This document shows, piece after piece, positions 1-57,208 of a stretch of 57,208 nucleotides of DNA (the stretch's first letter is position 1; each line of letters begins with the position of its first letter). The position numbers and the translations under genes are program-made. The notes under the pieces are model-generated. The model was not told the origin of the DNA, searched no databases, and saw only the letters and a list, made by a program, of their open reading frames with translations. Source of the stretch: Acidobacteriota bacterium (lineage in GTDB: Bacteria; Acidobacteriota; Terriglobia; Bryobacterales; Bryobacteraceae); NCBI GenBank assembly GCA_018268715.1, contig JAFDVZ010000002.1, forward strand, positions 1 through 57,208. The letters run 5' to 3'.

Positions 1-24
1 TGTACTACCGCAACTAAGCACTAG

Positions 25-912
25 CTATTCGAACTTCAGGAAGAACTCGACGCCCCGGTTGAATGTGACGGTGGATCCGATGCCCTTGATGCGGATCGCG
101 CCGGTCGGGAAGTGCAGGTGGTTGCCGGCGGCGGTCAGCGTCACGTTGGCCGCGGCGGGGGTCAGCGACAACGTGTCGCTCTGGCTCGTTGCGCGAAACG
201 CGTTATTCGGGACCAGTCCGTTGGTGGTGCGGAAGGGCAACCCGACGGGATCGGACGTCGCACGGGTGTTCACCGTGGCCGGACACTCGGCCTTCGCCCG
301 CAGGCGCAGCCCGATCTCGGGGTCCGAGATGTCGAACTGGTAGCGCAGCAATCCGCCGGCCTCCGTCACGCTCGCGTTCACGTGCGCCAGCCGCGCCGAC
401 CCAGCCCCGAACGCCGCGTTCAGCGCGTCCACCTCCGAGCCAGCCTCAAACATGGTGAACACCAGTTCCTGGCGGGACGGGCTCAGGTTGCTGTTCACCG
501 CCGTCACGTAGCCCAGAACGGCGCTGGTGGGGCCATAGGTCGGTCCGTCTGGCTTCGTTTGGAAACGCTGGTCCATGAAGAAGCTCAGGTTGATCTGCGC
601 CGTCGTCGATCCGGCCGGCGTCGCCACGGGCGTGAATCCCGGCGGCATTAGATAGGTTAAGTCGGACAGCTCCACCAGCACCGGGATGGTGAACTGGTAG
701 GTCCGGACGCTCCGATAGGTGTAGCCGGCCAGCAGCGGTGACGTCGGCCCCTGCACCCCCGGCGTGTTGGCGTCGTAATCATAGGTAGGCGGCGGCGAGC
801 CCGACCCGGTTCCCTGCGCCAGCAGCGCGGGACCCGCAATAAGAAACTGCGCCCCCAGCGCAGCTCGAAGCAGCAACGTGGATCGGCACAAACGTGCGAT
901 TCCCAGATTCAT
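25..912 (-). CDS. Hypothetical secreted protein
   Basis: A 295-residue protein of unknown function. The first ~32 residues form a signal peptide (basic start, hydrophobic stretch, ending near GPALLAQG), so it is probably exported. The mature part begins with a low-complexity Gly/Ser/Pro/Tyr segment and continues as a predicted beta-rich domain with no catalytic motif that I recognise. The start is well supported: a GGAGG sits 7 nt upstream of the ATG. It could be a small surface or periplasmic binding protein, but nothing in the neighbourhood fixes the role. It is transcribed in the same direction as the next hypothetical gene, 74 bp upstream. Confidence 0.7.
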   Translation of the reverse strand: MNLGIARLCRSTLLLRAALGAQFLIAGPALLAQGTGSGSPPPTYDYDANTPGVQGPTSPLLAGYTYRSVRTYQFTIPVLVELSDLTYLMPPGFTPVATPAGSTTAQINLSFFMDQRFQTKPDGPTYGPTSAVLGYVTAVNSNLSPSRQELVFTMFEAGSEVDALNAAFGAGSARLAHVNASVTEAGGLLRYQFDISDPEIGLRLRAKAECPATVNTRATSDPVGLPFRTTNGLVPNNAFRATSQSDTLSLTPAAANVTLTAAGNHLHFPTGAIRIKGIGSTVTFNRGVEFFLKFE

Positions 913-986
913 TCAGATTCCTCCGACTAGATAGGCCTCAAGGCCGATCCAGGCAGAGTACCACAGGTCGGAGTACTTTCCGTTGT

Positions 987-1622
987 TTAGTTCACAGTCT
1001 GCCACAACGATATCCAGGAACGGTCGAGCAGCGCGTGGATCCTCGCCCAATCGGCATCGGACACCCCACCGTTCGACGCCCGATCGTCGCGCATCAGCAT
1101 CGCCTCGGCGCGGGTTCGCGCGTGCTCCTGAAACCGCTCCGGAGGCATCGCGTACAGGCAGGCCTGCAACCGAGCCAAGGCGGCGGCAAGATCGCCAGCG
1201 CCGTGACGGGCCCGCTCCCTGTGAACGATCCACCACTCCAGCTCGAGCCGGGCGGCCTCTTTCACGTCAAACGGCGTGTTGGAGTGTCGAATTGAGGCGT
1301 AAAAACCCTCCAAATAGGGCAGAACGCGTTCATATTCGGCACGGTTGTGTCCCTTTTGGAACACAACGGCCGCCCTCGCGGCCCGGTAGGCGGCCAGTTG
1401 CGATTGGGCCCAGGACATCGAGTACTGCTGACGCAACAAACCGCCGAGTTCCAGGAATAGCGCCCCGCCGCGGTGGTCGTAGTAGGAACGCCACATCTCG
1501 GTCTCGCCCCGCGCCACGGCCTTGGGATCAAAGCGGCGCAGGTCCCCGGCGCCGGGCAGCATGGCCCAGACGGCAATCCCCCCTGCCAGGGCGAGTACGG
1601 GCGGCATCCAACGAAGCGGCAT
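987..1622 (-). CDS. Hypothetical membrane-anchored protein
   Basis: A 211-residue protein with one N-terminal hydrophobic segment (about residues 6-25) followed by a helical, Arg/Ala-rich domain carrying the conserved-looking stretch GETEMWRSYYDHR. The pattern suggests a periplasmic helical domain tethered by a signal anchor. No enzymatic motif is visible. The start codon lacks a Shine-Dalgarno sequence; a TATTAG hexamer lies 7 nt upstream (1630-1635), which suggests a leaderless message. It is divergent from dxr, so the ~90 bp between the two starts must hold both promoters. Function unknown. Confidence 0.65.
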   Translation of the reverse strand: MPLRWMPPVLALAGGIAVWAMLPGAGDLRRFDPKAVARGETEMWRSYYDHRGGALFLELGGLLRQQYSMSWAQSQLAAYRAARAAVVFQKGHNRAEYERVLPYLEGFYASIRHSNTPFDVKEAARLELEWWIVHRERARHGAGDLAAALARLQACLYAMPPERFQEHARTRAEAMLMRDDRASNGGVSDADWARIHALLDRSWISLWQTVN

Positions 1623-1714
1623 CCTATGGCTAATACGAACGCCGCTTTGGCGTCGGATTCACGGGCGATTCGATGGGCGGCGACCACACGAAGGGTCTGT
1701 TATCATACTCGCAA

Positions 1715-2920
1715 GTGACACGAATATGCCTGCTCGGCTCGACGGGGTCGATCGGGACAAGCACGTTGGACGTGGTCCGGAGACGGCCGGACGAGTTCCA
1801 GATCGATTCCCTGGTAGCGGGTTATAACGTCGCGCTTCTTACCGACCAGATCCGCGAATTCCGTCCCCGGGCGGCGGTTGTAGCCGATCCGGAGACCCTC
1901 TCCAAGTTGATTGAACGGTTGGACTTAGCCGGTATTCCCCGCAGCGCCTGGCCCGAACTTGCGGCCGGAGCCGATGCGCGCGTCGAGGCCGCCACGGCGG
2001 CCGAAGCCGATTTCGTCATGTCGGCGATTGTCGGCGTGGAAGGTTTGGCGGCCACCTACGCGGCCGTCTGCCAGCGCAAGCGCATTGGCCTCGCGAACAA
2101 GGAAGTCCTGGTGGCCAGCGGGCAGCTGGTCATCGAAGCCTCGCGCCGCCACGCCACCGAATTGATCCCGGTGGACAGCGAGCACAACGGCGCTCATCAG
2201 TGCTTCCGCGCGGGACGGCGCGCCGAGGTGTCACGACTGATCCTGACCGCTTCCGGCGGACCTTTCCGCAACACTCCGGCCGAGAAACTCGAAGAAGTGA
2301 CGCCGGCCGAGGCCCTGAATCATCCAACATGGAAGATGGGTCAGCGCATCACCATCGATTCGGCCAGCATGATGAACAAAGGTTTCGAGGTGATCGAGGC
2401 CTGCTGGCTGTTTGACCTGAGCCCGGCCGAGGTGGATGTCGTCATCCACCCGCAGTCCACCGTGCACGCCATGGTGGAATACAATGATGGCAGCGTGATC
2501 GCCCAGGTTTCGGCGACCGATATGAGGATGCCGATCCAGTACGCGCTAACGTATCCGGACCGCGCCTCCGCCCCGGTCCCGCGGTTGGACTGGACGCAGA
2601 CGCGACAATGGGAGTTCCACCCCCCCGATGTTAGGAAGTTCCCGTTGTTGAAGTTGGCGTACGAGGCGCAAAATACCGGCGGATCTGCGACTTGCACGCT
2701 AAACGCCGCCGATGAGATAGCCGTGGAGGCGTTTCTCCAAGGCCGCATCTCGTTCCCGGGCATCGCCACGGTGGTGTCGGAAACCCTGGATGCGATGGGC
2801 AGCCGTCAGGCAAGTTCGGTAGCCGACGTGCTGGAAATCGATCGCGAGTCGCGTCGCGTGGCGCGGCGCAAGGCTGACCGGCTGGCCGGCCTGAGAACTG
2901 AAGTCTCCGTGAAAGCGTAG
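1715..2920 (+). CDS. dxr: 1-deoxy-D-xylulose 5-phosphate reductoisomerase
   Basis: Catalyses the NADPH-dependent rearrangement and reduction of DXP to MEP, the committed step of the non-mevalonate isoprenoid pathway, in the cytoplasm. The N-terminus has the nucleotide-binding loop LLGSTGSIGTSTLDVV. Further family motifs are LANKEVLVASG, PVDSEHNG (metal ligands D, E), LTASGGPF and GQRITIDSASMMNKGFEVIE. The frame is open further upstream (an ATG at 1673), but I place the start at the GTG in 1715-1717 because it gives the normal N-terminus four residues before LLGSTG and a usual length of 401. A TATCAT hexamer (1701-1706) ends 8 nt before this GTG and no Shine-Dalgarno is present. rseP follows 9 nt later, a common pairing. 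Confidence 0.95.
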   Translation: MTRICLLGSTGSIGTSTLDVVRRRPDEFQIDSLVAGYNVALLTDQIREFRPRAAVVADPETLSKLIERLDLAGIPRSAWPELAAGADARVEAATAAEADFVMSAIVGVEGLAATYAAVCQRKRIGLANKEVLVASGQLVIEASRRHATELIPVDSEHNGAHQCFRAGRRAEVSRLILTASGGPFRNTPAEKLEEVTPAEALNHPTWKMGQRITIDSASMMNKGFEVIEACWLFDLSPAEVDVVIHPQSTVHAMVEYNDGSVIAQVSATDMRMPIQYALTYPDRASAPVPRLDWTQTRQWEFHPPDVRKFPLLKLAYEAQNTGGSATCTLNAADEIAVEAFLQGRISFPGIATVVSETLDAMGSRQASSVADVLEIDRESRRVARRKADRLAGLRTEVSVKA

Positions 2921-2929
2921 TTACAACAT

Positions 2930-4246
2930 ATGGTGTTCCTAGAAAACGTCTGGTGGCTGCTCGTCCTGATCGGGGTGATGATCCTGATCCACGAGTTGGG
3001 TCACTATTGGGCCGCCCGGTTTTTTGATGTCCGGGTGGAGACGTTCAGTTTCGGCTTCGGCCCGAGGCTGTTCGGGTTCCGCAAGGGGGAGACCGATTTT
3101 CGGTTCTCGGCCATTCTGTTCGGCGGCTACGTCAAGATGGCCGGGGAGCAGGCGGGCGACGAATCCGCCGCGGATCCGCGCGGATTTCTGTCAAAACCGC
3201 GCTGGCAACGCCTGATTATCGCGTTTGCCGGGCCGTTTATGAACATCATTTTGGCCATTGGGCTGGTCACGGGACTTTACATGTACCAGTTCCCGAAGAT
3301 CCCGGTGCGGCACTCGCCGGTGGTGGGTTATGTGGCGCCGAACTCGGCCGCGGCCAAGGCGGGTGTGGTCGAAGGCGACCGCGTGGTTCAGGTGGATGAC
3401 AAGACGAACCCAACCTGGGAAGACATCGCCATCAAGGAAGTTTCGAGCGCGAACCGGCCCCTGCACATCGCGGTCGAACGCAACGGGAACCGCCTGCCGA
3501 TGACGGTGACGCCGGTGCTCGACGATCGCGTGGGAGTCGGAGTAGCGGGTTGGGCGGAAGAGGCCGAGATCGAAATCGCCAAGGTGTTTCCCGAAATGGA
3601 AGCCGCCAAGGCCGGCTTGACGCGCGGCGATATTCTGGTGGCGGTGAACGGGCAGCGGATCCTCAGCACCCCGAAACTGCATGACGTGATCCACGCCGCC
3701 AACGGCGCCACCGTCGACCTGGTGTACAGCCGCGACGGCAAGGAGCACACGATCCGGATTACCCCGGTGAAGACCACCATGGACGGCCAGGAGCGCTGGA
3801 TGATCGGCGTTCAACTGGAGCAGCGCATGGAAATGACCAGCCTGGGCTTTTCCGACGCGCTGCGGGAATCGGTCCGCCAGAACGTGAAGAGCGCCGGGTT
3901 GATCTATAAGATGCTGCAGGGCATTGTGGAGCGCCGGATCTCCTCGAAATCGCTCGAAGGGCCCATCCGCATCGCGCAGTTGTCGGGCGACGCCGCCCGC
4001 GAGGGTCCGGCCCAGTTTGTCGGCCTGATGGCCATGGTCAGCCTGAACTTGGCTATTTTCAACCTGTTGCCGGTGCCGATTCTGGATGGCGGCGTGATCC
4101 TCCTATTGTTGATCGAGATGATCATGCGCCGCGATCTGAGCCTGAGCGTCAAGGAAGCGGTGGTCAAGGTAGGGTTCGTATTCCTTATGGCCGTTGTGAT
4201 GTTCGTTTTGTACAATGACATCACCAAGATCCTGACCGCCGGCTGA
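2930..4246 (+). CDS. rseP: RIP metalloprotease RseP (site-2 protease)
   Basis: A membrane zinc protease that cleaves transmembrane segments, typically anti-sigma factors, after a first cut on the outside. The catalytic HELGH is at residues 21-25 in the first transmembrane helix. Two PDZ domains follow (about residues 120-200 and 205-290). The C-terminal membrane part carries NLLPVPILDGG, which contributes the third zinc ligand. The length (438) is normal. It sits 9 nt after dxr and is almost certainly co-transcribed with it. The window does not show which anti-sigma factor it cleaves; the ECF sigma factor at 21.9 kb has no adjacent anti-sigma gene. Confidence 0.94.
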   Translation: MVFLENVWWLLVLIGVMILIHELGHYWAARFFDVRVETFSFGFGPRLFGFRKGETDFRFSAILFGGYVKMAGEQAGDESAADPRGFLSKPRWQRLIIAFAGPFMNIILAIGLVTGLYMYQFPKIPVRHSPVVGYVAPNSAAAKAGVVEGDRVVQVDDKTNPTWEDIAIKEVSSANRPLHIAVERNGNRLPMTVTPVLDDRVGVGVAGWAEEAEIEIAKVFPEMEAAKAGLTRGDILVAVNGQRILSTPKLHDVIHAANGATVDLVYSRDGKEHTIRITPVKTTMDGQERWMIGVQLEQRMEMTSLGFSDALRESVRQNVKSAGLIYKMLQGIVERRISSKSLEGPIRIAQLSGDAAREGPAQFVGLMAMVSLNLAIFNLLPVPILDGGVILLLLIEMIMRRDLSLSVKEAVVKVGFVFLMAVVMFVLYNDITKILTAG

Positions 4247-4304
4247 TCCAGGCGACTGTACCCGCCGGGCGAGGCCGTCCGTCTCACCTCTCGCGAGGAG
4301 CGCC

Positions 4305-4916
4305 ATGGACATCCTGCAAGTGCTGGGTTCGACGCTGGGCCTGAGTTTCCTGGCCGGAATGCGGCTGTACGCCACCGTGCTGGCGCTCGGGCTGGGCATC
4401 CGTTACCACCTGTTCCGGTTGCCACAGGCCCTGAACGGTTTAGAGGTGCTGGCTCACCCCGCCGTTCTCATCATCGCCGGCGCGGCGTTCGCCGCCGAAT
4501 TCGTCGCCGACAAAGTGCCGTGGTTCGACACGCTTTGGGATTCGGTCCACACGTTCATCCGACCGGTCGGCGCAGCCTTGCTGGGAGCCACGGCGTTGGC
4601 GGACATGGACCCGCCGGTCCGGGTCGGGCTGGCGCTGCTTTGCGGCGGAGTGGCGCTGACCAGCCACTCCTCGAAGGCCGCCACGCGGGTGGTGGCGAAT
4701 CACAGCCCGGAACCGTTCTCCAATATCGCGCTGAGCCTGGCGGGCGATGTCGCCGCGCCGGCGGGCGTGTGGCTCGCCATGAGCCACCCGCTGATCGCAC
4801 TGGGCGCCGTCGCCGTGGCGGTGGCCGTCTCCCTGCTGCTGGTGCGTTTCATTGTGCGCAAGCTGCGCACCGTCTTCGCACGGCTGTTCGGCGGCAAGCA
4901 GCCTGTCGCCGCCTGA
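4305..4916 (+). CDS. DUF4126 family membrane protein
   Basis: A 203-residue integral membrane protein with about five hydrophobic segments and the features of the DUF4126 family: an N-terminal LAGMRLYATV stretch, a middle DKVPWFDTLWDSVHTFIRP loop and a later SHSSKAATRVVANHSPEP loop. Its biochemical role is unknown. A GAGGAG precedes the ATG at good spacing. It lies 58 nt after rseP and may be the third gene of that operon. Its stop codon is 1 nt from the stop of the convergent NIPSNAP gene, leaving no room for a dedicated terminator between them. Confidence 0.82.
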   Translation: MDILQVLGSTLGLSFLAGMRLYATVLALGLGIRYHLFRLPQALNGLEVLAHPAVLIIAGAAFAAEFVADKVPWFDTLWDSVHTFIRPVGAALLGATALADMDPPVRVGLALLCGGVALTSHSSKAATRVVANHSPEPFSNIALSLAGDVAAPAGVWLAMSHPLIALGAVAVAVAVSLLLVRFIVRKLRTVFARLFGGKQPVAA

Positions 4917-4917
4917 C

Positions 4918-5688
4918 TCAACCCACCGGGGAGTAAGCCGTCGCTTTCCACAACGAAATCTGTATCGTCGTGGTGATCTGGCCGTACTTGTCGATCGATT
5001 CCTTACGCACCTTGACCCACTCGGGATCAGCCCCGAACTTCGCCCAGCCTTTCTCGCGGGCGTCGAGGTTGTCGAACGGAATCACGTAGGTCAGATTCGG
5101 CATCATCGGGCCGACGAGCGTGCTCGAATACAGCACCGGGTGGATGCCCGAGCGGTGAAAAATCCCGATCTCGGCGTCGGCGAAACGCTGGTGTAAGGCC
5201 TCCAGTTGGCGGGCGGTGGGGGCGTGGTAGACGCGCAACTCGAAGATGCGCGGCGTCTTGCGGGGTTCGGCGTCGGCGGCGAGGGCCGGCGAGTAGGGGG
5301 CGGCTTCGAGCAGCGTCACCGACATGCTCTCGACGGACGGTTCATCGCCCGTCTCCCAGGCGTCGAACCGTTTTCGCCACTCGGGGTCGGCGGTGACTTT
5401 CGAGTGAATGTTGGCGATGCTTTCAAACGACGGCGCCCCGAAGAAGACGGCGATCTGGGGCATATGGGGCGCCACCAGGGCCTCGAGTACGAGCGGTGGT
5501 CCCGCGCCCGCGCGCTTCAGCGTGGGAATCGCGCCATTCTTCAGGTATTCATGAATGCGAGCGGGTTGAGAGCCATTCTTCAGGTAGAAGTACTGGGCGG
5601 CGTAGAAGCGCATTGGCTTCGTTTCGGAAGGGGCGGCCATGGCGCTCCCCATGGCGGCGGCGGATGCAAGAAAGGATCGGCGTTCCAC
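4918..5688 (-). CDS. Exported NIPSNAP family protein
   Basis: A 256-residue protein with two tandem NIPSNAP-type ferredoxin-like domains (about residues 27-130 and 148-255). The second contains the typical FELRVYHAPTARQLEALHQR and a later WVKVRKESIDKYG. The N-terminus ERRSFLASAAAMGSAMA resembles a Tat or Sec signal, so a periplasmic location is likely. NIPSNAP domains are small alpha/beta barrels of mostly unknown function, often found with dehydrogenases. The start is a GTG; a TACAAT hexamer ends 6 nt upstream and there is no Shine-Dalgarno. It is divergent from the HDOD operon. Confidence 0.85.
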   Translation of the reverse strand: MERRSFLASAAAMGSAMAAPSETKPMRFYAAQYFYLKNGSQPARIHEYLKNGAIPTLKRAGAGPPLVLEALVAPHMPQIAVFFGAPSFESIANIHSKVTADPEWRKRFDAWETGDEPSVESMSVTLLEAAPYSPALAADAEPRKTPRIFELRVYHAPTARQLEALHQRFADAEIGIFHRSGIHPVLYSSTLVGPMMPNLTYVIPFDNLDAREKGWAKFGADPEWVKVRKESIDKYGQITTTIQISLWKATAYSPVG

Positions 5689-5694
5689 GCCCCG

Positions 5695-5700
5695 ATTGTA
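5695..5700 (-). promoter_or_regulatory. Candidate -10 element for the NIPSNAP gene
   Basis: TACAAT on the minus strand, 6 nt before the GTG start. No convincing -35 was found. The spacing would put transcription initiation at or next to the start codon. Confidence 0.35.
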
Positions 5701-5744
5701 TAGCGCCCGGCGGCGGTGTGTCAGACGAGTGTAATCGGCAGCTA

Positions 5745-5816
5745 ATGAAGCCCACCCCTCTTACCGATAAGGACCTCGGGGAGCACGCGCCATCACTATC
5801 CAAGCGCTGGATTTGA
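5745..5816 (+). CDS. Possible 23-codon upstream ORF of the HDOD gene
   Basis: An ATG-initiated 23-codon frame whose TGA stop (5814-5816) overlaps the TTG that best starts the HDOD gene (TTGA overlap). A TGTAAT hexamer (5730-5735) lies 9 nt upstream, so the uORF itself could be translated from a leaderless message and deliver ribosomes to the weak TTG start by coupling. There is no similarity to a known leader peptide. It may be fortuitous. Confidence 0.25.
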   Translation: MKPTPLTDKDLGEHAPSLSKRWI

Positions 5817-7267
5817 AGCCGCCGCCGGACGTCGCCACGGGCAAGGAAGACCTTGCTCTGTGCACCGAGCAGATCGTGCGCAGCGAAGGCGTGCCCCCAT
5901 TCGCGCTGCACGTCAAGGAACTGCTGACTCGTTCGCTCGATCCCGACACCGGAACTGCACACCTGACACGCGTCATTCTTAAAGACCTGGGCCTCACCTC
6001 GCAGTTGTTGAGAACGGCCAATTCCCCGCTCTATAACCGCTCCGGCAAAGCGATCACGAACATCGGGCACGCGGTGACGCTGCTGGGCTGGGACACGGTC
6101 AGAAACCTGGTCGGCGCCATGCGGTATGTCGAGCACTACGCGCGATACTCGCCCGGTCTGCGGGAGCTCATGATGTTCTCCCTATTGTCGGCCACCCATG
6201 GCCGGCAGGTCGCCTCCCTGGTCAGCTACCCGCGGCCGGAGGAGGCTTTCGTCGCCGGCCTGCTCCGAAACCTGGGAGAGGTGGCGCTCGCGCGCTACTA
6301 CGGACGGTCCTATGCGGACATGCTGCTCATCATGAAGCGCGAGCAGCTCAGTGAACGCCTGGCCGCCATGCGCATTTTCCATTTCGACATGGACCAGTTG
6401 ACCAACACTCTGGCCGAGGCCTGGCATCTGCCGGAGGTTGTGTCGCTGTCGCTCGCTCCCGTCCCGATCCACGGAACGATGGAGCAGAAGAGCCTCGCCT
6501 CGGTGACGGCGTACGGCCATGAGCTGACGCGGGCGCTCTACCGCAGAGCCCAGGACGTCGAGGTGTTCCAGTCGAAGACCATCCTGAGCCCGCTCGGCAA
6601 ACAATGCCTGATCTCGAAACGGGAACTGCGGCGCATGGTGGACAGCGCCGTCGAGGACACCAGCCTCACGTTTCAGTCGCTGGGAATCCCGGTGGCGTCG
6701 CTGCGCCTGGAGGAACAAGCCGAATGCGCCCGCGAGGTGCTCGCCATGGAGGCCGAAAGCCAGGTGGAATGTTCGGCCGAGGCCGAGCGGGTGCTGGCGG
6801 AGGCCGAGCGCCAGGTGCAGACCGACGACTTCGAGATCGGCGAGTTGATCGCCCGCGCCCTGGAGGCGCTCGCCGACGGCGGCCATCCCCGACGCGCCAT
6901 CTTCGCGCTGATGTCGGAGGATCGGGGATTCATCCGCGGACGTCTGGCGGCGGGGCCGTCGGCGGAGGCGGACCTGAAGGCGTTCCGTTTCTCCGCCATT
7001 CGCGGCGACGGCGCGTTGTCGGCGGTCATCGATCGCCAGCAGGACCTGTGGATCGATCGGAAGACCGATCACCGGTTCGAGCAGTCGTGCCTGGTGGCGG
7101 CGCTGAATCCGGCCCGATTCGCCGTAATGCCGGTGGTGGTGGACGGAGTGGTCGCCGGCGCGCTGTACGCGGATGACAACGAACAGTCGATCGAACGGTT
7201 CAGCGTGCGGATCGAACGAGTTCGAGGTCTGATCCGAGAGGCGATCGCCAGAAAGAGATTCTCCTGA
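5813..7267 (+). CDS. HDOD domain protein with GAF-like C-terminal domain
   Basis: A 484-residue signalling protein. Residues ~20-215 form an HDOD domain (HD-related, without the HD metal ligands), recognisable from LTRVILKDLGLTSQLLRTAN, INIGHAV-like spacing and FVAGLLRNLGEVALARYY. HDOD proteins act as output or scaffold modules in bacterial signalling. Residues ~310-480 resemble a GAF-type sensor (RFAVMPVVVDGVVAGALYAD). The start is uncertain: the frame has no upstream ATG or GTG. The candidates are this TTG, which overlaps the stop of a short uORF, or an ATC at 5792 that lies 8 nt after GGGGAG. Its TGA overlaps the ATG of the hybrid kinase by one base (TGATG), so the two are translationally coupled. 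Confidence 0.85.
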   Translation: MKPPPDVATGKEDLALCTEQIVRSEGVPPFALHVKELLTRSLDPDTGTAHLTRVILKDLGLTSQLLRTANSPLYNRSGKAITNIGHAVTLLGWDTVRNLVGAMRYVEHYARYSPGLRELMMFSLLSATHGRQVASLVSYPRPEEAFVAGLLRNLGEVALARYYGRSYADMLLIMKREQLSERLAAMRIFHFDMDQLTNTLAEAWHLPEVVSLSLAPVPIHGTMEQKSLASVTAYGHELTRALYRRAQDVEVFQSKTILSPLGKQCLISKRELRRMVDSAVEDTSLTFQSLGIPVASLRLEEQAECAREVLAMEAESQVECSAEAERVLAEAERQVQTDDFEIGELIARALEALADGGHPRRAIFALMSEDRGFIRGRLAAGPSAEADLKAFRFSAIRGDGALSAVIDRQQDLWIDRKTDHRFEQSCLVAALNPARFAVMPVVVDGVVAGALYADDNEQSIERFSVRIERVRGLIREAIARKRFS

Positions 7268-10200
7268 TGAGGACAGACGCCGAGATTCGCTTGTGCGAGT
7301 CAGGAGCCGCGTTGACGGAACTGGCCACCGACACCCCCGAGTGTGAACCCTCCTACCGCGCCTTGTTCGAGAACCTGAACGAGGGCGTGGTTCACGGGAA
7401 GGTGCTGTTTGAGGCAACCGAACCGTACGACCTGGAGTTTGCGGGGTGCAACCGCCGGTTCAGCGACCTCACCGGTTGGGGAGAAGTCGCCGGGAAGCGC
7501 CTGTCTCAACTGGTTGCGAATCTCGCGGAGTGGCGGAGTCCTCTGCTCGAGGCGTTGGGGCGGGCCGCGTCCACCGGGTTGGGCGAGCAGTTCGACTTCC
7601 CTCTCCCGGGTCAAAACCGCTGGTTCTCCCTGTCTGCCCATGGCGACGGGAAGGCCGGTTTCGCCGCCGTTTGCCAGGACATATCGGATCGCCGACGGAT
7701 CGAGGAAGCGCTTTGCGCTCTGCTCGGTTCCGAGGGGCGCGGACAGGGAGAGGTCTTCTTTCAGTCGCTTGCCCGCTTGCTGGCCGAGACCTTGGCGTTC
7801 GACGCCGTCCTGATCGAGCGGTTGACGCCGGACGGCGCAAGCAGTTTCCCAGTCGCGCGGTACGCCGACGGCGTATTCCAATCAGGGGTCGAACGGAGCC
7901 TGGCGGGGACGCTTCGCGGCGCGGTGGCCGGCGGCGCGTGGCCCGGGTGCTCGCCCCAGGCGCGTGAACTATTCCCCCAGGACGAGGACGTGGCCGGGAC
8001 GAAGGCGGAAAGCTCGGCCGGGGCCCGAATCGTCGGTTCAACCGGGGCGACCATCGGTGTGATCGTCGCACTGGGGCGAAAGGCGTTCACACATCCCGCC
8101 CTGACGGAAACACTGTTGCGCCTGGCTGCGGTTCGCGCGGCGGGCGAGATGGAACGCGCCGAATCCGAGCACGCTCTCCGGCACTGCGAACAGCGCTTTC
8201 GCGACATCGTGGAAGCCGCCTCCGACTGGATCTGGGAGGTGGACGCCCAGGGCCGCTACACGTACGCGAGCCCCCGCGTGCTGGACCTTCTCGGCTACTC
8301 GCCCGAGCAGTTGACGGGAAAGACCGTGTTCGATTTCATGCCGCCGGACGAGGCGGCCCGGGTGCGCGCCGAATTCGAAACCATGGGCGGCGGCCGGCGC
8401 CCTTTCCGGACGCTAGAAAACCTGAGCGTACATCGAAGCGGCCGGTTGGTGGCGTTTGAAAGCAGCGGCACGCCGATCATCGGGAGCGATGGCGAACTGG
8501 TGGGGTATCGTGGCATGGCCCGCGACATCTCACGCCAGAAGCGGGCCGAGATCAACCAGGCCCGCCAAAGCGGAGTCACTCGAGTGCTGGCGGAATCGTC
8601 GACTCTCGCCGAGGCCGCGCCTCGCATTTTGCAGATCCTCTGCGATGGCCGAACCGACGAGAGTGGCATGTTGTGGCGGCGCCTTGCACGGCCCGGAGCG
8701 CTGAGCTGCGCTGGGACCTGGCCGGCCGCAGAGCCTTCCGAGGCCGACACGGAATTCGCCGAGCGGGTCCGGGGCGAAGCCAGGGTCTTGCGGCGGGCGT
8801 CCGAGGATGGCGAGGCTTGCGAGATCGGCGTGCCGGTCACGTTCGGAGGCGAGGTCACCGGAGTTCTCCACCTGCGGTGGCGCGTGCCGCCGTCGGATGT
8901 CGAGGAGCAAGTGGAATCGCTCGCCGCGATCGGGATCCTGATCGGCCAATTCATGGAGCGCCAGCGCGCCCAGGAGGACCTGCGGCGTTTCGTTTCGGCG
9001 AGTCCGACCGTGATCTACGCCCTCGAAGCGGAGGGCGACCAGCGGCGCGTCGTGTGGGTTTCCGACAACATCGAGACCATGACGGGCTACACGCCCGATG
9101 AGGCCCTTACGCCCGGCTGGTTTGAGTCCTGCGTCCATCCGGACGACCTGCCACGCGTGCGCGGGCCCCAGCGGAACGTCACGACCGGCCCGCTTGAGTA
9201 TCGCGTGCGGCGCAAGGACGGATCGGTCTTCTGGGTCCGCGACGAAAAGCGGGCGGTGGAGCGCGACGGGCGGCGCGTGGTGGTCGGTTCGTGGTCGGAT
9301 GTGACCGACCGGGTCCAACTGGAGCAGCAGTTGCAGCGCGCGCAGCGGCTGGAAAGCATCGGCCGGCTGGCCGGAGGGGTCGCGCACGACTTCAACAACC
9401 TGCTGACGGTGATCAACGGATACGCCGGGTTGCTGGCGCAGGCCGCGCCCGACGACGAGCAGGTGCGATCGGGCATTGAGGAAATCGCCAAGGCCGGCGG
9501 GCGGGCGGCCGAGCTCACCCGCAAGCTGCTGGCCTTCGGCCGCAAGCAACCGCCGCAACCGAAACTGCTTGAGCTGAATGAGCAACTGCGGGGCATGGAG
9601 CGCATGCTGGTCCGCCTGATTGGCGAGGACGTCCGGTTGACGCTTGAACTGGATGCGGCGCCAGCGCCCGTGTACGCCGACGCCAGCCAACTGGAACAGG
9701 TGGTGATGAACCTAGTGGTGAATGCCCGGGACGCCATGCCGTTCGGTGGAGTGATCCGGCTGAGCGTTCGCATTCAGGGCGGGTCGCCCGGTTTTCAGGC
9801 GGAATCGCCGGGCCGGCGGAAGGACGGGCGGCGCTGGGTGGTGATTACGGTGAGCGACACCGGTACGGGCATGGATGAATCCACCAAGGCGCGCGTGTTC
9901 GAGCCGTTCTTCACCACCAAGGAGTCCGGCAAGGGGACCGGCTTGGGCCTGTCCACGGTGGATGGCGTCGTCGCCCAGTGCGGCGGACACATCGAGGTCG
10001 ACACGCAGCCCGGAGGCGGCTCTACCTTCCGCGTTTTCCTGCCCATGGCCGAGGGGACCGAGTCCCAGACGCCGGCGCCGGCTGTGAAGGAGACCGCGCG
10101 GGGCAATGAATCGATTCTGGTGGTGGAGGATCAGGACGACGTCCGCAAGTTCGCCGCCGCCGCGTTGCGGTCGTTCGGTTATCAGGTGCGGGATGCGGCA

Positions 10201-10875
10201 ACCCCGCACGACGCGATCGCCGTATGCGAGGGCGGCGCGAAGATCGACCTGCTACTGACCGACGTAGTGATGCCGGAGTTGAGCGGCCCTGAACTCGCCG
10301 CACGCCTGCGCTCGATGCGGCCGGGACTCGAGATTCTGTATATGTCGGGCTATGCCGACACGCGTCTTCGCGGCAATTGCCAGGATTCCGGAGGCCAGGA
10401 TCCCGGCGCCTGCCAGTTGATTGAAAAACCGTTCCAACCCGAAGAATTGGCCCGCCGTGTTCGAAAGATCCTGGGCGACCCCAGGAAGCAGGCGAGGATC
10501 CTGATCGCCGACGACGAACGGTCTCTGCGGGACTTCTTCCGCCACGTGCTGGAGCGCGCCGGCTTCGAGGTGGTGAGCGCCGAGGACGGAAAGAGCGCGG
10601 TCACAGCGGCGCTTTCCAACGAAATCGACCTGGCCGTGGTGGACCTGATCATGCCCGAACAGGACGGCATCGAGACCATCAGCATCCTTCGCAAACGGAA
10701 ACCCCGGCTTCCGATCATCGCGATTTCGGGCTACGTCGGCGGGGAGTTGCTGGCGGCCGCGCAGCACCTGGGCGCCGACGAGATCCTGGCCAAACCGGTG
10801 GAGCCGCAAACGCTGATGGAGACCGTCCGGAAGATGCTGGCCGGCCGCGGCGCGCTCCGCGTAAATCGAATGTAG
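7267..10875 (+). CDS. Hybrid sensor histidine kinase with PAS/GAF sensors and two receiver domains
   Basis: A 1202-residue cytoplasmic-looking hybrid kinase (no transmembrane segment seen). Domain order: PAS (~28-147), GAF (~160-290), PAS (~305-425, with SDWIWEVDAQGRYTYASPR), a short GAF-like region (~430-560), PAS (~575-690, with VWVSDNIETMTGYTPDE), then the kinase core. The phosphorylatable His is H707 in GGVAHDFNNLL. The ATPase has the N box NLVVNARDAM (~815), DTGTGMD and GKGTGLGLS (~887). Two receiver domains follow, with phospho-acceptors D999 (LLTDVVMPE) and D1126 (VVDLIMPE). No DNA-binding output is present, so the end of the phosphorelay is elsewhere or acts through the coupled HDOD protein. 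Confidence 0.93.
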   Translation: MRTDAEIRLCESGAALTELATDTPECEPSYRALFENLNEGVVHGKVLFEATEPYDLEFAGCNRRFSDLTGWGEVAGKRLSQLVANLAEWRSPLLEALGRAASTGLGEQFDFPLPGQNRWFSLSAHGDGKAGFAAVCQDISDRRRIEEALCALLGSEGRGQGEVFFQSLARLLAETLAFDAVLIERLTPDGASSFPVARYADGVFQSGVERSLAGTLRGAVAGGAWPGCSPQARELFPQDEDVAGTKAESSAGARIVGSTGATIGVIVALGRKAFTHPALTETLLRLAAVRAAGEMERAESEHALRHCEQRFRDIVEAASDWIWEVDAQGRYTYASPRVLDLLGYSPEQLTGKTVFDFMPPDEAARVRAEFETMGGGRRPFRTLENLSVHRSGRLVAFESSGTPIIGSDGELVGYRGMARDISRQKRAEINQARQSGVTRVLAESSTLAEAAPRILQILCDGRTDESGMLWRRLARPGALSCAGTWPAAEPSEADTEFAERVRGEARVLRRASEDGEACEIGVPVTFGGEVTGVLHLRWRVPPSDVEEQVESLAAIGILIGQFMERQRAQEDLRRFVSASPTVIYALEAEGDQRRVVWVSDNIETMTGYTPDEALTPGWFESCVHPDDLPRVRGPQRNVTTGPLEYRVRRKDGSVFWVRDEKRAVERDGRRVVVGSWSDVTDRVQLEQQLQRAQRLESIGRLAGGVAHDFNNLLTVINGYAGLLAQAAPDDEQVRSGIEEIAKAGGRAAELTRKLLAFGRKQPPQPKLLELNEQLRGMERMLVRLIGEDVRLTLELDAAPAPVYADASQLEQVVMNLVVNARDAMPFGGVIRLSVRIQGGSPGFQAESPGRRKDGRRWVVITVSDTGTGMDESTKARVFEPFFTTKESGKGTGLGLSTVDGVVAQCGGHIEVDTQPGGGSTFRVFLPMAEGTESQTPAPAVKETARGNESILVVEDQDDVRKFAAAALRSFGYQVRDAATPHDAIAVCEGGAKIDLLLTDVVMPELSGPELAARLRSMRPGLEILYMSGYADTRLRGNCQDSGGQDPGACQLIEKPFQPEELARRVRKILGDPRKQARILIADDERSLRDFFRHVLERAGFEVVSAEDGKSAVTAALSNEIDLAVVDLIMPEQDGIETISILRKRKPRLPIIAISGYVGGELLAAAQHLGADEILAKPVEPQTLMETVRKMLAGRGALRVNRM

Positions 10876-10932
10876 AAATCTTGGCGGACTCTTGCCGGCC
10901 CACTCGCTGTTTCAGCCAGAGAGGGACGAAAG

Positions 10933-11595
10933 ATGACCGACACGAATCGCAACCACCATTCGAGCCATTGCTTTGTCGCTCGCGAGGCCGAGGCGCTGGA
11001 CCAGGTCTTCGCGTTGCGCTACGCCTGTTATCGCCGCAAGGCCTCCATCGAACCACGCGCCGACGAGCGCTTCAGCGATCACTACGACCAGTTGCCGAAC
11101 AGCTTCAGCTTCCTGGTGCGGGCCGACGACGGGAAAGCGCTGGCGACGGTTCGCATCAGCGTCGTGCGGCAGGATCTGGACTGGCGCGAATCCCCGGTCC
11201 AGCACGTTTACGGCGATCATCCGACGTTTCAGGACATCGCCGGCGAGAGCTATGTCGAAGCCAGCCGGCTGTGCTTCGCGCGGCAGGCGCGGCGTGATTC
11301 CTTCGTCCGCCTGGTGGGCCACATGGCGGCGCTCGCCGATTTCTACGAAGTGAAGTGGCTGGTGGCCTGTCCCCGTGTGGAACACGCCGAAACGTATCAG
11401 CGGATGTTCGGATTCCGCCCGCTGGCGGCGCCGCGCAAGTACTTCGGCGTCAGCTTCGAGACGCAGTTGCTGGGCGTCAGGCGAGAGGAACTGCAGGCCT
11501 ACGTCCGCGACGCCCAGCCGATGACAAGCGCGTGGTCGAGCGCGTTGCGGTATCTCGGGACTTCGCTCGCGGCGCCCTTGGCGCAGCCCTGCTGA
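10933..11595 (+). CDS. FeeM/LuxI-like N-acyl amino acid synthase family protein
   Basis: A 220-residue GNAT-fold protein resembling FeeM-type N-acyl amino acid synthases and, more distantly, acyl-homoserine lactone synthases. Visible hallmarks are the early FALRYACYRRK (compare RYxVY in the family), a DHYD motif, a beta-strand with ALATVRISV and the ESYVEASRLCFARQ segment that matches the E-x-S-R core. The predicted reaction is transfer of an acyl group from acyl-ACP or CoA to an amino acid, giving a long-chain N-acyl product that can be a signal or lipid. It starts 57 nt after the hybrid kinase on the same strand, so it may be co-transcribed or controlled by it. Substrate cannot be told from sequence. 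Confidence 0.7.
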   Translation: MTDTNRNHHSSHCFVAREAEALDQVFALRYACYRRKASIEPRADERFSDHYDQLPNSFSFLVRADDGKALATVRISVVRQDLDWRESPVQHVYGDHPTFQDIAGESYVEASRLCFARQARRDSFVRLVGHMAALADFYEVKWLVACPRVEHAETYQRMFGFRPLAAPRKYFGVSFETQLLGVRREELQAYVRDAQPMTSAWSSALRYLGTSLAAPLAQPC

Positions 11596-11645
11596 GCGAA
11601 CGCGGCGGGCAGGCTCGGCGGTCCACGTTACAGTGGAGGAGAACC

Positions 11646-11930
11646 GTGTCGAAGATCCTGCTCGCCGTTGTTTTACTCGCCGGAGGCGTCGACGCAAGCG
11701 CGGCGGGGCGCCTGCACCGCAACAGCGCCGCCCGGCACCAATTCCGACGCGGCCATCCGTGTCCCGCCACGGGACGGCGCGCCGGACCGTGTCCCGGCTA
11801 CGTCATCGATCACATCATTCCGCTTGCCTGCGGCGGGCCGGACCGCCCATCCAATATGCAGTGGCAGACGCGCGAGGAGGCTCGCGCAAAGGACCGTTGG
11901 GAGCGCAAGGGTTGCGGAGGCCGCCGCTAA
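11646..11930 (+). CDS. Small exported HNH endonuclease-like protein
   Basis: A 94-residue protein starting at GTG with a GGAGGA 5 nt upstream. An N-terminal signal sequence (about residues 1-20, LLAVVLLAGGVDASAAG) precedes an HNH fold: CPATG...CPGYVIDHIIPLACGG supplies the first His of the metal-bound finger, and PSNMQWQTREEARAKDRWE completes the N and final H-equivalent positions. Proteins of this shape are widespread and often annotated as HNH nucleases, but secretion to the periplasm suggests a role in extracellular DNA degradation or uptake rather than genome maintenance. Its TAA overlaps the stop of the convergent glycosyltransferase gene. Confidence 0.75.
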   Translation: MSKILLAVVLLAGGVDASAAGRLHRNSAARHQFRRGHPCPATGRRAGPCPGYVIDHIIPLACGGPDRPSNMQWQTREEARAKDRWERKGCGGRR

Positions 11931-13099
11931 GCCCGCTGGCCCACCGCTTCAAGCGCGTCGTCGTAGGCGTGATAGACGCCTTCAAAAACGGCTTCCCAGG
12001 AGCGGCCCAGCGCCGCCTCCCGAGCCCCCAGCCGGAGCCGGCCCAGAAGGTCTGGACTGCCGTGGAGCTCAACGATGCGGGCGGCGAATTCCCGCGGGGA
12101 ATTGGCGACGAATCCGTCCACGCCGTTCCGCACCAGGAACTTCGGGCCGCCGCCGTTCATCACCACGGCTGGGACGCCGGAGGCCTGAGCCTCGCTGACG
12201 ACGTTGCCGTAGGTGTCGGTGAGCGAGGGGAACGCAAAAACGTCCATGGACGCGTAGGCGGCCGCCAGCGGTTCTCCCGTGAGTATCCCGGGCGCGTCGC
12301 AATGCTTCAGATTCTGGCGCAGCCAGTCGCGCTCGGCGCCGTCGCCGACGATGAACATCCGGAAATCGGCGGCGCCGGCGGCTTCGAGCGCCTGCTCGAC
12401 CGCGGCGAGTTCGCGGACGTTCTTTTCGGGCGACAGGCGGCCTACGAATCCGACGACGAAGGCCGCATCCTGGCGCGCGCGGCGGTCGGGACGGTAAAGG
12501 TCGCAATCGATGCCGCGGCGCATCAGGCGCACCGGGAGTCCCGTACCTTCGGCCAACCTGTCCACCAGTTCCTGGTTCGGCGCAAACAGGACCCGCGCCT
12601 TGCGGTAAAACCACATGACCAGCGACAGGGATGTCTGTTCCGCCCAGTTCAGCGTGGATTCGCGGAAGGCTTCGGGCAGCGCGCCCAGCAGTCCGGCCAG
12701 CCGCCGCGCGCCGTATTCGTGGACGTTGGTGTGCCAGGAGGCGGCTAACGGAACGCCGAGATCGTAGGCGAGCAGCGCGCCGAGCAGGCCGACGTGTCCC
12801 GGACCGGTGACGTGCACCAGGTCTGGCGCAAAGGCCTCCAGCCGTTTGCGAACCTCGGCGCGGTGGCGCAGGAAGGCCAGGTCGAAGTGAAGATCGCGCT
12901 CCAGGTCGAGGCGGTAGGGTCCGGTGTCGATCTCAAATGTTTCAAACGGACCTTCGATCCAATGTTTCGTCGTGGGTCCGGGGTGAACGCTGAAAAACGG
13001 CGCGCCGCGGGTCCTTGCGAACCGGGCGAATTCGCGGCTCGTAAGGGCCACCCCGTTGACTTCATGAAAGCTGTCAGTGAAGAAAGCGACGCGTCGCAT
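11927..13099 (-). CDS. GT4-type glycosyltransferase
   Basis: A 390-residue GT-B fold glycosyltransferase of family 4. The N-terminal domain opens with FFTDSFHEVNGVALTSREF, as in lipid-directed mannosyl/glucosyltransferases. The C-terminal domain has VVGFVGRLSPEKNVRELAA (nucleotide-sugar side) and the EX7E-type region DVFAFPSLTDTYGNVVSEAQ. It probably transfers a hexose from an NDP-sugar to a lipid or glycan at the inner membrane. A GTG nine nt upstream (13106-13108) is in frame, but TAGAAT at 13110-13115 would overlap it as a -10, so I prefer the ATG at 13097-13099. It lies 37 nt after the PHP gene, forming a two-gene unit. Confidence 0.88.
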   Translation of the reverse strand: MRRVAFFTDSFHEVNGVALTSREFARFARTRGAPFFSVHPGPTTKHWIEGPFETFEIDTGPYRLDLERDLHFDLAFLRHRAEVRKRLEAFAPDLVHVTGPGHVGLLGALLAYDLGVPLAASWHTNVHEYGARRLAGLLGALPEAFRESTLNWAEQTSLSLVMWFYRKARVLFAPNQELVDRLAEGTGLPVRLMRRGIDCDLYRPDRRARQDAAFVVGFVGRLSPEKNVRELAAVEQALEAAGAADFRMFIVGDGAERDWLRQNLKHCDAPGILTGEPLAAAYASMDVFAFPSLTDTYGNVVSEAQASGVPAVVMNGGGPKFLVRNGVDGFVANSPREFAARIVELHGSPDLLGRLRLGAREAALGRSWEAVFEGVYHAYDDALEAVGQRA

Positions 13100-13136
13100 G
13101 GCCGCCACTATTCTAGTGCGAAAGGGGGTCGGGCGA

Positions 13137-14258
13137 TCAAGAGATCGCCTCCTGGCGGGCGAAGGCGCGGAAAGCCATCCGCAGGCCGGGGTGGCGCAGG
13201 GCGAACAGGCCGGTTTCGAATGCTCGAACCGTCAGGGGGCGGCGCTTCCAGTAGCGGTGCACCGGCAGGTGCTCGCCGTCGTCGGAGATGTAGAACACGC
13301 GATCGCACCAGCGGCCGCCGCGTTCGTGGTCGGCAAGCGCGTCCTGAACGCCGCGCAGCATGCGCACCGGAAGCGGCTCGAAGTAATGCGTCGTGAACAG
13401 CACGTGGCTGGCGCCCTCGCGCATTTCCTCGACGAACTCGGCGAAGGTGCGGGCGTTGGTCAGGTTCAACGTGGCGTTCGGTTCGAGGCCGTGGCGGTCG
13501 CCGCCCGAAATCAGGGGTTTGCCCACCGCCTCCGACAGCGCCATGGTCTCGCGGTTCTCTTTCCAGGGACGAAGGCCGTTCAATTCGACGGCGTGCAGAT
13601 ACGCGCCGTAGCGGAGGCAGAACTGGTGAGCCAGCGCAACGTGTTCACGGTGGCCGATTTCGTTCTCGTCCCAACAGGGATGGTTGAAGACGGCAAGCAC
13701 GGCGGGGTTCGATGTCGCGGCTTCCAGCAATCCGGCGAGTTCGGATTCGACGGGTGAGGCGGTGAAGCGTTCGAATTCCGTCATCACGGCGCGGGCCCGC
13801 TCGGGCGGGAGATTGTGAATACCGAGGTGGAAGAACGTGCCGCGAAAGGGTACGGTCCATTCCACGGAGACGGGCAGGTGGTGGAAGGAATCGAGCACCC
13901 GCAGGGTCATGGCGGCGTCGATCGAATCATGGTCGGTGAGCGAGACGAGCGACGCAAGGCCGAGGCGCTGTTCGATTTCGCCGGATTCCAGTCGCCAGGC
14001 GTCGTGCGCCGAAAGCGGCGGAGTCCAGTAGGCGCGGTTCAGATCGAGGTTTGTCCCGTAGGCTTCCCGGTAGCGGCGTTCGAAACCCGCCACGGCCCAC
14101 CGGACCGGCGCGAGCTTCCCGGTCACTCGATAGATGAACGACAGCGGTTCCCGGGAGTGTTGCGTATGGCTGTGCAGAGATACGCCGGTGCGGAAGCGCC
14201 CGTTGGCGGTCCCGTTGCTCTCGAGATGAATGTTCGCCCGTAAACGGGGACCCTGCAT
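13137..14258 (-). CDS. PHP-domain metal-dependent phosphoesterase
   Basis: A 373-residue protein with the metal-binding motifs of the PHP superfamily: SLHSHTQHS (~28-36), LTDHDSIDA (~107-115), an FNHPCWDENE segment (~190) and ISGGDRHGLEP (~250). These ligands build a three-metal site that hydrolyses phosphoesters. Beyond that the substrate is unknown. Pairing with a GT4 glycosyltransferase immediately downstream suggests glycolipid or glycan metabolism, for example removing a phosphate from a sugar-lipid intermediate; this is inference. The exact start is uncertain, since no Shine-Dalgarno precedes the ATG and the first ~25 residues look non-conserved. Confidence 0.8.
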   Translation of the reverse strand: MQGPRLRANIHLESNGTANGRFRTGVSLHSHTQHSREPLSFIYRVTGKLAPVRWAVAGFERRYREAYGTNLDLNRAYWTPPLSAHDAWRLESGEIEQRLGLASLVSLTDHDSIDAAMTLRVLDSFHHLPVSVEWTVPFRGTFFHLGIHNLPPERARAVMTEFERFTASPVESELAGLLEAATSNPAVLAVFNHPCWDENEIGHREHVALAHQFCLRYGAYLHAVELNGLRPWKENRETMALSEAVGKPLISGGDRHGLEPNATLNLTNARTFAEFVEEMREGASHVLFTTHYFEPLPVRMLRGVQDALADHERGGRWCDRVFYISDDGEHLPVHRYWKRRPLTVRAFETGLFALRHPGLRMAFRAFARQEAIS

Positions 14259-14353
14259 GATATGAGCATGCGGGACGACCGTTTAACGCTTGATATATTA
14301 CAGATGACTGATCGGTGAATCGAACACGTATCCCGTAATATGTTTGGGCCTAA

Positions 14354-15532
14354 CTAGTCGCCGAGCGGGTATACTTCGAGCCGCGTCGTGTCGAACCGGA
14401 TGCGGCGCTTCTCCAGATACGACTGCACGGCCAGCAGCGGCGGGATGATGGAGATGCTCGCCACACCCACGTCGGCGTTGGGCAGCGCGCGCGACTTGCA
14501 GCAGGCCAGGAAATTGCGGACGTGATCGAGCGTGATGTCGCCGGGGATCTGATTCGTAACCGGCTGGGCGTCGCGCCCGGCGGGTCGAAACTCCCACCGG
14601 TTGCGGTTCACGAAGAGACGTCCCTTGTCTCCGAAGAACGTGATTCCATACTCGGCGCCCGCGGTGTTGGACTGGAAGGCCACGGTGAAGCCGTCGTACT
14701 CGAACAGCGCGTTGCAGGTGTCCGGAGCCGTGCGGCCATCCTGGAAGTTGAAGAAAATCCCCCCCGCGAATACGGCCGAGTTACAGGGCTTGTCGCCCAT
14801 GTACATGTGCACGACATCGAGCCAGTGATGGCCGAAGTCGGTCATCTTGCCTCCGTTGAAGTCGAGGAAGGCGCGGAAGTTCAGGTACTGGCCGGGTGAC
14901 CAGTCACGGTACTTCACGCGGCCGAGAAAGCGCACCCAGTCGAGGTTCGACGGCTTTTCCGCGGGCTCGGTGGGCAGGGGGCGCGCGGCGCCGCCATGCC
15001 AGATCGCGTCGATGTGGTTGATCTTGCCGAGGGCGCCCGTGTCGATGAACTTCTGTTTGGGCTCGATATAAATCGGGCCGGAACGTTGTTGCAGGCCGAC
15101 CTGGCAGACGCGGTTGTTCACACGCGCGGCGCGCACCATCTCGGGCGCTTCGTCGCGGGTGCGGCACATGGGCTTTTCGACGTAGACGTCCTTGCCGGCG
15201 GTCATGGCGTCGATGGCGTGATCGTGGTGCCAGTGGTCGGGCGAGCCGATCAGCACGGCGTCCACTTCCTTCAGTTCGAGCAACTGGCGATGGTCCCCGA
15301 AGGTCTTCGTGTTCGGAGCCTTCTGCTGGGCGCGGTCGATGTGCACGGCGTAGACATCGCAAAGGGCGCGCACGTCCACCTCGGCGTTCTTCTGAAACTG
15401 CGTCATCACGTACGTGCCGCGTTCGCCGGTTCCGATAACTCCGAGCCCGATGCGGTCATTCGCTCCGAGAATCCGCGAGTAGGAGAGCGCGGAGACGGCC
15501 GCGGCCCTGGCTGCCTGACGGCGGGTGATCAT
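14354..15532 (-). CDS. Exported Gfo/Idh/MocA family oxidoreductase
   Basis: A ~392-residue NAD(P)-dependent oxidoreductase with an N-terminal Tat-like signal (TRRQAARAAAVSALS). The Rossmann motif is GLGVIGTGERG and the family-defining catalytic stretch is VYVEKPMC. The substrate-binding domain contains DFGHHWLDVVHMY. Such exported members are common in Acidobacteria and Planctomycetes and are thought to act on sugars or inositols, but the substrate is unknown. Two ATGs are possible; I chose the inner one (15530-15532) because AAGGAG is 9 nt upstream of it, whereas the outer ATG is only 3 nt from that site. A 55-bp gap separates it from the next upstream gene on the strand. Confidence 0.9.
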   Translation of the reverse strand: MITRRQAARAAAVSALSYSRILGANDRIGLGVIGTGERGTYVMTQFQKNAEVDVRALCDVYAVHIDRAQQKAPNTKTFGDHRQLLELKEVDAVLIGSPDHWHHDHAIDAMTAGKDVYVEKPMCRTRDEAPEMVRAARVNNRVCQVGLQQRSGPIYIEPKQKFIDTGALGKINHIDAIWHGGAARPLPTEPAEKPSNLDWVRFLGRVKYRDWSPGQYLNFRAFLDFNGGKMTDFGHHWLDVVHMYMGDKPCNSAVFAGGIFFNFQDGRTAPDTCNALFEYDGFTVAFQSNTAGAEYGITFFGDKGRLFVNRNRWEFRPAGRDAQPVTNQIPGDITLDHVRNFLACCKSRALPNADVGVASISIIPPLLAVQSYLEKRRIRFDTTRLEVYPLGD

Positions 15533-15593
15533 GAACATCCACTCCTTCCGGTTTGAGTCGGAGCCATTCTATCAACCGGAAGACAGCGGCGCG

Positions 15594-16460
15594 CTAGGCG
15601 GTTTCCGGGCGGCGGAGCAGGGTCTCGACCACTTGCTTGCCCTTACCGAACAAGCGCGCCGACAACGCCTTGCGCTCCTCGCGCGTGTAAGCGTAGCCGA
15701 GGCGGTGAAGACGCTCCATGGAGCGGCCCACCACCCATGTCCCACTCCAGGCGATGGCGGCTTTCGGAATCAGTCCGCCACCCAGCGGTATCTTCGCGAC
15801 TAACTCGCGCGCGATGGCCCGGAATCCGAACGCGCCGGCGACGATCGAACCGATCTGGCCGCGCTGTTCACGATAACCGACGCCGGCGTCGCTGGCCGCG
15901 GCGATCAGAAACGCCATGCGGATCTGGTTCATGGTGAGAAACGCGGTGTCGGAGGCGAATTCGCCGAGCACCCACGGGAGGCTGAGCAGCGGTACGATGT
16001 CGGGCAACGCGGTGGCCACCGAAAACAGCGCGTTCTCCTTCGCCACCGAGCGTATGGTGCGGTCGATCACGGGCATCCGAAATGGCGGAAAGCGTTTCGC
16101 CAGGCCAAGCGCCAGGTCGAATCGCGCGTCGAGCACCGCAGTCACCATGCGCTCGGGGTGCGCGGCGTCGAAGGTGAAGGCGCGTTCCGGATGCAGCAAT
16201 GACTCATCCCATAACTCGAGATCGAAACTCTCGCGACCGCGCGCGGCGTGGCTAACTCGATAGAGCGCTCGAGCCGCTTGCGCCCGCTTGGCCGCGGTTA
16301 ACTCGGGCGGACAGAGATAGCTCTCCATCAGCCCGTGGCGCGCGGGCGACTCAGCCACCAGCGCGACACGCAACTCGCGCTCCGCCTCGCTCCGGACCTC
16401 GGCGGGATTCAGGTTCCTGATCGCGCGCTTCATCTGACCTAACGACGTGATCATCGACAT
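15594..16460 (-). CDS. DUF697-like membrane protein
   Basis: A 288-residue protein. The C-terminal half resembles the DUF697 membrane module that is often fused to small GTPases: DIVPLLSLPWVLGEF, then NQIRMAFLIAAASDAGVG, then RELVAKIPLGGGLIPKAAIAWSGTWVVG. Here no GTPase domain precedes it; the N-terminal ~100 residues are helical and charged. Function unknown. It lies 6 nt downstream of the PD-(D/E)XK gene on the same strand, so the two are almost certainly one transcript. The start could be M1 or M3; no clear Shine-Dalgarno discriminates. Confidence 0.7.
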   Translation of the reverse strand: MSMITSLGQMKRAIRNLNPAEVRSEAERELRVALVAESPARHGLMESYLCPPELTAAKRAQAARALYRVSHAARGRESFDLELWDESLLHPERAFTFDAAHPERMVTAVLDARFDLALGLAKRFPPFRMPVIDRTIRSVAKENALFSVATALPDIVPLLSLPWVLGEFASDTAFLTMNQIRMAFLIAAASDAGVGYREQRGQIGSIVAGAFGFRAIARELVAKIPLGGGLIPKAAIAWSGTWVVGRSMERLHRLGYAYTREERKALSARLFGKGKQVVETLLRRPETA

Positions 16461-16466
16461 AACGGG

Positions 16467-17972
16467 TCACCCCAATTTCCCGTGGCGAAACATGACTTTC
16501 AACGACTCCCGCCACGATTCGCCCACTCCGATTCGTTGGACCTCAATGTCCTGGCCGAAGTACCGCATCACCGCCTCGTTGGACGGGTGGAACTCGAGGG
16601 CCGGCGCGACCAGCAGCAGGCGCGGCGCCTCGGTTCGTAACTCGACGCCCGGAAAGTAGCCGGCCGCGCCAAACTCTCGCTTTTCGGCGTGCCACTTCAC
16701 GCGCACCCAGTAATCGAGCGCCTGCATGGGCAGGTGAATATCCTCGGAGGCTTTCAACTCGAGCACCGCGAGCCGGCCGCGAACGTCCACCGCCAGCAAG
16801 TCGATGACGCCGCGTTCGCCGGCCGTGAACGTCGGCGCCTGCCCGTATACAGGGCTCGGTTCGAGCGTCGCGTCGATTTCCTGAATAGAGCTTCGCACCT
16901 GCGATTCCAGCCACCCTTCCGGATGCTTCGCATACAACGGGGAGCGCCGATCCGAGACGCGGGGCGACCGGAGACGCCCGATTTCCCGCGCCAGTTCCAC
17001 GATTTCCCCGAGGTTGGACGCCAGCGCGGGGCGGCGCGTTTCGAGTCCCCACATTAACGCCCCTCCATCCAATCGCGCGAACTCGAGACCACGCACGCGG
17101 AGGCTGACGGCGCCGTCGCCGCGATGGACGGTCTCGACGTTCTGCTCCGACCGGATGCGCTCGAACCAGTCGGCGACATCGGCGGAGGAGTCCGGCAGCG
17201 GACGAGTGGCGCGTTCCAACCGGGTGTCGATGTTGCCGTAGTCGGCCAGGTCGACGGGATCCTCGTAACCATCGGCGGTCTGGACGAAGATGGAGCAGCG
17301 GGCGGCGCGGGGATTCAGGCACAGCATCCGCAGACAGGTGGTCCGCTCGCGGCCGGCGGGCAGAAGCACCACCAAGCCTTCGACGGCGACCCGCCGTTCG
17401 CGGGTTCGCAGGTAGTCGAGCCAGATGAGTCCGAAGGTCAGCACGCCGTCGGAGTCAGAATCCGGCCCGGCGCCGATGGCCGCCATTCCGCGAGTTCCCA
17501 GCCGCAAGAAGGCGCGCGGGTAAGTCGGAGAGAGGCTGTGTTCCAGGTCGGGGTCGGTGGATAACTCGACGATGCGCCACTCGGGAAATTGCCTGCTGAG
17601 CGCCCGGCGGAACCGTTCGCGGTAGGTCATGCGGGCGGCCTTGCGCGTCGTCTCGGCGGGCGCCGCGGCGGTGTCGATAAGACTCAGCGTTCCAGCGCGC
17701 TTGCCAAACCGCTCGATGGATAACTCGAGACGCCCCCGCGCCTGCGACAGAATGCCTGTGATTCGCCGGCTGAGATGCCGGCGTTCGTCCCATATCTCGA
17801 TGGTGAGATAGCCGGAGCGCCACTCGAGCGCGTAGTTATCCGGAGTTACCGGGAATGGCGGATCTCCGGGGTCGACAACAACCGGGCACTTACTGGCGGC
17901 GAGAAAACTCTCGATCGCCGCGCGGGCCTGTTCCGGAGAGCTCCGGACGGCCCCTTGGGCGTCTGGTTTCAA
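16467..17972 (-). CDS. Hypothetical protein with PD-(D/E)XK nuclease-like C-terminal domain
   Basis: A 501-residue cytoplasmic protein. In the C-terminal third, GVIDLLAVDVRGRLAVLELKA (about residues 388-405; split as GVIDLL and LAVLELKA) gives the D...ExK triad of the PD-(D/E)XK nuclease fold, and the following MQALDYWVRVKWH supplies the conserved Q/Y helix seen in Holliday-junction-resolvase-like and RecB-like members. The N-terminal 350 residues are not recognised. It may be a DNA-processing protein, but the fold also includes inactive relatives. It is operonic with the DUF697-like gene downstream. Confidence 0.65.
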   Translation of the reverse strand: MKPDAQGAVRSSPEQARAAIESFLAASKCPVVVDPGDPPFPVTPDNYALEWRSGYLTIEIWDERRHLSRRITGILSQARGRLELSIERFGKRAGTLSLIDTAAAPAETTRKAARMTYRERFRRALSRQFPEWRIVELSTDPDLEHSLSPTYPRAFLRLGTRGMAAIGAGPDSDSDGVLTFGLIWLDYLRTRERRVAVEGLVVLLPAGRERTTCLRMLCLNPRAARCSIFVQTADGYEDPVDLADYGNIDTRLERATRPLPDSSADVADWFERIRSEQNVETVHRGDGAVSLRVRGLEFARLDGGALMWGLETRRPALASNLGEIVELAREIGRLRSPRVSDRRSPLYAKHPEGWLESQVRSSIQEIDATLEPSPVYGQAPTFTAGERGVIDLLAVDVRGRLAVLELKASEDIHLPMQALDYWVRVKWHAEKREFGAAGYFPGVELRTEAPRLLLVAPALEFHPSNEAVMRYFGQDIEVQRIGVGESWRESLKVMFRHGKLG

Positions 17973-18001
17973 CAGCTCCCATTATGGCGCAACCGGCGCG
18001 A

Positions 18002-19120
18002 TTACTCCGATTGCAGCAGTTCGTCCCACGTGATCCGGCGGCCGGTGTCGATCGCCAGGCGACCCAGCAGGGCCGTCAGCGTGCTTTCCGCCGCGGTCAT
18101 GGCGTTGTTTTCGGGCTTGTTCTCGACGATATGGTTGACGAACCGCTCGATGGCGTCGATTGTGATTTCACGCTTCGAATCCACCTGAGTCATCTGCGCG
18201 CCGGGCTTTGACAGACGGTAATATTTGCGATGCGTCTCGATGGTTCCCTCCGTGCCGAAGAACTGCTCGTCCACAAGACTCCAGGCCTGGGCCAACTGGC
18301 AGGCGTGCAGGAAGCCGTGCAACCCCTTGCCGTAATCATAGGTGACGTTCAGATGGTCCATCGTGTCGCCGTACACACGAACCTTGCGGCCGCCATCGCC
18401 CACCGCGGAACTCGGGTGCCGTCCGGCATACCAGTTGAGCACGTCCACGCCGTGGCAATCCTGTTCGACGATCATGTCGCCGGACTTAGCCCGCCACGGA
18501 TACCACGTGCGCGCCTCGCGGTCCGGAGTCAGCGCGGGCGCTTTCGGGCTGACGCCGCCGACCATCCAGTGGCTGCGCATCAGCGAGATCTCGCCGATGC
18601 CGCCCGACTTGATAATCTGCTCCGCCGCCAGGTATTCGGGCGAGTAGCGCTGCTGGAAGCCGAACTGTATGTGCTTGGTGGGATCCGCCTGCGTCGCGGC
18701 GGCCATCAACCGCTTGACGCCCGCGACGCTCGCGCCGGCGGGCTTTTCGCAATAGATATGTTTGTGAGCCTTCACAGCCGCCTCGAACATCTCCGGATGC
18801 AGATAGACCGGAGCGGTGATCTGCACGGCGTCGATGCCCGGCTCCGTCAACAGTTCCTGATAGGCGCGGAACGTCTTGGCGTTGTTCGCCGCCGGAATGT
18901 CGGTTTTGGTCTTGTCGATCTGGTCGGGATAGATGTCGCAGAGCGCTGCGATCTTCACTCGCGAATCCTTCGAAAAGAAGTTGGCGTCGTAGCGGCCGCG
19001 GTTTCCCGTGCCGATGACGCCGAGCGCGACGGCGGAATTCGCCGCGTAGCCGAATGCGACATTCGGCTTCACGATCAGGAGATTAGCGCCGATGCCGGCG
19101 AGTATTTCGCGACGTTTCAT
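18002..19120 (-). CDS. Exported Gfo/Idh/MocA family oxidoreductase
   Basis: A 372-residue oxidoreductase, paralogous to the one at 14.4-15.5 kb. The N-terminus KRREILAGIGANLLIV is a Tat-type signal. The Rossmann loop is ALGVIGTGNRG and the catalytic motif is IYCEKPAG. A later DMIVEQDCHGVDVLNWY matches the substrate-domain histidine region. Probably periplasmic and acting on a sugar-like substrate; identity unknown. A TAAAAT hexamer (19127-19132) ends 6 nt before the ATG and no Shine-Dalgarno is present. Only 42 bp separate its start from the divergent kinase gene. Confidence 0.9.
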   Translation of the reverse strand: MKRREILAGIGANLLIVKPNVAFGYAANSAVALGVIGTGNRGRYDANFFSKDSRVKIAALCDIYPDQIDKTKTDIPAANNAKTFRAYQELLTEPGIDAVQITAPVYLHPEMFEAAVKAHKHIYCEKPAGASVAGVKRLMAAATQADPTKHIQFGFQQRYSPEYLAAEQIIKSGGIGEISLMRSHWMVGGVSPKAPALTPDREARTWYPWRAKSGDMIVEQDCHGVDVLNWYAGRHPSSAVGDGGRKVRVYGDTMDHLNVTYDYGKGLHGFLHACQLAQAWSLVDEQFFGTEGTIETHRKYYRLSKPGAQMTQVDSKREITIDAIERFVNHIVENKPENNAMTAAESTLTALLGRLAIDTGRRITWDELLQSE

Positions 19121-19126
19121 GCCGGG

Positions 19127-19132
19127 ATTTTA
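19127..19132 (-). promoter_or_regulatory. Candidate -10 element for the oxidoreductase gene
   Basis: TAAAAT (5 of 6 to the consensus) on the minus strand, 6 nt from the ATG. It would give a leaderless transcript. It shares a 42-bp divergent spacer with the kinase promoter. Confidence 0.4.
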
Positions 19133-19144
19133 TCACCGGCGAGC

Positions 19145-19150
19145 TATACT
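19145..19150 (+). promoter_or_regulatory. Candidate -10 element for the kinase-ECF operon
   Basis: TATACT (5 of 6 to the consensus) 12 nt before the kinase ATG. No good -35 is visible, and the predicted leader is only about 5 nt. Confidence 0.4.
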
Positions 19151-19162
19151 CCGAAGAACGGT

Positions 19163-21871
19163 ATGGACGAGCGGCAACGGGCGCTCTTCGACGAACTTTT
19201 CGAGACGGCGGCGGCGATTCCCGACGCCGAGCGCGCGGCGTGGCTGAACGCCCATTGTGACGATCCGGTGGTTCGCGAAGAGTTGACGGCGTTGCTGCCG
19301 TTTCGCATGACGCGCACGGTGGGACTGGCCGGCGCGGTGGGCGCGGCGACGGTCCTGGCCCGCGAGCAGGCCGTTCCAGCCGGGATGCGCATCGGGCCGT
19401 ACCGCATTCTCAGCGTGCTCGGCGAAGGCGGCATGGGCACGGTGTACGAGGCCGCTCGTGACGACGATCAATTTCGCAAGACCGTCGCGATCAAATTCCT
19501 GCACCTGGGTGCGCGCACCGAATGGATGCTGCGGCGCTTCCGGCAGGAGCGTCAGATTCTGGCGGAGCTCGAACACCCCAATATCGGCAGGCTGCTGGAT
19601 GGCGGCTCCACCGAAGAGGGCGCGCCGTACATCGTGATGGAGAAGATCGACGGACAGCCCATCACACATTGGGCGGACGATCGCGGGCTGTCGGTGCGGG
19701 AGCGCCTCCAACTGTTCCGGCAAGTGGTGGGGGCGGTGCAATACGCACATCAGAAACTGATTGTGCATCGCGACATCAAGCCCGGCAACATCCTGGTGAC
19801 GGGCGAGGGCGTTCCCAAGCTGCTCGATTTCGGCATCGCCAAGCTGATCGATGCGGGCGACGAACTGGTGACGCGCACCGCCCACCAGATGATGACGCCC
19901 GATTACGCGAGCCCCGAGCAGGTTCGCGGGCAAACCATCACGCCGGCCAGCGATATTTACTCGCTTGGAGCCCTGCTGTACGAACTGCTCACCGGCCAGC
20001 GGCCGCACCGGCTGACCAGTTATGATCCCGGAGAAATCGCCACGCGCATATGCGAACAGGACATTGCACCGCCCTCCGCCACCGGTCATCCGGCGTTGCG
20101 AGGCGACCTGGACACCATCGTGCTCAAGGCGATGCAGAAGGCGCCCGAGCGGCGTTACGCTTCGGCCGAACAGTTCGGCGAAGACATCCGCCGCTATCTG
20201 GATGGACGCCCGGTGGTGGCGCGGCCCGACACCATCGCCTATCGGGCCCGCAAGTTCGCGCGGCGCAACTGGCTGGTGTTGACCGCTGCGGCGGCGCTGG
20301 CCATCGCAATCGGCGGAGGCGTGGCGTCATCGCTGTATCAGGCCAGGCTCGCGCGGGACCGGTTCGATCAGGTGCGCACGCTGGCCAACCGCTTCATGTT
20401 CGACTTCCACGATGAGTTGCTGAAGGTTCCGGGCTCTACCAAGGCGCAGCAGATGGTGGTGAGCACCGCGCTTGAGTACCTCGGCAAGCTCAGCGCGACG
20501 GCCGGTTCCGATCCGGTGTTGTTGGCGGACCTCGCGGAAGCCTACGGGAAGTTGGCCGACGTGCAAGGCGCGCAGGATTCCACCTACGCCGCGCGCTTCG
20601 AGGACGCGTTGGCCAGCCAGAACAGAAGCGTGGAGATGCATCGGCGTGTGGGCCGTCGCGACGCGGCCGGACGTTCGCGCCTCGCCTTCGCGCTGGTGCG
20701 GCGCGGCTTGATCGAAGACCGTCTGTCCATGAATCCCGAGGCGTTACACGACGCCCGCGAAGCCGTCGTCATCATGGAGAAGGTGCTTCAGGACGCGCCG
20801 GCCACGGCCGAGTGGACCAAACTGGCCGGCAACGCCTATATCCAGGAGGTGCGTTCGTTGATGGCCGCGGGATCGATGGACGAAGCCGCGGCGGCCAGTG
20901 ACCGCGCGGTGGCGTGGCTGAACCGCAGCCTGGCGCTCGACAATTCGATTTCCACTCGGAAGCGGCTGGGCGACGCCACGCTCGATCGCAACGACATCCT
21001 GATCTCCATCGGGCGCGTGGAGGACGCCATTGCGTCGCTCGAACAGTTGTTACCGCTGTACGATGGGCTGATCGCCGCCGAGCCGCGTTCGCCCTCGCTG
21101 ATCCGCAGCCGGCAGGTGGTGCTGAGCGACCTGTCACTCGCCTGGTTCAACCTGAACGAAGTGAATGCGGGCGATCCGCGCAAGTCCGTGCAATACGGCC
21201 GCCGGCTGGTGGACGAGGTGCGGCGAATGGCTGCCGACGACGCGGCCGATGTTTCCAACCGGTTGATGCTGGCCGTCTGCGAATCCGAATTGTCGATTCC
21301 GCTGATGGAGACCGATCCCGAGGAGGCGGTGCGTAGCGCGCGGAGGGCCGTCGACCAGTTCGATCAACTGGTGCGCGCCGCTCCGAAGGATCGCTTCATG
21401 GCGCCACGCCGCGCCCGGGCGCTGACGCGGTTGTCGCTTGCGCTGGTGAGCGCGCGCCGGGCCGGGGAAGCGGTGGAGCCTGCGCTTGAATCCGTGGAGA
21501 TTCATCGCGCGATGATGGCCGCCCAACCGGACGAGACGCGCCATGCGATCTCCGCCGTATTTGCTTTCAGCGCGGCGGGCCAGGCGCTGGCGGGCACTGG
21601 CCGGTACGCGGAGGCGGAGCGGATGCACGATGAGGCGGCGGAGTTGGGCGCGCGAGTCGCATCGGGCCATGGGGCTACGCTCGCTAGCGCCGCCGCGGCG
21701 GACTATGCCGCCCTGCGCGATGGCGATTATTGGGTGACCCGCCGCGCCCCCGCCAAGGCGCGCGCCTGGTACGAGCGTGCGCGCGTAATGTGGTCGAAGC
21801 GTTCGGAGAAGTCCTCGTGGGTCGAGCGCAAACGCCGTGAGGTGGAAGCGAAACTGGCCGCCGCACGCTGA
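19163..21871 (+). CDS. Transmembrane serine/threonine protein kinase with TPR-like sensor half
   Basis: A 902-residue kinase. The frame is open for 900 nt upstream, but the ATG chosen begins MDERQRALFDELF, a usual start for the family. The kinase domain spans ~80-350: glycine loop LGEGGMGTVYEA, K111 in AIKFLHL, catalytic D204 in VHRDIKPGN, D222 in LLDFGIAK, and the activation segment ends in TPDYASPEQV. One transmembrane helix (~369-393) separates it from a helical repeat region that runs to the C-terminus and may sense or scaffold outside the membrane. It is 14 nt upstream of an ECF sigma factor gene, an arrangement typical of Acidobacteria and suggestive of kinase control of the sigma factor. 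Confidence 0.92.
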   Translation: MDERQRALFDELFETAAAIPDAERAAWLNAHCDDPVVREELTALLPFRMTRTVGLAGAVGAATVLAREQAVPAGMRIGPYRILSVLGEGGMGTVYEAARDDDQFRKTVAIKFLHLGARTEWMLRRFRQERQILAELEHPNIGRLLDGGSTEEGAPYIVMEKIDGQPITHWADDRGLSVRERLQLFRQVVGAVQYAHQKLIVHRDIKPGNILVTGEGVPKLLDFGIAKLIDAGDELVTRTAHQMMTPDYASPEQVRGQTITPASDIYSLGALLYELLTGQRPHRLTSYDPGEIATRICEQDIAPPSATGHPALRGDLDTIVLKAMQKAPERRYASAEQFGEDIRRYLDGRPVVARPDTIAYRARKFARRNWLVLTAAAALAIAIGGGVASSLYQARLARDRFDQVRTLANRFMFDFHDELLKVPGSTKAQQMVVSTALEYLGKLSATAGSDPVLLADLAEAYGKLADVQGAQDSTYAARFEDALASQNRSVEMHRRVGRRDAAGRSRLAFALVRRGLIEDRLSMNPEALHDAREAVVIMEKVLQDAPATAEWTKLAGNAYIQEVRSLMAAGSMDEAAAASDRAVAWLNRSLALDNSISTRKRLGDATLDRNDILISIGRVEDAIASLEQLLPLYDGLIAAEPRSPSLIRSRQVVLSDLSLAWFNLNEVNAGDPRKSVQYGRRLVDEVRRMAADDAADVSNRLMLAVCESELSIPLMETDPEEAVRSARRAVDQFDQLVRAAPKDRFMAPRRARALTRLSLALVSARRAGEAVEPALESVEIHRAMMAAQPDETRHAISAVFAFSAAGQALAGTGRYAEAERMHDEAAELGARVASGHGATLASAAAADYAALRDGDYWVTRRAPAKARAWYERARVMWSKRSEKSSWVERKRREVEAKLAAAR

Positions 21872-21885
21872 AGGAGAGAGGCGCA

Positions 21886-22455
21886 ATGCCGCAGGACAAC
21901 GACATCACGCGGATACTGTCGAACTGGGAGCGCGATCCCGCGTTGGCGCTCGAACAACTGACGCCGCTCGTGTATTCGGAATTGCGGAGGCTGGCTGCGG
22001 CGCACCTGCGTGGGCAGCGGCCCGACCATACCTTGCAGCCCACCGCTCTGGTTCACGAGGCGTATCTACGATTACTCGGCGCGGACTCGATGGAATGGAA
22101 GGACCGGGGGCATTTCTTCGGGATCGCGGCTCGCACCATGCGGCTGATCCTGGTGGATGCGGCCCGCAAGTTCAACGCCGAGAAGCGCGGCTCCGGTAAG
22201 AAGCTGCAGTTTGAGGATGGCATCGAATACTCGGCCGAGCAGTCCGGGAATTTCCTGGAGTTGGATCGCGCCATCGAGAAGTTGAAGGAATGGGACGAGC
22301 GCAAGTGCGCGGTGCTCGAGATGAAGTACTTCGGCGGCCTGGAGCGTGAGGATATCGCCCAGGCGCTCGGCGTCAGTCTGGGCACCGTGAAACGGGATTT
22401 GTCCATCGCGGAGGCGTTCCTGCGCAAGCAACTGGCCGACGCCACGACGGTGTAA
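21886..22455 (+). CDS. ECF-type RNA polymerase sigma factor (TIGR02999-like)
   Basis: A 189-residue sigma-70 family factor of the acidobacterial/planctomycete subgroup. Region 2 contains DHTLQPTALVHEAYLRLLG and FFGIAARTMRLILVDAARK; region 4 contains the helix-turn-helix EREDIAQALGVSLGTVKRDL. At the position where ordinary ECF factors have acidic residues before LVQE, this one has QPTALVHE, with a Thr. No anti-sigma factor is adjacent; instead a serine/threonine kinase is directly upstream. AAGGAG precedes the ATG at good distance. It probably controls a small regulon in response to the kinase. Confidence 0.93.
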   Translation: MPQDNDITRILSNWERDPALALEQLTPLVYSELRRLAAAHLRGQRPDHTLQPTALVHEAYLRLLGADSMEWKDRGHFFGIAARTMRLILVDAARKFNAEKRGSGKKLQFEDGIEYSAEQSGNFLELDRAIEKLKEWDERKCAVLEMKYFGGLEREDIAQALGVSLGTVKRDLSIAEAFLRKQLADATTV

Positions 22456-22475
22456 GATGCGGCTGAGGAGCTTCC

Positions 22476-24593
22476 ATGCGATTCGCCGGACTTCTGCTGC
22501 TGTTGTCGCCAGCGCTGTACTGCGCTGATCTGTCCTTGCCAGGCTGCGAACCTCGCTCCGAGGTGCGCATGGCGCTCGAGCGGGAGTTCGGGCCACAGGC
22601 GACTCAGAACCTCACGACGGCGGAGTCCGCCAGGCATCGCGACACGGTGCTCGGCCGGTTGATCGCCGAGTATCCGCGCGAGGCGGCGCCGCACTTGCGG
22701 CTGTTGACCGCGATCCGCTGGAATGATCCGGAGCGCTATCCCGGCTTAATGGCCAAGTACGTCGCCTCCGCCCAGGCGCATCCCAACGATCCGCTGGCCT
22801 TGTATCTGGCCGCGATGGCGGTGTTCCGCACGCACACACCGGAGGCGGTCCGCCTGGCCGAGCAGTCGCGGAAACTCGCGCCAGATTTCCCTGCGCCGAC
22901 CTTGCTGCTTGCCGAGATCCACCAGGCCGGCAAGTTCGAGGACAGAGCCCGAGCCGCCGCCGAACTCGAGCGCTATCTGAAGCTGTGCCCCGCCGTTTCA
23001 ACCCTTGGCTGGACCATGGACAAGGCCGGCACGCCGGCGCTTCGCGCCAACAACGCGGCGGCGTTGCGCGCACGGCTCGAGAAGGAGACCGATCCCGCTC
23101 AGTTGCGCCAATACGAGACGCTCTGGGGGATGGAGTTCCGTTCCCGTCCCCCCGCCCAGCACGACGAGTTGCGCAAGGTGATCGCCGGAGACGTGAAGCG
23201 GCTGGAGCGGCTGAATCCGAAGCCCGACGCTCGATATTTGCTGGTGCTGATCAGCGGGTACAAGCAGAGCGGCGCGCCCAAGGAGACCATCACCGCGCTC
23301 GATAACCGCATCGTCAGCCTGGATCCGACCTCTGACGACGCCTTCGATGTCGCCTACGATCGGTGGGCCGAGGGCCACAAGGCGCCGGAGAATCACAGGG
23401 ACAAGGCGGCGTGGGACGCTTACAACGCGGCCCGACTGGCTGCGCTCGACGAGTGGATTCCCCGTTTCACCCGCACGCGGTATCTGGCGCAGATGCGTTA
23501 CACCGCGCTCGCCAACAACGATCGGTCGTCGAGCAGCGAAGTGCTGAAGGCGCTGGACGCCTACCTGGCGACGTTCGAGTACAACGAGCCGCGGGCATTT
23601 TCCTATTGGACGGCCGCCAAACCATTGCTTGACCGCAAGATCGATCCCGCGCGGGCGTTGACGCTGGCGCAGCGGGCGATTGTGCTGATGGATGAGGAAT
23701 CCGCGCAGGAGGATCGCGATGACTCTGTTTCCGACAAGGATCGCGGCGAGCAGATGAAGCGTCGCGCGTCGAACCGGCGCGCTCTCCAACTGCTTGCGCT
23801 CCGGGCCGCCTTGATGGCCGGTCGCCCGGATGCGGCCTCCTCCTTCAAATGTTCCGTGGAAGCCGCTCCACCTCCGGAGAAGGCGGAGTTGCAGGCCTAC
23901 TGGCACGCTCGCGCCCGGCTCGCGTGGGCGGAGGGCCGGAAGGCCGACGGGTTGGCCTATTATCAGGCCGCGCTCCACGCCCGGCAGGAGCCGCCTCCCT
24001 TCCGAGAGGGTAGACTGCGCGACGAATTGGGCGAAGAGTCCAAGGCCCTCTGGCAGGATCTGGGCGGAACCGAAACCGCCTACGCGGTCTGGAGCGCTCC
24101 GCCGACGGCATCCGGGAAAGTCGAATCCGCCGAGGGCCGCTGGGAGCGCCCCACTCGCGACCTGCCGGCGTTCGAACTCGCCGATCTCGAAGGCAAGACC
24201 TGGAAGCTGAAGCAACTGGAAGGCAAGACGTTGCTGATCAACCTTTGGGCCACCTGGTGCGGCCCATGCCAGTCCGAATTGCCGAAGCTCGAAAAGCTGT
24301 ACCAACAGGTGAAGCCACGCGCGGACCTGCAGGTGTTAACCTTCAACATCGACGACGACCTGGGGCTGGTGGCGCCCTTCATGAAAGAGAAGGGTTACAC
24401 GTTCCCTGTCATGCTGGCCGCCGACCTGGTGAACAAGCTCTACGACGGTTGGGGTATTCCGCAGAACTGGATTGTCGACCCCGTCGGTAAGTGGCAGTGG
24501 ATCCAACTGGGCTACGATTCAGCGGAGGCGGACTGGATCGGGTCCATGCTCAAGCGGCTCGAATCAGTGAAGGGGGCGGCAAAACCTCGCTAA
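22476..24593 (+). CDS. Exported TlpA-like thioredoxin-fold protein with helical repeats
   Basis: A 705-residue protein with an N-terminal signal peptide (FAGLLLLLSPALYCADL). Residues ~30-540 form helical TPR-like repeats (for example PEAVRLAEQSRKLAPDFPAP). The C-terminal ~150 residues are a thioredoxin/TlpA domain with the redox motif WATWCGPCQSELPKLEKLY and later GIPQNWIVDPVGK, which holds the cis-Pro-region strand. It is expected to be a periplasmic thiol-disulfide oxidoreductase. It starts 20 nt after the ECF gene and is probably the third gene of that operon, perhaps linking the kinase-sigma pair to redox or envelope stress. Its TAA overlaps the stop of rsmE. Confidence 0.87.
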   Translation: MRFAGLLLLLSPALYCADLSLPGCEPRSEVRMALEREFGPQATQNLTTAESARHRDTVLGRLIAEYPREAAPHLRLLTAIRWNDPERYPGLMAKYVASAQAHPNDPLALYLAAMAVFRTHTPEAVRLAEQSRKLAPDFPAPTLLLAEIHQAGKFEDRARAAAELERYLKLCPAVSTLGWTMDKAGTPALRANNAAALRARLEKETDPAQLRQYETLWGMEFRSRPPAQHDELRKVIAGDVKRLERLNPKPDARYLLVLISGYKQSGAPKETITALDNRIVSLDPTSDDAFDVAYDRWAEGHKAPENHRDKAAWDAYNAARLAALDEWIPRFTRTRYLAQMRYTALANNDRSSSSEVLKALDAYLATFEYNEPRAFSYWTAAKPLLDRKIDPARALTLAQRAIVLMDEESAQEDRDDSVSDKDRGEQMKRRASNRRALQLLALRAALMAGRPDAASSFKCSVEAAPPPEKAELQAYWHARARLAWAEGRKADGLAYYQAALHARQEPPPFREGRLRDELGEESKALWQDLGGTETAYAVWSAPPTASGKVESAEGRWERPTRDLPAFELADLEGKTWKLKQLEGKTLLINLWATWCGPCQSELPKLEKLYQQVKPRADLQVLTFNIDDDLGLVAPFMKEKGYTFPVMLAADLVNKLYDGWGIPQNWIVDPVGKWQWIQLGYDSAEADWIGSMLKRLESVKGAAKPR

Positions 24594-25336
24594 CTCCCGA
24601 TCACGGGCGGCGAGGCGCATTGCCACGCGGCGCCCGCCACCGCCAGCGCCGCCATCGCCGCCGTTTCGGCCCGTAGCACTTGATTCCCCAATGAAACCGC
24701 CGTCCAGCCCCTATCCAGGAAGAGCTCCCGCTCGCTGGCGGTCCACCCCCCTTCCGGTCCGATGAGGATGGCCACCGACTCCTCGGTCGAACGGGCAGGC
24801 GGGATCGCCGCCAGAAACGGCGCGGCGCCGGGCTCCTCATCGCAGGCGTAACGGCGCCTGGCCTCGATCATCAGCACGTCCTCGAAATCCACGGATTCGT
24901 CGATGACGGGCAGATGATCGCGGCGGCTCTGCTGGGAGGCTTCGAGCGCGATGCGCCGCCAACGGTCGACGCGCTTGCCCGCCGCCTGGTCGAGCCCCCG
25001 TTCACTGCGAGCGGCGCGAAACGGCGCGATCCGGGCAACGCCCAACTCGGTGGCCTTCTCGATCATCCACTCAAAGTGGTCGAACTTGACCAGCGCGGCG
25101 CACAATGTCAGACGCACCGCCGGCGGCTTCGGCGCCACCGGTTCACGCAGGCTGAAGACCACTCGCCGCTTATGCGCCTCGGTGATCTCCGCCAGGTACG
25201 CGCTGACATTGTCCGAAATCTCGTACAGTTCGCCGGGTTCAACCCTCAGCACTCGCGTCAGGTGCTGGGCGTCGTCACCCTCCACGATCGCTTCGCCGTT
25301 GCGCACCACGTCTACGAAAAACCGCCGTCTGGCCAT
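24590..25336 (-). CDS. rsmE: 16S rRNA m3U1498 methyltransferase RsmE
   Basis: A 248-residue SPOUT-class methyltransferase that modifies U1498 of 16S rRNA using SAM. The N-terminal PUA-like domain starts ARRRFFVDVV and has HLTRVLRVEPGELYEISD. The C-terminal knotted domain has the typical EKATELGVARIAPF, ERGLDQAAGKRVDRWRRIA, then AILIGPEGGWTASERELF and VSLGNQVLRAETAAMAAL. A longer reading frame extends upstream, but the ATG at 25334-25336 gives the family's usual start and length. That start is only 15 bp from the divergent ruvA ATG. The stop overlaps that of the thioredoxin-fold gene. Confidence 0.93.
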   Translation of the reverse strand: MARRRFFVDVVRNGEAIVEGDDAQHLTRVLRVEPGELYEISDNVSAYLAEITEAHKRRVVFSLREPVAPKPPAVRLTLCAALVKFDHFEWMIEKATELGVARIAPFRAARSERGLDQAAGKRVDRWRRIALEASQQSRRDHLPVIDESVDFEDVLMIEARRRYACDEEPGAAPFLAAIPPARSTEESVAILIGPEGGWTASERELFLDRGWTAVSLGNQVLRAETAAMAALAVAGAAWQCASPPVIGS

Positions 25337-25337
25337 G

Positions 25338-25343
25338 TATTCT
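25338..25343 (+). promoter_or_regulatory. Candidate -10 element for ruvA
   Basis: TATTCT on the plus strand, 8 nt before the ruvA ATG and inside the 15-bp gap between the rsmE and ruvA starts. Any -35 for it would lie within the rsmE coding region. Confidence 0.35.
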
Positions 25344-25351
25344 GATTCTGT

Positions 25352-25948
25352 ATGATTGCGCATCTCCGCGGCGTGGTTCTTGAGAAGCACCCCAACCAGG
25401 CGATCCTCGACGTCCAGGGGGTCGGGTACGATCTGACCATCCCCGTGTCCACGTTCACGGCGCTTCCCGAGGCCGGCGGCGAGGCGCGCCTGTACGTCCA
25501 CACCCACGTCCGGGAGGACGCCATCTCCCTATTCGGATTCTCCGCCAAGGCGGAGAAGGCGCTGTTTGAGAAGCTGATTTCGGTGAGCGGCATCGGGCCG
25601 AAACTCGCCATCACCATCCTTTCGGGACTGGCGGCGTCCGAGCTGGTCAACGCGATTCGAAACGGTGACCTTCAGCAACTGGTGCGCATCCCCGGCATCG
25701 GCAAGAAGACCGCCGAGCGGCTGGTTTTAGAGCTGCGCGAAAAGCTGGACATCGTGGCTGGCCCCACCGCCACGCCCGCCAAGCCCAAGCCCGGCTTCAC
25801 CGCGAACGAAGAGGACGTCATCTCGGCCCTGATGAACATCGGAGCAAACCGTCCGGCGGCGGAGGCGGCCATTCTCAAGGCCAAGACCGAAGCCTCAGGC
25901 GACGATTTCGAGACGCTGTTCCGAAACGCGCTGCGGCATTTGCGATGA
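25352..25948 (+). CDS. ruvA: Holliday junction DNA helicase subunit RuvA
   Basis: A 198-residue protein that binds four-way DNA junctions and loads RuvB for branch migration. Domain I (OB fold) starts IAHLRGVVLEKHPNQAILDVQGVGYDL, read here as IAHLRGVVLEK and ILDVQGVGYDL. Domain II has two helix-hairpin-helix motifs, SVSGIGPKLAITILSG and RIPGIGKKTAERLVLELRE. The C-terminal RuvB-binding domain begins near NEEDVISALMNIG. Length is normal. ruvB and ruvC are not adjacent: the next gene is a dehydrogenase 13 nt downstream. Confidence 0.95.
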   Translation: MIAHLRGVVLEKHPNQAILDVQGVGYDLTIPVSTFTALPEAGGEARLYVHTHVREDAISLFGFSAKAEKALFEKLISVSGIGPKLAITILSGLAASELVNAIRNGDLQQLVRIPGIGKKTAERLVLELREKLDIVAGPTATPAKPKPGFTANEEDVISALMNIGANRPAAEAAILKAKTEASGDDFETLFRNALRHLR

Positions 25949-25961
25949 TGTTTAGAACTCT

Positions 25962-27077
25962 ATGAAAGCCGTTGCTGTTTTTCCTGGGCAGAAGCAGTAC
26001 CGGGTGATCGATCATCCGGAACCGAGTATCGAACATCCCGCCGAGGCGAAACTCAAGATCCTCGACGTTGGAATCTGCGGAACGGACAAGGAGATCGTCG
26101 CCTTCCAGTACGGCACACCGCCGGATGGCAGCGAATACCTGATCATCGGGCACGAGTCCCTGGCGGAGGTGGTGGAAGTGGGCTCCGCCGTCACCCACCT
26201 GAAGCCCGGCGACCTGGTAGTGACATCGGTTCGCCGGCCCTGCGGCCACTCCGATTGCCTGGCGTGCTCTGTGGGCCGGCAGGACTTCTGTTACACCGGC
26301 GACTTCTTCGAGCGAGGCATCAAACAGCGCCACGGCTACATGACGGAGTTTGTTGTCGAGCAGGCCAAGTACATGTCCGTTGTGCCGCCCACCCTGCGGG
26401 AAGTGGGCGTGCTGGTGGAGCCGCTGACGATTGCCGAGAAGGGGCTGACCCAGCTATGGCAGATTCAGCAACGACTTCCGTGGGCTTGTCCCGTGGAGCC
26501 CGGCAAGGGGCAGGCGTACTGCCACAAGGCGCTGGTGTTGGGTGCGGGGCCTGTAGGATTGCTGGGCGCCATGAAGCTGGTCCTCGACGGCTTCCAGACG
26601 TTCGTGTACTCCAAGGCGGATCCCGGCGACCTGCGTCGAACCGTGGTCGAGCAGATCGGCGCGACGTTCATACAGGCGGAGACGAATTCGCTCGACCAGA
26701 TGGCCGAGCAGATCGGGAACATCGACGTGGTGTACGAGGCGGTGGGCGCGTCGCAGCTCGCCTTCGAGGTGTTGGAGCGGCTAGGCACAAACGGGGTCTT
26801 CATATTCACGGGCGTTCCGGGCCGTAAGGCGCCCATCTCCGTGGACACCGACCGTCTGATGCGCGACCTCGTGCTCAAGAACCAGATCAGCTTTGGCACC
26901 GTGAACGCGAGCATCGAGAGTTTCCGGGACGGCATCCACGATTTGGCCGAGTTCCTTGGCCGGTGGCCGGAAGCGGTGAAATCGATCATCTCTCACCGCT
27001 ATTCGATCGATGACGCGGTGATCCCGTTGTCGGGCAAGGCGGGCGGGATTAAGACCGTTATCGCGGTACATTCCTAA
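25962..27077 (+). CDS. Zinc-dependent glucose 1-dehydrogenase-like MDR oxidoreductase
   Basis: A 371-residue medium-chain dehydrogenase. GICGTDKEIV carries the catalytic zinc Cys, and GHESLAEVVEVG carries the zinc His-Glu pair. The structural-zinc-like cluster appears as RPCGHSDCLACSVGRQDFC. The nucleotide-binding loop is VLGAGPVGLLGAMKL. The layout fits archaeal-type glucose 1-dehydrogenases (oxidation of glucose or related aldoses to lactones with NAD(P)) better than ordinary alcohol dehydrogenases. Substrate specificity is inferred, not shown. It sits 13 nt after ruvA and may be read from the same message. Confidence 0.85.
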   Translation: MKAVAVFPGQKQYRVIDHPEPSIEHPAEAKLKILDVGICGTDKEIVAFQYGTPPDGSEYLIIGHESLAEVVEVGSAVTHLKPGDLVVTSVRRPCGHSDCLACSVGRQDFCYTGDFFERGIKQRHGYMTEFVVEQAKYMSVVPPTLREVGVLVEPLTIAEKGLTQLWQIQQRLPWACPVEPGKGQAYCHKALVLGAGPVGLLGAMKLVLDGFQTFVYSKADPGDLRRTVVEQIGATFIQAETNSLDQMAEQIGNIDVVYEAVGASQLAFEVLERLGTNGVFIFTGVPGRKAPISVDTDRLMRDLVLKNQISFGTVNASIESFRDGIHDLAEFLGRWPEAVKSIISHRYSIDDAVIPLSGKAGGIKTVIAVHS

Positions 27078-27092
27078 GCGGAGGCGGCGTCA

Positions 27093-27600
27093 ATGCGCCT
27101 GCCTTTGCGGCTGGCCATCTGCTCGGCGGCCCATGCGGCTCCCGCACGCTGGTGGAAACCTGAACCGAGGGCGGAGGCTGGGTCGCCAGGGGAGGACGGA
27201 CGCAAGGGGCTGCTTCCTGTTCCAGCGAGTCGACCAGCGCCCGTTCCGTATGCGGGTGAGTTTGCACTTTTTCGGGACCGTGGAGCAAGAGAGTACGGTG
27301 GCGTTGCGACTCGATGACTTTGGGCGCATCGCGATGGCGATCGCTCCGATCGAGGAGACGGTCGAGGCTCCGGGGCAGGGGTCGGTCACACCCGGACGCT
27401 TGGAGGACGCTGGTGGCTCGCGGCGCTGGTTCAGGTGCAGGGAGATGTAAATGTCGCCTGTTCACTTTCCGCGCAAGGCGCGGTGGTTCGCATCGAAGCG
27501 TTCATCCGCCCAGTGGATGTTCGTCCCGGTGAGCTCCGAAGCGTCGGAGCACCGTCGCCGGTTGCTCACCTATGCTTGCCGCTCGTCGGGCCGGGTTACA
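27093..27600 (+). pseudogene. Possible frameshifted remnant of an exported-protein gene
   Basis: No intact gene explains the ~527 bp between the dehydrogenase and the convergent membrane protein. One plus frame begins with a signal-peptide-like RLPLRLAICSAAHAAPARWW at the ATG 27093 and stops at 27317. A second frame then reads more protein-like (MRVSLHFFGTVEQESTVALR, about 27250-27390). The first frame resumes with WWLAALVQVQGDVNVACSLS and VVRIEAFIRPVDVRPGEL (about 27410-27540). This looks like one exported-protein gene broken by two frameshifts. No family is recognised. It could also be sequencing error or chance. Confidence 0.3.
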
Positions 27601-27604
27601 GTTG

Positions 27605-28156
27605 TCAGCCAGCCGCTGTGCGGCGGCGATGCTCCTTGCCCAGACGATCGGCGGAAGTGACGCCGCCGGCATGCCTGGGCCGCGGTGGGTGGGCTGCGAA
27701 GCACATGCCAAGTGAGTAGCCGGCTAGTGCGGGAGCCGGCCTGGTTAGGAAGACGCCGAGCCCTTCGTTGCCTCCGGATGCGTATAGATACCCGGGAAAC
27801 CAGTGTTCGTAACTCACGGCGCCTGTAAGATACTCCGCAACCGAGGCCGCGAAGAACAGGAATGGCGGCAGCCACACCAGACGGCCGGTCCCGGCGAGAC
27901 GCGGGTTTTCCCGTCCGGCGACCGAGCCGAGCAGGCATCCGAATATGATGGAGGCGAGGTACAGGACACCCGCGTCTGAGTATCCCGGCGGGAGATCGTA
28001 GTTGGAACCGAGTCGCGACTCAAGACGATCGGCGGTGAAGGCGGCGGCCGCCACCACGGGCAGCGGGGCCAGCAGCGCTTGGGATGCGAACAGGGCCAGC
28101 CGCCGCCAAGGGCCGGGGCCAGGGTCGCCGCGCGCCTGCCCGTAGATCTCGAACAC
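27605..28156 (-). CDS. Hypothetical multi-pass membrane protein
   Basis: A 183-residue protein with about four hydrophobic segments (for example ALFASQALLAPLPVVAAAAF, GVLYLASIIFGCLLGSV, WLPPFLFFAASVAEYLTG). The frame opens 57 nt further upstream, inside the ABC gene, but GAGGAG lies 6 nt before the GTG at 28154-28156, so I start it there. It begins 10 nt after the ABC ATPase stop codon and is therefore the last gene of the adaptor-ATPase operon. It is too small to be a standard ABC permease. Function unknown. Confidence 0.6.
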   Translation of the reverse strand: MFEIYGQARGDPGPGPWRRLALFASQALLAPLPVVAAAAFTADRLESRLGSNYDLPPGYSDAGVLYLASIIFGCLLGSVAGRENPRLAGTGRLVWLPPFLFFAASVAEYLTGAVSYEHWFPGYLYASGGNEGLGVFLTRPAPALAGYSLGMCFAAHPPRPRHAGGVTSADRLGKEHRRRTAAG

Positions 28157-28166
28157 CGCTGCCTCC

Positions 28167-28952
28167 TCACCAGAGATGGTAGAACCCGTCGCGCTCGGTG
28201 ACCTCCACCGCAATGCCGAACAGCCCGGTTAACGCCTCCGGCCGCAGCAGATCCGCTTTCGCCCCATCCGCCAGGATCCGCCCGTCCCGCATCAGAATCA
28301 CCCGTTCGACCTCAGGTGGAATATCGGCCAGATGGTGCGTCACAAGGATCATGCCGACTCCCGATTGCGCCAACCGGCGGATCATTTGGCGCACCTCGTG
28401 TTGGGCGAACACGTCCAGGCTGGTGGTCGGCTCATCCAGCACCAGCGCCTTCGGCTCGTGCACCAGGGCGCGGGCGATTAGGATGCGCCGGGCTTCGCCG
28501 CTCGACATTTCATTCACCGGCTGCCGCGCCAGGTGCTCCACTTCCAATTGCGTCAGGATCTGGCGGGCTCGTCCACGCATGGCGTCGGTGATCGACTGGT
28601 GCGGCCACACGCCGATGCTCGAAAAGAAGCCGGACAACACCAACTCTTCCCCGGTGATCTCGCGCGAACAGTCCGTCATGAGGTCGTTTGTGACAATCCC
28701 CATGGCGGAACGCAGCTCAAAGATGTCCCAGCGTTCCCTGCCGAGCAGCCGGAGGGCCGATCCCTCTCGCAAGAGCGGGTACAGTTCCCGAGTGACCGTC
28801 TTGATCAGCGTCGACTTTCCACATCCGTTCGGTCCGAGTATGGCCACATGCTCGCCGACTCCGATGCGCAGGTCGATATCGTCCAGGATGATCCGGTCGC
28901 CGCGCATTACCGAGATGCGGCGCATGTCAAGTAGGGGCGGTTGCGATTGCAT
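28167..28952 (-). CDS. ABC transporter ATP-binding protein (ModF/YlmA-like)
   Basis: A 261-residue ATPase with Walker A GPNGCGKSTLI (~40-50), signature MSSGEARRILIARAL, Walker B ALVLDEPTTSLD and the H-loop LVTHHLADIP. The spacing and sequence around LVLSGFFSSIGVW resemble stand-alone ATPases of the YlmA/ModF kind, for which the partner permease is often not known. No typical permease is encoded nearby; the flanking genes are a periplasmic adaptor upstream and a small membrane protein downstream. Exporter or regulatory function cannot be decided. Confidence 0.88.
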   Translation of the reverse strand: MQSQPPLLDMRRISVMRGDRIILDDIDLRIGVGEHVAILGPNGCGKSTLIKTVTRELYPLLREGSALRLLGRERWDIFELRSAMGIVTNDLMTDCSREITGEELVLSGFFSSIGVWPHQSITDAMRGRARQILTQLEVEHLARQPVNEMSSGEARRILIARALVHEPKALVLDEPTTSLDVFAQHEVRQMIRRLAQSGVGMILVTHHLADIPPEVERVILMRDGRILADGAKADLLRPEALTGLFGIAVEVTERDGFYHLW

Positions 28953-29004
28953 TCGTCATTACAGGTCTAGCAGATTGGCGGCTGTCCGCGCGGCGCCGAC
29001 ACCG

Positions 29005-29787
29005 TCAGAAAGGGCCTCGCCACGACATCGCCGAGCGTCGAAGCTCGATCGCGCCTTTCTTCCCAACCAGGATCGCGTTGAAGTCGGGATTGGCGATGAT
29101 CGCCCGTACGATGTAGCTCTGCTGCGCCGGGTCCGAGGCCAGAGCCACGGTGGACACCTGGGCGTCCAACTGGCGGGGAGGAACGGTGGGCACACGGATC
29201 CGGACCGGGTCTCCCGGCTTGATCTTTCGCGCCATCAGAGGCGTCACCGACGCTTCGAAGCTCAGCTTGCTCTGGTCGGCGACATGCACGATCGGCGTTC
29301 CGGCGCTGACGCGGTCGCCCGCCGCGAGGACCGTGCCGACCACGACTCCGTCATGCGGCGCCGTCACCTTCAGCTCCTCCTGGCGTCGTATGCCCTCTCC
29401 CAGTGCGGACCGCGCGTCGAGTTCGGTGATCCCACCCTCCCCGGCGCGGGGTTGCGCCGCCGACAGCCGTCGCCGCGCGGACTCCGCCTGGCGGACGACC
29501 TCTTCGCTCTCGAGTTCCGCGAGCAGTTGTCCTGCCCGCACCGTTTGCCCCGGGCTCGCCAGCATCCGTCGCACGCGCGCGGCGGAGGAGACCGTCAGCG
29601 TGTCGACCCGCGCCGCGTGAATGGAGGCGGGCAGCAGCGCGCCTGTGCCTCCGCCGAAGGCCGTTCCTCCAGTCGTCTTTGTGCCCGAAGACACCATCGC
29701 GCTCAGGACTACGACGATTCCGAAGATCTTCGCCAGCGCCCAACCGACGTCATCCGCGTTCTGTCCGACCCTGATCTTCACCCGCAT
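29005..29787 (-). CDS. HlyD/MFP-type periplasmic adaptor protein
   Basis: A 260-residue efflux adaptor. One N-terminal hydrophobic anchor (FGIVVVLSAMVSS) is followed by a biotinyl-lipoyl half (ASPGQTVRAGQLLAELES), a very short alpha-hairpin (EEVVRQAESARRRLSAA) and the second lipoyl half (VTAPHDGVVVGTVLAAGDRV). A beta-barrel follows (LSFEASVTPLMARKIKPGDPV). The hairpin is much shorter than in RND or MacA adaptors, so it may not reach an outer-membrane channel. It is 52 nt upstream of the ATPase gene on the same strand. No outer-membrane factor is near. Confidence 0.82.
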   Translation of the reverse strand: MRVKIRVGQNADDVGWALAKIFGIVVVLSAMVSSGTKTTGGTAFGGGTGALLPASIHAARVDTLTVSSAARVRRMLASPGQTVRAGQLLAELESEEVVRQAESARRRLSAAQPRAGEGGITELDARSALGEGIRRQEELKVTAPHDGVVVGTVLAAGDRVSAGTPIVHVADQSKLSFEASVTPLMARKIKPGDPVRIRVPTVPPRQLDAQVSTVALASDPAQQSYIVRAIIANPDFNAILVGKKGAIELRRSAMSWRGPF

Positions 29788-29904
29788 GACATCACCGTGC
29801 GATCATCTCGCCTGCCATCGGTAGGCCCCGTGGTTCCCCAACCTCTGCATACCCTCCACAAACAATTTCTTCGGCCGAAACGATCCATCCATTTGGGGAG
29901 TGCG

Positions 29905-30010
29905 GTCGGTTTTGCGGGAGCCTAGGCGGATGGCCTTATCCCCTGCGCCGCTGTGCGAAGGGACAGCCACACGGGAAGCCGGCCCCCGATCGGCAAGTCC
30001 CGCCTTCCAG
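29905..30010 (+). promoter_or_regulatory. Candidate riboswitch-like leader of glyA (cobalamin-like words)
   Basis: In the 249-bp spacer before glyA, short words occur in the order expected for a cobalamin aptamer: GGGAG (29916), CCGCTGTG (29948), AGCCAC (29965), CGGGAAG (29972) and AAGTC followed by CCGCC (29995). The usual B12-box middle (GGA-GA) is missing, so the match is incomplete. ZTP riboswitches are known before glyA genes and share a C-A-C-G-G-G-(G/A)-A-G-C core and a GGCGG/CCGCC pairing, which are also present (GGCGG at 29925). The end lies about 32 nt from the ATG, suitable for translational control. Class uncertain. The rest of the spacer shows nothing recognisable. Confidence 0.35.
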
Positions 30011-30036
30011 CGCTCTTGTTATCCTCGGAATAGGTC

Positions 30037-31566
30037 ATGTCAGCATCCTTATTAGCAGCGCATCTTCAGAAGTCCGCCCGGAATCTCGCCGAGATCGACA
30101 GCGGCCTGCTCGCGTTCCTGGTTAACCTGGAGAACGTCGCGCGTGTGGCCCCGGTCGTCGCCGACGGCATCCTGCAGGAACTTGTCGACCAACGCAACAA
30201 CGTCAAACTGATCGCCAGCGAAAACTACTCCTCGCTCTCTACTCAGAGCGCGATGGCCAATCTCCTCACCGATAAGTACGCGGAAGGGTTCCCGGAACAC
30301 CGCTTCTACGCCGGATGCCACAACGTCGATTCGATTGAAGCCTACGCCGCCGAGCAGGCCCGGGAGCTGTTCGGCGCCGAGCACGCCTACGTCCAGCCGC
30401 ACTCCGGCGCCGACGCCAACATGGTCGCCTTCTGGGCCATCCTGAACGCCCGCGTCGAAACGCCCGCCGTCGCCGAGTTCGGCGCCAAGGACTCGGCTGA
30501 GCTCTCCGACGAGGACTGGGAGAAGGTTCGGCAGCGCCTCGGTAACCAGCGCCTTCTCGGCATGGATCTACGCGCGGGCGGTCACCTGACGCACGGCTAT
30601 CGCAAGAACGTCTCGGCGAAGATGTTCCGCGCCTTCTCCTATGGCGTCAGCCCGGAGACGAATCTCATCGATTACGACGCCCTCGCCAAGCAGGCCCTCG
30701 AAGTGAAGCCGCTGATCCTGCTGGCCGGCTACAGCGCCTACCCGCGCGCCATCAACTTCCGCCGCATGCGGGAGATCGCCGACGCCGCCGGAGCCGTGTT
30801 TATGGTGGACATGGCCCATTTTGCGGGCCTCGTCGCGGGCAAAGCCTTTGACGGCGACTTCGATCCGGTGGCGCACGCCCATGTGGTCACTTCGACCACT
30901 CACAAGACCCTGCGCGGCCCACGCGGCGGCATCGTCCTGTGCAAGAAGGAGTTCGCCGAGCATGTCGACAAAGGTTGCCCCCTCCTTCTCGGCGGACCGT
31001 TGCCGCACGTTCTCGCAGCCAAGGCCGTGGCGTTCACCGAAGCCCGCCGGCCCGAGTTCCGCTCCTACGCGAAGAAGATCGTCGAAAACTCCCGCCTCCT
31101 CGCCCAGTCCTTCGTCGATCTCGGCCAGACTGTGATCAGCGGCGGCACGGACAACCACCTGGTGCTGCTCGACGTCCGCAAGTTCGACCTCACCGGCCGG
31201 CAGGCGGAGTCGGCGGTGCGCGAGTGCGGGATCACGCTGAACCGCAACACCATCCCGTTTGACCCGAACGGCCCCTGGTACACCAGCGGCCTGCGGCTTG
31301 GAACACCCGCGACCACGACGCTAGGCATGGGCGCCGCCGAGATGCGAGAGATCGCCGAGATCATGACGCTGGTGCTCAAGAACACCAGGCCGGAGATGGG
31401 TCCGAAGGGTAAATCCAAGGCGAAGTACGAAGTGGATGGGGGGGCGAGAGCGGAGGCGACAGCCCGCGTCCATGCCCTGCTGCGGAAACACCCGGTGTAC
31501 CCGGAGCTCGATTTGGATCTGATCCGGGATTTCCTGGCGCACGTTGCGGCGCCGGTCGCCGTCTGA
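30037..31566 (+). CDS. glyA: Serine hydroxymethyltransferase, long form
   Basis: A PLP enzyme interconverting serine and glycine with transfer of a one-carbon unit to tetrahydrofolate. The PLP lysine is K290 in [14 protein letters not shown]; other motifs are [37 protein letters not shown] and [11 protein letters not shown]. At 509 residues it exceeds the usual ~420: there is an N-terminal extension of about 30 residues and an insert of about 30 residues after the [11 protein letters not shown] segment, before [14 protein letters not shown]. Long forms of this kind occur in some actinobacteria and others. A strong intrinsic terminator follows, so it is probably a single-gene unit with its own leader. 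Confidence 0.94.
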
Positions 31567-31590
31567 CGGCGCGCGACTCGTCTGAACGCT

Positions 31591-31627
31591 GAAACGGCCG
31601 GGCTTGGTGAGCCCGGCCGTTTCGTTT
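31591..31627 (+). terminator. Intrinsic terminator of glyA
   Basis: A 13-bp perfect stem (arms GAAACGGCCGGGC and GCCCGGCCGTTTC) with a 7-nt loop, followed by GTTTT. It may also serve the convergent surface-protein gene, because the complementary A-rich side precedes the stem. Confidence 0.9.
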
Positions 31628-31646
31628 TAGCTTCGAAGGTTCGTCG

Positions 31647-34600
31647 CTAGATGATCTTCACAAACGATCCGTTTGCATAGATCGCCACACTCGGGTTCGC
31701 CGGATCCGACACAATCAACCCGACGTTCTGATAGTCTCCAGTGGCGGTATCGGTCGGAACCGTAAACGTCACAGTGTAGATTCCGATCGCGCCCGGCAGG
31801 TATTCAGCGCCGGTCACCGGAACGCCGCCGTTGTTGAGTCCGGCCGTGATGATGGCGGTCGGCTTCTGGCCGCCCAGTCCGACCCGGTTGGTCGAAGTGG
31901 CCGGCGTCACCGCGCCCAGTCCCGTCACAAACAGCTTCAGGGACTCGCCGCGCCGAGCCGGATTATCCGGCGTGACGTAGCTTCCGTCGGAGACGTGCAG
32001 CATCACCGCGTACCGCTTGTTGTTGATGAGGGTCTCGAAGATGCCGGGCTGCAGTGCGGACACCGTAACCCCGCTCACCGTCTTCGAACCGCCGTTATAG
32101 CCCACCGTCACCGTGGCCGCGCCTACGCTGATCTCGCAGGGCGTCTGGAAGGCGATCGCCTCGCCGCCCGACGTAGTGTTCGACACCCAGAAGATCGGCG
32201 CCGGCACCCCGTTCACCGTCACACTGTCATTGACCAGCGTGTACGGCAGCGGTCCGAGGAACGAATTGGCCATCACGGTGCCGTTGATGCCCGTGGCGAT
32301 ACCCGTACCCGTCACCGTAGCGATGCCGCAAGGCGTCAAGCCCTGTAGGCCGCTCGCGGCGTTGCGGAAACTGGTGGTGTCGATGCTTGGCCCCGGGGGC
32401 GCGATGGTGAGCGTGAACTGCGTCTGAACGCCGTTGGTCGACGCCGTCACGATGACGGTTCCAGCGCTCGCGCCGGCCGTCACCGCGGTGCTCGCCTGTC
32501 CAGAGGAATCGGTGGTTACCGCCGGGCTGCCGAGAGTCGCCGTGGCTCCAGTGGCCGAGAACGTCACCTGCAGGCCGGACAGAGGTTGCCCGGAACCGTC
32601 GGTCACCTTCACCACCAGCGGCGCGCCGAAGGCCGTCGAAGCGGTCGTGGTCTGCCCGTTTCCGGACACGATCGTGACCGCCCCCACCGTGACCGTGGGC
32701 AGCACCGTCAATGTGAAGTTGGCGCTGCTGGTCAGCGTCCCGCTGCCCGCCGTCACCTTGATTACGACGGTCCCCACCGTGGCGCCCAGCGTCGCCGTCG
32801 CCGTGGTGTAGCCTTGCGAATCGGCCTGGGTCGTCACGTTCGTGAGCGTCGCCGAGCCGGAGACCACCGTCCACGCGGTTGCCGCTCCCGCCGCCGCCGT
32901 GCCGCTCGCGTTGGTCACCTGGGCGCGTAGCGCGAACTGGGTCCCCGCTTTTCCGGATCCGCCATTGCCCTGGGTGGCCTTCACCGTGGGAGGAGTTCCC
33001 GGATTGATGGTCACCAGGATCGGGTTGGTCACCTGGATGAAGCTGCCGACGTCCACCGTGAGCGCCGTCGGGCCGGTGGTCACCGTGCTGCCCATCACCA
33101 GGTTACAGCTGACATGCCCGTTGGCGTCCGACAAGGGCGATCCGTTGGCGCAAGTCGCGGGACCCGAGACGTTCAAAGCGACGCCGGGTAAAGGCATTCC
33201 GCTGCTGACGCCGAGGATCGAGTATACATCGGCCTGGATCGCGCCTGCAATGGTGGAACCGGCGTTGCCCGTAATCAGCCTCTGGCCCCGGCTATCGGCT
33301 TCCGGCGCCGTGAACACAGCGTTGAATGTGGCGCCCTGCGAGAAGACCACCGTGGTTTCGGTGAAGTTCACCGTCAGTTGGCTTGCGCCCAACACGGTGG
33401 TGGCCGACACGCCCGTGGTTACGAAGGACGCTCCGGTGCCGTACAACGACTGGCCGGAGAATTTGATAGCCGCCAGACCCTTGGCGTCCGTGTAAGTGAT
33501 CAGCACGTTCGTCAGGTTCTGATCCGGGACGCAGGCTGTAGTCGGATTTGGAATGGTCGTGTTCGGGTAGTTGCTCTGTTCGGCGGGCGAGGTGCACAAC
33601 AGCGTGATGCCGGAGACGGTCGTCGACGAGATCGCCCAGGTCACCATCTGATTCGCCACCGGATTCCCGCTGGCGTCCTTCACCGAGACCAACAGCAGCT
33701 CGGCGGACAGATTGTTTTCGCTCACCACCTGGCCATTCCCCTTCAGAATCGTCAGGTTCGTCGGGGTTGCGTTGCAGTTCTGCGTGCAGGTGCCGGTGCC
33801 CCCACCGGGAACGGTGATGGTGAAGTTGGTCGGAGACGCGCCGCTCAGGCTCGCCTGAATCTGATAACTGCCGCCGGTAGAGCCCGCCGTGGCCGTGATC
33901 GCAGCAAGGCCCTGGCTGTTCGAACTGACGTTGGTCGCGCTCAGCGTAACGCCGCCGCTCAGTGCGGCGAAGGTGACCGTGGCGCCGTAGACAGGACGTC
34001 CGGCGCTGTCCAGAACCCGCACCACCATTGGCTTCGACACCGCTCCGGCCGCCACCGTCTGCGTGGGATTGAAGCTGGTTAGCAGCGCCGCCCCGCTCGT
34101 CGGATTGAGTCCGGTCCAGGCCAGCAGCGTCTGGTCGCCCGGCATGGCGAGCGAGGAGATCATCTGGTTCGTGCTCAGGTCAAATTGGTAGATCGTGTTT
34201 ACGCTGCTGGCGTTCTGCGACGTCAGGTACAGCGTCTTCGCTGGAACCTCGTAAGAGGTGACCGTCGATCCCACCGTGCCATTCCGGATCTGGTCCTTCA
34301 GCGGCGTTTCATTGAATCCCCCGGCCGTGTTCCCCTCATAGAGCATCTTGTTTTGGCTCGAGTAGAAGAAGGCCCGGTTGCTGTTGCCGCCCACGAACAC
34401 TTTGTCGAGGACCGCCCCGCCAAGGTTCGCGCTTTGCGACAGATTCACCGTCCGGTCGTTCAGGTTGAAGACGAAATACACCGCGCCGGAGCCATTCGTG
34501 TTGACGGCGAAAGCGTAATTTCCGTCATAGGTCGGCGCCAGCGGTCCCGGCGTTCCATTCACCGGTATCGTCGCCGGACTTGCGGCGCTGGCGCCGGCGG

Positions 34601-35282
34601 TGACCTGCAACGTAACCGGACTGATTTCGAAGACCGAGTTCGTGCCCGACACGTACAACAGTCCGTTCGGCGCCATGATGATTCCCGTCGCGCCGGTGGT
34701 GGCGATGTTGATGGCTGTGCCAGCCGTCAGCGTGGGAGTCAGCGTCACGGGGATCACGCTGGCCGCGGAGGTCCCCTTCGTGAGCACGTACATGTTCTGG
34801 CTGTCGATCCCCATCGCGATGTCCATCGCGCCGCTGATGCTCAGCGGATAGGGGTTGAGGAGCGCATCGGTGGTGGCGTCAATCACATAGACGCTTTGCG
34901 TCGTGGCGCTCGATCCCGCCAGGACGACAAGTTTGCCTCCGTCCGGAGTAAGCCATGCCTTTGACGGTGCGCCTTGAATCGCCGTTGCGATCTGCACGGG
35001 CACTCGGGAACTGGAACTGAACAGGGTGACACCCTGCGGCGACAGGATGTAATACTTCAATCCGTTGGGCGTAGCCAGGATCTGGAACGCTCCCGCCGGC
35101 ACTCCACTGATCGTGGTTTGCAGGCTGATCGGAGTGCTAAGACTCGGATTCGCAGTGTAGATTTGAACCGACGTGCTGGTTCCCTGGCTGCCAGAAAGTG
35201 CGGCGATGGACTGAGCGCTAACCACGCCGGCAAACATGGCCAGACACAGGGCCCCCCGGAGAAGGTACTGGCTGTGACGCAT
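31647..35282 (-). CDS. Large secreted surface protein: beta-propeller, Ig-like repeats, Solibacter C-terminal domain
   Basis: A 1211-residue secreted protein. The start is fixed by GAGGAG 4 nt before the ATG and a clean signal peptide (LLRGALCLAMFAGVVSAQ). Residues ~25-400 contain YVTN-like propeller repeats (for example SVYVIDATTDALL, LYVSGTNSVFEISPV). Several Ig-like domains follow, each with a VxDxxGxPVxGxxVTF opening (AGRPVYGATVTF, ASGNPVANQMVTW, GSGQPLSGLQVTF). The last ~230 residues match the C-terminal domain common in Solibacter proteins (FRNAASGLQGLTPCGIATV; GESLKLFVTGLGAVTP). Probably an adhesin or cell-surface structural protein. A -35/-10 promoter is visible upstream. Confidence 0.88.
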   Translation of the reverse strand: MRHSQYLLRGALCLAMFAGVVSAQSIAALSGSQGTSTSVQIYTANPSLSTPISLQTTISGVPAGAFQILATPNGLKYYILSPQGVTLFSSSSRVPVQIATAIQGAPSKAWLTPDGGKLVVLAGSSATTQSVYVIDATTDALLNPYPLSISGAMDIAMGIDSQNMYVLTKGTSAASVIPVTLTPTLTAGTAINIATTGATGIIMAPNGLLYVSGTNSVFEISPVTLQVTAGASAASPATIPVNGTPGPLAPTYDGNYAFAVNTNGSGAVYFVFNLNDRTVNLSQSANLGGAVLDKVFVGGNSNRAFFYSSQNKMLYEGNTAGGFNETPLKDQIRNGTVGSTVTSYEVPAKTLYLTSQNASSVNTIYQFDLSTNQMISSLAMPGDQTLLAWTGLNPTSGAALLTSFNPTQTVAAGAVSKPMVVRVLDSAGRPVYGATVTFAALSGGVTLSATNVSSNSQGLAAITATAGSTGGSYQIQASLSGASPTNFTITVPGGGTGTCTQNCNATPTNLTILKGNGQVVSENNLSAELLLVSVKDASGNPVANQMVTWAISSTTVSGITLLCTSPAEQSNYPNTTIPNPTTACVPDQNLTNVLITYTDAKGLAAIKFSGQSLYGTGASFVTTGVSATTVLGASQLTVNFTETTVVFSQGATFNAVFTAPEADSRGQRLITGNAGSTIAGAIQADVYSILGVSSGMPLPGVALNVSGPATCANGSPLSDANGHVSCNLVMGSTVTTGPTALTVDVGSFIQVTNPILVTINPGTPPTVKATQGNGGSGKAGTQFALRAQVTNASGTAAAGAATAWTVVSGSATLTNVTTQADSQGYTTATATLGATVGTVVIKVTAGSGTLTSSANFTLTVLPTVTVGAVTIVSGNGQTTTASTAFGAPLVVKVTDGSGQPLSGLQVTFSATGATATLGSPAVTTDSSGQASTAVTAGASAGTVIVTASTNGVQTQFTLTIAPPGPSIDTTSFRNAASGLQGLTPCGIATVTGTGIATGINGTVMANSFLGPLPYTLVNDSVTVNGVPAPIFWVSNTTSGGEAIAFQTPCEISVGAATVTVGYNGGSKTVSGVTVSALQPGIFETLINNKRYAVMLHVSDGSYVTPDNPARRGESLKLFVTGLGAVTPATSTNRVGLGGQKPTAIITAGLNNGGVPVTGAEYLPGAIGIYTVTFTVPTDTATGDYQNVGLIVSDPANPSVAIYANGSFVKII

Positions 35283-35328
35283 GAAACTCCTCGTAAGGTA
35301 AAAGGTTGGACGCGGGCGGGCAAGTATG

Positions 35329-35357
35329 AGTGTACCACAATGCTCGTCTTGTGACCA
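35329..35357 (-). promoter_or_regulatory. Candidate sigma-70-type promoter of the surface protein gene
   Basis: TGGTCA (35352-35357) and TACACT (35329-35334) with a 17-bp spacer on the minus strand, about 46 nt before the ATG. This gene has both a leader and a good Shine-Dalgarno, unlike many others in the window. Confidence 0.4.
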
Positions 35358-35496
35358 TGGCCAGTAAGACATTTTGATTTGTTTAACATCGAGCTAGAGA
35401 TTATTGCGAAGCGTGAGGTTTCTCCCAACCCTCTTCGGCCTCCCTGGAGCGCCTCCTCAATCCCTGGCTCGGTCTCAAAACACGGTCGTCTACAAA

Positions 35497-35527
35497 GCAA
35501 AAGGGGGGAGCCGAAGCTCCCCCCTTT
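35497..35527 (-). terminator. Intrinsic terminator of the 657-residue exported protein gene
   Basis: On the minus strand, a stem with arms AAAGGGGGGAGC and GCTCCCCCCTTT closed by a TTCG tetraloop, followed by a T-rich tract. It lies 27 nt after the stop codon. The remaining sequence up to the next promoter shows nothing else. Confidence 0.88.
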
Positions 35528-35553
35528 CGTTGTCTAGCTGACGTCCTTCAGCC

Positions 35554-37527
35554 TTAGTGGGCCTGGACTTCGCCGACCTGACCAGTGCGGTTCAGGCCAC
35601 CGTAGTCGAGGATGATTCCGAGGTAACCTTCAGAGGTACCGGGCGAAGTCGGCAGTGCGCCAAAGCTGCTGATGTAAGCATAACCATGGCAATACTGGAA
35701 CTGCGCCTGGGCAATGATGTAACCCGCGAAACCGTTGCTGACCGGGCCGATGCCGAAGTTACCGCCACCGGACACCGTGAAGACCAGCGTCGCACCACCG
35801 GGCACCACAGCGTTGGTCGTCTGGGCCGGAGGAGGCGTCGACGCGCTGTAGTAGTTGATCGTCACGAGACCAGCCTGAGGCGTGGTGCCGAACGGATCAA
35901 CCGAGGTGTTGGAGATCGCGATGCCCGTGTCGTAGCCCTGCGCGTAAACAACCCACGGGAAGAGCATGTTGCAAGAGCACTTCACGACCTTGAACGTGTT
36001 CAGCGGAGTGGTGGACGGAGCGAAGCGCGGAATCGGAGCCGCATTGCTGGTGTCGTACGTGCCGACATTGCTCAGCGGAGCGAAGCTGCCCGTCACCGTG
36101 GACTGAACGTTGGGAGCAGGCAGATTGTTGCCGGCGTTGGCGACGAAGGCCACCGCGACCGGAACGTTCAGCCGCTCATTGTTGAACGGATCGGTGAACA
36201 GAATTTCGTACACCGCGATACCCGAACCGCCGCTCAGCGTAACCTGAGCCAGACCCGAGGAATTGCCACTGGTCGGGCTGTAGGCGCCGGCGCCGTTGGC
36301 GTCCGTCGAAACCAGAACCGCCCAGCCAGTGTAGTAACCGGCGGCGCTGGAGGACAGAAGCGGGTTGATCGTGCGCAGAACAGTCGGAACGAACAGCGAT
36401 ACGCCGCTCGGAACCGAGTTGAACTGAGCCATCAGACGGGTGCCCTGGTTGGCGGTGCCGGCAATGCCGATACCGCGCACGCCACCGGCGAACGAACCGA
36501 CCGGAGCGATGAACGGACCGTAACCGCTAGGAGGCGTATTCGGGGAATCCGTCACGCCGTTGGCCAGGAAGCCGCTCTCGGTGAAGTAGTTCGCGCCCGG
36601 AACGTCCTGAGCCTGATCCGTCGGGTAGTACAGCGTGCCGGAGGAGGGGCTGTTCGCCAGGTGAATGGCGATGTTCTTTTCCTTCCAGGCAGCCGGGAAC
36701 CCTTCGTCATAGCGGATGTTGAACTGCTGGCCGTCATACGTACCCGAACCGAGACCCTTGGTCGCATCCGCCGCGATCGACGAGTTGGCCGATACGCACT
36801 GGATGAAGGTGTTCGGAGCCGACAGACTGCCATCCTTCACGCTGACCGTCAGGCCCTTCTGAACGAAGGCCACCGTCTGCTGCGGATTGTTGAGGGGCAG
36901 CAGGTTGGGCGGGCTGACGGAGATGTTGGCCACGATCTGGGTCGGAACCAGCGTGGAGCTGACGCCGAGCAGGTTCGCGTTCCCGCGAAGGTTGGTGATG
37001 CGGATGATGCGGTTTCCGGAGGTGCCCGGAGGATCGATCGGCACACCAAAGAAGGTGACCTGGTTGTTGCCGGTCACACGAGCCTGGAACACGTTCGGGC
37101 GGGCCGTGCTGGCGCCACTGTACGTGCCCATACCGGTGCCCGTGCCCAAGATCGAGCAGATACCCAGCGAAGCGTTCGCGGTATCGCACATCGTCAGCGG
37201 CACAGCCGGGTTCGTCGCCGAATGCGGCTCGTCGAAGATCATGAAGACTTCGGTGAACGGATTCGACGTGATGCGGCTCGTCAAATTGGTGCTCAGATAG
37301 ACCGTGACGTTCGCCTGGGGAACCGTCGCGCCCAGAGCAGTCGGCGTGCCGCCGGTGCAATTGAGAACGACGTCGCCGACGAGTTCGGCCAGACCCTCAG
37401 CGCGTACGGTCGGAGTGACAGCAGCGTTGAAGGTGCACTGCAGAGCCGGTGTGCTCTGCGCGACAGCCAAGCTCGACAGCAGAGCTACCAGAGCAAACGC
37501 TAAAAGGCATTTGCGAAAATCTGCCAT
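35554..37527 (-). CDS. Large exported protein of unknown function
   Basis: A 657-residue secreted protein. Start: AAGGAG lies 7 nt before the ATG, followed by a signal peptide (CLLAFALVALLSSLAVAQS). The mature protein is rich in Ser, Thr, Asn, Gly and aromatic residues and appears all-beta; Cys residues occur at the start (LQCTFNAAV, LNCTGG) and near the C-terminus (KCSCNMLFPWVVYAQGYDTG, FQYCHGYAYISSF). No catalytic motif is recognised. The strong ribosome binding site, the TTCG-loop terminator and a long upstream region suggest an abundant surface or S-layer-like protein; this is inference. Confidence 0.8.
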   Translation of the reverse strand: MADFRKCLLAFALVALLSSLAVAQSTPALQCTFNAAVTPTVRAEGLAELVGDVVLNCTGGTPTALGATVPQANVTVYLSTNLTSRITSNPFTEVFMIFDEPHSATNPAVPLTMCDTANASLGICSILGTGTGMGTYSGASTARPNVFQARVTGNNQVTFFGVPIDPPGTSGNRIIRITNLRGNANLLGVSSTLVPTQIVANISVSPPNLLPLNNPQQTVAFVQKGLTVSVKDGSLSAPNTFIQCVSANSSIAADATKGLGSGTYDGQQFNIRYDEGFPAAWKEKNIAIHLANSPSSGTLYYPTDQAQDVPGANYFTESGFLANGVTDSPNTPPSGYGPFIAPVGSFAGGVRGIGIAGTANQGTRLMAQFNSVPSGVSLFVPTVLRTINPLLSSSAAGYYTGWAVLVSTDANGAGAYSPTSGNSSGLAQVTLSGGSGIAVYEILFTDPFNNERLNVPVAVAFVANAGNNLPAPNVQSTVTGSFAPLSNVGTYDTSNAAPIPRFAPSTTPLNTFKVVKCSCNMLFPWVVYAQGYDTGIAISNTSVDPFGTTPQAGLVTINYYSASTPPPAQTTNAVVPGGATLVFTVSGGGNFGIGPVSNGFAGYIIAQAQFQYCHGYAYISSFGALPTSPGTSEGYLGIILDYGGLNRTGQVGEVQAH

Positions 37528-37966
37528 TTCCTTCTCCTTGTGAAGTGGTTGGGATTGATGTGAATTGATGGAAGTACTCTCTTTTAACCTGAGCCTCATG
37601 GAGCAATACCGCGTATCGTTCCGAGTTTTCCCCCAGGAACGCTCTCCCCGGCCGCTTGCGGAGTCCCCGCCGGGCCGGCTGCGCGCTCCTGAACTCTACT
37701 CTCGCTTTGCCTTTGCAGGCTCATTCGGTTTTGGACTTCTCTATCTCTTTTTTATGTGCTCGCGGGATCCACACGTAGATGAATACCGCTCGTCAACCCT
37801 TGGACGCAGTCAAGTTATTCTTACCACCCGCCGCATGACAAGTCAAGTGCAAAGTAGTAGTTGCGGGCGCTTCGACCCCTGTGGAAGCGAGTGCGCCTCG
37901 CCTTGTCAATTAGAGCACGTCCATCGCATCCGGGGGGATCAAAAATCACCTAGCCAGCAACTTTCT
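37528..37966 (-). other. 439-bp spacer with possible promoter and GC-rich hairpin leader
   Basis: No gene found. On the minus strand TTGACT (37841-37846) and TAAGAA (37818-37823) are 17 bp apart and could drive the downstream exported-protein gene with a leader of nearly 300 nt. That leader contains a strong hairpin (arms CCGGCC and GGCCGG, 37648-37678, with inner GCGG/CCGC pairing). The octamer AGTCAAGT occurs twice, 33 bp apart (37808, 37841), and may be an operator. No riboswitch family is recognised. Confidence 0.35.
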
Positions 37967-40900
37967 TCATTGAACTGCGACTACGACGGTGTTACTAGCG
38001 ATATTCGACTGTTGAACGGAGAACGGCAGCGCGAGCCCCGGCGCCATCCCCGCCGGCAGGCTTATATTTAGCTGATACAAACCCGGGAAACCCGGCGCCA
38101 GCCCAGCAAAGACAATCGGAACCGAAATTCCGCCAACCCGCCCGGTCACCGCCGCCGCCGTCCGAGCCACCGTCCCGTCCCCCGTCGTCGCCCCGAATCC
38201 CGTCCCGAACGCCAGGATCACCGTCCCCCGCCGCGCCGGATTCGCGCTCGAATTCACCGTCCCGTCCGCATTCACCACCGCCCCCTGGGTGTCCGACAGC
38301 GTGAACAGCGCCGGAGCCACCGCCGATATCGTGACATCCGCGCTCGCCGTCCCCGTCCCCGTCGCCACCGTCACCGTCGCAGCTCCGGCCGCCGCCGTCT
38401 GCGGGACCACCGCGTTCACCTGGAACGGGTACGCCGCCAGCACCTGCGCCGCCACGCCCCCAACCGTCACCACCGGATTCGGGCTCAGCCCCGCCCCGAA
38501 GATGGTGACAATCCCCCCCGGCGCGATCGCCCCCGTGAAAGTGGCGGCATTCACCACCCCGCCGGCCGTGATCCCCGTCGCCATCCGTCCGACCCTCCAG
38601 TTCCCCCCCGACCGGTACACCTCGAGCGTCGCCGCCCCCCCGCCCGTCAACTCGAACTGACCCACCGGCGTCCCCCAGTCCGTCAAATACCCCCGGAACA
38701 AGGTCCCCGCCAGGTCCAGTTGATAAGGTGGCGCCGTCCCCGCACACATCCTGAATTGGACCGGATCGCCTCCACCCCAGGCCGCCGACCCGAAGCTCGA
38801 CCCGCACGCTCCCGCCGCCGACGTGATCCCGATCTTCGCGTTCGCCGCCACCAGAAAGCCTCCCGTGCTCGGCTTCCCCGCCACAAACGCCGCCGCCCCC
38901 GCCAGGGTCGCCGAAATCTGCTGCCCTCCCACCGTAAACCCCGAAAGATATTGGCTAAGGCTAGTCCGGGCATAGTCCGGGCTCGGATCCGCGATCACGA
39001 CACTCCCGTCCGCTCCCACCCCATACGCAGCCACCCAATGCGGACCCGCCGCCGCCCCCGACTTCCGCACCTCCAGCGCCACCAGCACCGGAACCCCCTG
39101 CCCGATCTCATCCCGGATCCACCCCAAATCCGCCGTCCCCGGCGCGACATCCAGCGTCCCTCCGGCAAACGCCGCCGCCCGCCACAAATTCACGTAAGGA
39201 ACCGCGCTATCGCCCACCGCGACATACCCGTCGCACACCTGCGTCCCCGACGCATCCGCCGAACAATACCCCGTAAGATATTGATTCAACGTCGCGACAT
39301 CCGCCGTCCCGTTCGCCGTCCCGGCCACCCCCTGCAACTGTTCCCACCGCAGAATGGACGCCGTCGCCCCGAGCATCGCCCCATTCCCCGCAATCGTCGA
39401 CGGCCCTGCGCCCATCACCCCATCCACCGCCGTCGTCAGCGTGGGAAAATTCGCCAGCGTCCGCCTCGCCGCCCGAGCGCTCAGCGTCACCACCTGCCGA
39501 TTCGTCGTCGCCGTCACCAGCGCCACGCCCTCGCTCGCCGGCAGACGCACCGTCGCCGACGCACGCCCGTTGGCATCCGTCGCCGTCCCCGCCGCCTCGA
39601 TCCTCGCTCCCGGCGACGCCGCCCAAGCCACCGCCAACCCCACCGCCGGATTCCCCGCCGCATCGGTCACCGCCACCGTCATCGGCAGCGCCAGCACCGC
39701 TCCCGGAGCCCCCGTCTGGGCATCGCCCCCCGCCGCCGCCACCGTCAGCTTCGCATCCGCCAGCGCCGTAATCGCAAAACTCGCCTGCGCCGACTTCGCC
39801 GCATTCCCGGCATCCACGGCCCGCACCGTCACCGTCCCGCTCTTGGTCGACGCCGCGACATAGTAATCCCACACATACGCCCCATTCGACGCCGCCACCG
39901 TGAAATCGGCCTGCCCGGTCATCGACACCTTCAGCGTCGCCCCATCGTCGAAGCCGCCCGCCCCCAGCCGGACCGTCGTTCCCGCCAGCGCCGTCCCCGG
40001 CGAAGCGCTTACCACCGGCGTCCGCGCCGACTGCGTGACATTGGCCTGCCCATCGCCGGCAGCGTAATCCGCCGATCCCCCCTCGAAATCCTGCCGTCTC
40101 CGGCCATTCGCCGTATACTCGTCCCCAACCGGAGCCCCCAGCTTCCCCGCCGGCCCGCCCAGCGCGACATACTTCGCCTGAATCAGCCCCGATACGGCGA
40201 ACACCTTAGCACTGCCGCTCGCCACCACCGTCGCCGCCGTAAATAGCTGATACTGCACCGCCGTCGCCCGAAACGTGACCGCCGCCGCCACGCCGCCGCT
40301 CGGCGACCCGGCCACGCCCGTCTCATACCCCAGCGCCGCCCACTTGGTCAAAATCGCCCCGCTCACCACCTGCACCGGAGTCCCCGCCAAAGCGCCATTT
40401 TGAAACAGTTGCCGTCCGCCCGCGCTCGCATCCGCCGCCGGATACCCCAGCGTCCCCGCCGGACCTCCCAGCTCGACATACCGCGCCAGGATCGCCCCCG
40501 CCACCACATAACCCGCCTTCGAGGCGTCCGACACCGCCACCAGGTACGTCGCCCCGGTCGTCGCGTCGGAAAGCTCCTGCACGTACCCCGCGCCCACCCG
40601 AGCCACTCCGCTCGCCGCCGGCAGTTGCACGCTCAGCCGGTTCCGCGCCACCGCGTCCTGAAACGCCTGCGACACCGCCGTCGTCGGAGCCCCCTCCCCA
40701 ATCTGGCAGCAAGGCGCCGTGACCATGAACTTGATCCCCGCGCTCGTCTTACCCTCGGCGGTGGCCGTCACCGTAGCCGACCCGCCGCCGGTGGCCTTCA
40801 CCGTCGCCAGGTACCCCGACCCCTGCACCGACGCCACCCGCGCGTCGGAGGTCAACCACGTCACCTGCCGGTCGGTCAGCGCATTGCCGGCCCCATCGGC

Positions 40901-41833
40901 CAGCGCCGCGATCAGCGACGCCGTCTCCCCCAGGTTCAGCTTCACCGGACTCGCCGCCCCGGAAATCACGATGCTCGACACCGGCGCCCGCAGCGTCGCC
41001 CCCGCCCCCGGATTCGCCGGATCGTAATCGATCGACCCGCCCTCAAACGTCTGCCGGACCTTCCCGCTCGACAGCGTGAATTCATCGGAAAGCGGCAACC
41101 CCAGCGCCCCCTGGTCGCCGCCGTTGGCCGCATACAGCGTATACACCGGCGCCCGCACCGCGTAGTACTTCCCGTTGGAGGTGCCCGACGTGATGCTATA
41201 CACCGCCCCGCGGTCGAAATACTGCGCCGTGGCCGTCGTGCCCGCCTTCGACGTCACCGACGTTTCCGCGCTCTCGGCCGGTCCCACGGTCCCCACGCCG
41301 CCCCACGTCTGCCACTTGGTGTAATAAGGATCGCGCGTGGCGAACGTCGAGGCCCCATTGTTCACCGCGTTCGCGAACACAAACAGCACGTACGGTTTAT
41401 CGAAAAACTGGTAGGTGCAGGTGTTGGCGACGGCAAGCGCCGGGCAGTTGGCGCTGTCCATGGTCGGCATTCCCACCGTGCTCGCCCCCAGCGAGGTGTA
41501 GTAGGCGTACAACCCCGGCCACATCTGCACAACGCCCCCGCTCGTTTCGGTCGCCGCGGCAGTGGCGTCCGCCAGCACCAGCGCATACTTCACGCCCGAC
41601 GTCTTGGCCGCGTCCTGAAACTCCTGCACCAGGCCGTTGGAGCCCAGTTTCTTGACATCGGCCAGCGGCGGGTAGCTCACCAGCGACGCAAACCCGTTGC
41701 GATAATAGGCCCGTTGGAACAGTTGTTGGATGGCGACGCTCGGCGCGCCGCTCCCGACATCGACCGCTAAGCAGGGTCCTAGCGTGACCATCGCGGCCAC
41801 GCCGGCAGTAAGCGCGCACCGGGTGAGTCTCAT
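37967..41833 (-). CDS. Large secreted protein: LGFP-type repeats, C39-like domain, Solibacter C-terminal domain
   Basis: A 1288-residue secreted protein with a signal peptide (LTAGVAAMVTLGPCLA). The N-terminal half carries LGFP-like repeats, each with a LG.P..DE...GGRRQ.FEGG..DY pattern (for example LGAPVGDEYTANGRRRQDFE). A Big_2-like segment (LTDRQVTWLTSDARVASVQG) and other Ig-like parts are interspersed. Residues ~815-955 resemble a peptidase C39-like domain with the His (GPHWVAAYGV) and Asp (VIADPSPDY) but no Cys at the expected start (AGNGAMLGATASILRW). The last ~200 residues are the Solibacter C-terminal domain (NAATFTGAIAPGGIVTIFG). Probably a cell-wall or surface-binding protein; peptidase activity is doubtful. 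Confidence 0.87.
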   Translation of the reverse strand: MRLTRCALTAGVAAMVTLGPCLAVDVGSGAPSVAIQQLFQRAYYRNGFASLVSYPPLADVKKLGSNGLVQEFQDAAKTSGVKYALVLADATAAATETSGGVVQMWPGLYAYYTSLGASTVGMPTMDSANCPALAVANTCTYQFFDKPYVLFVFANAVNNGASTFATRDPYYTKWQTWGGVGTVGPAESAETSVTSKAGTTATAQYFDRGAVYSITSGTSNGKYYAVRAPVYTLYAANGGDQGALGLPLSDEFTLSSGKVRQTFEGGSIDYDPANPGAGATLRAPVSSIVISGAASPVKLNLGETASLIAALADGAGNALTDRQVTWLTSDARVASVQGSGYLATVKATGGGSATVTATAEGKTSAGIKFMVTAPCCQIGEGAPTTAVSQAFQDAVARNRLSVQLPAASGVARVGAGYVQELSDATTGATYLVAVSDASKAGYVVAGAILARYVELGGPAGTLGYPAADASAGGRQLFQNGALAGTPVQVVSGAILTKWAALGYETGVAGSPSGGVAAAVTFRATAVQYQLFTAATVVASGSAKVFAVSGLIQAKYVALGGPAGKLGAPVGDEYTANGRRRQDFEGGSADYAAGDGQANVTQSARTPVVSASPGTALAGTTVRLGAGGFDDGATLKVSMTGQADFTVAASNGAYVWDYYVAASTKSGTVTVRAVDAGNAAKSAQASFAITALADAKLTVAAAGGDAQTGAPGAVLALPMTVAVTDAAGNPAVGLAVAWAASPGARIEAAGTATDANGRASATVRLPASEGVALVTATTNRQVVTLSARAARRTLANFPTLTTAVDGVMGAGPSTIAGNGAMLGATASILRWEQLQGVAGTANGTADVATLNQYLTGYCSADASGTQVCDGYVAVGDSAVPYVNLWRAAAFAGGTLDVAPGTADLGWIRDEIGQGVPVLVALEVRKSGAAAGPHWVAAYGVGADGSVVIADPSPDYARTSLSQYLSGFTVGGQQISATLAGAAAFVAGKPSTGGFLVAANAKIGITSAAGACGSSFGSAAWGGGDPVQFRMCAGTAPPYQLDLAGTLFRGYLTDWGTPVGQFELTGGGAATLEVYRSGGNWRVGRMATGITAGGVVNAATFTGAIAPGGIVTIFGAGLSPNPVVTVGGVAAQVLAAYPFQVNAVVPQTAAAGAATVTVATGTGTASADVTISAVAPALFTLSDTQGAVVNADGTVNSSANPARRGTVILAFGTGFGATTGDGTVARTAAAVTGRVGGISVPIVFAGLAPGFPGLYQLNISLPAGMAPGLALPFSVQQSNIASNTVVVAVQ

Positions 41834-41879
41834 GGGGAAACGGTTTATTCTACTAAACCCACCGTCCCCGCCGAAGTTT

Positions 41880-41901
41880 CAGCCCGTCCCTTACAGGCCC
41901 A
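41880..41901. repeat. Left copy of a perfect 22-bp direct repeat
   Basis: Begins CAGCCCGTCC and ends ACAGGCCCA, identical over 22 bp to 44334-44355 and in the same orientation. It lies 1 bp from the stop codon of the restriction endonuclease gene and copies the 3' end (including the stop codon) of the substrate-binding protein gene on the other side. Confidence 0.9.
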
Positions 41902-41902
41902 G

Positions 41903-42637
41903 CTACAGGGCTTTCTCGAGCCGCCCGTCCCGGAATTCGTAGAAATCGGGATTGCGGTGCGCGACCAACGTCAGGACCTCGTCCAGAACCGCGCTGAACG
42001 AAAGCTGGTTTTCGGGATCGCCAACGGCGTAGGCTCTGAGCCGGGCGGATTCCGGATCGGCATCCAGAAGGATCAGATAGAAGCGCTCATACTGTTCTTC
42101 CCGTCCCGCTGGATCGTCCCGCCCGGTGAAAAGCCGGAGACGGCTGTGCGCATTCAAGAATGTCGATCTCCGCTTCGCGGTGCCGTCGTTCTCAGCATCC
42201 TTGTCTAGAAAGAAAAATCCCGCGAGAACTGCGTAAGGGAAGCGCCGGTGCAACGTTACCGCTTCCATCAGCATGTCGCCGCGTCGGTTTACGAGATTCT
42301 TCTGGAAGTTCCTGGTCCTGCCATCGCGAAAGTTGATCGTCTTGACCGAAATGGCAAGCAGCAAACCGGACTCTTCCGTTGCCCATGTCACGTCGACCTT
42401 CTTCGCCCCTAGTCCGCCCGCCATTCTGCGTTCGGCGCCGGAATCCCCAAGATCTCCCTCGCCGGCAGGCCTCACCTCCGCGAGCCCCCGCTGCCGCAGC
42501 TCCTCAGCGAGCGCCAAAGCGACCTTCTGCGAGACCTGCTCGCTGTACGCTTTCTTGTCTTCCCTGCTAGAGCTATCTGGCGGTTTCGGAGGCAGCAACT
42601 TCAGTCCGGCCTCCAGCAGATCATCGACTCTTTCCAT
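41903..42637 (-). CDS. Putative type II restriction endonuclease (PD-(D/E)XK fold)
   Basis: A 244-residue protein of no specific named family that I can assign. The stretch GAKKVDVTWATEESG followed by LLLAISVKTINFRD (about residues 76-102) reads as a PD-(D/E)XK-like active site with the acidic residue in KKVDVTW and the K in SVKT. The ATG lies inside the end of the methyltransferase gene (17-nt overlap), so translation of the two is coupled and the nuclease is made after the methyltransferase. This order and overlap, plus the direct repeats around the pair, are the main evidence for a restriction role. Confidence 0.65.
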   Translation of the reverse strand: MERVDDLLEAGLKLLPPKPPDSSSREDKKAYSEQVSQKVALALAEELRQRGLAEVRPAGEGDLGDSGAERRMAGGLGAKKVDVTWATEESGLLLAISVKTINFRDGRTRNFQKNLVNRRGDMLMEAVTLHRRFPYAVLAGFFFLDKDAENDGTAKRRSTFLNAHSRLRLFTGRDDPAGREEQYERFYLILLDADPESARLRAYAVGDPENQLSFSAVLDEVLTLVAHRNPDFYEFRDGRLEKAL

Positions 42638-44288
42638 TCTTCTGGCCCCGCCCCCTCACAATCCTTCTCATCATCAAGGTTGCGCGCGCATCCCGCACCG
42701 CCCGGATCTCCCCATCCGTCAGCCTCAGTTGATCTTTCAGTAGTATCCGATCGACAATTTCCACCGCCGGAGCGATGTCGCTTCTCCGCAACAGTCCCCC
42801 AACCTGGGCCTGCAACAGTCGGAGCGTCGGCGCGGCCTGTTGCAACACTTCGTACGACGGTAACGGTAATACATCGGCCTCCTTCGGCTCGTGCTTCAGA
42901 AGTCCGCCTCCGTACGAGCGCCCCACAATCTCCGCCCCAAGAAGAGTGACGCTGTTCAGCCCTGCTACCGCCAGGAACTCCAGCCCCAGTTCACGCCGGT
43001 CCTTTTTCAACGCCACTCCGTACACTGAGTTCAGCAAATGGACTCCGGAGCTGTTGCGAACCATGCGCGTCCGGTCATGATTCATATACGTGAAAAGGAA
43101 ATCGGGCCGCTCCACCAGCGGAACCCGCCACCACGGCGTGCGAACCGAACACTTGTATCCCTTGTCGACCTTCGCGGCCTCACCTTTCGCGATGTATCGC
43201 CATGCAGCCTCGGACGGATTGCCGCCGGGCGCGAAAAGGTAACAGCGCTCCCCACCCTCAGCCAGACTCTCCCACGCGGGTTGGGAAAACGTCAGACCGC
43301 GGAGGTGCCGCGATCCCGGCGGGGATATCGGCAGAATTTCGGCCTGGGCCAGTCCATGCCTCTTCACATCCTCCCGCGACAGGGTGAAATAGCCGTTGTT
43401 ACCCGTCACGGCTCCCAGGTAGGTCTCGCCCCAGTCGAGCAGCGCCTCAAACCCGCAGCTTCCGAGCAACTGCTCGTACAGCTCAAACGCCTTGGCCGGA
43501 AGCAGCGCGCCGGTCCATTTGTCATCGCCTTTTGGCGTGAAACCGGTCCAGCTTCCGGCGGGAATGTTCTCGAGATCCTGCAGATCCCTGGCCTGAAAGA
43601 CCTCGAAGCGCCCGGCCCCGCCTGAGCCTTCGGCCAACAGCAGCACGACCTCTTCGAGAACCCCTGGAAAAACCAGATTCTCAAACAGCAGCAACCGCAC
43701 TGTCGCGAAGCGCTCGAGCAGGAACCGGCGGATCCTCGACGCATACTTCACAGAGAGCAGTTCCGCGGGCAGCACCAGCGCCAGTCTGCCTTCCGGCTTG
43801 AGAAACGCCGAAGCGTGAACCGTAAAGGCGGCCCATGAACTCGCCAGATGATTGAGCTTAACGCCCTGTCTGGAGGCGGCGTTCACGGCGAGAAGACGGC
43901 CTGCGCCATTGAAATTCTGGTATCGGACGTAAGGTGGGTTGCCGGTCACCGCGTCGAATGCCGCGTCCGGCTCCTGCACGAAGAAGTCGCCCGCCGTCAA
44001 TGTCGCCTGCATCCCCTCGGACGATAGAAGGCCTTGCGCTTCGCGGATCGATTGAATGTGGATGTCGAACCCGTGGAGCCGGTTGCGGAGGTTGCCGGAA
44101 TAACCCAGATCCCGCAGCCGCGAACCCGCGCTAAGCAGAAACGCCGCCTCTCCGCAGGACGGCTCCAGGACGCGGTCGTCCCGCGTCCGGATCGCCCAGG
44201 AGGTCAGGAAGTTGGCGATTTCGGGTGGCGTGAAGAATGCGCCCCGCGCCTTGCGCCCGTCCAGGTTCGGGACCGGAAACATCGCCAT
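42621..44288 (-). CDS. N6-adenine DNA methyltransferase (Eco57I/TaqI-like)
   Basis: A 555-residue gamma-type SAM-dependent methyltransferase. Motif X is RGAFFTPPEIANFL, motif I is VLEPSCGEAAFLLSAG and the catalytic motif IV is VTGNPPYVRYQNF; the C-terminal ~250 residues would be the target-recognition region. It should methylate adenine in a specific site and protect against the endonuclease encoded downstream. An in-frame ATG at 44310-44312 is eight codons upstream, but TATACT at 44298-44303 lies between the two ATGs and 9 nt before the inner one; I therefore start at the inner ATG. The recognition sequence cannot be predicted. Confidence 0.88.
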   Translation of the reverse strand: MAMFPVPNLDGRKARGAFFTPPEIANFLTSWAIRTRDDRVLEPSCGEAAFLLSAGSRLRDLGYSGNLRNRLHGFDIHIQSIREAQGLLSSEGMQATLTAGDFFVQEPDAAFDAVTGNPPYVRYQNFNGAGRLLAVNAASRQGVKLNHLASSWAAFTVHASAFLKPEGRLALVLPAELLSVKYASRIRRFLLERFATVRLLLFENLVFPGVLEEVVLLLAEGSGGAGRFEVFQARDLQDLENIPAGSWTGFTPKGDDKWTGALLPAKAFELYEQLLGSCGFEALLDWGETYLGAVTGNNGYFTLSREDVKRHGLAQAEILPISPPGSRHLRGLTFSQPAWESLAEGGERCYLFAPGGNPSEAAWRYIAKGEAAKVDKGYKCSVRTPWWRVPLVERPDFLFTYMNHDRTRMVRNSSGVHLLNSVYGVALKKDRRELGLEFLAVAGLNSVTLLGAEIVGRSYGGGLLKHEPKEADVLPLPSYEVLQQAAPTLRLLQAQVGGLLRRSDIAPAVEIVDRILLKDQLRLTDGEIRAVRDARATLMMRRIVRGRGQKNGKSR

Positions 44289-44297
44289 TTGAACACT

Positions 44298-44303
44298 AGT
44301 ATA
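44298..44303 (-). promoter_or_regulatory. Candidate -10 element of the restriction-modification operon
   Basis: TATACT on the minus strand, 9 nt before the preferred methyltransferase ATG. It lies inside the inserted segment, so the module would carry its own promoter. No -35 is evident. Confidence 0.45.
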
Positions 44304-44333
44304 GGCTGGCATGATAAGGCCAAGGCGCCGATC

Positions 44334-44355
44334 CAGCCCGTCCCTTACAGGCCCA
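44334..44355. repeat. Right copy of the 22-bp direct repeat
   Basis: Identical to 41880-41901. It covers the last codons and stop codon of the substrate-binding protein gene, which makes this the probable original target and the left copy the duplicate. Confidence 0.9.
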
Positions 44356-45262
44356 TGTCCTTCAGCATCTGCTCGGCCACGTCTTTCAGGTTCCCCTTCA
44401 TCACCGCCACCCGGTAGGCCGCCCGCCGGACCGAATCGTTGGTGAACTTGCCCGACAGCGCCTCCAGCGCCGGCCGCGTCCGTGGATCCCTCCCCAGCGC
44501 CTCCTGGCCCGCGAACAGGCACGTCCGGGCCTCCCCGAAAGCGTTCAAATCGTCCTTCAGCACCGCGAACCCCTCGCCCTCCAGCGGACCATCCGTGTCC
44601 CGCCCCGCGATCATGCTCACCTGGTTATCCATCAACGCCGGGTACAGCGTCGTCGCCGGCATCGCCCGCGGCGCCACCTGCAACGGCAGCTTGTAGGTGC
44701 TCATCAGCGCCGTGTAGCCGTCATTGCGCGCCTCGAACTCGTTCGTATAGGCCAGCGTCCACGCCAGCTTCGACTTCGCCGCCTGGCTCAGCGTCGTCAT
44801 CCCGCCCGCCTTCTGGTCGCTCGCCCGAATCACCATCGCCATCCGCCCGTGCACCCCCAGCGGCTTCAACGCCACAATCCGCGCCAGCCGCTGCATCTCG
44901 CCCCGCACCCGCTCATATACAATGTCCGGATTCGGGTCGATCGGCTCCTTCAGGATCGCCACCACCACCGCGTTGGTCTCTTCCGGGTAGATATTCACCG
45001 TGCCCAGCATCAGGCTTTCGTAGGCGATCTGCGTGCCGCCGATGTCGAACTTCCGGATCACCGGAGTCCCTAGTTGTTTTTCAAGCAGTTGCGCCGTCAC
45101 CTCCGCCACCACGTTACGATCCGTGGCTCCGTTGGAGCCCACCACCAGCGGCGGCGCCTTGCGCGCGCAACCCGACGCCCCGGCCGCCAACACGGCCGTC
45201 ACCAGCGCCAGTAGAACGTTCCGACGAGTCAGAACAGTACGATTGGCCGAAGAGGTTTGCAC
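44345..45262 (-). CDS. OpuAC/OsmF-type substrate-binding lipoprotein
   Basis: A 305-residue binding protein of the glycine betaine/choline type. The N-terminus has a twin-arginine pair and a lipobox (TRRNVLLALVTAVLAAGASGC), so it is likely a lipid-anchored periplasmic protein. The mature start VVGSNGATDRNVVAEVTAQL replaces the usual VGSKxFTEQ of the family, and IYPEETNAVV matches the Y-x-E ligand-loop region. No permease or ATPase gene is adjacent, so it is an orphan here. The start is a GTG; GATAAC (45272-45277) lies 9 nt upstream, with no Shine-Dalgarno. Its 3' end was the target of the neighbouring insertion. Confidence 0.83.
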   Translation of the reverse strand: MQTSSANRTVLTRRNVLLALVTAVLAAGASGCARKAPPLVVGSNGATDRNVVAEVTAQLLEKQLGTPVIRKFDIGGTQIAYESLMLGTVNIYPEETNAVVVAILKEPIDPNPDIVYERVRGEMQRLARIVALKPLGVHGRMAMVIRASDQKAGGMTTLSQAAKSKLAWTLAYTNEFEARNDGYTALMSTYKLPLQVAPRAMPATTLYPALMDNQVSMIAGRDTDGPLEGEGFAVLKDDLNAFGEARTCLFAGQEALGRDPRTRPALEALSGKFTNDSVRRAAYRVAVMKGNLKDVAEQMLKDMGL

Positions 45263-45342
45263 ATTTGCAACGTTATCAGGATTCTTGGATGGTCATCACC
45301 CTGTCCCGCACGATATTCTGAAATAGGTCCAGGTGACGACTG

Positions 45343-46587
45343 ATGCTTCCGGCGCCGAACTTTCTCTACCTGACCGAATTAATCGGTCTTGAGGTGTATG
45401 ACCTCAAGAAGCGCCGCATCGGCGCAGTTCGCGACGCCGCCATCTTCCCCCTGATCGATCACGTCCGCATCGACCGCTTCCTCGTCGGCGCCGGCCAAAC
45501 CTGGCTCAACGTCCGCTACGATCAGGTGCGCGACATCACCCTCGAAGGCATTCATCTTCAGGATGAACTGCTCACCCCCTATCACTCCGACGAGGATATG
45601 CTCCGCATGGTGCGAGACCTGCTCGACCAGCAGATCATCGACGCCCACGGCCGCAAAGTCGTCCGCGTCAACGACATCACCTTCGAGCTCCGCCGCACCC
45701 CCGATTCCTGCGCCCTGTTCGTGCTCGAAGTCGACATCGGCATCCGCAGCATCTTCCGCCGCCTCATGCAGGGCGTGCTCCCCCGCTCCTGGATCCGCCG
45801 CCTCCAGGAGCCCATTCAGCCCAACTCCATCCGCTGGGAGTTCTGCAATATCCTCGAGGCCGACCCCCAACGCCGCCTGCGCCTCAATATCTCGAACAAA
45901 CTGCTTGAGGACATGCACCCGGCCGACCTCGCCGACATCGTCGAGGAGTTGAGCCCCGACGACCGCGAAGCGATCTTTGAAACCATCGACAGCGAGGTCG
46001 CCGCCGACGCGCTCTCCGAAGTCGACCCCGACATCCAGGCCAGCATCCTCGAATCCCTCGAGACCGAAAAGGCCGCCGAGATCGTCGAGGAGATGGCCCC
46101 CGACGAAGCCGCCGACCTGCTCGCCGAACTCGAGGAGGAGACCTCCCAGGAAATCCTCGAAGAGATGGATATCGAGCCCAAGGCCGACGTCGCCGAACTG
46201 CTCGAATTCGAGGAGGACACCGCCGGCGGCCTCATGAACACCGAGTACGTCGCCCTCAAGGAGTCCGCTACCGTGGCCGACGCCATCGTCGCCCTGCGCG
46301 TCAACGAGGAGCTGCTCGAGAACCTGAATACGATCTTTTTGACCGACGGCGAGGAGCGTCTCATCGCCGCGGTGCCCTTGGCCCGTCTGTTCGTGGCCGA
46401 CAACTCGCGCCCGCTCAAGGAACTCGCCCACGACGCGCTGATCAGCGTCGAAGTCGACGAGAAGCAGAAGTTTGTCACCCACCTGTTTGACAAGTACAAC
46501 GTTCTCACCCTGCCGGTGACCGACGAGGGCAAACTGGCCGGCGTGATCACGGCCGACGACATCATTTCCGTGCTAAGGAGTTCATGA
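45343..46587 (+). CDS. PRC-barrel / MgtE N-terminal / CBS domain protein without a membrane part
   Basis: A 414-residue cytosolic protein. Residues ~8-160 contain two PRC-barrel-like segments (TELIGLEVYDLKKRRIGAV; HGRKVVRVNDITFEL). Residues ~185-285 are an MgtE_N superhelix, very acidic (LLEDMHPADLADIVEELSPD, EEMAPDEAADLLAELEEE). Residues ~290-414 form a CBS pair (DTAGGLMNTEYVALKESATV; LTLPVTDEGKLAGVITADD). In MgtE these domains sense Mg2+ and gate the channel; the channel is absent here. An Nramp-family transporter gene follows 19 nt downstream, so the protein probably senses divalent metal and regulates that transporter. Confidence 0.88.
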   Translation: MLPAPNFLYLTELIGLEVYDLKKRRIGAVRDAAIFPLIDHVRIDRFLVGAGQTWLNVRYDQVRDITLEGIHLQDELLTPYHSDEDMLRMVRDLLDQQIIDAHGRKVVRVNDITFELRRTPDSCALFVLEVDIGIRSIFRRLMQGVLPRSWIRRLQEPIQPNSIRWEFCNILEADPQRRLRLNISNKLLEDMHPADLADIVEELSPDDREAIFETIDSEVAADALSEVDPDIQASILESLETEKAAEIVEEMAPDEAADLLAELEEETSQEILEEMDIEPKADVAELLEFEEDTAGGLMNTEYVALKESATVADAIVALRVNEELLENLNTIFLTDGEERLIAAVPLARLFVADNSRPLKELAHDALISVEVDEKQKFVTHLFDKYNVLTLPVTDEGKLAGVITADDIISVLRSS

Positions 46588-46606
46588 CCTATGAAGGACC
46601 CAGAAC

Positions 46607-47848
46607 ATGCTGAAGCGGCTTCGTTATCACATCGCGATATTCTTCGCGGTCATCGGTCCGGGCTTTATCACCGCCGTCGTAGATAACGACGCCGGCGGCA
46701 TCCTCACGTATTCCCAGGCCGGCGCCAAGTACGGCTACCTTCCCCTGTGGACCCTGCTGCCCATCACCATTCTGTTAATCGTCACCCAGGAGATGTGCTC
46801 GCGCATGGGCGCGGTCACCGGCAAGGGTCTTTCGGACCTGATCCGCGAAGAGTTCGGCCTCCGCACCACGTTCACCATGATGTTCGTGCTGGTCGTCGCG
46901 AACCTGACCAACATGATGGCCGATTTCGCCGGTATCGCCGGTTCGCTCGAACTGTTTCATATCAGTCGTTATATATCCGTCCCTTTAAGCGCGGTGGCCA
47001 TCTGGTTCCTGATCGTCAAGAGCAACTACGAGAGCGTGGAGCGCATCTTCCTGTTCGCCTGCGTCGTCTACGTCGCCTACATTATTTCGGGAATCCTGGT
47101 GAAGCCGGACTGGAAGGCCGCCGCCGTCGACAGCGTCCGCCCGGTGCTGATGCTCGACACCGGCTACATTACGATGCTGATCGGCATGGTGGGCACCTCC
47201 ATCGCGCCATGGATGCAGTTTTACCTGCAGGCGGCCGTGGTGGAGAAGGGCATCACCGCCAAGGCGTATAAGGAGTCGCGAATTGAAGTCATCGTCGGCT
47301 GCGTGGTGATGTCGGTGATTGCGTTCTTCATCATCGTGGCCTGCGCCGGCGCTATCTGGAGCGTGAAGCCGACGGATATCGAATCGGCGGCCGACGCCGC
47401 CGTGGGCCTCAAGCCATTCGGTCCCTACGCGTTTCTCCTGTTCGCCGCCGGACTCTTCAACGCGTCGCTGTTTGCGGCCTCCATCCTGCCCATCTCGACC
47501 GCCTACACGGTATGCGAAGCGCTCGGGTTCGAATCGGGAGTGAACCGCCGCTTCCGGGAAGCGCCGATCTTCTACTGGCTGTTCACCGGCCTGATCGTGG
47601 TAGGCGGCGGGGTGATTCTCATCCCCAACTTCCCCCTGGTGAAGATGATTCTGTTCTCGCAGGTGGTGAACGGAGTCCTGCTGCCCTTCGTGCTGATCTT
47701 CATGACGCTGTTGATCAATAAGAAGGGTCTCATGAAGGAGTGGACCAACTCCCGCTTCTACAACATCATCGCCTGGACATCGGTGGCGTTGATGATCGGT
47801 TTGACGGCGGCGCTGGTGGCCATTTCGCTGAAGGACATGCTCACCTGA
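46607..47848 (+). CDS. Nramp-family metal transporter with a non-canonical metal motif
   Basis: A 413-residue integral membrane protein with about eleven helices and the LeuT-like fold of Nramp transporters. Canonical Nramp/MntH has D-P-G-N in helix 1; here the same place reads GFITAVVDNDAGG (D26). In helix 6 the usual M-P-H is replaced: GMVGTSIAPWMQFYLQAAV. These departures resemble the Nramp-related magnesium transporters more than Mn2+/Fe2+ transporters, so Mg2+ or another hard cation is plausible. It is co-transcribed with a MgtE-like sensor protein upstream. Substrate is inferred, not shown. Confidence 0.85.
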   Translation: MLKRLRYHIAIFFAVIGPGFITAVVDNDAGGILTYSQAGAKYGYLPLWTLLPITILLIVTQEMCSRMGAVTGKGLSDLIREEFGLRTTFTMMFVLVVANLTNMMADFAGIAGSLELFHISRYISVPLSAVAIWFLIVKSNYESVERIFLFACVVYVAYIISGILVKPDWKAAAVDSVRPVLMLDTGYITMLIGMVGTSIAPWMQFYLQAAVVEKGITAKAYKESRIEVIVGCVVMSVIAFFIIVACAGAIWSVKPTDIESAADAAVGLKPFGPYAFLLFAAGLFNASLFAASILPISTAYTVCEALGFESGVNRRFREAPIFYWLFTGLIVVGGGVILIPNFPLVKMILFSQVVNGVLLPFVLIFMTLLINKKGLMKEWTNSRFYNIIAWTSVALMIGLTAALVAISLKDMLT

Positions 47849-47894
47849 AGCCCGCTTGACGGGAGGAGAATAAAAGGCGAAACTAACCAGAGAC

Positions 47895-49073
47895 ATGGCC
47901 CCTCTGGTTGGAATCGCGCGTCTGGCGGCCGAAGGCCCCCTGCTAGAGGCCAAGCGTCGCGTGGAATACCATGAACTTCCCACCAGGAAGTTCATCACAA
48001 AGTGCGCGAGCGACCGTGTGCCCTTCGGCTACACCATCAACCCCTACCGCGGCTGCGAATTCGGCTGCCAGTACTGCTACGCCCGCTACACCCATGAATT
48101 CATGGAGTTACGCGACCCTCGGGACTTCGAACAGCGCATCTTCGCCAAGCGTTTCGACGCGGCGTCATTCCGTGCGGAGTTCGCAAGGATCCCGCGCCGG
48201 GAGCACATCGCGATCGGCACGGCGACGGACCCCTACCAGCCCGCCGAGCGCCGTTACGGTCTAACGCGCCGCATGTTGGAAATCATCGCCCAGGACCGTG
48301 GCCGTCGTTTGTGGATCACGACAAAGTCGGACCTGGCGGCGCGAGACGCGGACCTGCTAGCGGCCATCGCACGCCGGAACCGTGTGACGTTGAACATGAC
48401 GATCACGACGACGGACGAAGCGCTGGCGCGCGACCTGGAGCCCTACGCCCCCCGTCCCGCATTACGTTTAGCAGCGATCCGGACACTGGCGGCAGCGGGA
48501 GTCCGTTGCGGAGTATCCTGTGCGCCGATCATGCCATTGATCAACGACAGCGCGGCGAGCATCGGGGCAGTAGCGCGCGCCGCATCCGAAGCCGGAGCCT
48601 CGACATTCTGGGCGAACGTACTATTTCTGAAGCCCTGTTCCCGCCAGGTCTTCCTACCCTTCGTGGAAGCGCGCTTCCCAAACCTGGCCCGCCGCTACCG
48701 CGAGCGTTACAGCGAATCTCCATTTTTACGAGGCGACTACCCGGAAACGATCCGCCAGCGCGCCCAATCCGCCAGGCAGCAATACGGCCTGGAGCATCAA
48801 GGCTTTGAATACGACGCCGAGCACCTGGCGGAGGAACCCCAGATGCCCCTGTTCGAAATCCACGCAGCCCAGCCCGCAGGCCAGGCAGGGCCCCCAACAC
48901 TCAAGCCGCCCGGCCCGATCCCCCCAGGAACTCGAAGCCCAACTCATCCCAACCATTCAGCCCAACCGGAGGCGGCGGAGCCATCACCGGCGTGGCAGCA
49001 GTCAGTGGAGGAGTGGAAAAGGCGGCGGGCGCCTGGGCCCCACCGAGGACCACCACGCCGCCAGGCCCCATGA
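47895..49073 (+). CDS. Radical SAM protein (Rv2578c/SplB-like)
   Basis: A radical SAM enzyme with the iron-sulfur ligands C54, C58 and C61 in RGCEFGCQYCYARY, placed after GYTINPY as in the SplB-like/Rv2578c family. Other conserved points are IGTATDPYQPAERRYGLTR, LWITTKSDLAARD, VTLNMTITTTDEALARDLEP and GVRCGVSCAPIMPLIND. The reaction is unknown for this family. The catalytic part ends near residue 320; the last ~90 residues are Pro/Arg-rich, and the final 58 codons overlap the end of the convergent TPR gene by 173 nt, so the natural C-terminus may be shorter or the stop codon may have been lost. Confidence 0.87.
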   Translation: MAPLVGIARLAAEGPLLEAKRRVEYHELPTRKFITKCASDRVPFGYTINPYRGCEFGCQYCYARYTHEFMELRDPRDFEQRIFAKRFDAASFRAEFARIPRREHIAIGTATDPYQPAERRYGLTRRMLEIIAQDRGRRLWITTKSDLAARDADLLAAIARRNRVTLNMTITTTDEALARDLEPYAPRPALRLAAIRTLAAAGVRCGVSCAPIMPLINDSAASIGAVARAASEAGASTFWANVLFLKPCSRQVFLPFVEARFPNLARRYRERYSESPFLRGDYPETIRQRAQSARQQYGLEHQGFEYDAEHLAEEPQMPLFEIHAAQPAGQAGPPTLKPPGPIPPGTRSPTHPNHSAQPEAAEPSPAWQQSVEEWKRRRAPGPHRGPPRRQAP

Positions 49074-50721
49074 CCGTCCCATCCGGCAGCACCAGGGTAA
49101 GCGGCGCCCCGTAACCGCCGGCCGAAGGCGGCGCCTCCATCGGATAGGCCACATAACCCGGCGGAACCTGTCCGGCGAATCCCTGAGCCGGCGCATACAT
49201 TCCCGCCGGCACGGCCCCCATCACAGGCCCCCCCATCCCGGGAAAACCCATGCCGGCAGGCCCCACCAAGGTGGCCCCCATCCCCGGAGGAGCCATCCCC
49301 GGAGGAGCCATCACCGGTGAGCCCGTCATCGGAGACCCCATCACCGGAATCCCGGCCGGTTCGAAGACCGGCGCGAAGCCGCCCCCCGGGAGTTCGACCT
49401 CGGGCTGGATCGGCGGAGGCGGCGTGGGCGCCGTAGTCCGTCGGGCTGGACGCGCCGGAGCGGCGGGACGCGGCTTGGCGGATTTCGGCTCGGGATCTTT
49501 CTTGGATTCGGCGTCGGGCACATCCCACGGCGCCGGGGCCTTCTTGCGCTTGCCGGCCGGAGCTGTTTCGGCGGCTTGCGGCTCGGTGGCCAACCCGAGC
49601 GCCACGCGCCGCTGGTGCGGCAGGTACCCGGCGATGTCCATCAACAAAGTCTGGTTGGCCTCGATCGCCGCCGGGTTGGGCTCCGGAATCGCCTCCCAGA
49701 CGCCCTGGGCCCGCCTCACGCAGGAGAGCGCATCCTCGAACCGTCCGAACTGGAAGTACACGTTCCCCAGCAGATCGAGCGCGGATCCCAGCCGCTGGTC
49801 CTTGGCCCCTTCCAGGCGCACCACCGCCTGTTGCAGGAAGTCGATGGCCGGACCGTGCCGTCCGAGCACCGATAGCAGCGCCCCCAGGTTGGTGAGCAGG
49901 GAGGCGACGTCCTCGGCCTTGCCGCCCAGTTGTCGTTCCCGTTCCTTGAGCGCCCGTTCGTAAAAGCCCACGGACTGCTCCAGGTCGCCGGCCTTCTGAC
50001 AGGCCTCGGCCAGGCACTGTAAGGTCTTGATTTCACGGTCCGAATCGCGTCCCCGATCGAGCTGAAAGATATCCAGCGCCCGGCGCAGCGTTTGGATCGC
50101 GGCGGCCGCGTCGCCGCCTTCAAGTTCCCCCTGCCCCAACTCGAGCAGGCATTCGGCGGTGTTGACGTCGTCCTTGCCGTAGCGGTCCTGGATCAGGTTC
50201 AGCGCCCGCCCGGCCGCCGCCTTGGCCGCCTCCCAGTCGCCCTTCTTGCGCAGCGCTTCGGATTCGCGCCGCAACAGGTTCGATGTGGTGAGCGGATTGG
50301 TGGGCTTCACCCGCTCGGAGCTCTCCACCGCCTCGTGGAATAACTCGGCCGCTTTGGCCGCGTCCTGCTCCTCCCAGGCGATGGCCCCCAGCAGATTCAG
50401 GCATTCGGCCAGTTCGGCCGGCTGCCGGGTTTCGGCGAGGATCGGCCGCGCCGCCTCGGCGTGGGTCTTCGCATCGGCGTACTTTTCCTGCTTAAACTGC
50501 GCCGTAGCGAGCAGAAACAGCACTTTTCCGTACCGTTTTTGATCGCTTTTTGGCCCTTTCAGGTCGCTAATTGCGTCAAAAAACGCGCTTTCAGCGCCCG
50601 AAAAGTCGCCATTCTCAAGCGCCGATTCCCCGGAAGTCCCTGTCGTCGATGGACTTGCCGGCCGCCCCGAGTGCGCCATCACATCCCGCACCGCCCGCTT
50701 CACACGCTCAAACGGATCCAT
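48901..50721 (-). CDS. TPR protein with Gly/Met/Pro-rich low-complexity tail
   Basis: A 606-residue protein without signal peptide. Residues ~40-370 are tandem TPR units (for example LATAQFKQEKYADAKTHAEA, SLLTNLGALLSVLGRHGPAI). A charged Lys/Pro/Ala linker follows (~385-440), then ~150 residues dominated by Gly, Met, Pro and Val (GMAPPGMGATLVGPAGMGFP), and a distinct end (NGWDELGFEFLGGSGRAA). TPRs usually hold protein partners; the tail may be an assembly or sticky segment. It is divergent from the zinc-ribbon repeat protein across 168 bp, and its 3' end overlaps the radical SAM gene. Function unknown. Confidence 0.8.
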   Translation of the reverse strand: MDPFERVKRAVRDVMAHSGRPASPSTTGTSGESALENGDFSGAESAFFDAISDLKGPKSDQKRYGKVLFLLATAQFKQEKYADAKTHAEAARPILAETRQPAELAECLNLLGAIAWEEQDAAKAAELFHEAVESSERVKPTNPLTTSNLLRRESEALRKKGDWEAAKAAAGRALNLIQDRYGKDDVNTAECLLELGQGELEGGDAAAAIQTLRRALDIFQLDRGRDSDREIKTLQCLAEACQKAGDLEQSVGFYERALKERERQLGGKAEDVASLLTNLGALLSVLGRHGPAIDFLQQAVVRLEGAKDQRLGSALDLLGNVYFQFGRFEDALSCVRRAQGVWEAIPEPNPAAIEANQTLLMDIAGYLPHQRRVALGLATEPQAAETAPAGKRKKAPAPWDVPDAESKKDPEPKSAKPRPAAPARPARRTTAPTPPPPIQPEVELPGGGFAPVFEPAGIPVMGSPMTGSPVMAPPGMAPPGMGATLVGPAGMGFPGMGGPVMGAVPAGMYAPAQGFAGQVPPGYVAYPMEAPPSAGGYGAPLTLVLPDGTVMGPGGVVVLGGAQAPAAFSTPPLTAATPVMAPPPPVGLNGWDELGFEFLGGSGRAA

Positions 50722-50889
50722 AGCGATTCGCCTGATCTCATCGGTTGGGGCGGGCCGATTGTGGGCCGAAAAGGGCCCTGATGGAGATCCACCTTAGTTC
50801 CCGCCGACGAAACCATTGAAGTGGCCCCACTCATTCGCGTATTCCGTAGAAACTGCACAATTTGCCGCGTAGCATCGCATTAGGGAGCG

Positions 50890-53800
50890 ATGTCAGACCG
50901 CGCGTGTGTCTATTGCGGTAAACGCTTAACGCTCTTCCTGAAGTTCTCCGGCGACGGGAAATTCTGCTCATCCGCCCACCGTAAGCTGTATCAGGAGGAG
51001 ATGGAGAAGCTCGCCCTCGAGAGCCTCACGCGGACCGCCCAGGTCACGCGCAGTCACATGGCGGAGGCGGCGGCGCCCCGCGATCCGGCGCCGGCGCCGG
51101 CTCCCAAACCCGCGCCAGCACCGGAATTTCCCGAACCGCCGCTTTGCACCGAGCCCCAGATCTGGATGCCCTCGCCGCGCGTGGCGGCCGCCGGCCGACG
51201 GAAGACGTTCGGCGCAATGCTGCGGCTGGGGATCGCGGTTACCGAACGGGAGCTTCCGGAACCGGTGCGCCGGGCCCCGTCCCAACGGGGGCTGATGCGC
51301 ATCCGCGTCCGCCGGCCGGCGCTCCCCGCCGCCACGCCGCGGACGACTCTCGACAACCCGTTGATCATCGCGGAGATCGCTCTCCCTTATGAGCCGTCTC
51401 CGGCGCCTGCGAACGTCGCCCTGCCGCCCGCCCGCGCCGCCGAGGAGCCGCCGGCCGCCGGAATGGTCCCGATCCGGGTGAAGACGGCGACACGGAAAGC
51501 TAAGCGCGCACTCCCGAAGCCCGTCGCGGGAACCCTCGCGATACGGATCGCCAGCCGACTCGCCGAGCCGTTTCCGAGGCCGGTGCTTCCGGCGCCGGGA
51601 CGGGTTGGGATGCGAATCGCGCCGGCGCCGCCGCCCCCGGTGGTCCGAATGGGGACCGGCGCCCGCCAGCGCCGCCCTTCGGCGGCGTTGGCCGCGGCGA
51701 TTCTGGCCGGGACATTCACACTGCTTTCGGGGCGCGCTCACGCCCGGAACACGGGTTCGCCGGAGCCGGGACGCCGGCTTGCAATCCGGATCGCGGCGTG
51801 TCAGGAGGTGAATCCGGACCGGTCTCTGGCCTCGCCGGAATCGTTGGCGGTTCGGCCGGCCGCCGGATCGAGTGGGGCGCTCGCTGATGGCGCGCACGGA
51901 CTAGGGCCTGTCAACCAACTCCAGCCAGTCTGGCGGGGCGACGCAGAGTGGGCGCCGGTTTCCCGGCCGTTGCCCTGGATTTCCAGTTCGGAGGAAACGC
52001 TGTCAGGGCTGCTACCGTCGGCGCCCGGCGCCTGCGGCGTGACGTGGGAACCGTTGTTCCCGGCGATGGCGTCGGCCACCACGATTCATGTCGACGCGGC
52101 GAGGGCGTCGGCTCTGTCGTTGGCCGCGGCGACGCCGGCACTGCGCCCATGCTCGGTTGAGATTTGCGCCTCGCGACCGGTCCGGCGGGTGTTGTCTCCG
52201 GCCACCGCGGGGTTGGCGCCGCTGGGGCTCGCGCCGGCTCGGACGGGTCCCCCGCGCATTGTTGGGACAGCGCCGGCCGCAAGGAGACGTGAGACTTCGG
52301 TCCAAAAATCGGTGAGGGCGGATTCTCCAGCGATTGGAGCGACGGCGCAACCGGCGTCGACTCCGGCCGCGGCGGGATTGGTGGGGATGGGGCTACCGGC
52401 GGCGAAGCAGGTTCCCGCGACGATCGTCGGGAAGACGCTGCCGGCTCGGACGCCGTTGGCTCCGACAACCGCTCGACGCGAGGCGCCGGTGTGCGCGCCG
52501 GCGAATACGGTCGCCTCGGAGGTGGTCGGGGCGGCGCCGCCGGCTCAACAGGAGTCGGCGCCGGCGATGGCGGGGCTCGTTTCGTTGCGGCTCTTGGCGG
52601 CCAGGACGGTTTCCGCGGCGATCATTGGCGGGGCATCCCCTGAGATGCTGCCGGTTGACCCGGCGATGGGCTCGTCGGCGCCGCGCAGGGAGGAGTTGGC
52701 TCCGGGCGCCGCTCGGTTGGTGGCGCTGAGGCTTGGGCCGGCTCCGTCGACAGTGTCGGAGGAATGTGCGCAGGCGGGTCGGCGGGTGTTGTCGCCGACT
52801 GCGGCCGGTTTGGTGGGGCTCGCGCTGGCTTCGACGCGGACGGTTTCATCGGCGCATGCCGGGACCGCTTCCCCGTGGGAACGTTTACCCGGTACTGCGA
52901 TTTGCTCGACGGAGGCGGGGCGGCAGGTGTTATCGCCGGCTGCGGCCGGTTTGGTGGGGCTCTCCCTGGCTTCGCCTCGGACGGCGCCTTCGACGATGAT
53001 CGGGAACACATCCACGTCGGAACGTCTGACCGATGACGCGATTTGCTCGGCGAAGGCGGGTCGGTTGATATTGATTCCGAATGCGGCCGCGTTGGTGGGG
53101 CTTACCCAGACCTCGCCTCGGACGGTTCCTTCGACGACGGTTGAGAACGCTTCCCCGTCGGAAGGTCTACCCGGTGCGGCTATTTGCCCGACGGAAGCAG
53201 GTCGGCAGGTGTTGACGCCGGCCGTGGCTGGTTTGGTGGGGCTCTCCCTGGCTTCGCCTCGGACGGTTTCATCGACGATGGTTGGGAACACATCCACGTC
53301 GGAACGTCTGACCGATGACGCGATTTGCTCGGCGGAGACGGGTCGGCTGATATTGATTCCGAATGCGGCCGCGTTGGTGGGGCTCACCCAGGCTTCGCCT
53401 CGGACGGTTCCTTCGACGACGGTTGAGAACGCTTCCCCGTCAGAACGTCTGACCGATGACGCGATTTGCTTGGCGGAGGCAGGTCGGCAGGTGTTATCGC
53501 CGGCTGCGGCCGGTTTGGTGAGGCTCGCGCCGGCTTCGACGCGGACGTTTTCATCGGTGCATGTCGGGGCCGCGTCCCCGTGGGAATATCTACCCGGTGT
53601 GGCGATTTGCCCGGCGGAGGCAGGTCGGCAGGTCTTGACGCCTGCCGTGGCTGGTTTGGTGGGGCTCTCCCTGGCTTCGCCTCAAACGGTTTCATCGACG
53701 ATGGTTGGGAACGCTTCCACATCGGAACGTCTGACCGATGACGCGACTTGCTCGGCGAAGGCGGGTAGGCAGATATTGATTTCGAGAGCGGCCGCGGTGG

Positions 53801-55026
53801 TGGGGCTCACGCCGGCTTCGACGCGGACAGTTGCCGCGATTTGCCCGGCGGAGGCAGGTCGGCAGGTGCTGTCGCCGGCCGCGGCTGTCTTGGTGGGGCT
53901 CTCCCTGGCTTCGCCTCGGACGGTTCCTTCGACGATCATTGGGAACGCTTCCCCGTCGGAACATCTGGTCGATGCCGCGATTTGCTCGATGAAGGCGGGT
54001 CGACAGGCGCTGTCGCCGGCTGCGGCCGGTTTGGTGGGGCTCGGCCTCGCTTCGCCTCGGACGATTCCTTCGACGATCATTGGGAACGCATCCCCGTCGG
54101 AACGGCTGGCCGAGGCCGCGATCGGTTCGATGAAGGCGGGCCGGCAGGTGTTGTCCCTGGCTGCGGCCGGGTTGTCGCCGCTCGGGCTGGCTTCGGCTCG
54201 AACGGCTCCTTCCGCAATCGTCGGGATCGCTTCGCCGGCCGGATGGGCGCCGGTTGCGGCGATTGGCTCCTCGGAGTCGCGTCGGGCGGTGTTGTCGCTG
54301 GTTGACGCGGGTCTAGCGACGCTGGGGCTTGGCTCGGCTCGGACTGTTCCCCCAACCATTGCCGGAACGGCGGTCGCCGAGAACGGCTCGCCCACGGTGG
54401 GGATTCGCCCGTTTGAGCCCGTGCGGCGGACACCCGCCCTGCTGGCGGCTACGCCGGTCGCGCTGCCTGTTGGACCGGCGGCGATGGAGGTCGAGTCGGC
54501 CGGCGGGTTGGCCTGCTTCATGGACTTTGCTTCGGCTTGCGCCGTCGCAGGACGGGAACTCGCTCCCCGCAGCAAACGCCTGCCTTCGGCGGCGCCCGCA
54601 CGGCCCTTCCGCGCGGCGCTGGGGACCGTCGAAGCGGATCCGATCGAGTTACATGCGCCGGCGGCGATGGGCGCCCTCGATTTGACCGCCGCCGCCCTGG
54701 CCGGGGCTCTCTATCCAGCTACTTCCGGAGCGCCGCGGCCGATCGGCGCCGCGCGGCCGCTTGCCATCTCCTGCATGCAATGGCCGGGAGCTGAGACTCC
54801 CATCGGATTCCGACACACGCAGGCGGGCGAGGGCGGACTGTTTATTCCGCAAATACGCACCAATACGCTGCGTCCGGCGATCCTCATCCTGCCCGGGCCT
54901 CCTGGTTCAACGCCTGTCGATGAGGCCGCGCATTCAGGGCGCACCTCGGTGATTTCCATCGCGGACCTGCGCGGGGGTTCCGCGCCTATCAAGGAGAGGG
55001 CGACCCTCGGCGCCCGGAGACGGTAA
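50890..55026 (+). CDS. Zinc-ribbon protein with twelve tandem 47-residue repeats
   Basis: A 1378-residue protein; AGGGAG precedes the ATG. An N-terminal treble-clef-like zinc site (C6, C9, C26, H30: CVYCGKR...FCSSAHRKLY) is followed by a short helix. Residues ~110-255 hold degenerate repeats around an (M/I)RI core (GLMRIRVRRPALP, TLAIRIASRLAEPFPRP). One hydrophobic segment occurs at ~262-280 (AALAAAILAGTFTLLSG). Residues 629-1176 are a 12-unit repeat array. The last ~200 residues are unique (AGEGGLFIPQIRTNTLRP). No enzyme motif is seen. It starts a two-gene operon with the TPR gene 6 nt downstream. The sense frame is open throughout, but antisense frames through the array are also largely open. 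Confidence 0.75.
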   Translation: MSDRACVYCGKRLTLFLKFSGDGKFCSSAHRKLYQEEMEKLALESLTRTAQVTRSHMAEAAAPRDPAPAPAPKPAPAPEFPEPPLCTEPQIWMPSPRVAAAGRRKTFGAMLRLGIAVTERELPEPVRRAPSQRGLMRIRVRRPALPAATPRTTLDNPLIIAEIALPYEPSPAPANVALPPARAAEEPPAAGMVPIRVKTATRKAKRALPKPVAGTLAIRIASRLAEPFPRPVLPAPGRVGMRIAPAPPPPVVRMGTGARQRRPSAALAAAILAGTFTLLSGRAHARNTGSPEPGRRLAIRIAACQEVNPDRSLASPESLAVRPAAGSSGALADGAHGLGPVNQLQPVWRGDAEWAPVSRPLPWISSSEETLSGLLPSAPGACGVTWEPLFPAMASATTIHVDAARASALSLAAATPALRPCSVEICASRPVRRVLSPATAGLAPLGLAPARTGPPRIVGTAPAARRRETSVQKSVRADSPAIGATAQPASTPAAAGLVGMGLPAAKQVPATIVGKTLPARTPLAPTTARREAPVCAPANTVASEVVGAAPPAQQESAPAMAGLVSLRLLAARTVSAAIIGGASPEMLPVDPAMGSSAPRREELAPGAARLVALRLGPAPSTVSEECAQAGRRVLSPTAAGLVGLALASTRTVSSAHAGTASPWERLPGTAICSTEAGRQVLSPAAAGLVGLSLASPRTAPSTMIGNTSTSERLTDDAICSAKAGRLILIPNAAALVGLTQTSPRTVPSTTVENASPSEGLPGAAICPTEAGRQVLTPAVAGLVGLSLASPRTVSSTMVGNTSTSERLTDDAICSAETGRLILIPNAAALVGLTQASPRTVPSTTVENASPSERLTDDAICLAEAGRQVLSPAAAGLVRLAPASTRTFSSVHVGAASPWEYLPGVAICPAEAGRQVLTPAVAGLVGLSLASPQTVSSTMVGNASTSERLTDDATCSAKAGRQILISRAAAVVGLTPASTRTVAAICPAEAGRQVLSPAAAVLVGLSLASPRTVPSTIIGNASPSEHLVDAAICSMKAGRQALSPAAAGLVGLGLASPRTIPSTIIGNASPSERLAEAAIGSMKAGRQVLSLAAAGLSPLGLASARTAPSAIVGIASPAGWAPVAAIGSSESRRAVLSLVDAGLATLGLGSARTVPPTIAGTAVAENGSPTVGIRPFEPVRRTPALLAATPVALPVGPAAMEVESAGGLACFMDFASACAVAGRELAPRSKRLPSAAPARPFRAALGTVEADPIELHAPAAMGALDLTAAALAGALYPATSGAPRPIGAARPLAISCMQWPGAETPIGFRHTQAGEGGLFIPQIRTNTLRPAILILPGPPGSTPVDEAAHSGRTSVISIADLRGGSAPIKERATLGARRR
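52774..54417 (+). repeat. Tandem array: eleven 141-nt units and one 93-nt unit
   Basis: Units begin with codons for AGRQVLSPAAAGLVGLSLAS and end near DDAICSAK. Unit starts: 52774, 52915, 53056, 53197, 53338, 53479, 53620, 53761 (short), 53854, 53995, 54136 and 54277; the total is exactly 548 codons. Units 2 and 4 are alike, as are 3 and 5 (AGRLILIPNAAALVGLTQTS type), so a 282-nt dimer was duplicated. Unit 8 has lost 48 nt, in frame. The last two units are the most diverged. Confidence 0.92.
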
Positions 55027-55032
55027 CACGGC

Positions 55033-56583
55033 ATGACTCAACCTGCCCCCCAATGGCTCTGGTTCGTCGATGACGATCTGGTCCATACCTTCCTCGCGCT
55101 CGATCCGGAGAACCCGCGGCTCGCCAAACGCGCGAGCGCGCATCCGGCGCTGACGGCCGCTGTCCGGTCGCGGCTCGATGGGCAGCCGGACCGCGCGATC
55201 GAACAACTGCGGCCGGCTATCGAGGCGGGCGACGAAGATGCGCTGCTGCTGGCCGGTCAGATCCGCTTCGAGTTGTGCCGCTTCGACGAGGCCGCCGCCA
55301 CGTTCGGCCTGCTGGCCGAACGCCAACCCGCCAACCGGGTGGCGAGCTTCAACCAGGGGTTGTGCCTGGCGCGCCTGCATAAATGGCCGCAGGCGGTGGA
55401 CTGCCTCCAAAAGGCCGCCGTGCGCGATCCGGAACGGATGGAGGTGTGGCTGGTGCTGGGCGTCTGCCTGCTGAACGCCAAGCGGACTCCCGGCGCCGAC
55501 GCCTGCTTCAAACAGGCGCTGAAGTTGAAACCCGATTACGTGCCCGCGCTGGTGGGACGGGCTGTTGCTTTCCAGTTGCTGGGCGATCACGCGGGCGCGA
55601 GCGCCATCTACGAGAGGCTGCTCGAGGCTCAGCCGGACCGCGTGGAGTTGCTCGCCAACGCGGTCGGGGCGGCTTCCGCTGCGGGCGATCATGAGCGGAC
55701 GCGGGCGCTTGCGAATCGGCTGCTCGAGTTGAAACCGGGGCATCCGGCGGCCGGGATTGCGCTTGCGAGTTCCGCTCTGGCTCGCGGCGATTATCCGGAG
55801 GCGATCCGGCTCTCGACCGAACTGACGCGGGCGCTGCCCGACTCGGCCGATAACTGGTTCAACCTGGGGCTGTGCCACAGCCGCGTGGGGCGGCACGAGG
55901 CGGCGATCGAGGCGCTGGACCGGGCGCTGGAAATCGATGGCGCGAATGCGGACGCGCACGAAGCGAGGGCGCGGGCCTGCCTGGCGGCGGGGAGGACGGG
56001 GGAGGCTATACGGTCCTGGGAGGCGGTGGTGCGGGAGGCGCCGGACCGCATCGGGGCGTGGTTCCAGATGGGCCGCGCGCATTACGAATCCGGCGAGTGG
56101 CAGGCGGCTGCGGCGGCCTTTGAGCAGTGCACGCAGAGGGGCGTCGATTATCCGGCCGAGGCGGTGGTGAACCTGGGGCTCAGCCGGTGGAAGGCGGGGA
56201 TGCGGGAGGAGGCTCGGGACGCGCTCGAGTTTGCGCTGGTGCGCGAGGCCGGCTGCCGGGAGGCCCAGGCCGCGCTGGTGGCGATCGAAATCGAGGCGGG
56301 CGATGCGGCGGCCGCCGTACGGCGCTACCGTGAGTTCAATGCGCGCGACCCGGAGATGGTCTACAACCTGGCGCTACTGTGCCACGAGCGCGGGGAGCTC
56401 AAAGACGCGGCGCAGTTTTACCGGAAGGCCATCGAATTCGATCCCGGGCTGGCGGAGGCCAAGCTGAACCTGGGCAATGTGCTGTTCTCCACCGGGGACC
56501 CCACCGGAGCGGGCCGGATGTGGCGGGCGGCGCTTGACGCCAAGCCGGAGTTGGCGCGCGCGTTTATGACGGCCTGGAGTTGA
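55033..56583 (+). CDS. TPR repeat protein
   Basis: A 516-residue soluble protein built almost wholly of TPR units (for example FNQGLCLARLHKWPQAVDCL, WFNLGLCHSRVGRHEAAIEA, YNLALLCHERGELKDAAQFY, AKLNLGNVLFSTGDPTGAGR). The first ~40 residues (QWLWFVDDDLVHTFLALD) form a cap. No catalytic domain or signal peptide. It starts 6 nt after the repeat-protein gene, so the two are co-transcribed and probably co-function. The second TPR protein of the locus is divergent upstream. Partner unknown. Confidence 0.85.
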   Translation: MTQPAPQWLWFVDDDLVHTFLALDPENPRLAKRASAHPALTAAVRSRLDGQPDRAIEQLRPAIEAGDEDALLLAGQIRFELCRFDEAAATFGLLAERQPANRVASFNQGLCLARLHKWPQAVDCLQKAAVRDPERMEVWLVLGVCLLNAKRTPGADACFKQALKLKPDYVPALVGRAVAFQLLGDHAGASAIYERLLEAQPDRVELLANAVGAASAAGDHERTRALANRLLELKPGHPAAGIALASSALARGDYPEAIRLSTELTRALPDSADNWFNLGLCHSRVGRHEAAIEALDRALEIDGANADAHEARARACLAAGRTGEAIRSWEAVVREAPDRIGAWFQMGRAHYESGEWQAAAAAFEQCTQRGVDYPAEAVVNLGLSRWKAGMREEARDALEFALVREAGCREAQAALVAIEIEAGDAAAAVRRYREFNARDPEMVYNLALLCHERGELKDAAQFYRKAIEFDPGLAEAKLNLGNVLFSTGDPTGAGRMWRAALDAKPELARAFMTAWS

Positions 56584-56620
56584 CGGTCGGGGCCTTGCGG
56601 CGGCGGGTTGGCCGATGGTG

Positions 56621-57208
56621 GGCTCGCGCGCAGGAACGGCGGCTGGGCGGCGGCATGTCGGGATCTTCGACCGGGCCTCCCTTATGTGACGGACTGGGAT
56701 TGATGTGTTCCAGACGGGGCGGAGGCAGGGGCGCCTCGAGGACGGCGCGTTGACCGGCGAGGGCTCGCGTGCAGGAAGTGCAATCGGACTGCATGTCGGG
56801 GACCTTCTATTGGGCATCCGTCTGTGACGGCCAGGGATTGATGTGCTCCATACTGCGAGGGTGGTCGGCAGGGGCGCCTCAACGACGGCCGGCTGGCCAG
56901 TGACGGGCTCGCGTGCGGGAAGTGCGATAGGACTTCGGCGTGTCGGGCGCCTTCTCCGGGTCTCCCTTTGTGACGGCCTGAGTTCGATGCGCTCCGGACT
57001 GCGAGAGTGGGCGGCAGGGAGGCTTCACAACGACGGTCTGGCCGGTGAGGGCTCGCGTGCGGGGGGTGCGGCCGGACGGCGGCATGTTGGGGACCTTCGA
57101 TCGGGTCTCCCTTTTGAGACGGCCGGAGATCGATGTGCTCCGGACTGTGAGGGCGGTCGGCAGGGGCGCCTCAACGACGGCGGTCTGGAAGGTGACGGAC
57201 TCGCGTGC
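56621..57208. repeat. Decayed tandem array of ~141-148-nt units, cut by the window edge
   Basis: Unit starts, marked by GGCTCGCG or its variant, are at 56621, 56762, 56906, 57050 and 57198 (steps 141, 144, 144, 148). Each unit also has TGTGACGG-like, GATGTGCTCC-like and GGTCGGCAGG-like words. All frames are broken, so it is not a present-day gene. One frame of the last unit reads EGGRQGRLNDGGLEGDGLAC, which resembles the 47-residue unit of the upstream protein. The bases between the TPR stop and 56621 show nothing else. Confidence 0.7.

Follow-up and report, generated by a model that had tools for sequence, protein, structure and literature searches.

The locus described here lies in a 57,208-nucleotide window, the whole stretch of DNA that was analysed, at the start of contig JAFDVZ010000002.1 of an Acidobacteriota genome (GCA_018268715.1; Bryobacteraceae). 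It consists of two overlapping genes on the minus strand, framed by two copies of the 22-mer CAGCCCGTCCCTTACAGGCCCA, which stand at 41880–41901 and 44334–44355 in direct orientation and are identical at 22 of 22 positions. The segment bounded by the two copies (41902–44333, minus strand) holds a short upstream region, a gene for an N6-adenine DNA methyltransferase (M), a gene for a probable restriction endonuclease of an unnamed family (R) and one further base pair. M and R are the only genes between the repeats, and no integrase or transposase gene is present in 41902–44333. On the position, identity and orientation of the repeats, as on the gene overlap and the spacing given below, the first-pass annotation of the window proved accurate.

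M extends from 42621 to 44288, with a possible start at 44312, and R, a protein of 244 amino acids, is encoded at 41903–42637, both on the minus strand; the two genes overlap by 17 nt. A single base separates the stop codon of R (41903–41905) from the left repeat copy. Read from the ATG at 44312, M would have 563 amino acids and would begin 21 bp from the right copy, and read from the ATG at 44288 it would have 555 amino acids and begin 45 bp away. The latter is the more likely start, as judged from alignments, because homology begins just after it. The hexamer TATACT (44298–44303, minus strand) is compatible with a -10 element of the module. It fits the earlier proposal that the module has its own -10 element, to which a consensus scan of 41780–44420 lends no support, giving no sigma-70-type promoter. 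The segment has no terminal inverted repeats (scores as high were reached by 688 of 2000 shuffles), and the 22-mer lacks dyad symmetry (1759 of 2000 shuffles reached its score).

The right copy of the repeat comprises 11 nt of a gene for a substrate-binding protein (OpuAC; PF04069, E 2.2e-27; 44345–45262, minus strand), namely 8 coding nucleotides and the stop codon (44345–44347), together with the 11 nt beyond it. This gene, the putative target of the insertion, is intact. The next gene downstream of the module encodes an LGFP-repeat protein (PF08310; 37967–41833, minus strand) and lies 46 bp from the left copy.

The methyltransferase and its partner

M carries the Pfam domains PF02384, PF22837 and PF07669, matches the PADLOC model MTase_II with an E value of 1.2e-158 and matches M.TaqI chains at E 1.7e-10. 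Its domains are those of Eco57I/TaqI-type N6-adenine methyltransferases. The difference from these systems lies in the partner: R is small, is encoded as a protein of its own and belongs to a family without a name.

Comparison of R with Pfam, PADLOC and NCBIfam gave no match at the thresholds applied. Across 58 members of its family, any Pfam model that matches at all does so in a single sequence, with an E value no better than 0.013. The PADLOC model REase_II matches nine of the 58 weakly (best E 2.2e-4), the window's R not being among them, and the Csm2 model matches six, more weakly still. A PDB sequence search with R gave no match. A Foldseek search with the structural model of R (mean pLDDT 84) gave none at E 0.001 or better; its top row is the restriction enzyme BstEII at E 0.067, level with unrelated KaiC rows. 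R has 45 invariant positions, which include E69, D82, S97 and K99, and in the model D82 precedes a strand at 83–87, with S97 and K99 located within a strand at 91–101. These residues and the modelled strands would fit a PD-(D/E)XK-like nuclease. R is a probable restriction endonuclease, and the M–R pair is predicted to be, most likely, a type II-like restriction-modification (R-M) system.

In a pairwise comparison of the window's module, 56 relatives and G037 (1653 pairs), conservation is higher for R than for M in 97% of the pairs. In type II systems the reverse is the general pattern. The divergence of M is distributed along its whole length. Other acidobacterial modules (L104, corresponding to G013; L105/L106, corresponding to G037; and L173) have an R of the same family at ~60–65% identity and an M at only 34–37%. 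Such a conserved R beside a very different M may suggest partner exchange, a reading that was set aside after the comparisons above.

Origin and spread of the module

Relatives of R occur at 69 loci in what their database records give as five phyla: Pseudomonadota, Actinomycetota, Acidobacteriota, Planctomycetota and Bacillota. M lies beside R in 65 of them; in the other four (L125, L134, L155 and L158), where the stretch examined has no M, R is located at most 200 bp from a contig end. Matches to R were also obtained in six plasmid records, five over at least 80% of R and one weakly, and in four viral-collection contigs, with none in phage records; on plasmids, too, M and R occur as a pair. 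Among the best 40 locus pairs, several have little more than the two genes in common, and others, such as those among L135, L137 and L139 and that of L118 and L121, have long flanks in common.

Phylogenetic analysis of M by a quick method (58 rows) places the window's M in a 17-row set with 16 Pseudomonadota (SH-aLRT 95), nearest to Variovorax, other Betaproteobacteria and Mitsuaria/Roseateles. Far from this set, a Bacillota row shares a branch with two other acidobacterial rows (L173 and G037). The tree and the identity comparison used 56 of the 69 loci: beyond the four loci without M, L153 and L169 (M in pieces) and L177 and L179 (R cut or odd) were dropped, and L137, L139, L149, L151 and L160, which are close relatives of kept rows or have an uncertain start, were also left out by choice. 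L104 is included in the alignment and absent from the tree. The window's M is 59–61% identical to the best pseudomonadotal rows and 34% identical to the acidobacterial ones, and its R shares 73% identity with a Mitsuaria protein and 60–65% with acidobacterial proteins. At no more than 61% identity, even the nearest M does not point to a donor.

Base composition and codon use, which the first-pass annotation had suggested comparing, set the module apart from its surroundings in part. The segment has a GC content of 61.2%. Windows of its size across 457 kb average 65.0% (sd 2.1), and 3.3% of them are as low. The GC3 of M and R is 0.71, that of M being measured in a longer frame reaching 44522, against 0.83–0.86 in the genes on either side; values of 0.73–0.78 are found in some window genes farther from the module. 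Tetranucleotide use of the segment is unexceptional, with 18.7% of windows deviating as much. As far as sequence comparison can tell, the segment was very probably acquired horizontally, and a pseudomonadotal lineage was probably its source.

The repeats, the target gene and the flanks of related modules

The first-pass annotation held a 22-bp identity by chance to be very unlikely and considered that a dispersed 22-mer would speak against its reading. In the genome's own 7.63 Mb, a search allowing up to three mismatches returned two matches to the 22-mer, both at the module. None of 100 window shuffles yielded two matches, and under an independent-base model the expected number of matches is ~1e-9 with 50 x 50 placements allowed and 6e-4 when every pair in the window is counted. 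When the flanks of different module loci were paired with one another in all 4160 mismatched pairings, the longest common stretch was 14 bp. A 457-kb sample of the same contig, which amounts to 6% of the genome, contains 29 exact repeat pairs of at least 18 bp at distances of 300–8000 bp, 25 of which sit in repeat arrays at ~52.8 to 58 kb. Of the four pairs outside arrays, that of the module is the only one that is at least 22 bp long and more than 1 kb apart; the other three are two pairs of 23 bp, 843 and 387 bp apart, and one of 20 bp, 7153 bp apart. Two further genomes among 237 of the family (own included) match the 22-mer with up to two mismatches, at one place each, and the stretches around these matches show no similarity to window proteins. 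Chance identity of the two copies is excluded.

The window also contains, at 50890–55026, an open frame of 1378 amino acids without a Pfam match at E 1e-4. A 141-bp (47-amino-acid) repeat occupies 52768–54237 within this frame, and a second array, with a repeat of ~146 bp, begins at 56651.

The right copy had been described as the place where the substrate-binding protein gene ends, stop codon included, and comparison with homologues agrees with this: 34 of 37 end within five residues of the same C-terminal point. Because they end there, we take the right copy to be the original end of the gene and the left one to have been added, a polarity obtained from these alignments without an empty site. 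The search for an empty site that the first-pass annotation had recommended was carried out and yielded none among 237 family genomes (own included). Across these the best other homologue of the substrate-binding protein is 43% identical, and only one other of the genomes belongs to the same genus. An earlier search for homologues of the gene in 101 genomes (own included) also gave no empty site. The neighbourhood of the substrate-binding gene is not conserved. Nramp follows mgtE in all eight mgtE loci examined, and the next window gene is also present in two of the six LGFP loci examined; the substrate-binding gene is absent from these 14 stretches, and both mgtE and LGFP are absent from two examined stretches that contain it.

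Flanking repeats could be tested in 64 of the 69 relatives, four having no M in the stretch and one too little flank. Within 150 bp of the module, none of the 64 has an exact repeat comparable to the window's, the longest being 12 bp. In G013 and G037, which appear to recur among the loci as L153 and L155, the longest exact flank repeat within 300 bp is 11 bp, and four viral-collection and four plasmid loci have flank repeats of at most 10 bp within 150 bp. The possibility that the 22-bp repeats are part of the module was therefore rejected, as no such repeats accompany it in the 64 relatives or in the eight viral and plasmid loci. Relatives carrying the module without repeats, which had been named beforehand as evidence against an insertion, mean only this.

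When the search was widened to 3 kb with mismatches allowed, the pairs of L172 (44 bp, -495/+329) and L171 (42 bp, -1227/+275) outscore that of the window, and several other relatives score 15–17 against the window's 22. The imperfect 44-bp direct repeat of L172 resembles the 3' half of a tRNA, and ARAGORN calls no tRNA there. A tRNA gene is located at most 350 bp from the module in six of the 69 relatives (L118, L121, L123, L129, L153 and L160), all six facing the tRNA 3' end, a count that stands without a control rate and in which L118 and L121 share one site. Within the stretch examined, the tRNA end recurs across the module in none of the six except for an 11-bp match in L123.

Two further modules lie inside stretches of ~11 kb bounded by repeats of a tRNA 3' end: that of L143 between ~4255 and 15779 (tRNA-Ala, 44 bp) and that of L132 between ~5699 and 16371 (tRNA-Pro, 17 bp). 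Upstream of M, L133 and L127 have CAGTACTGGNTGCGTGTACAGT in common, a possible regulator site that is absent upstream of the window's M.

A proposed insertion with target duplication and its alternatives

The best explanation of the locus, and in our view a likely one, is a single insertion of the acquired M–R unit behind the substrate-binding gene with a 22-bp target duplication. A type II-like R-M unit, with M followed by an overlapping R and with ~45 bp upstream of M, would have been acquired horizontally and inserted once behind the substrate-binding protein gene, 11 bp past its stop codon. The target would have been opened with ends ~22 nt apart and both sides filled in, leaving 22 bp of target on each side and the gene intact. 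Joining by Ku and an ATP-dependent ligase may be guessed at, and the module may have been retained through defence or addiction, which is likewise a guess. The genome encodes Ku as well as two ATP-dependent ligase domains, on other contigs, making end joining possible.

One insertion with target duplication is supported by the very probable foreign origin of the segment, by its exact framing, by the right copy being native and by the absence of other genes from it. The repeat, the frame, the foreign grouping of M and the native right copy are shown; with no empty site among the 237 family genomes, the duplication itself, like the filling-in of staggered ends, is what we infer from them. The single insertion put forward in the first-pass annotation accordingly stands on its frame, its foreign origin and the polarity of its repeat, and falls short at the empty site. 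The lack of recurrence among the 64 relatives, the lack of a donor, the tRNA-adjacent relatives, the ordinary tetranucleotide use and the similarly low GC3 of some more distant window genes also count against it.

The main rival is site-specific integration at the gene 3' end by a tyrosine recombinase acting in trans, in which case the 22 bp would be the attL and attR sites of a cassette without its own integrase, or of what is left of a larger island. We regard this as unlikely, while noting that the repeat does lie at a gene 3' end with the stop codon included, a likeness to integrase-type islands that is reinforced by the six relatives facing a tRNA 3' end (two sharing a site), by the tRNA-bounded stretches of L143 and L132 and by 12 Phage_integrase places in the genome. 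Unlike such islands, however, the segment has no integrase inside it, and a genome-wide survey of tyrosine recombinases (Phage_integrase) places the closest one on this contig at 995,958, ~950 kb away. The 22-mer, moreover, has neither a dyad nor another copy in the genome, and the six tRNA-adjacent modules do not repeat the tRNA end across themselves, bar the short match in L123.

It is more doubtful still that the M–R pair is itself the smallest mobile unit, entering staggered breaks without a transposase and leaving a fixed duplication of ~22 bp, perhaps with its own nuclease doing the cutting. The same repeat is found in none of the tested relatives, and for another R-M system an IS-free strain is described as giving essentially no products (PMC3031569).

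Homologous or microhomology recombination, in which the incoming DNA brought the 22 bp along, perhaps from a donor whose gene ended in a similar way, and a single crossover left it on both sides, is very improbable. It would also be expected to leave an exact direct repeat without a transposase, and two of 28 R-M plasmid products are reported to have crossed over at 1 or 3 bp of identity (PMC3031569). A 22-bp match by chance is improbable, however, the pair arrived without any further gene, and homologues of the substrate-binding gene reach at most 43% identity in the 237 family genomes. Chance identity or a dispersed repeat as the source of the 22-bp pair is scarcely credible and was rejected for the genome itself, with nothing found in its favour and the genome search, shuffles, expectation, contig survey, mismatched flanks and family genomes all against it.

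Insertion of R-M units with long target duplications, the process proposed here as the preferred reading, has already been published (PMC3031569; PMC3874152; PMC4978471, citing Nobusato 2000 and Furuta 2010). Long, variable duplications have been reported from genome comparison (PMC3031569), and in its account of such insertions a review sets out two classes: in one the duplications are short and accompanied by imperfect inverted repeats, and in the other they are long and variable, on the order of 100 bp (PMC3874152). Like the long-duplication class, the window locus is a bare, chromosomal R-M unit with a direct repeat of the target on both sides. It differs in that its repeat measures 22 bp, where the review gives "in the order of 100 bp" (PMC3874152), and in that the class was recognised by comparison of related genomes, which this locus does not allow. 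With the short-duplication class it shares a compact unit and a duplicated target, but the window segment is without terminal inverted repeats (PMC3874152). A 22-bp duplication without inverted repeats fits neither class as that review describes them. The first-pass annotation had seen in the locus a clean example of long target duplication; the bare unit agrees with this, whereas its 22 bp fall between the two classes of the review (PMC3874152).

A limited literature search combining R-M systems, Acidobacteria and target duplication returned a single paper, which has target duplication only among its references; a printed case may exist. In our judgement, the movement of R-M genes without a known mobile element is poorly understood. 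The locus would be a tidy example of this already described movement and supplies the exact ends of one such event together with 69 relatives whose ends can be compared.

PabI-family pairs provide a further comparison, being likewise R-M pairs inserted alone or nearly so (PMC4615327). As presented there, their insertions were demonstrated by sibling-genome comparison and took the place of 62 bp or 4 bp of the target, with TAAA at one boundary undecided as a duplication (PMC4615327). These small target replacements are unlike the duplication proposed for the window locus.
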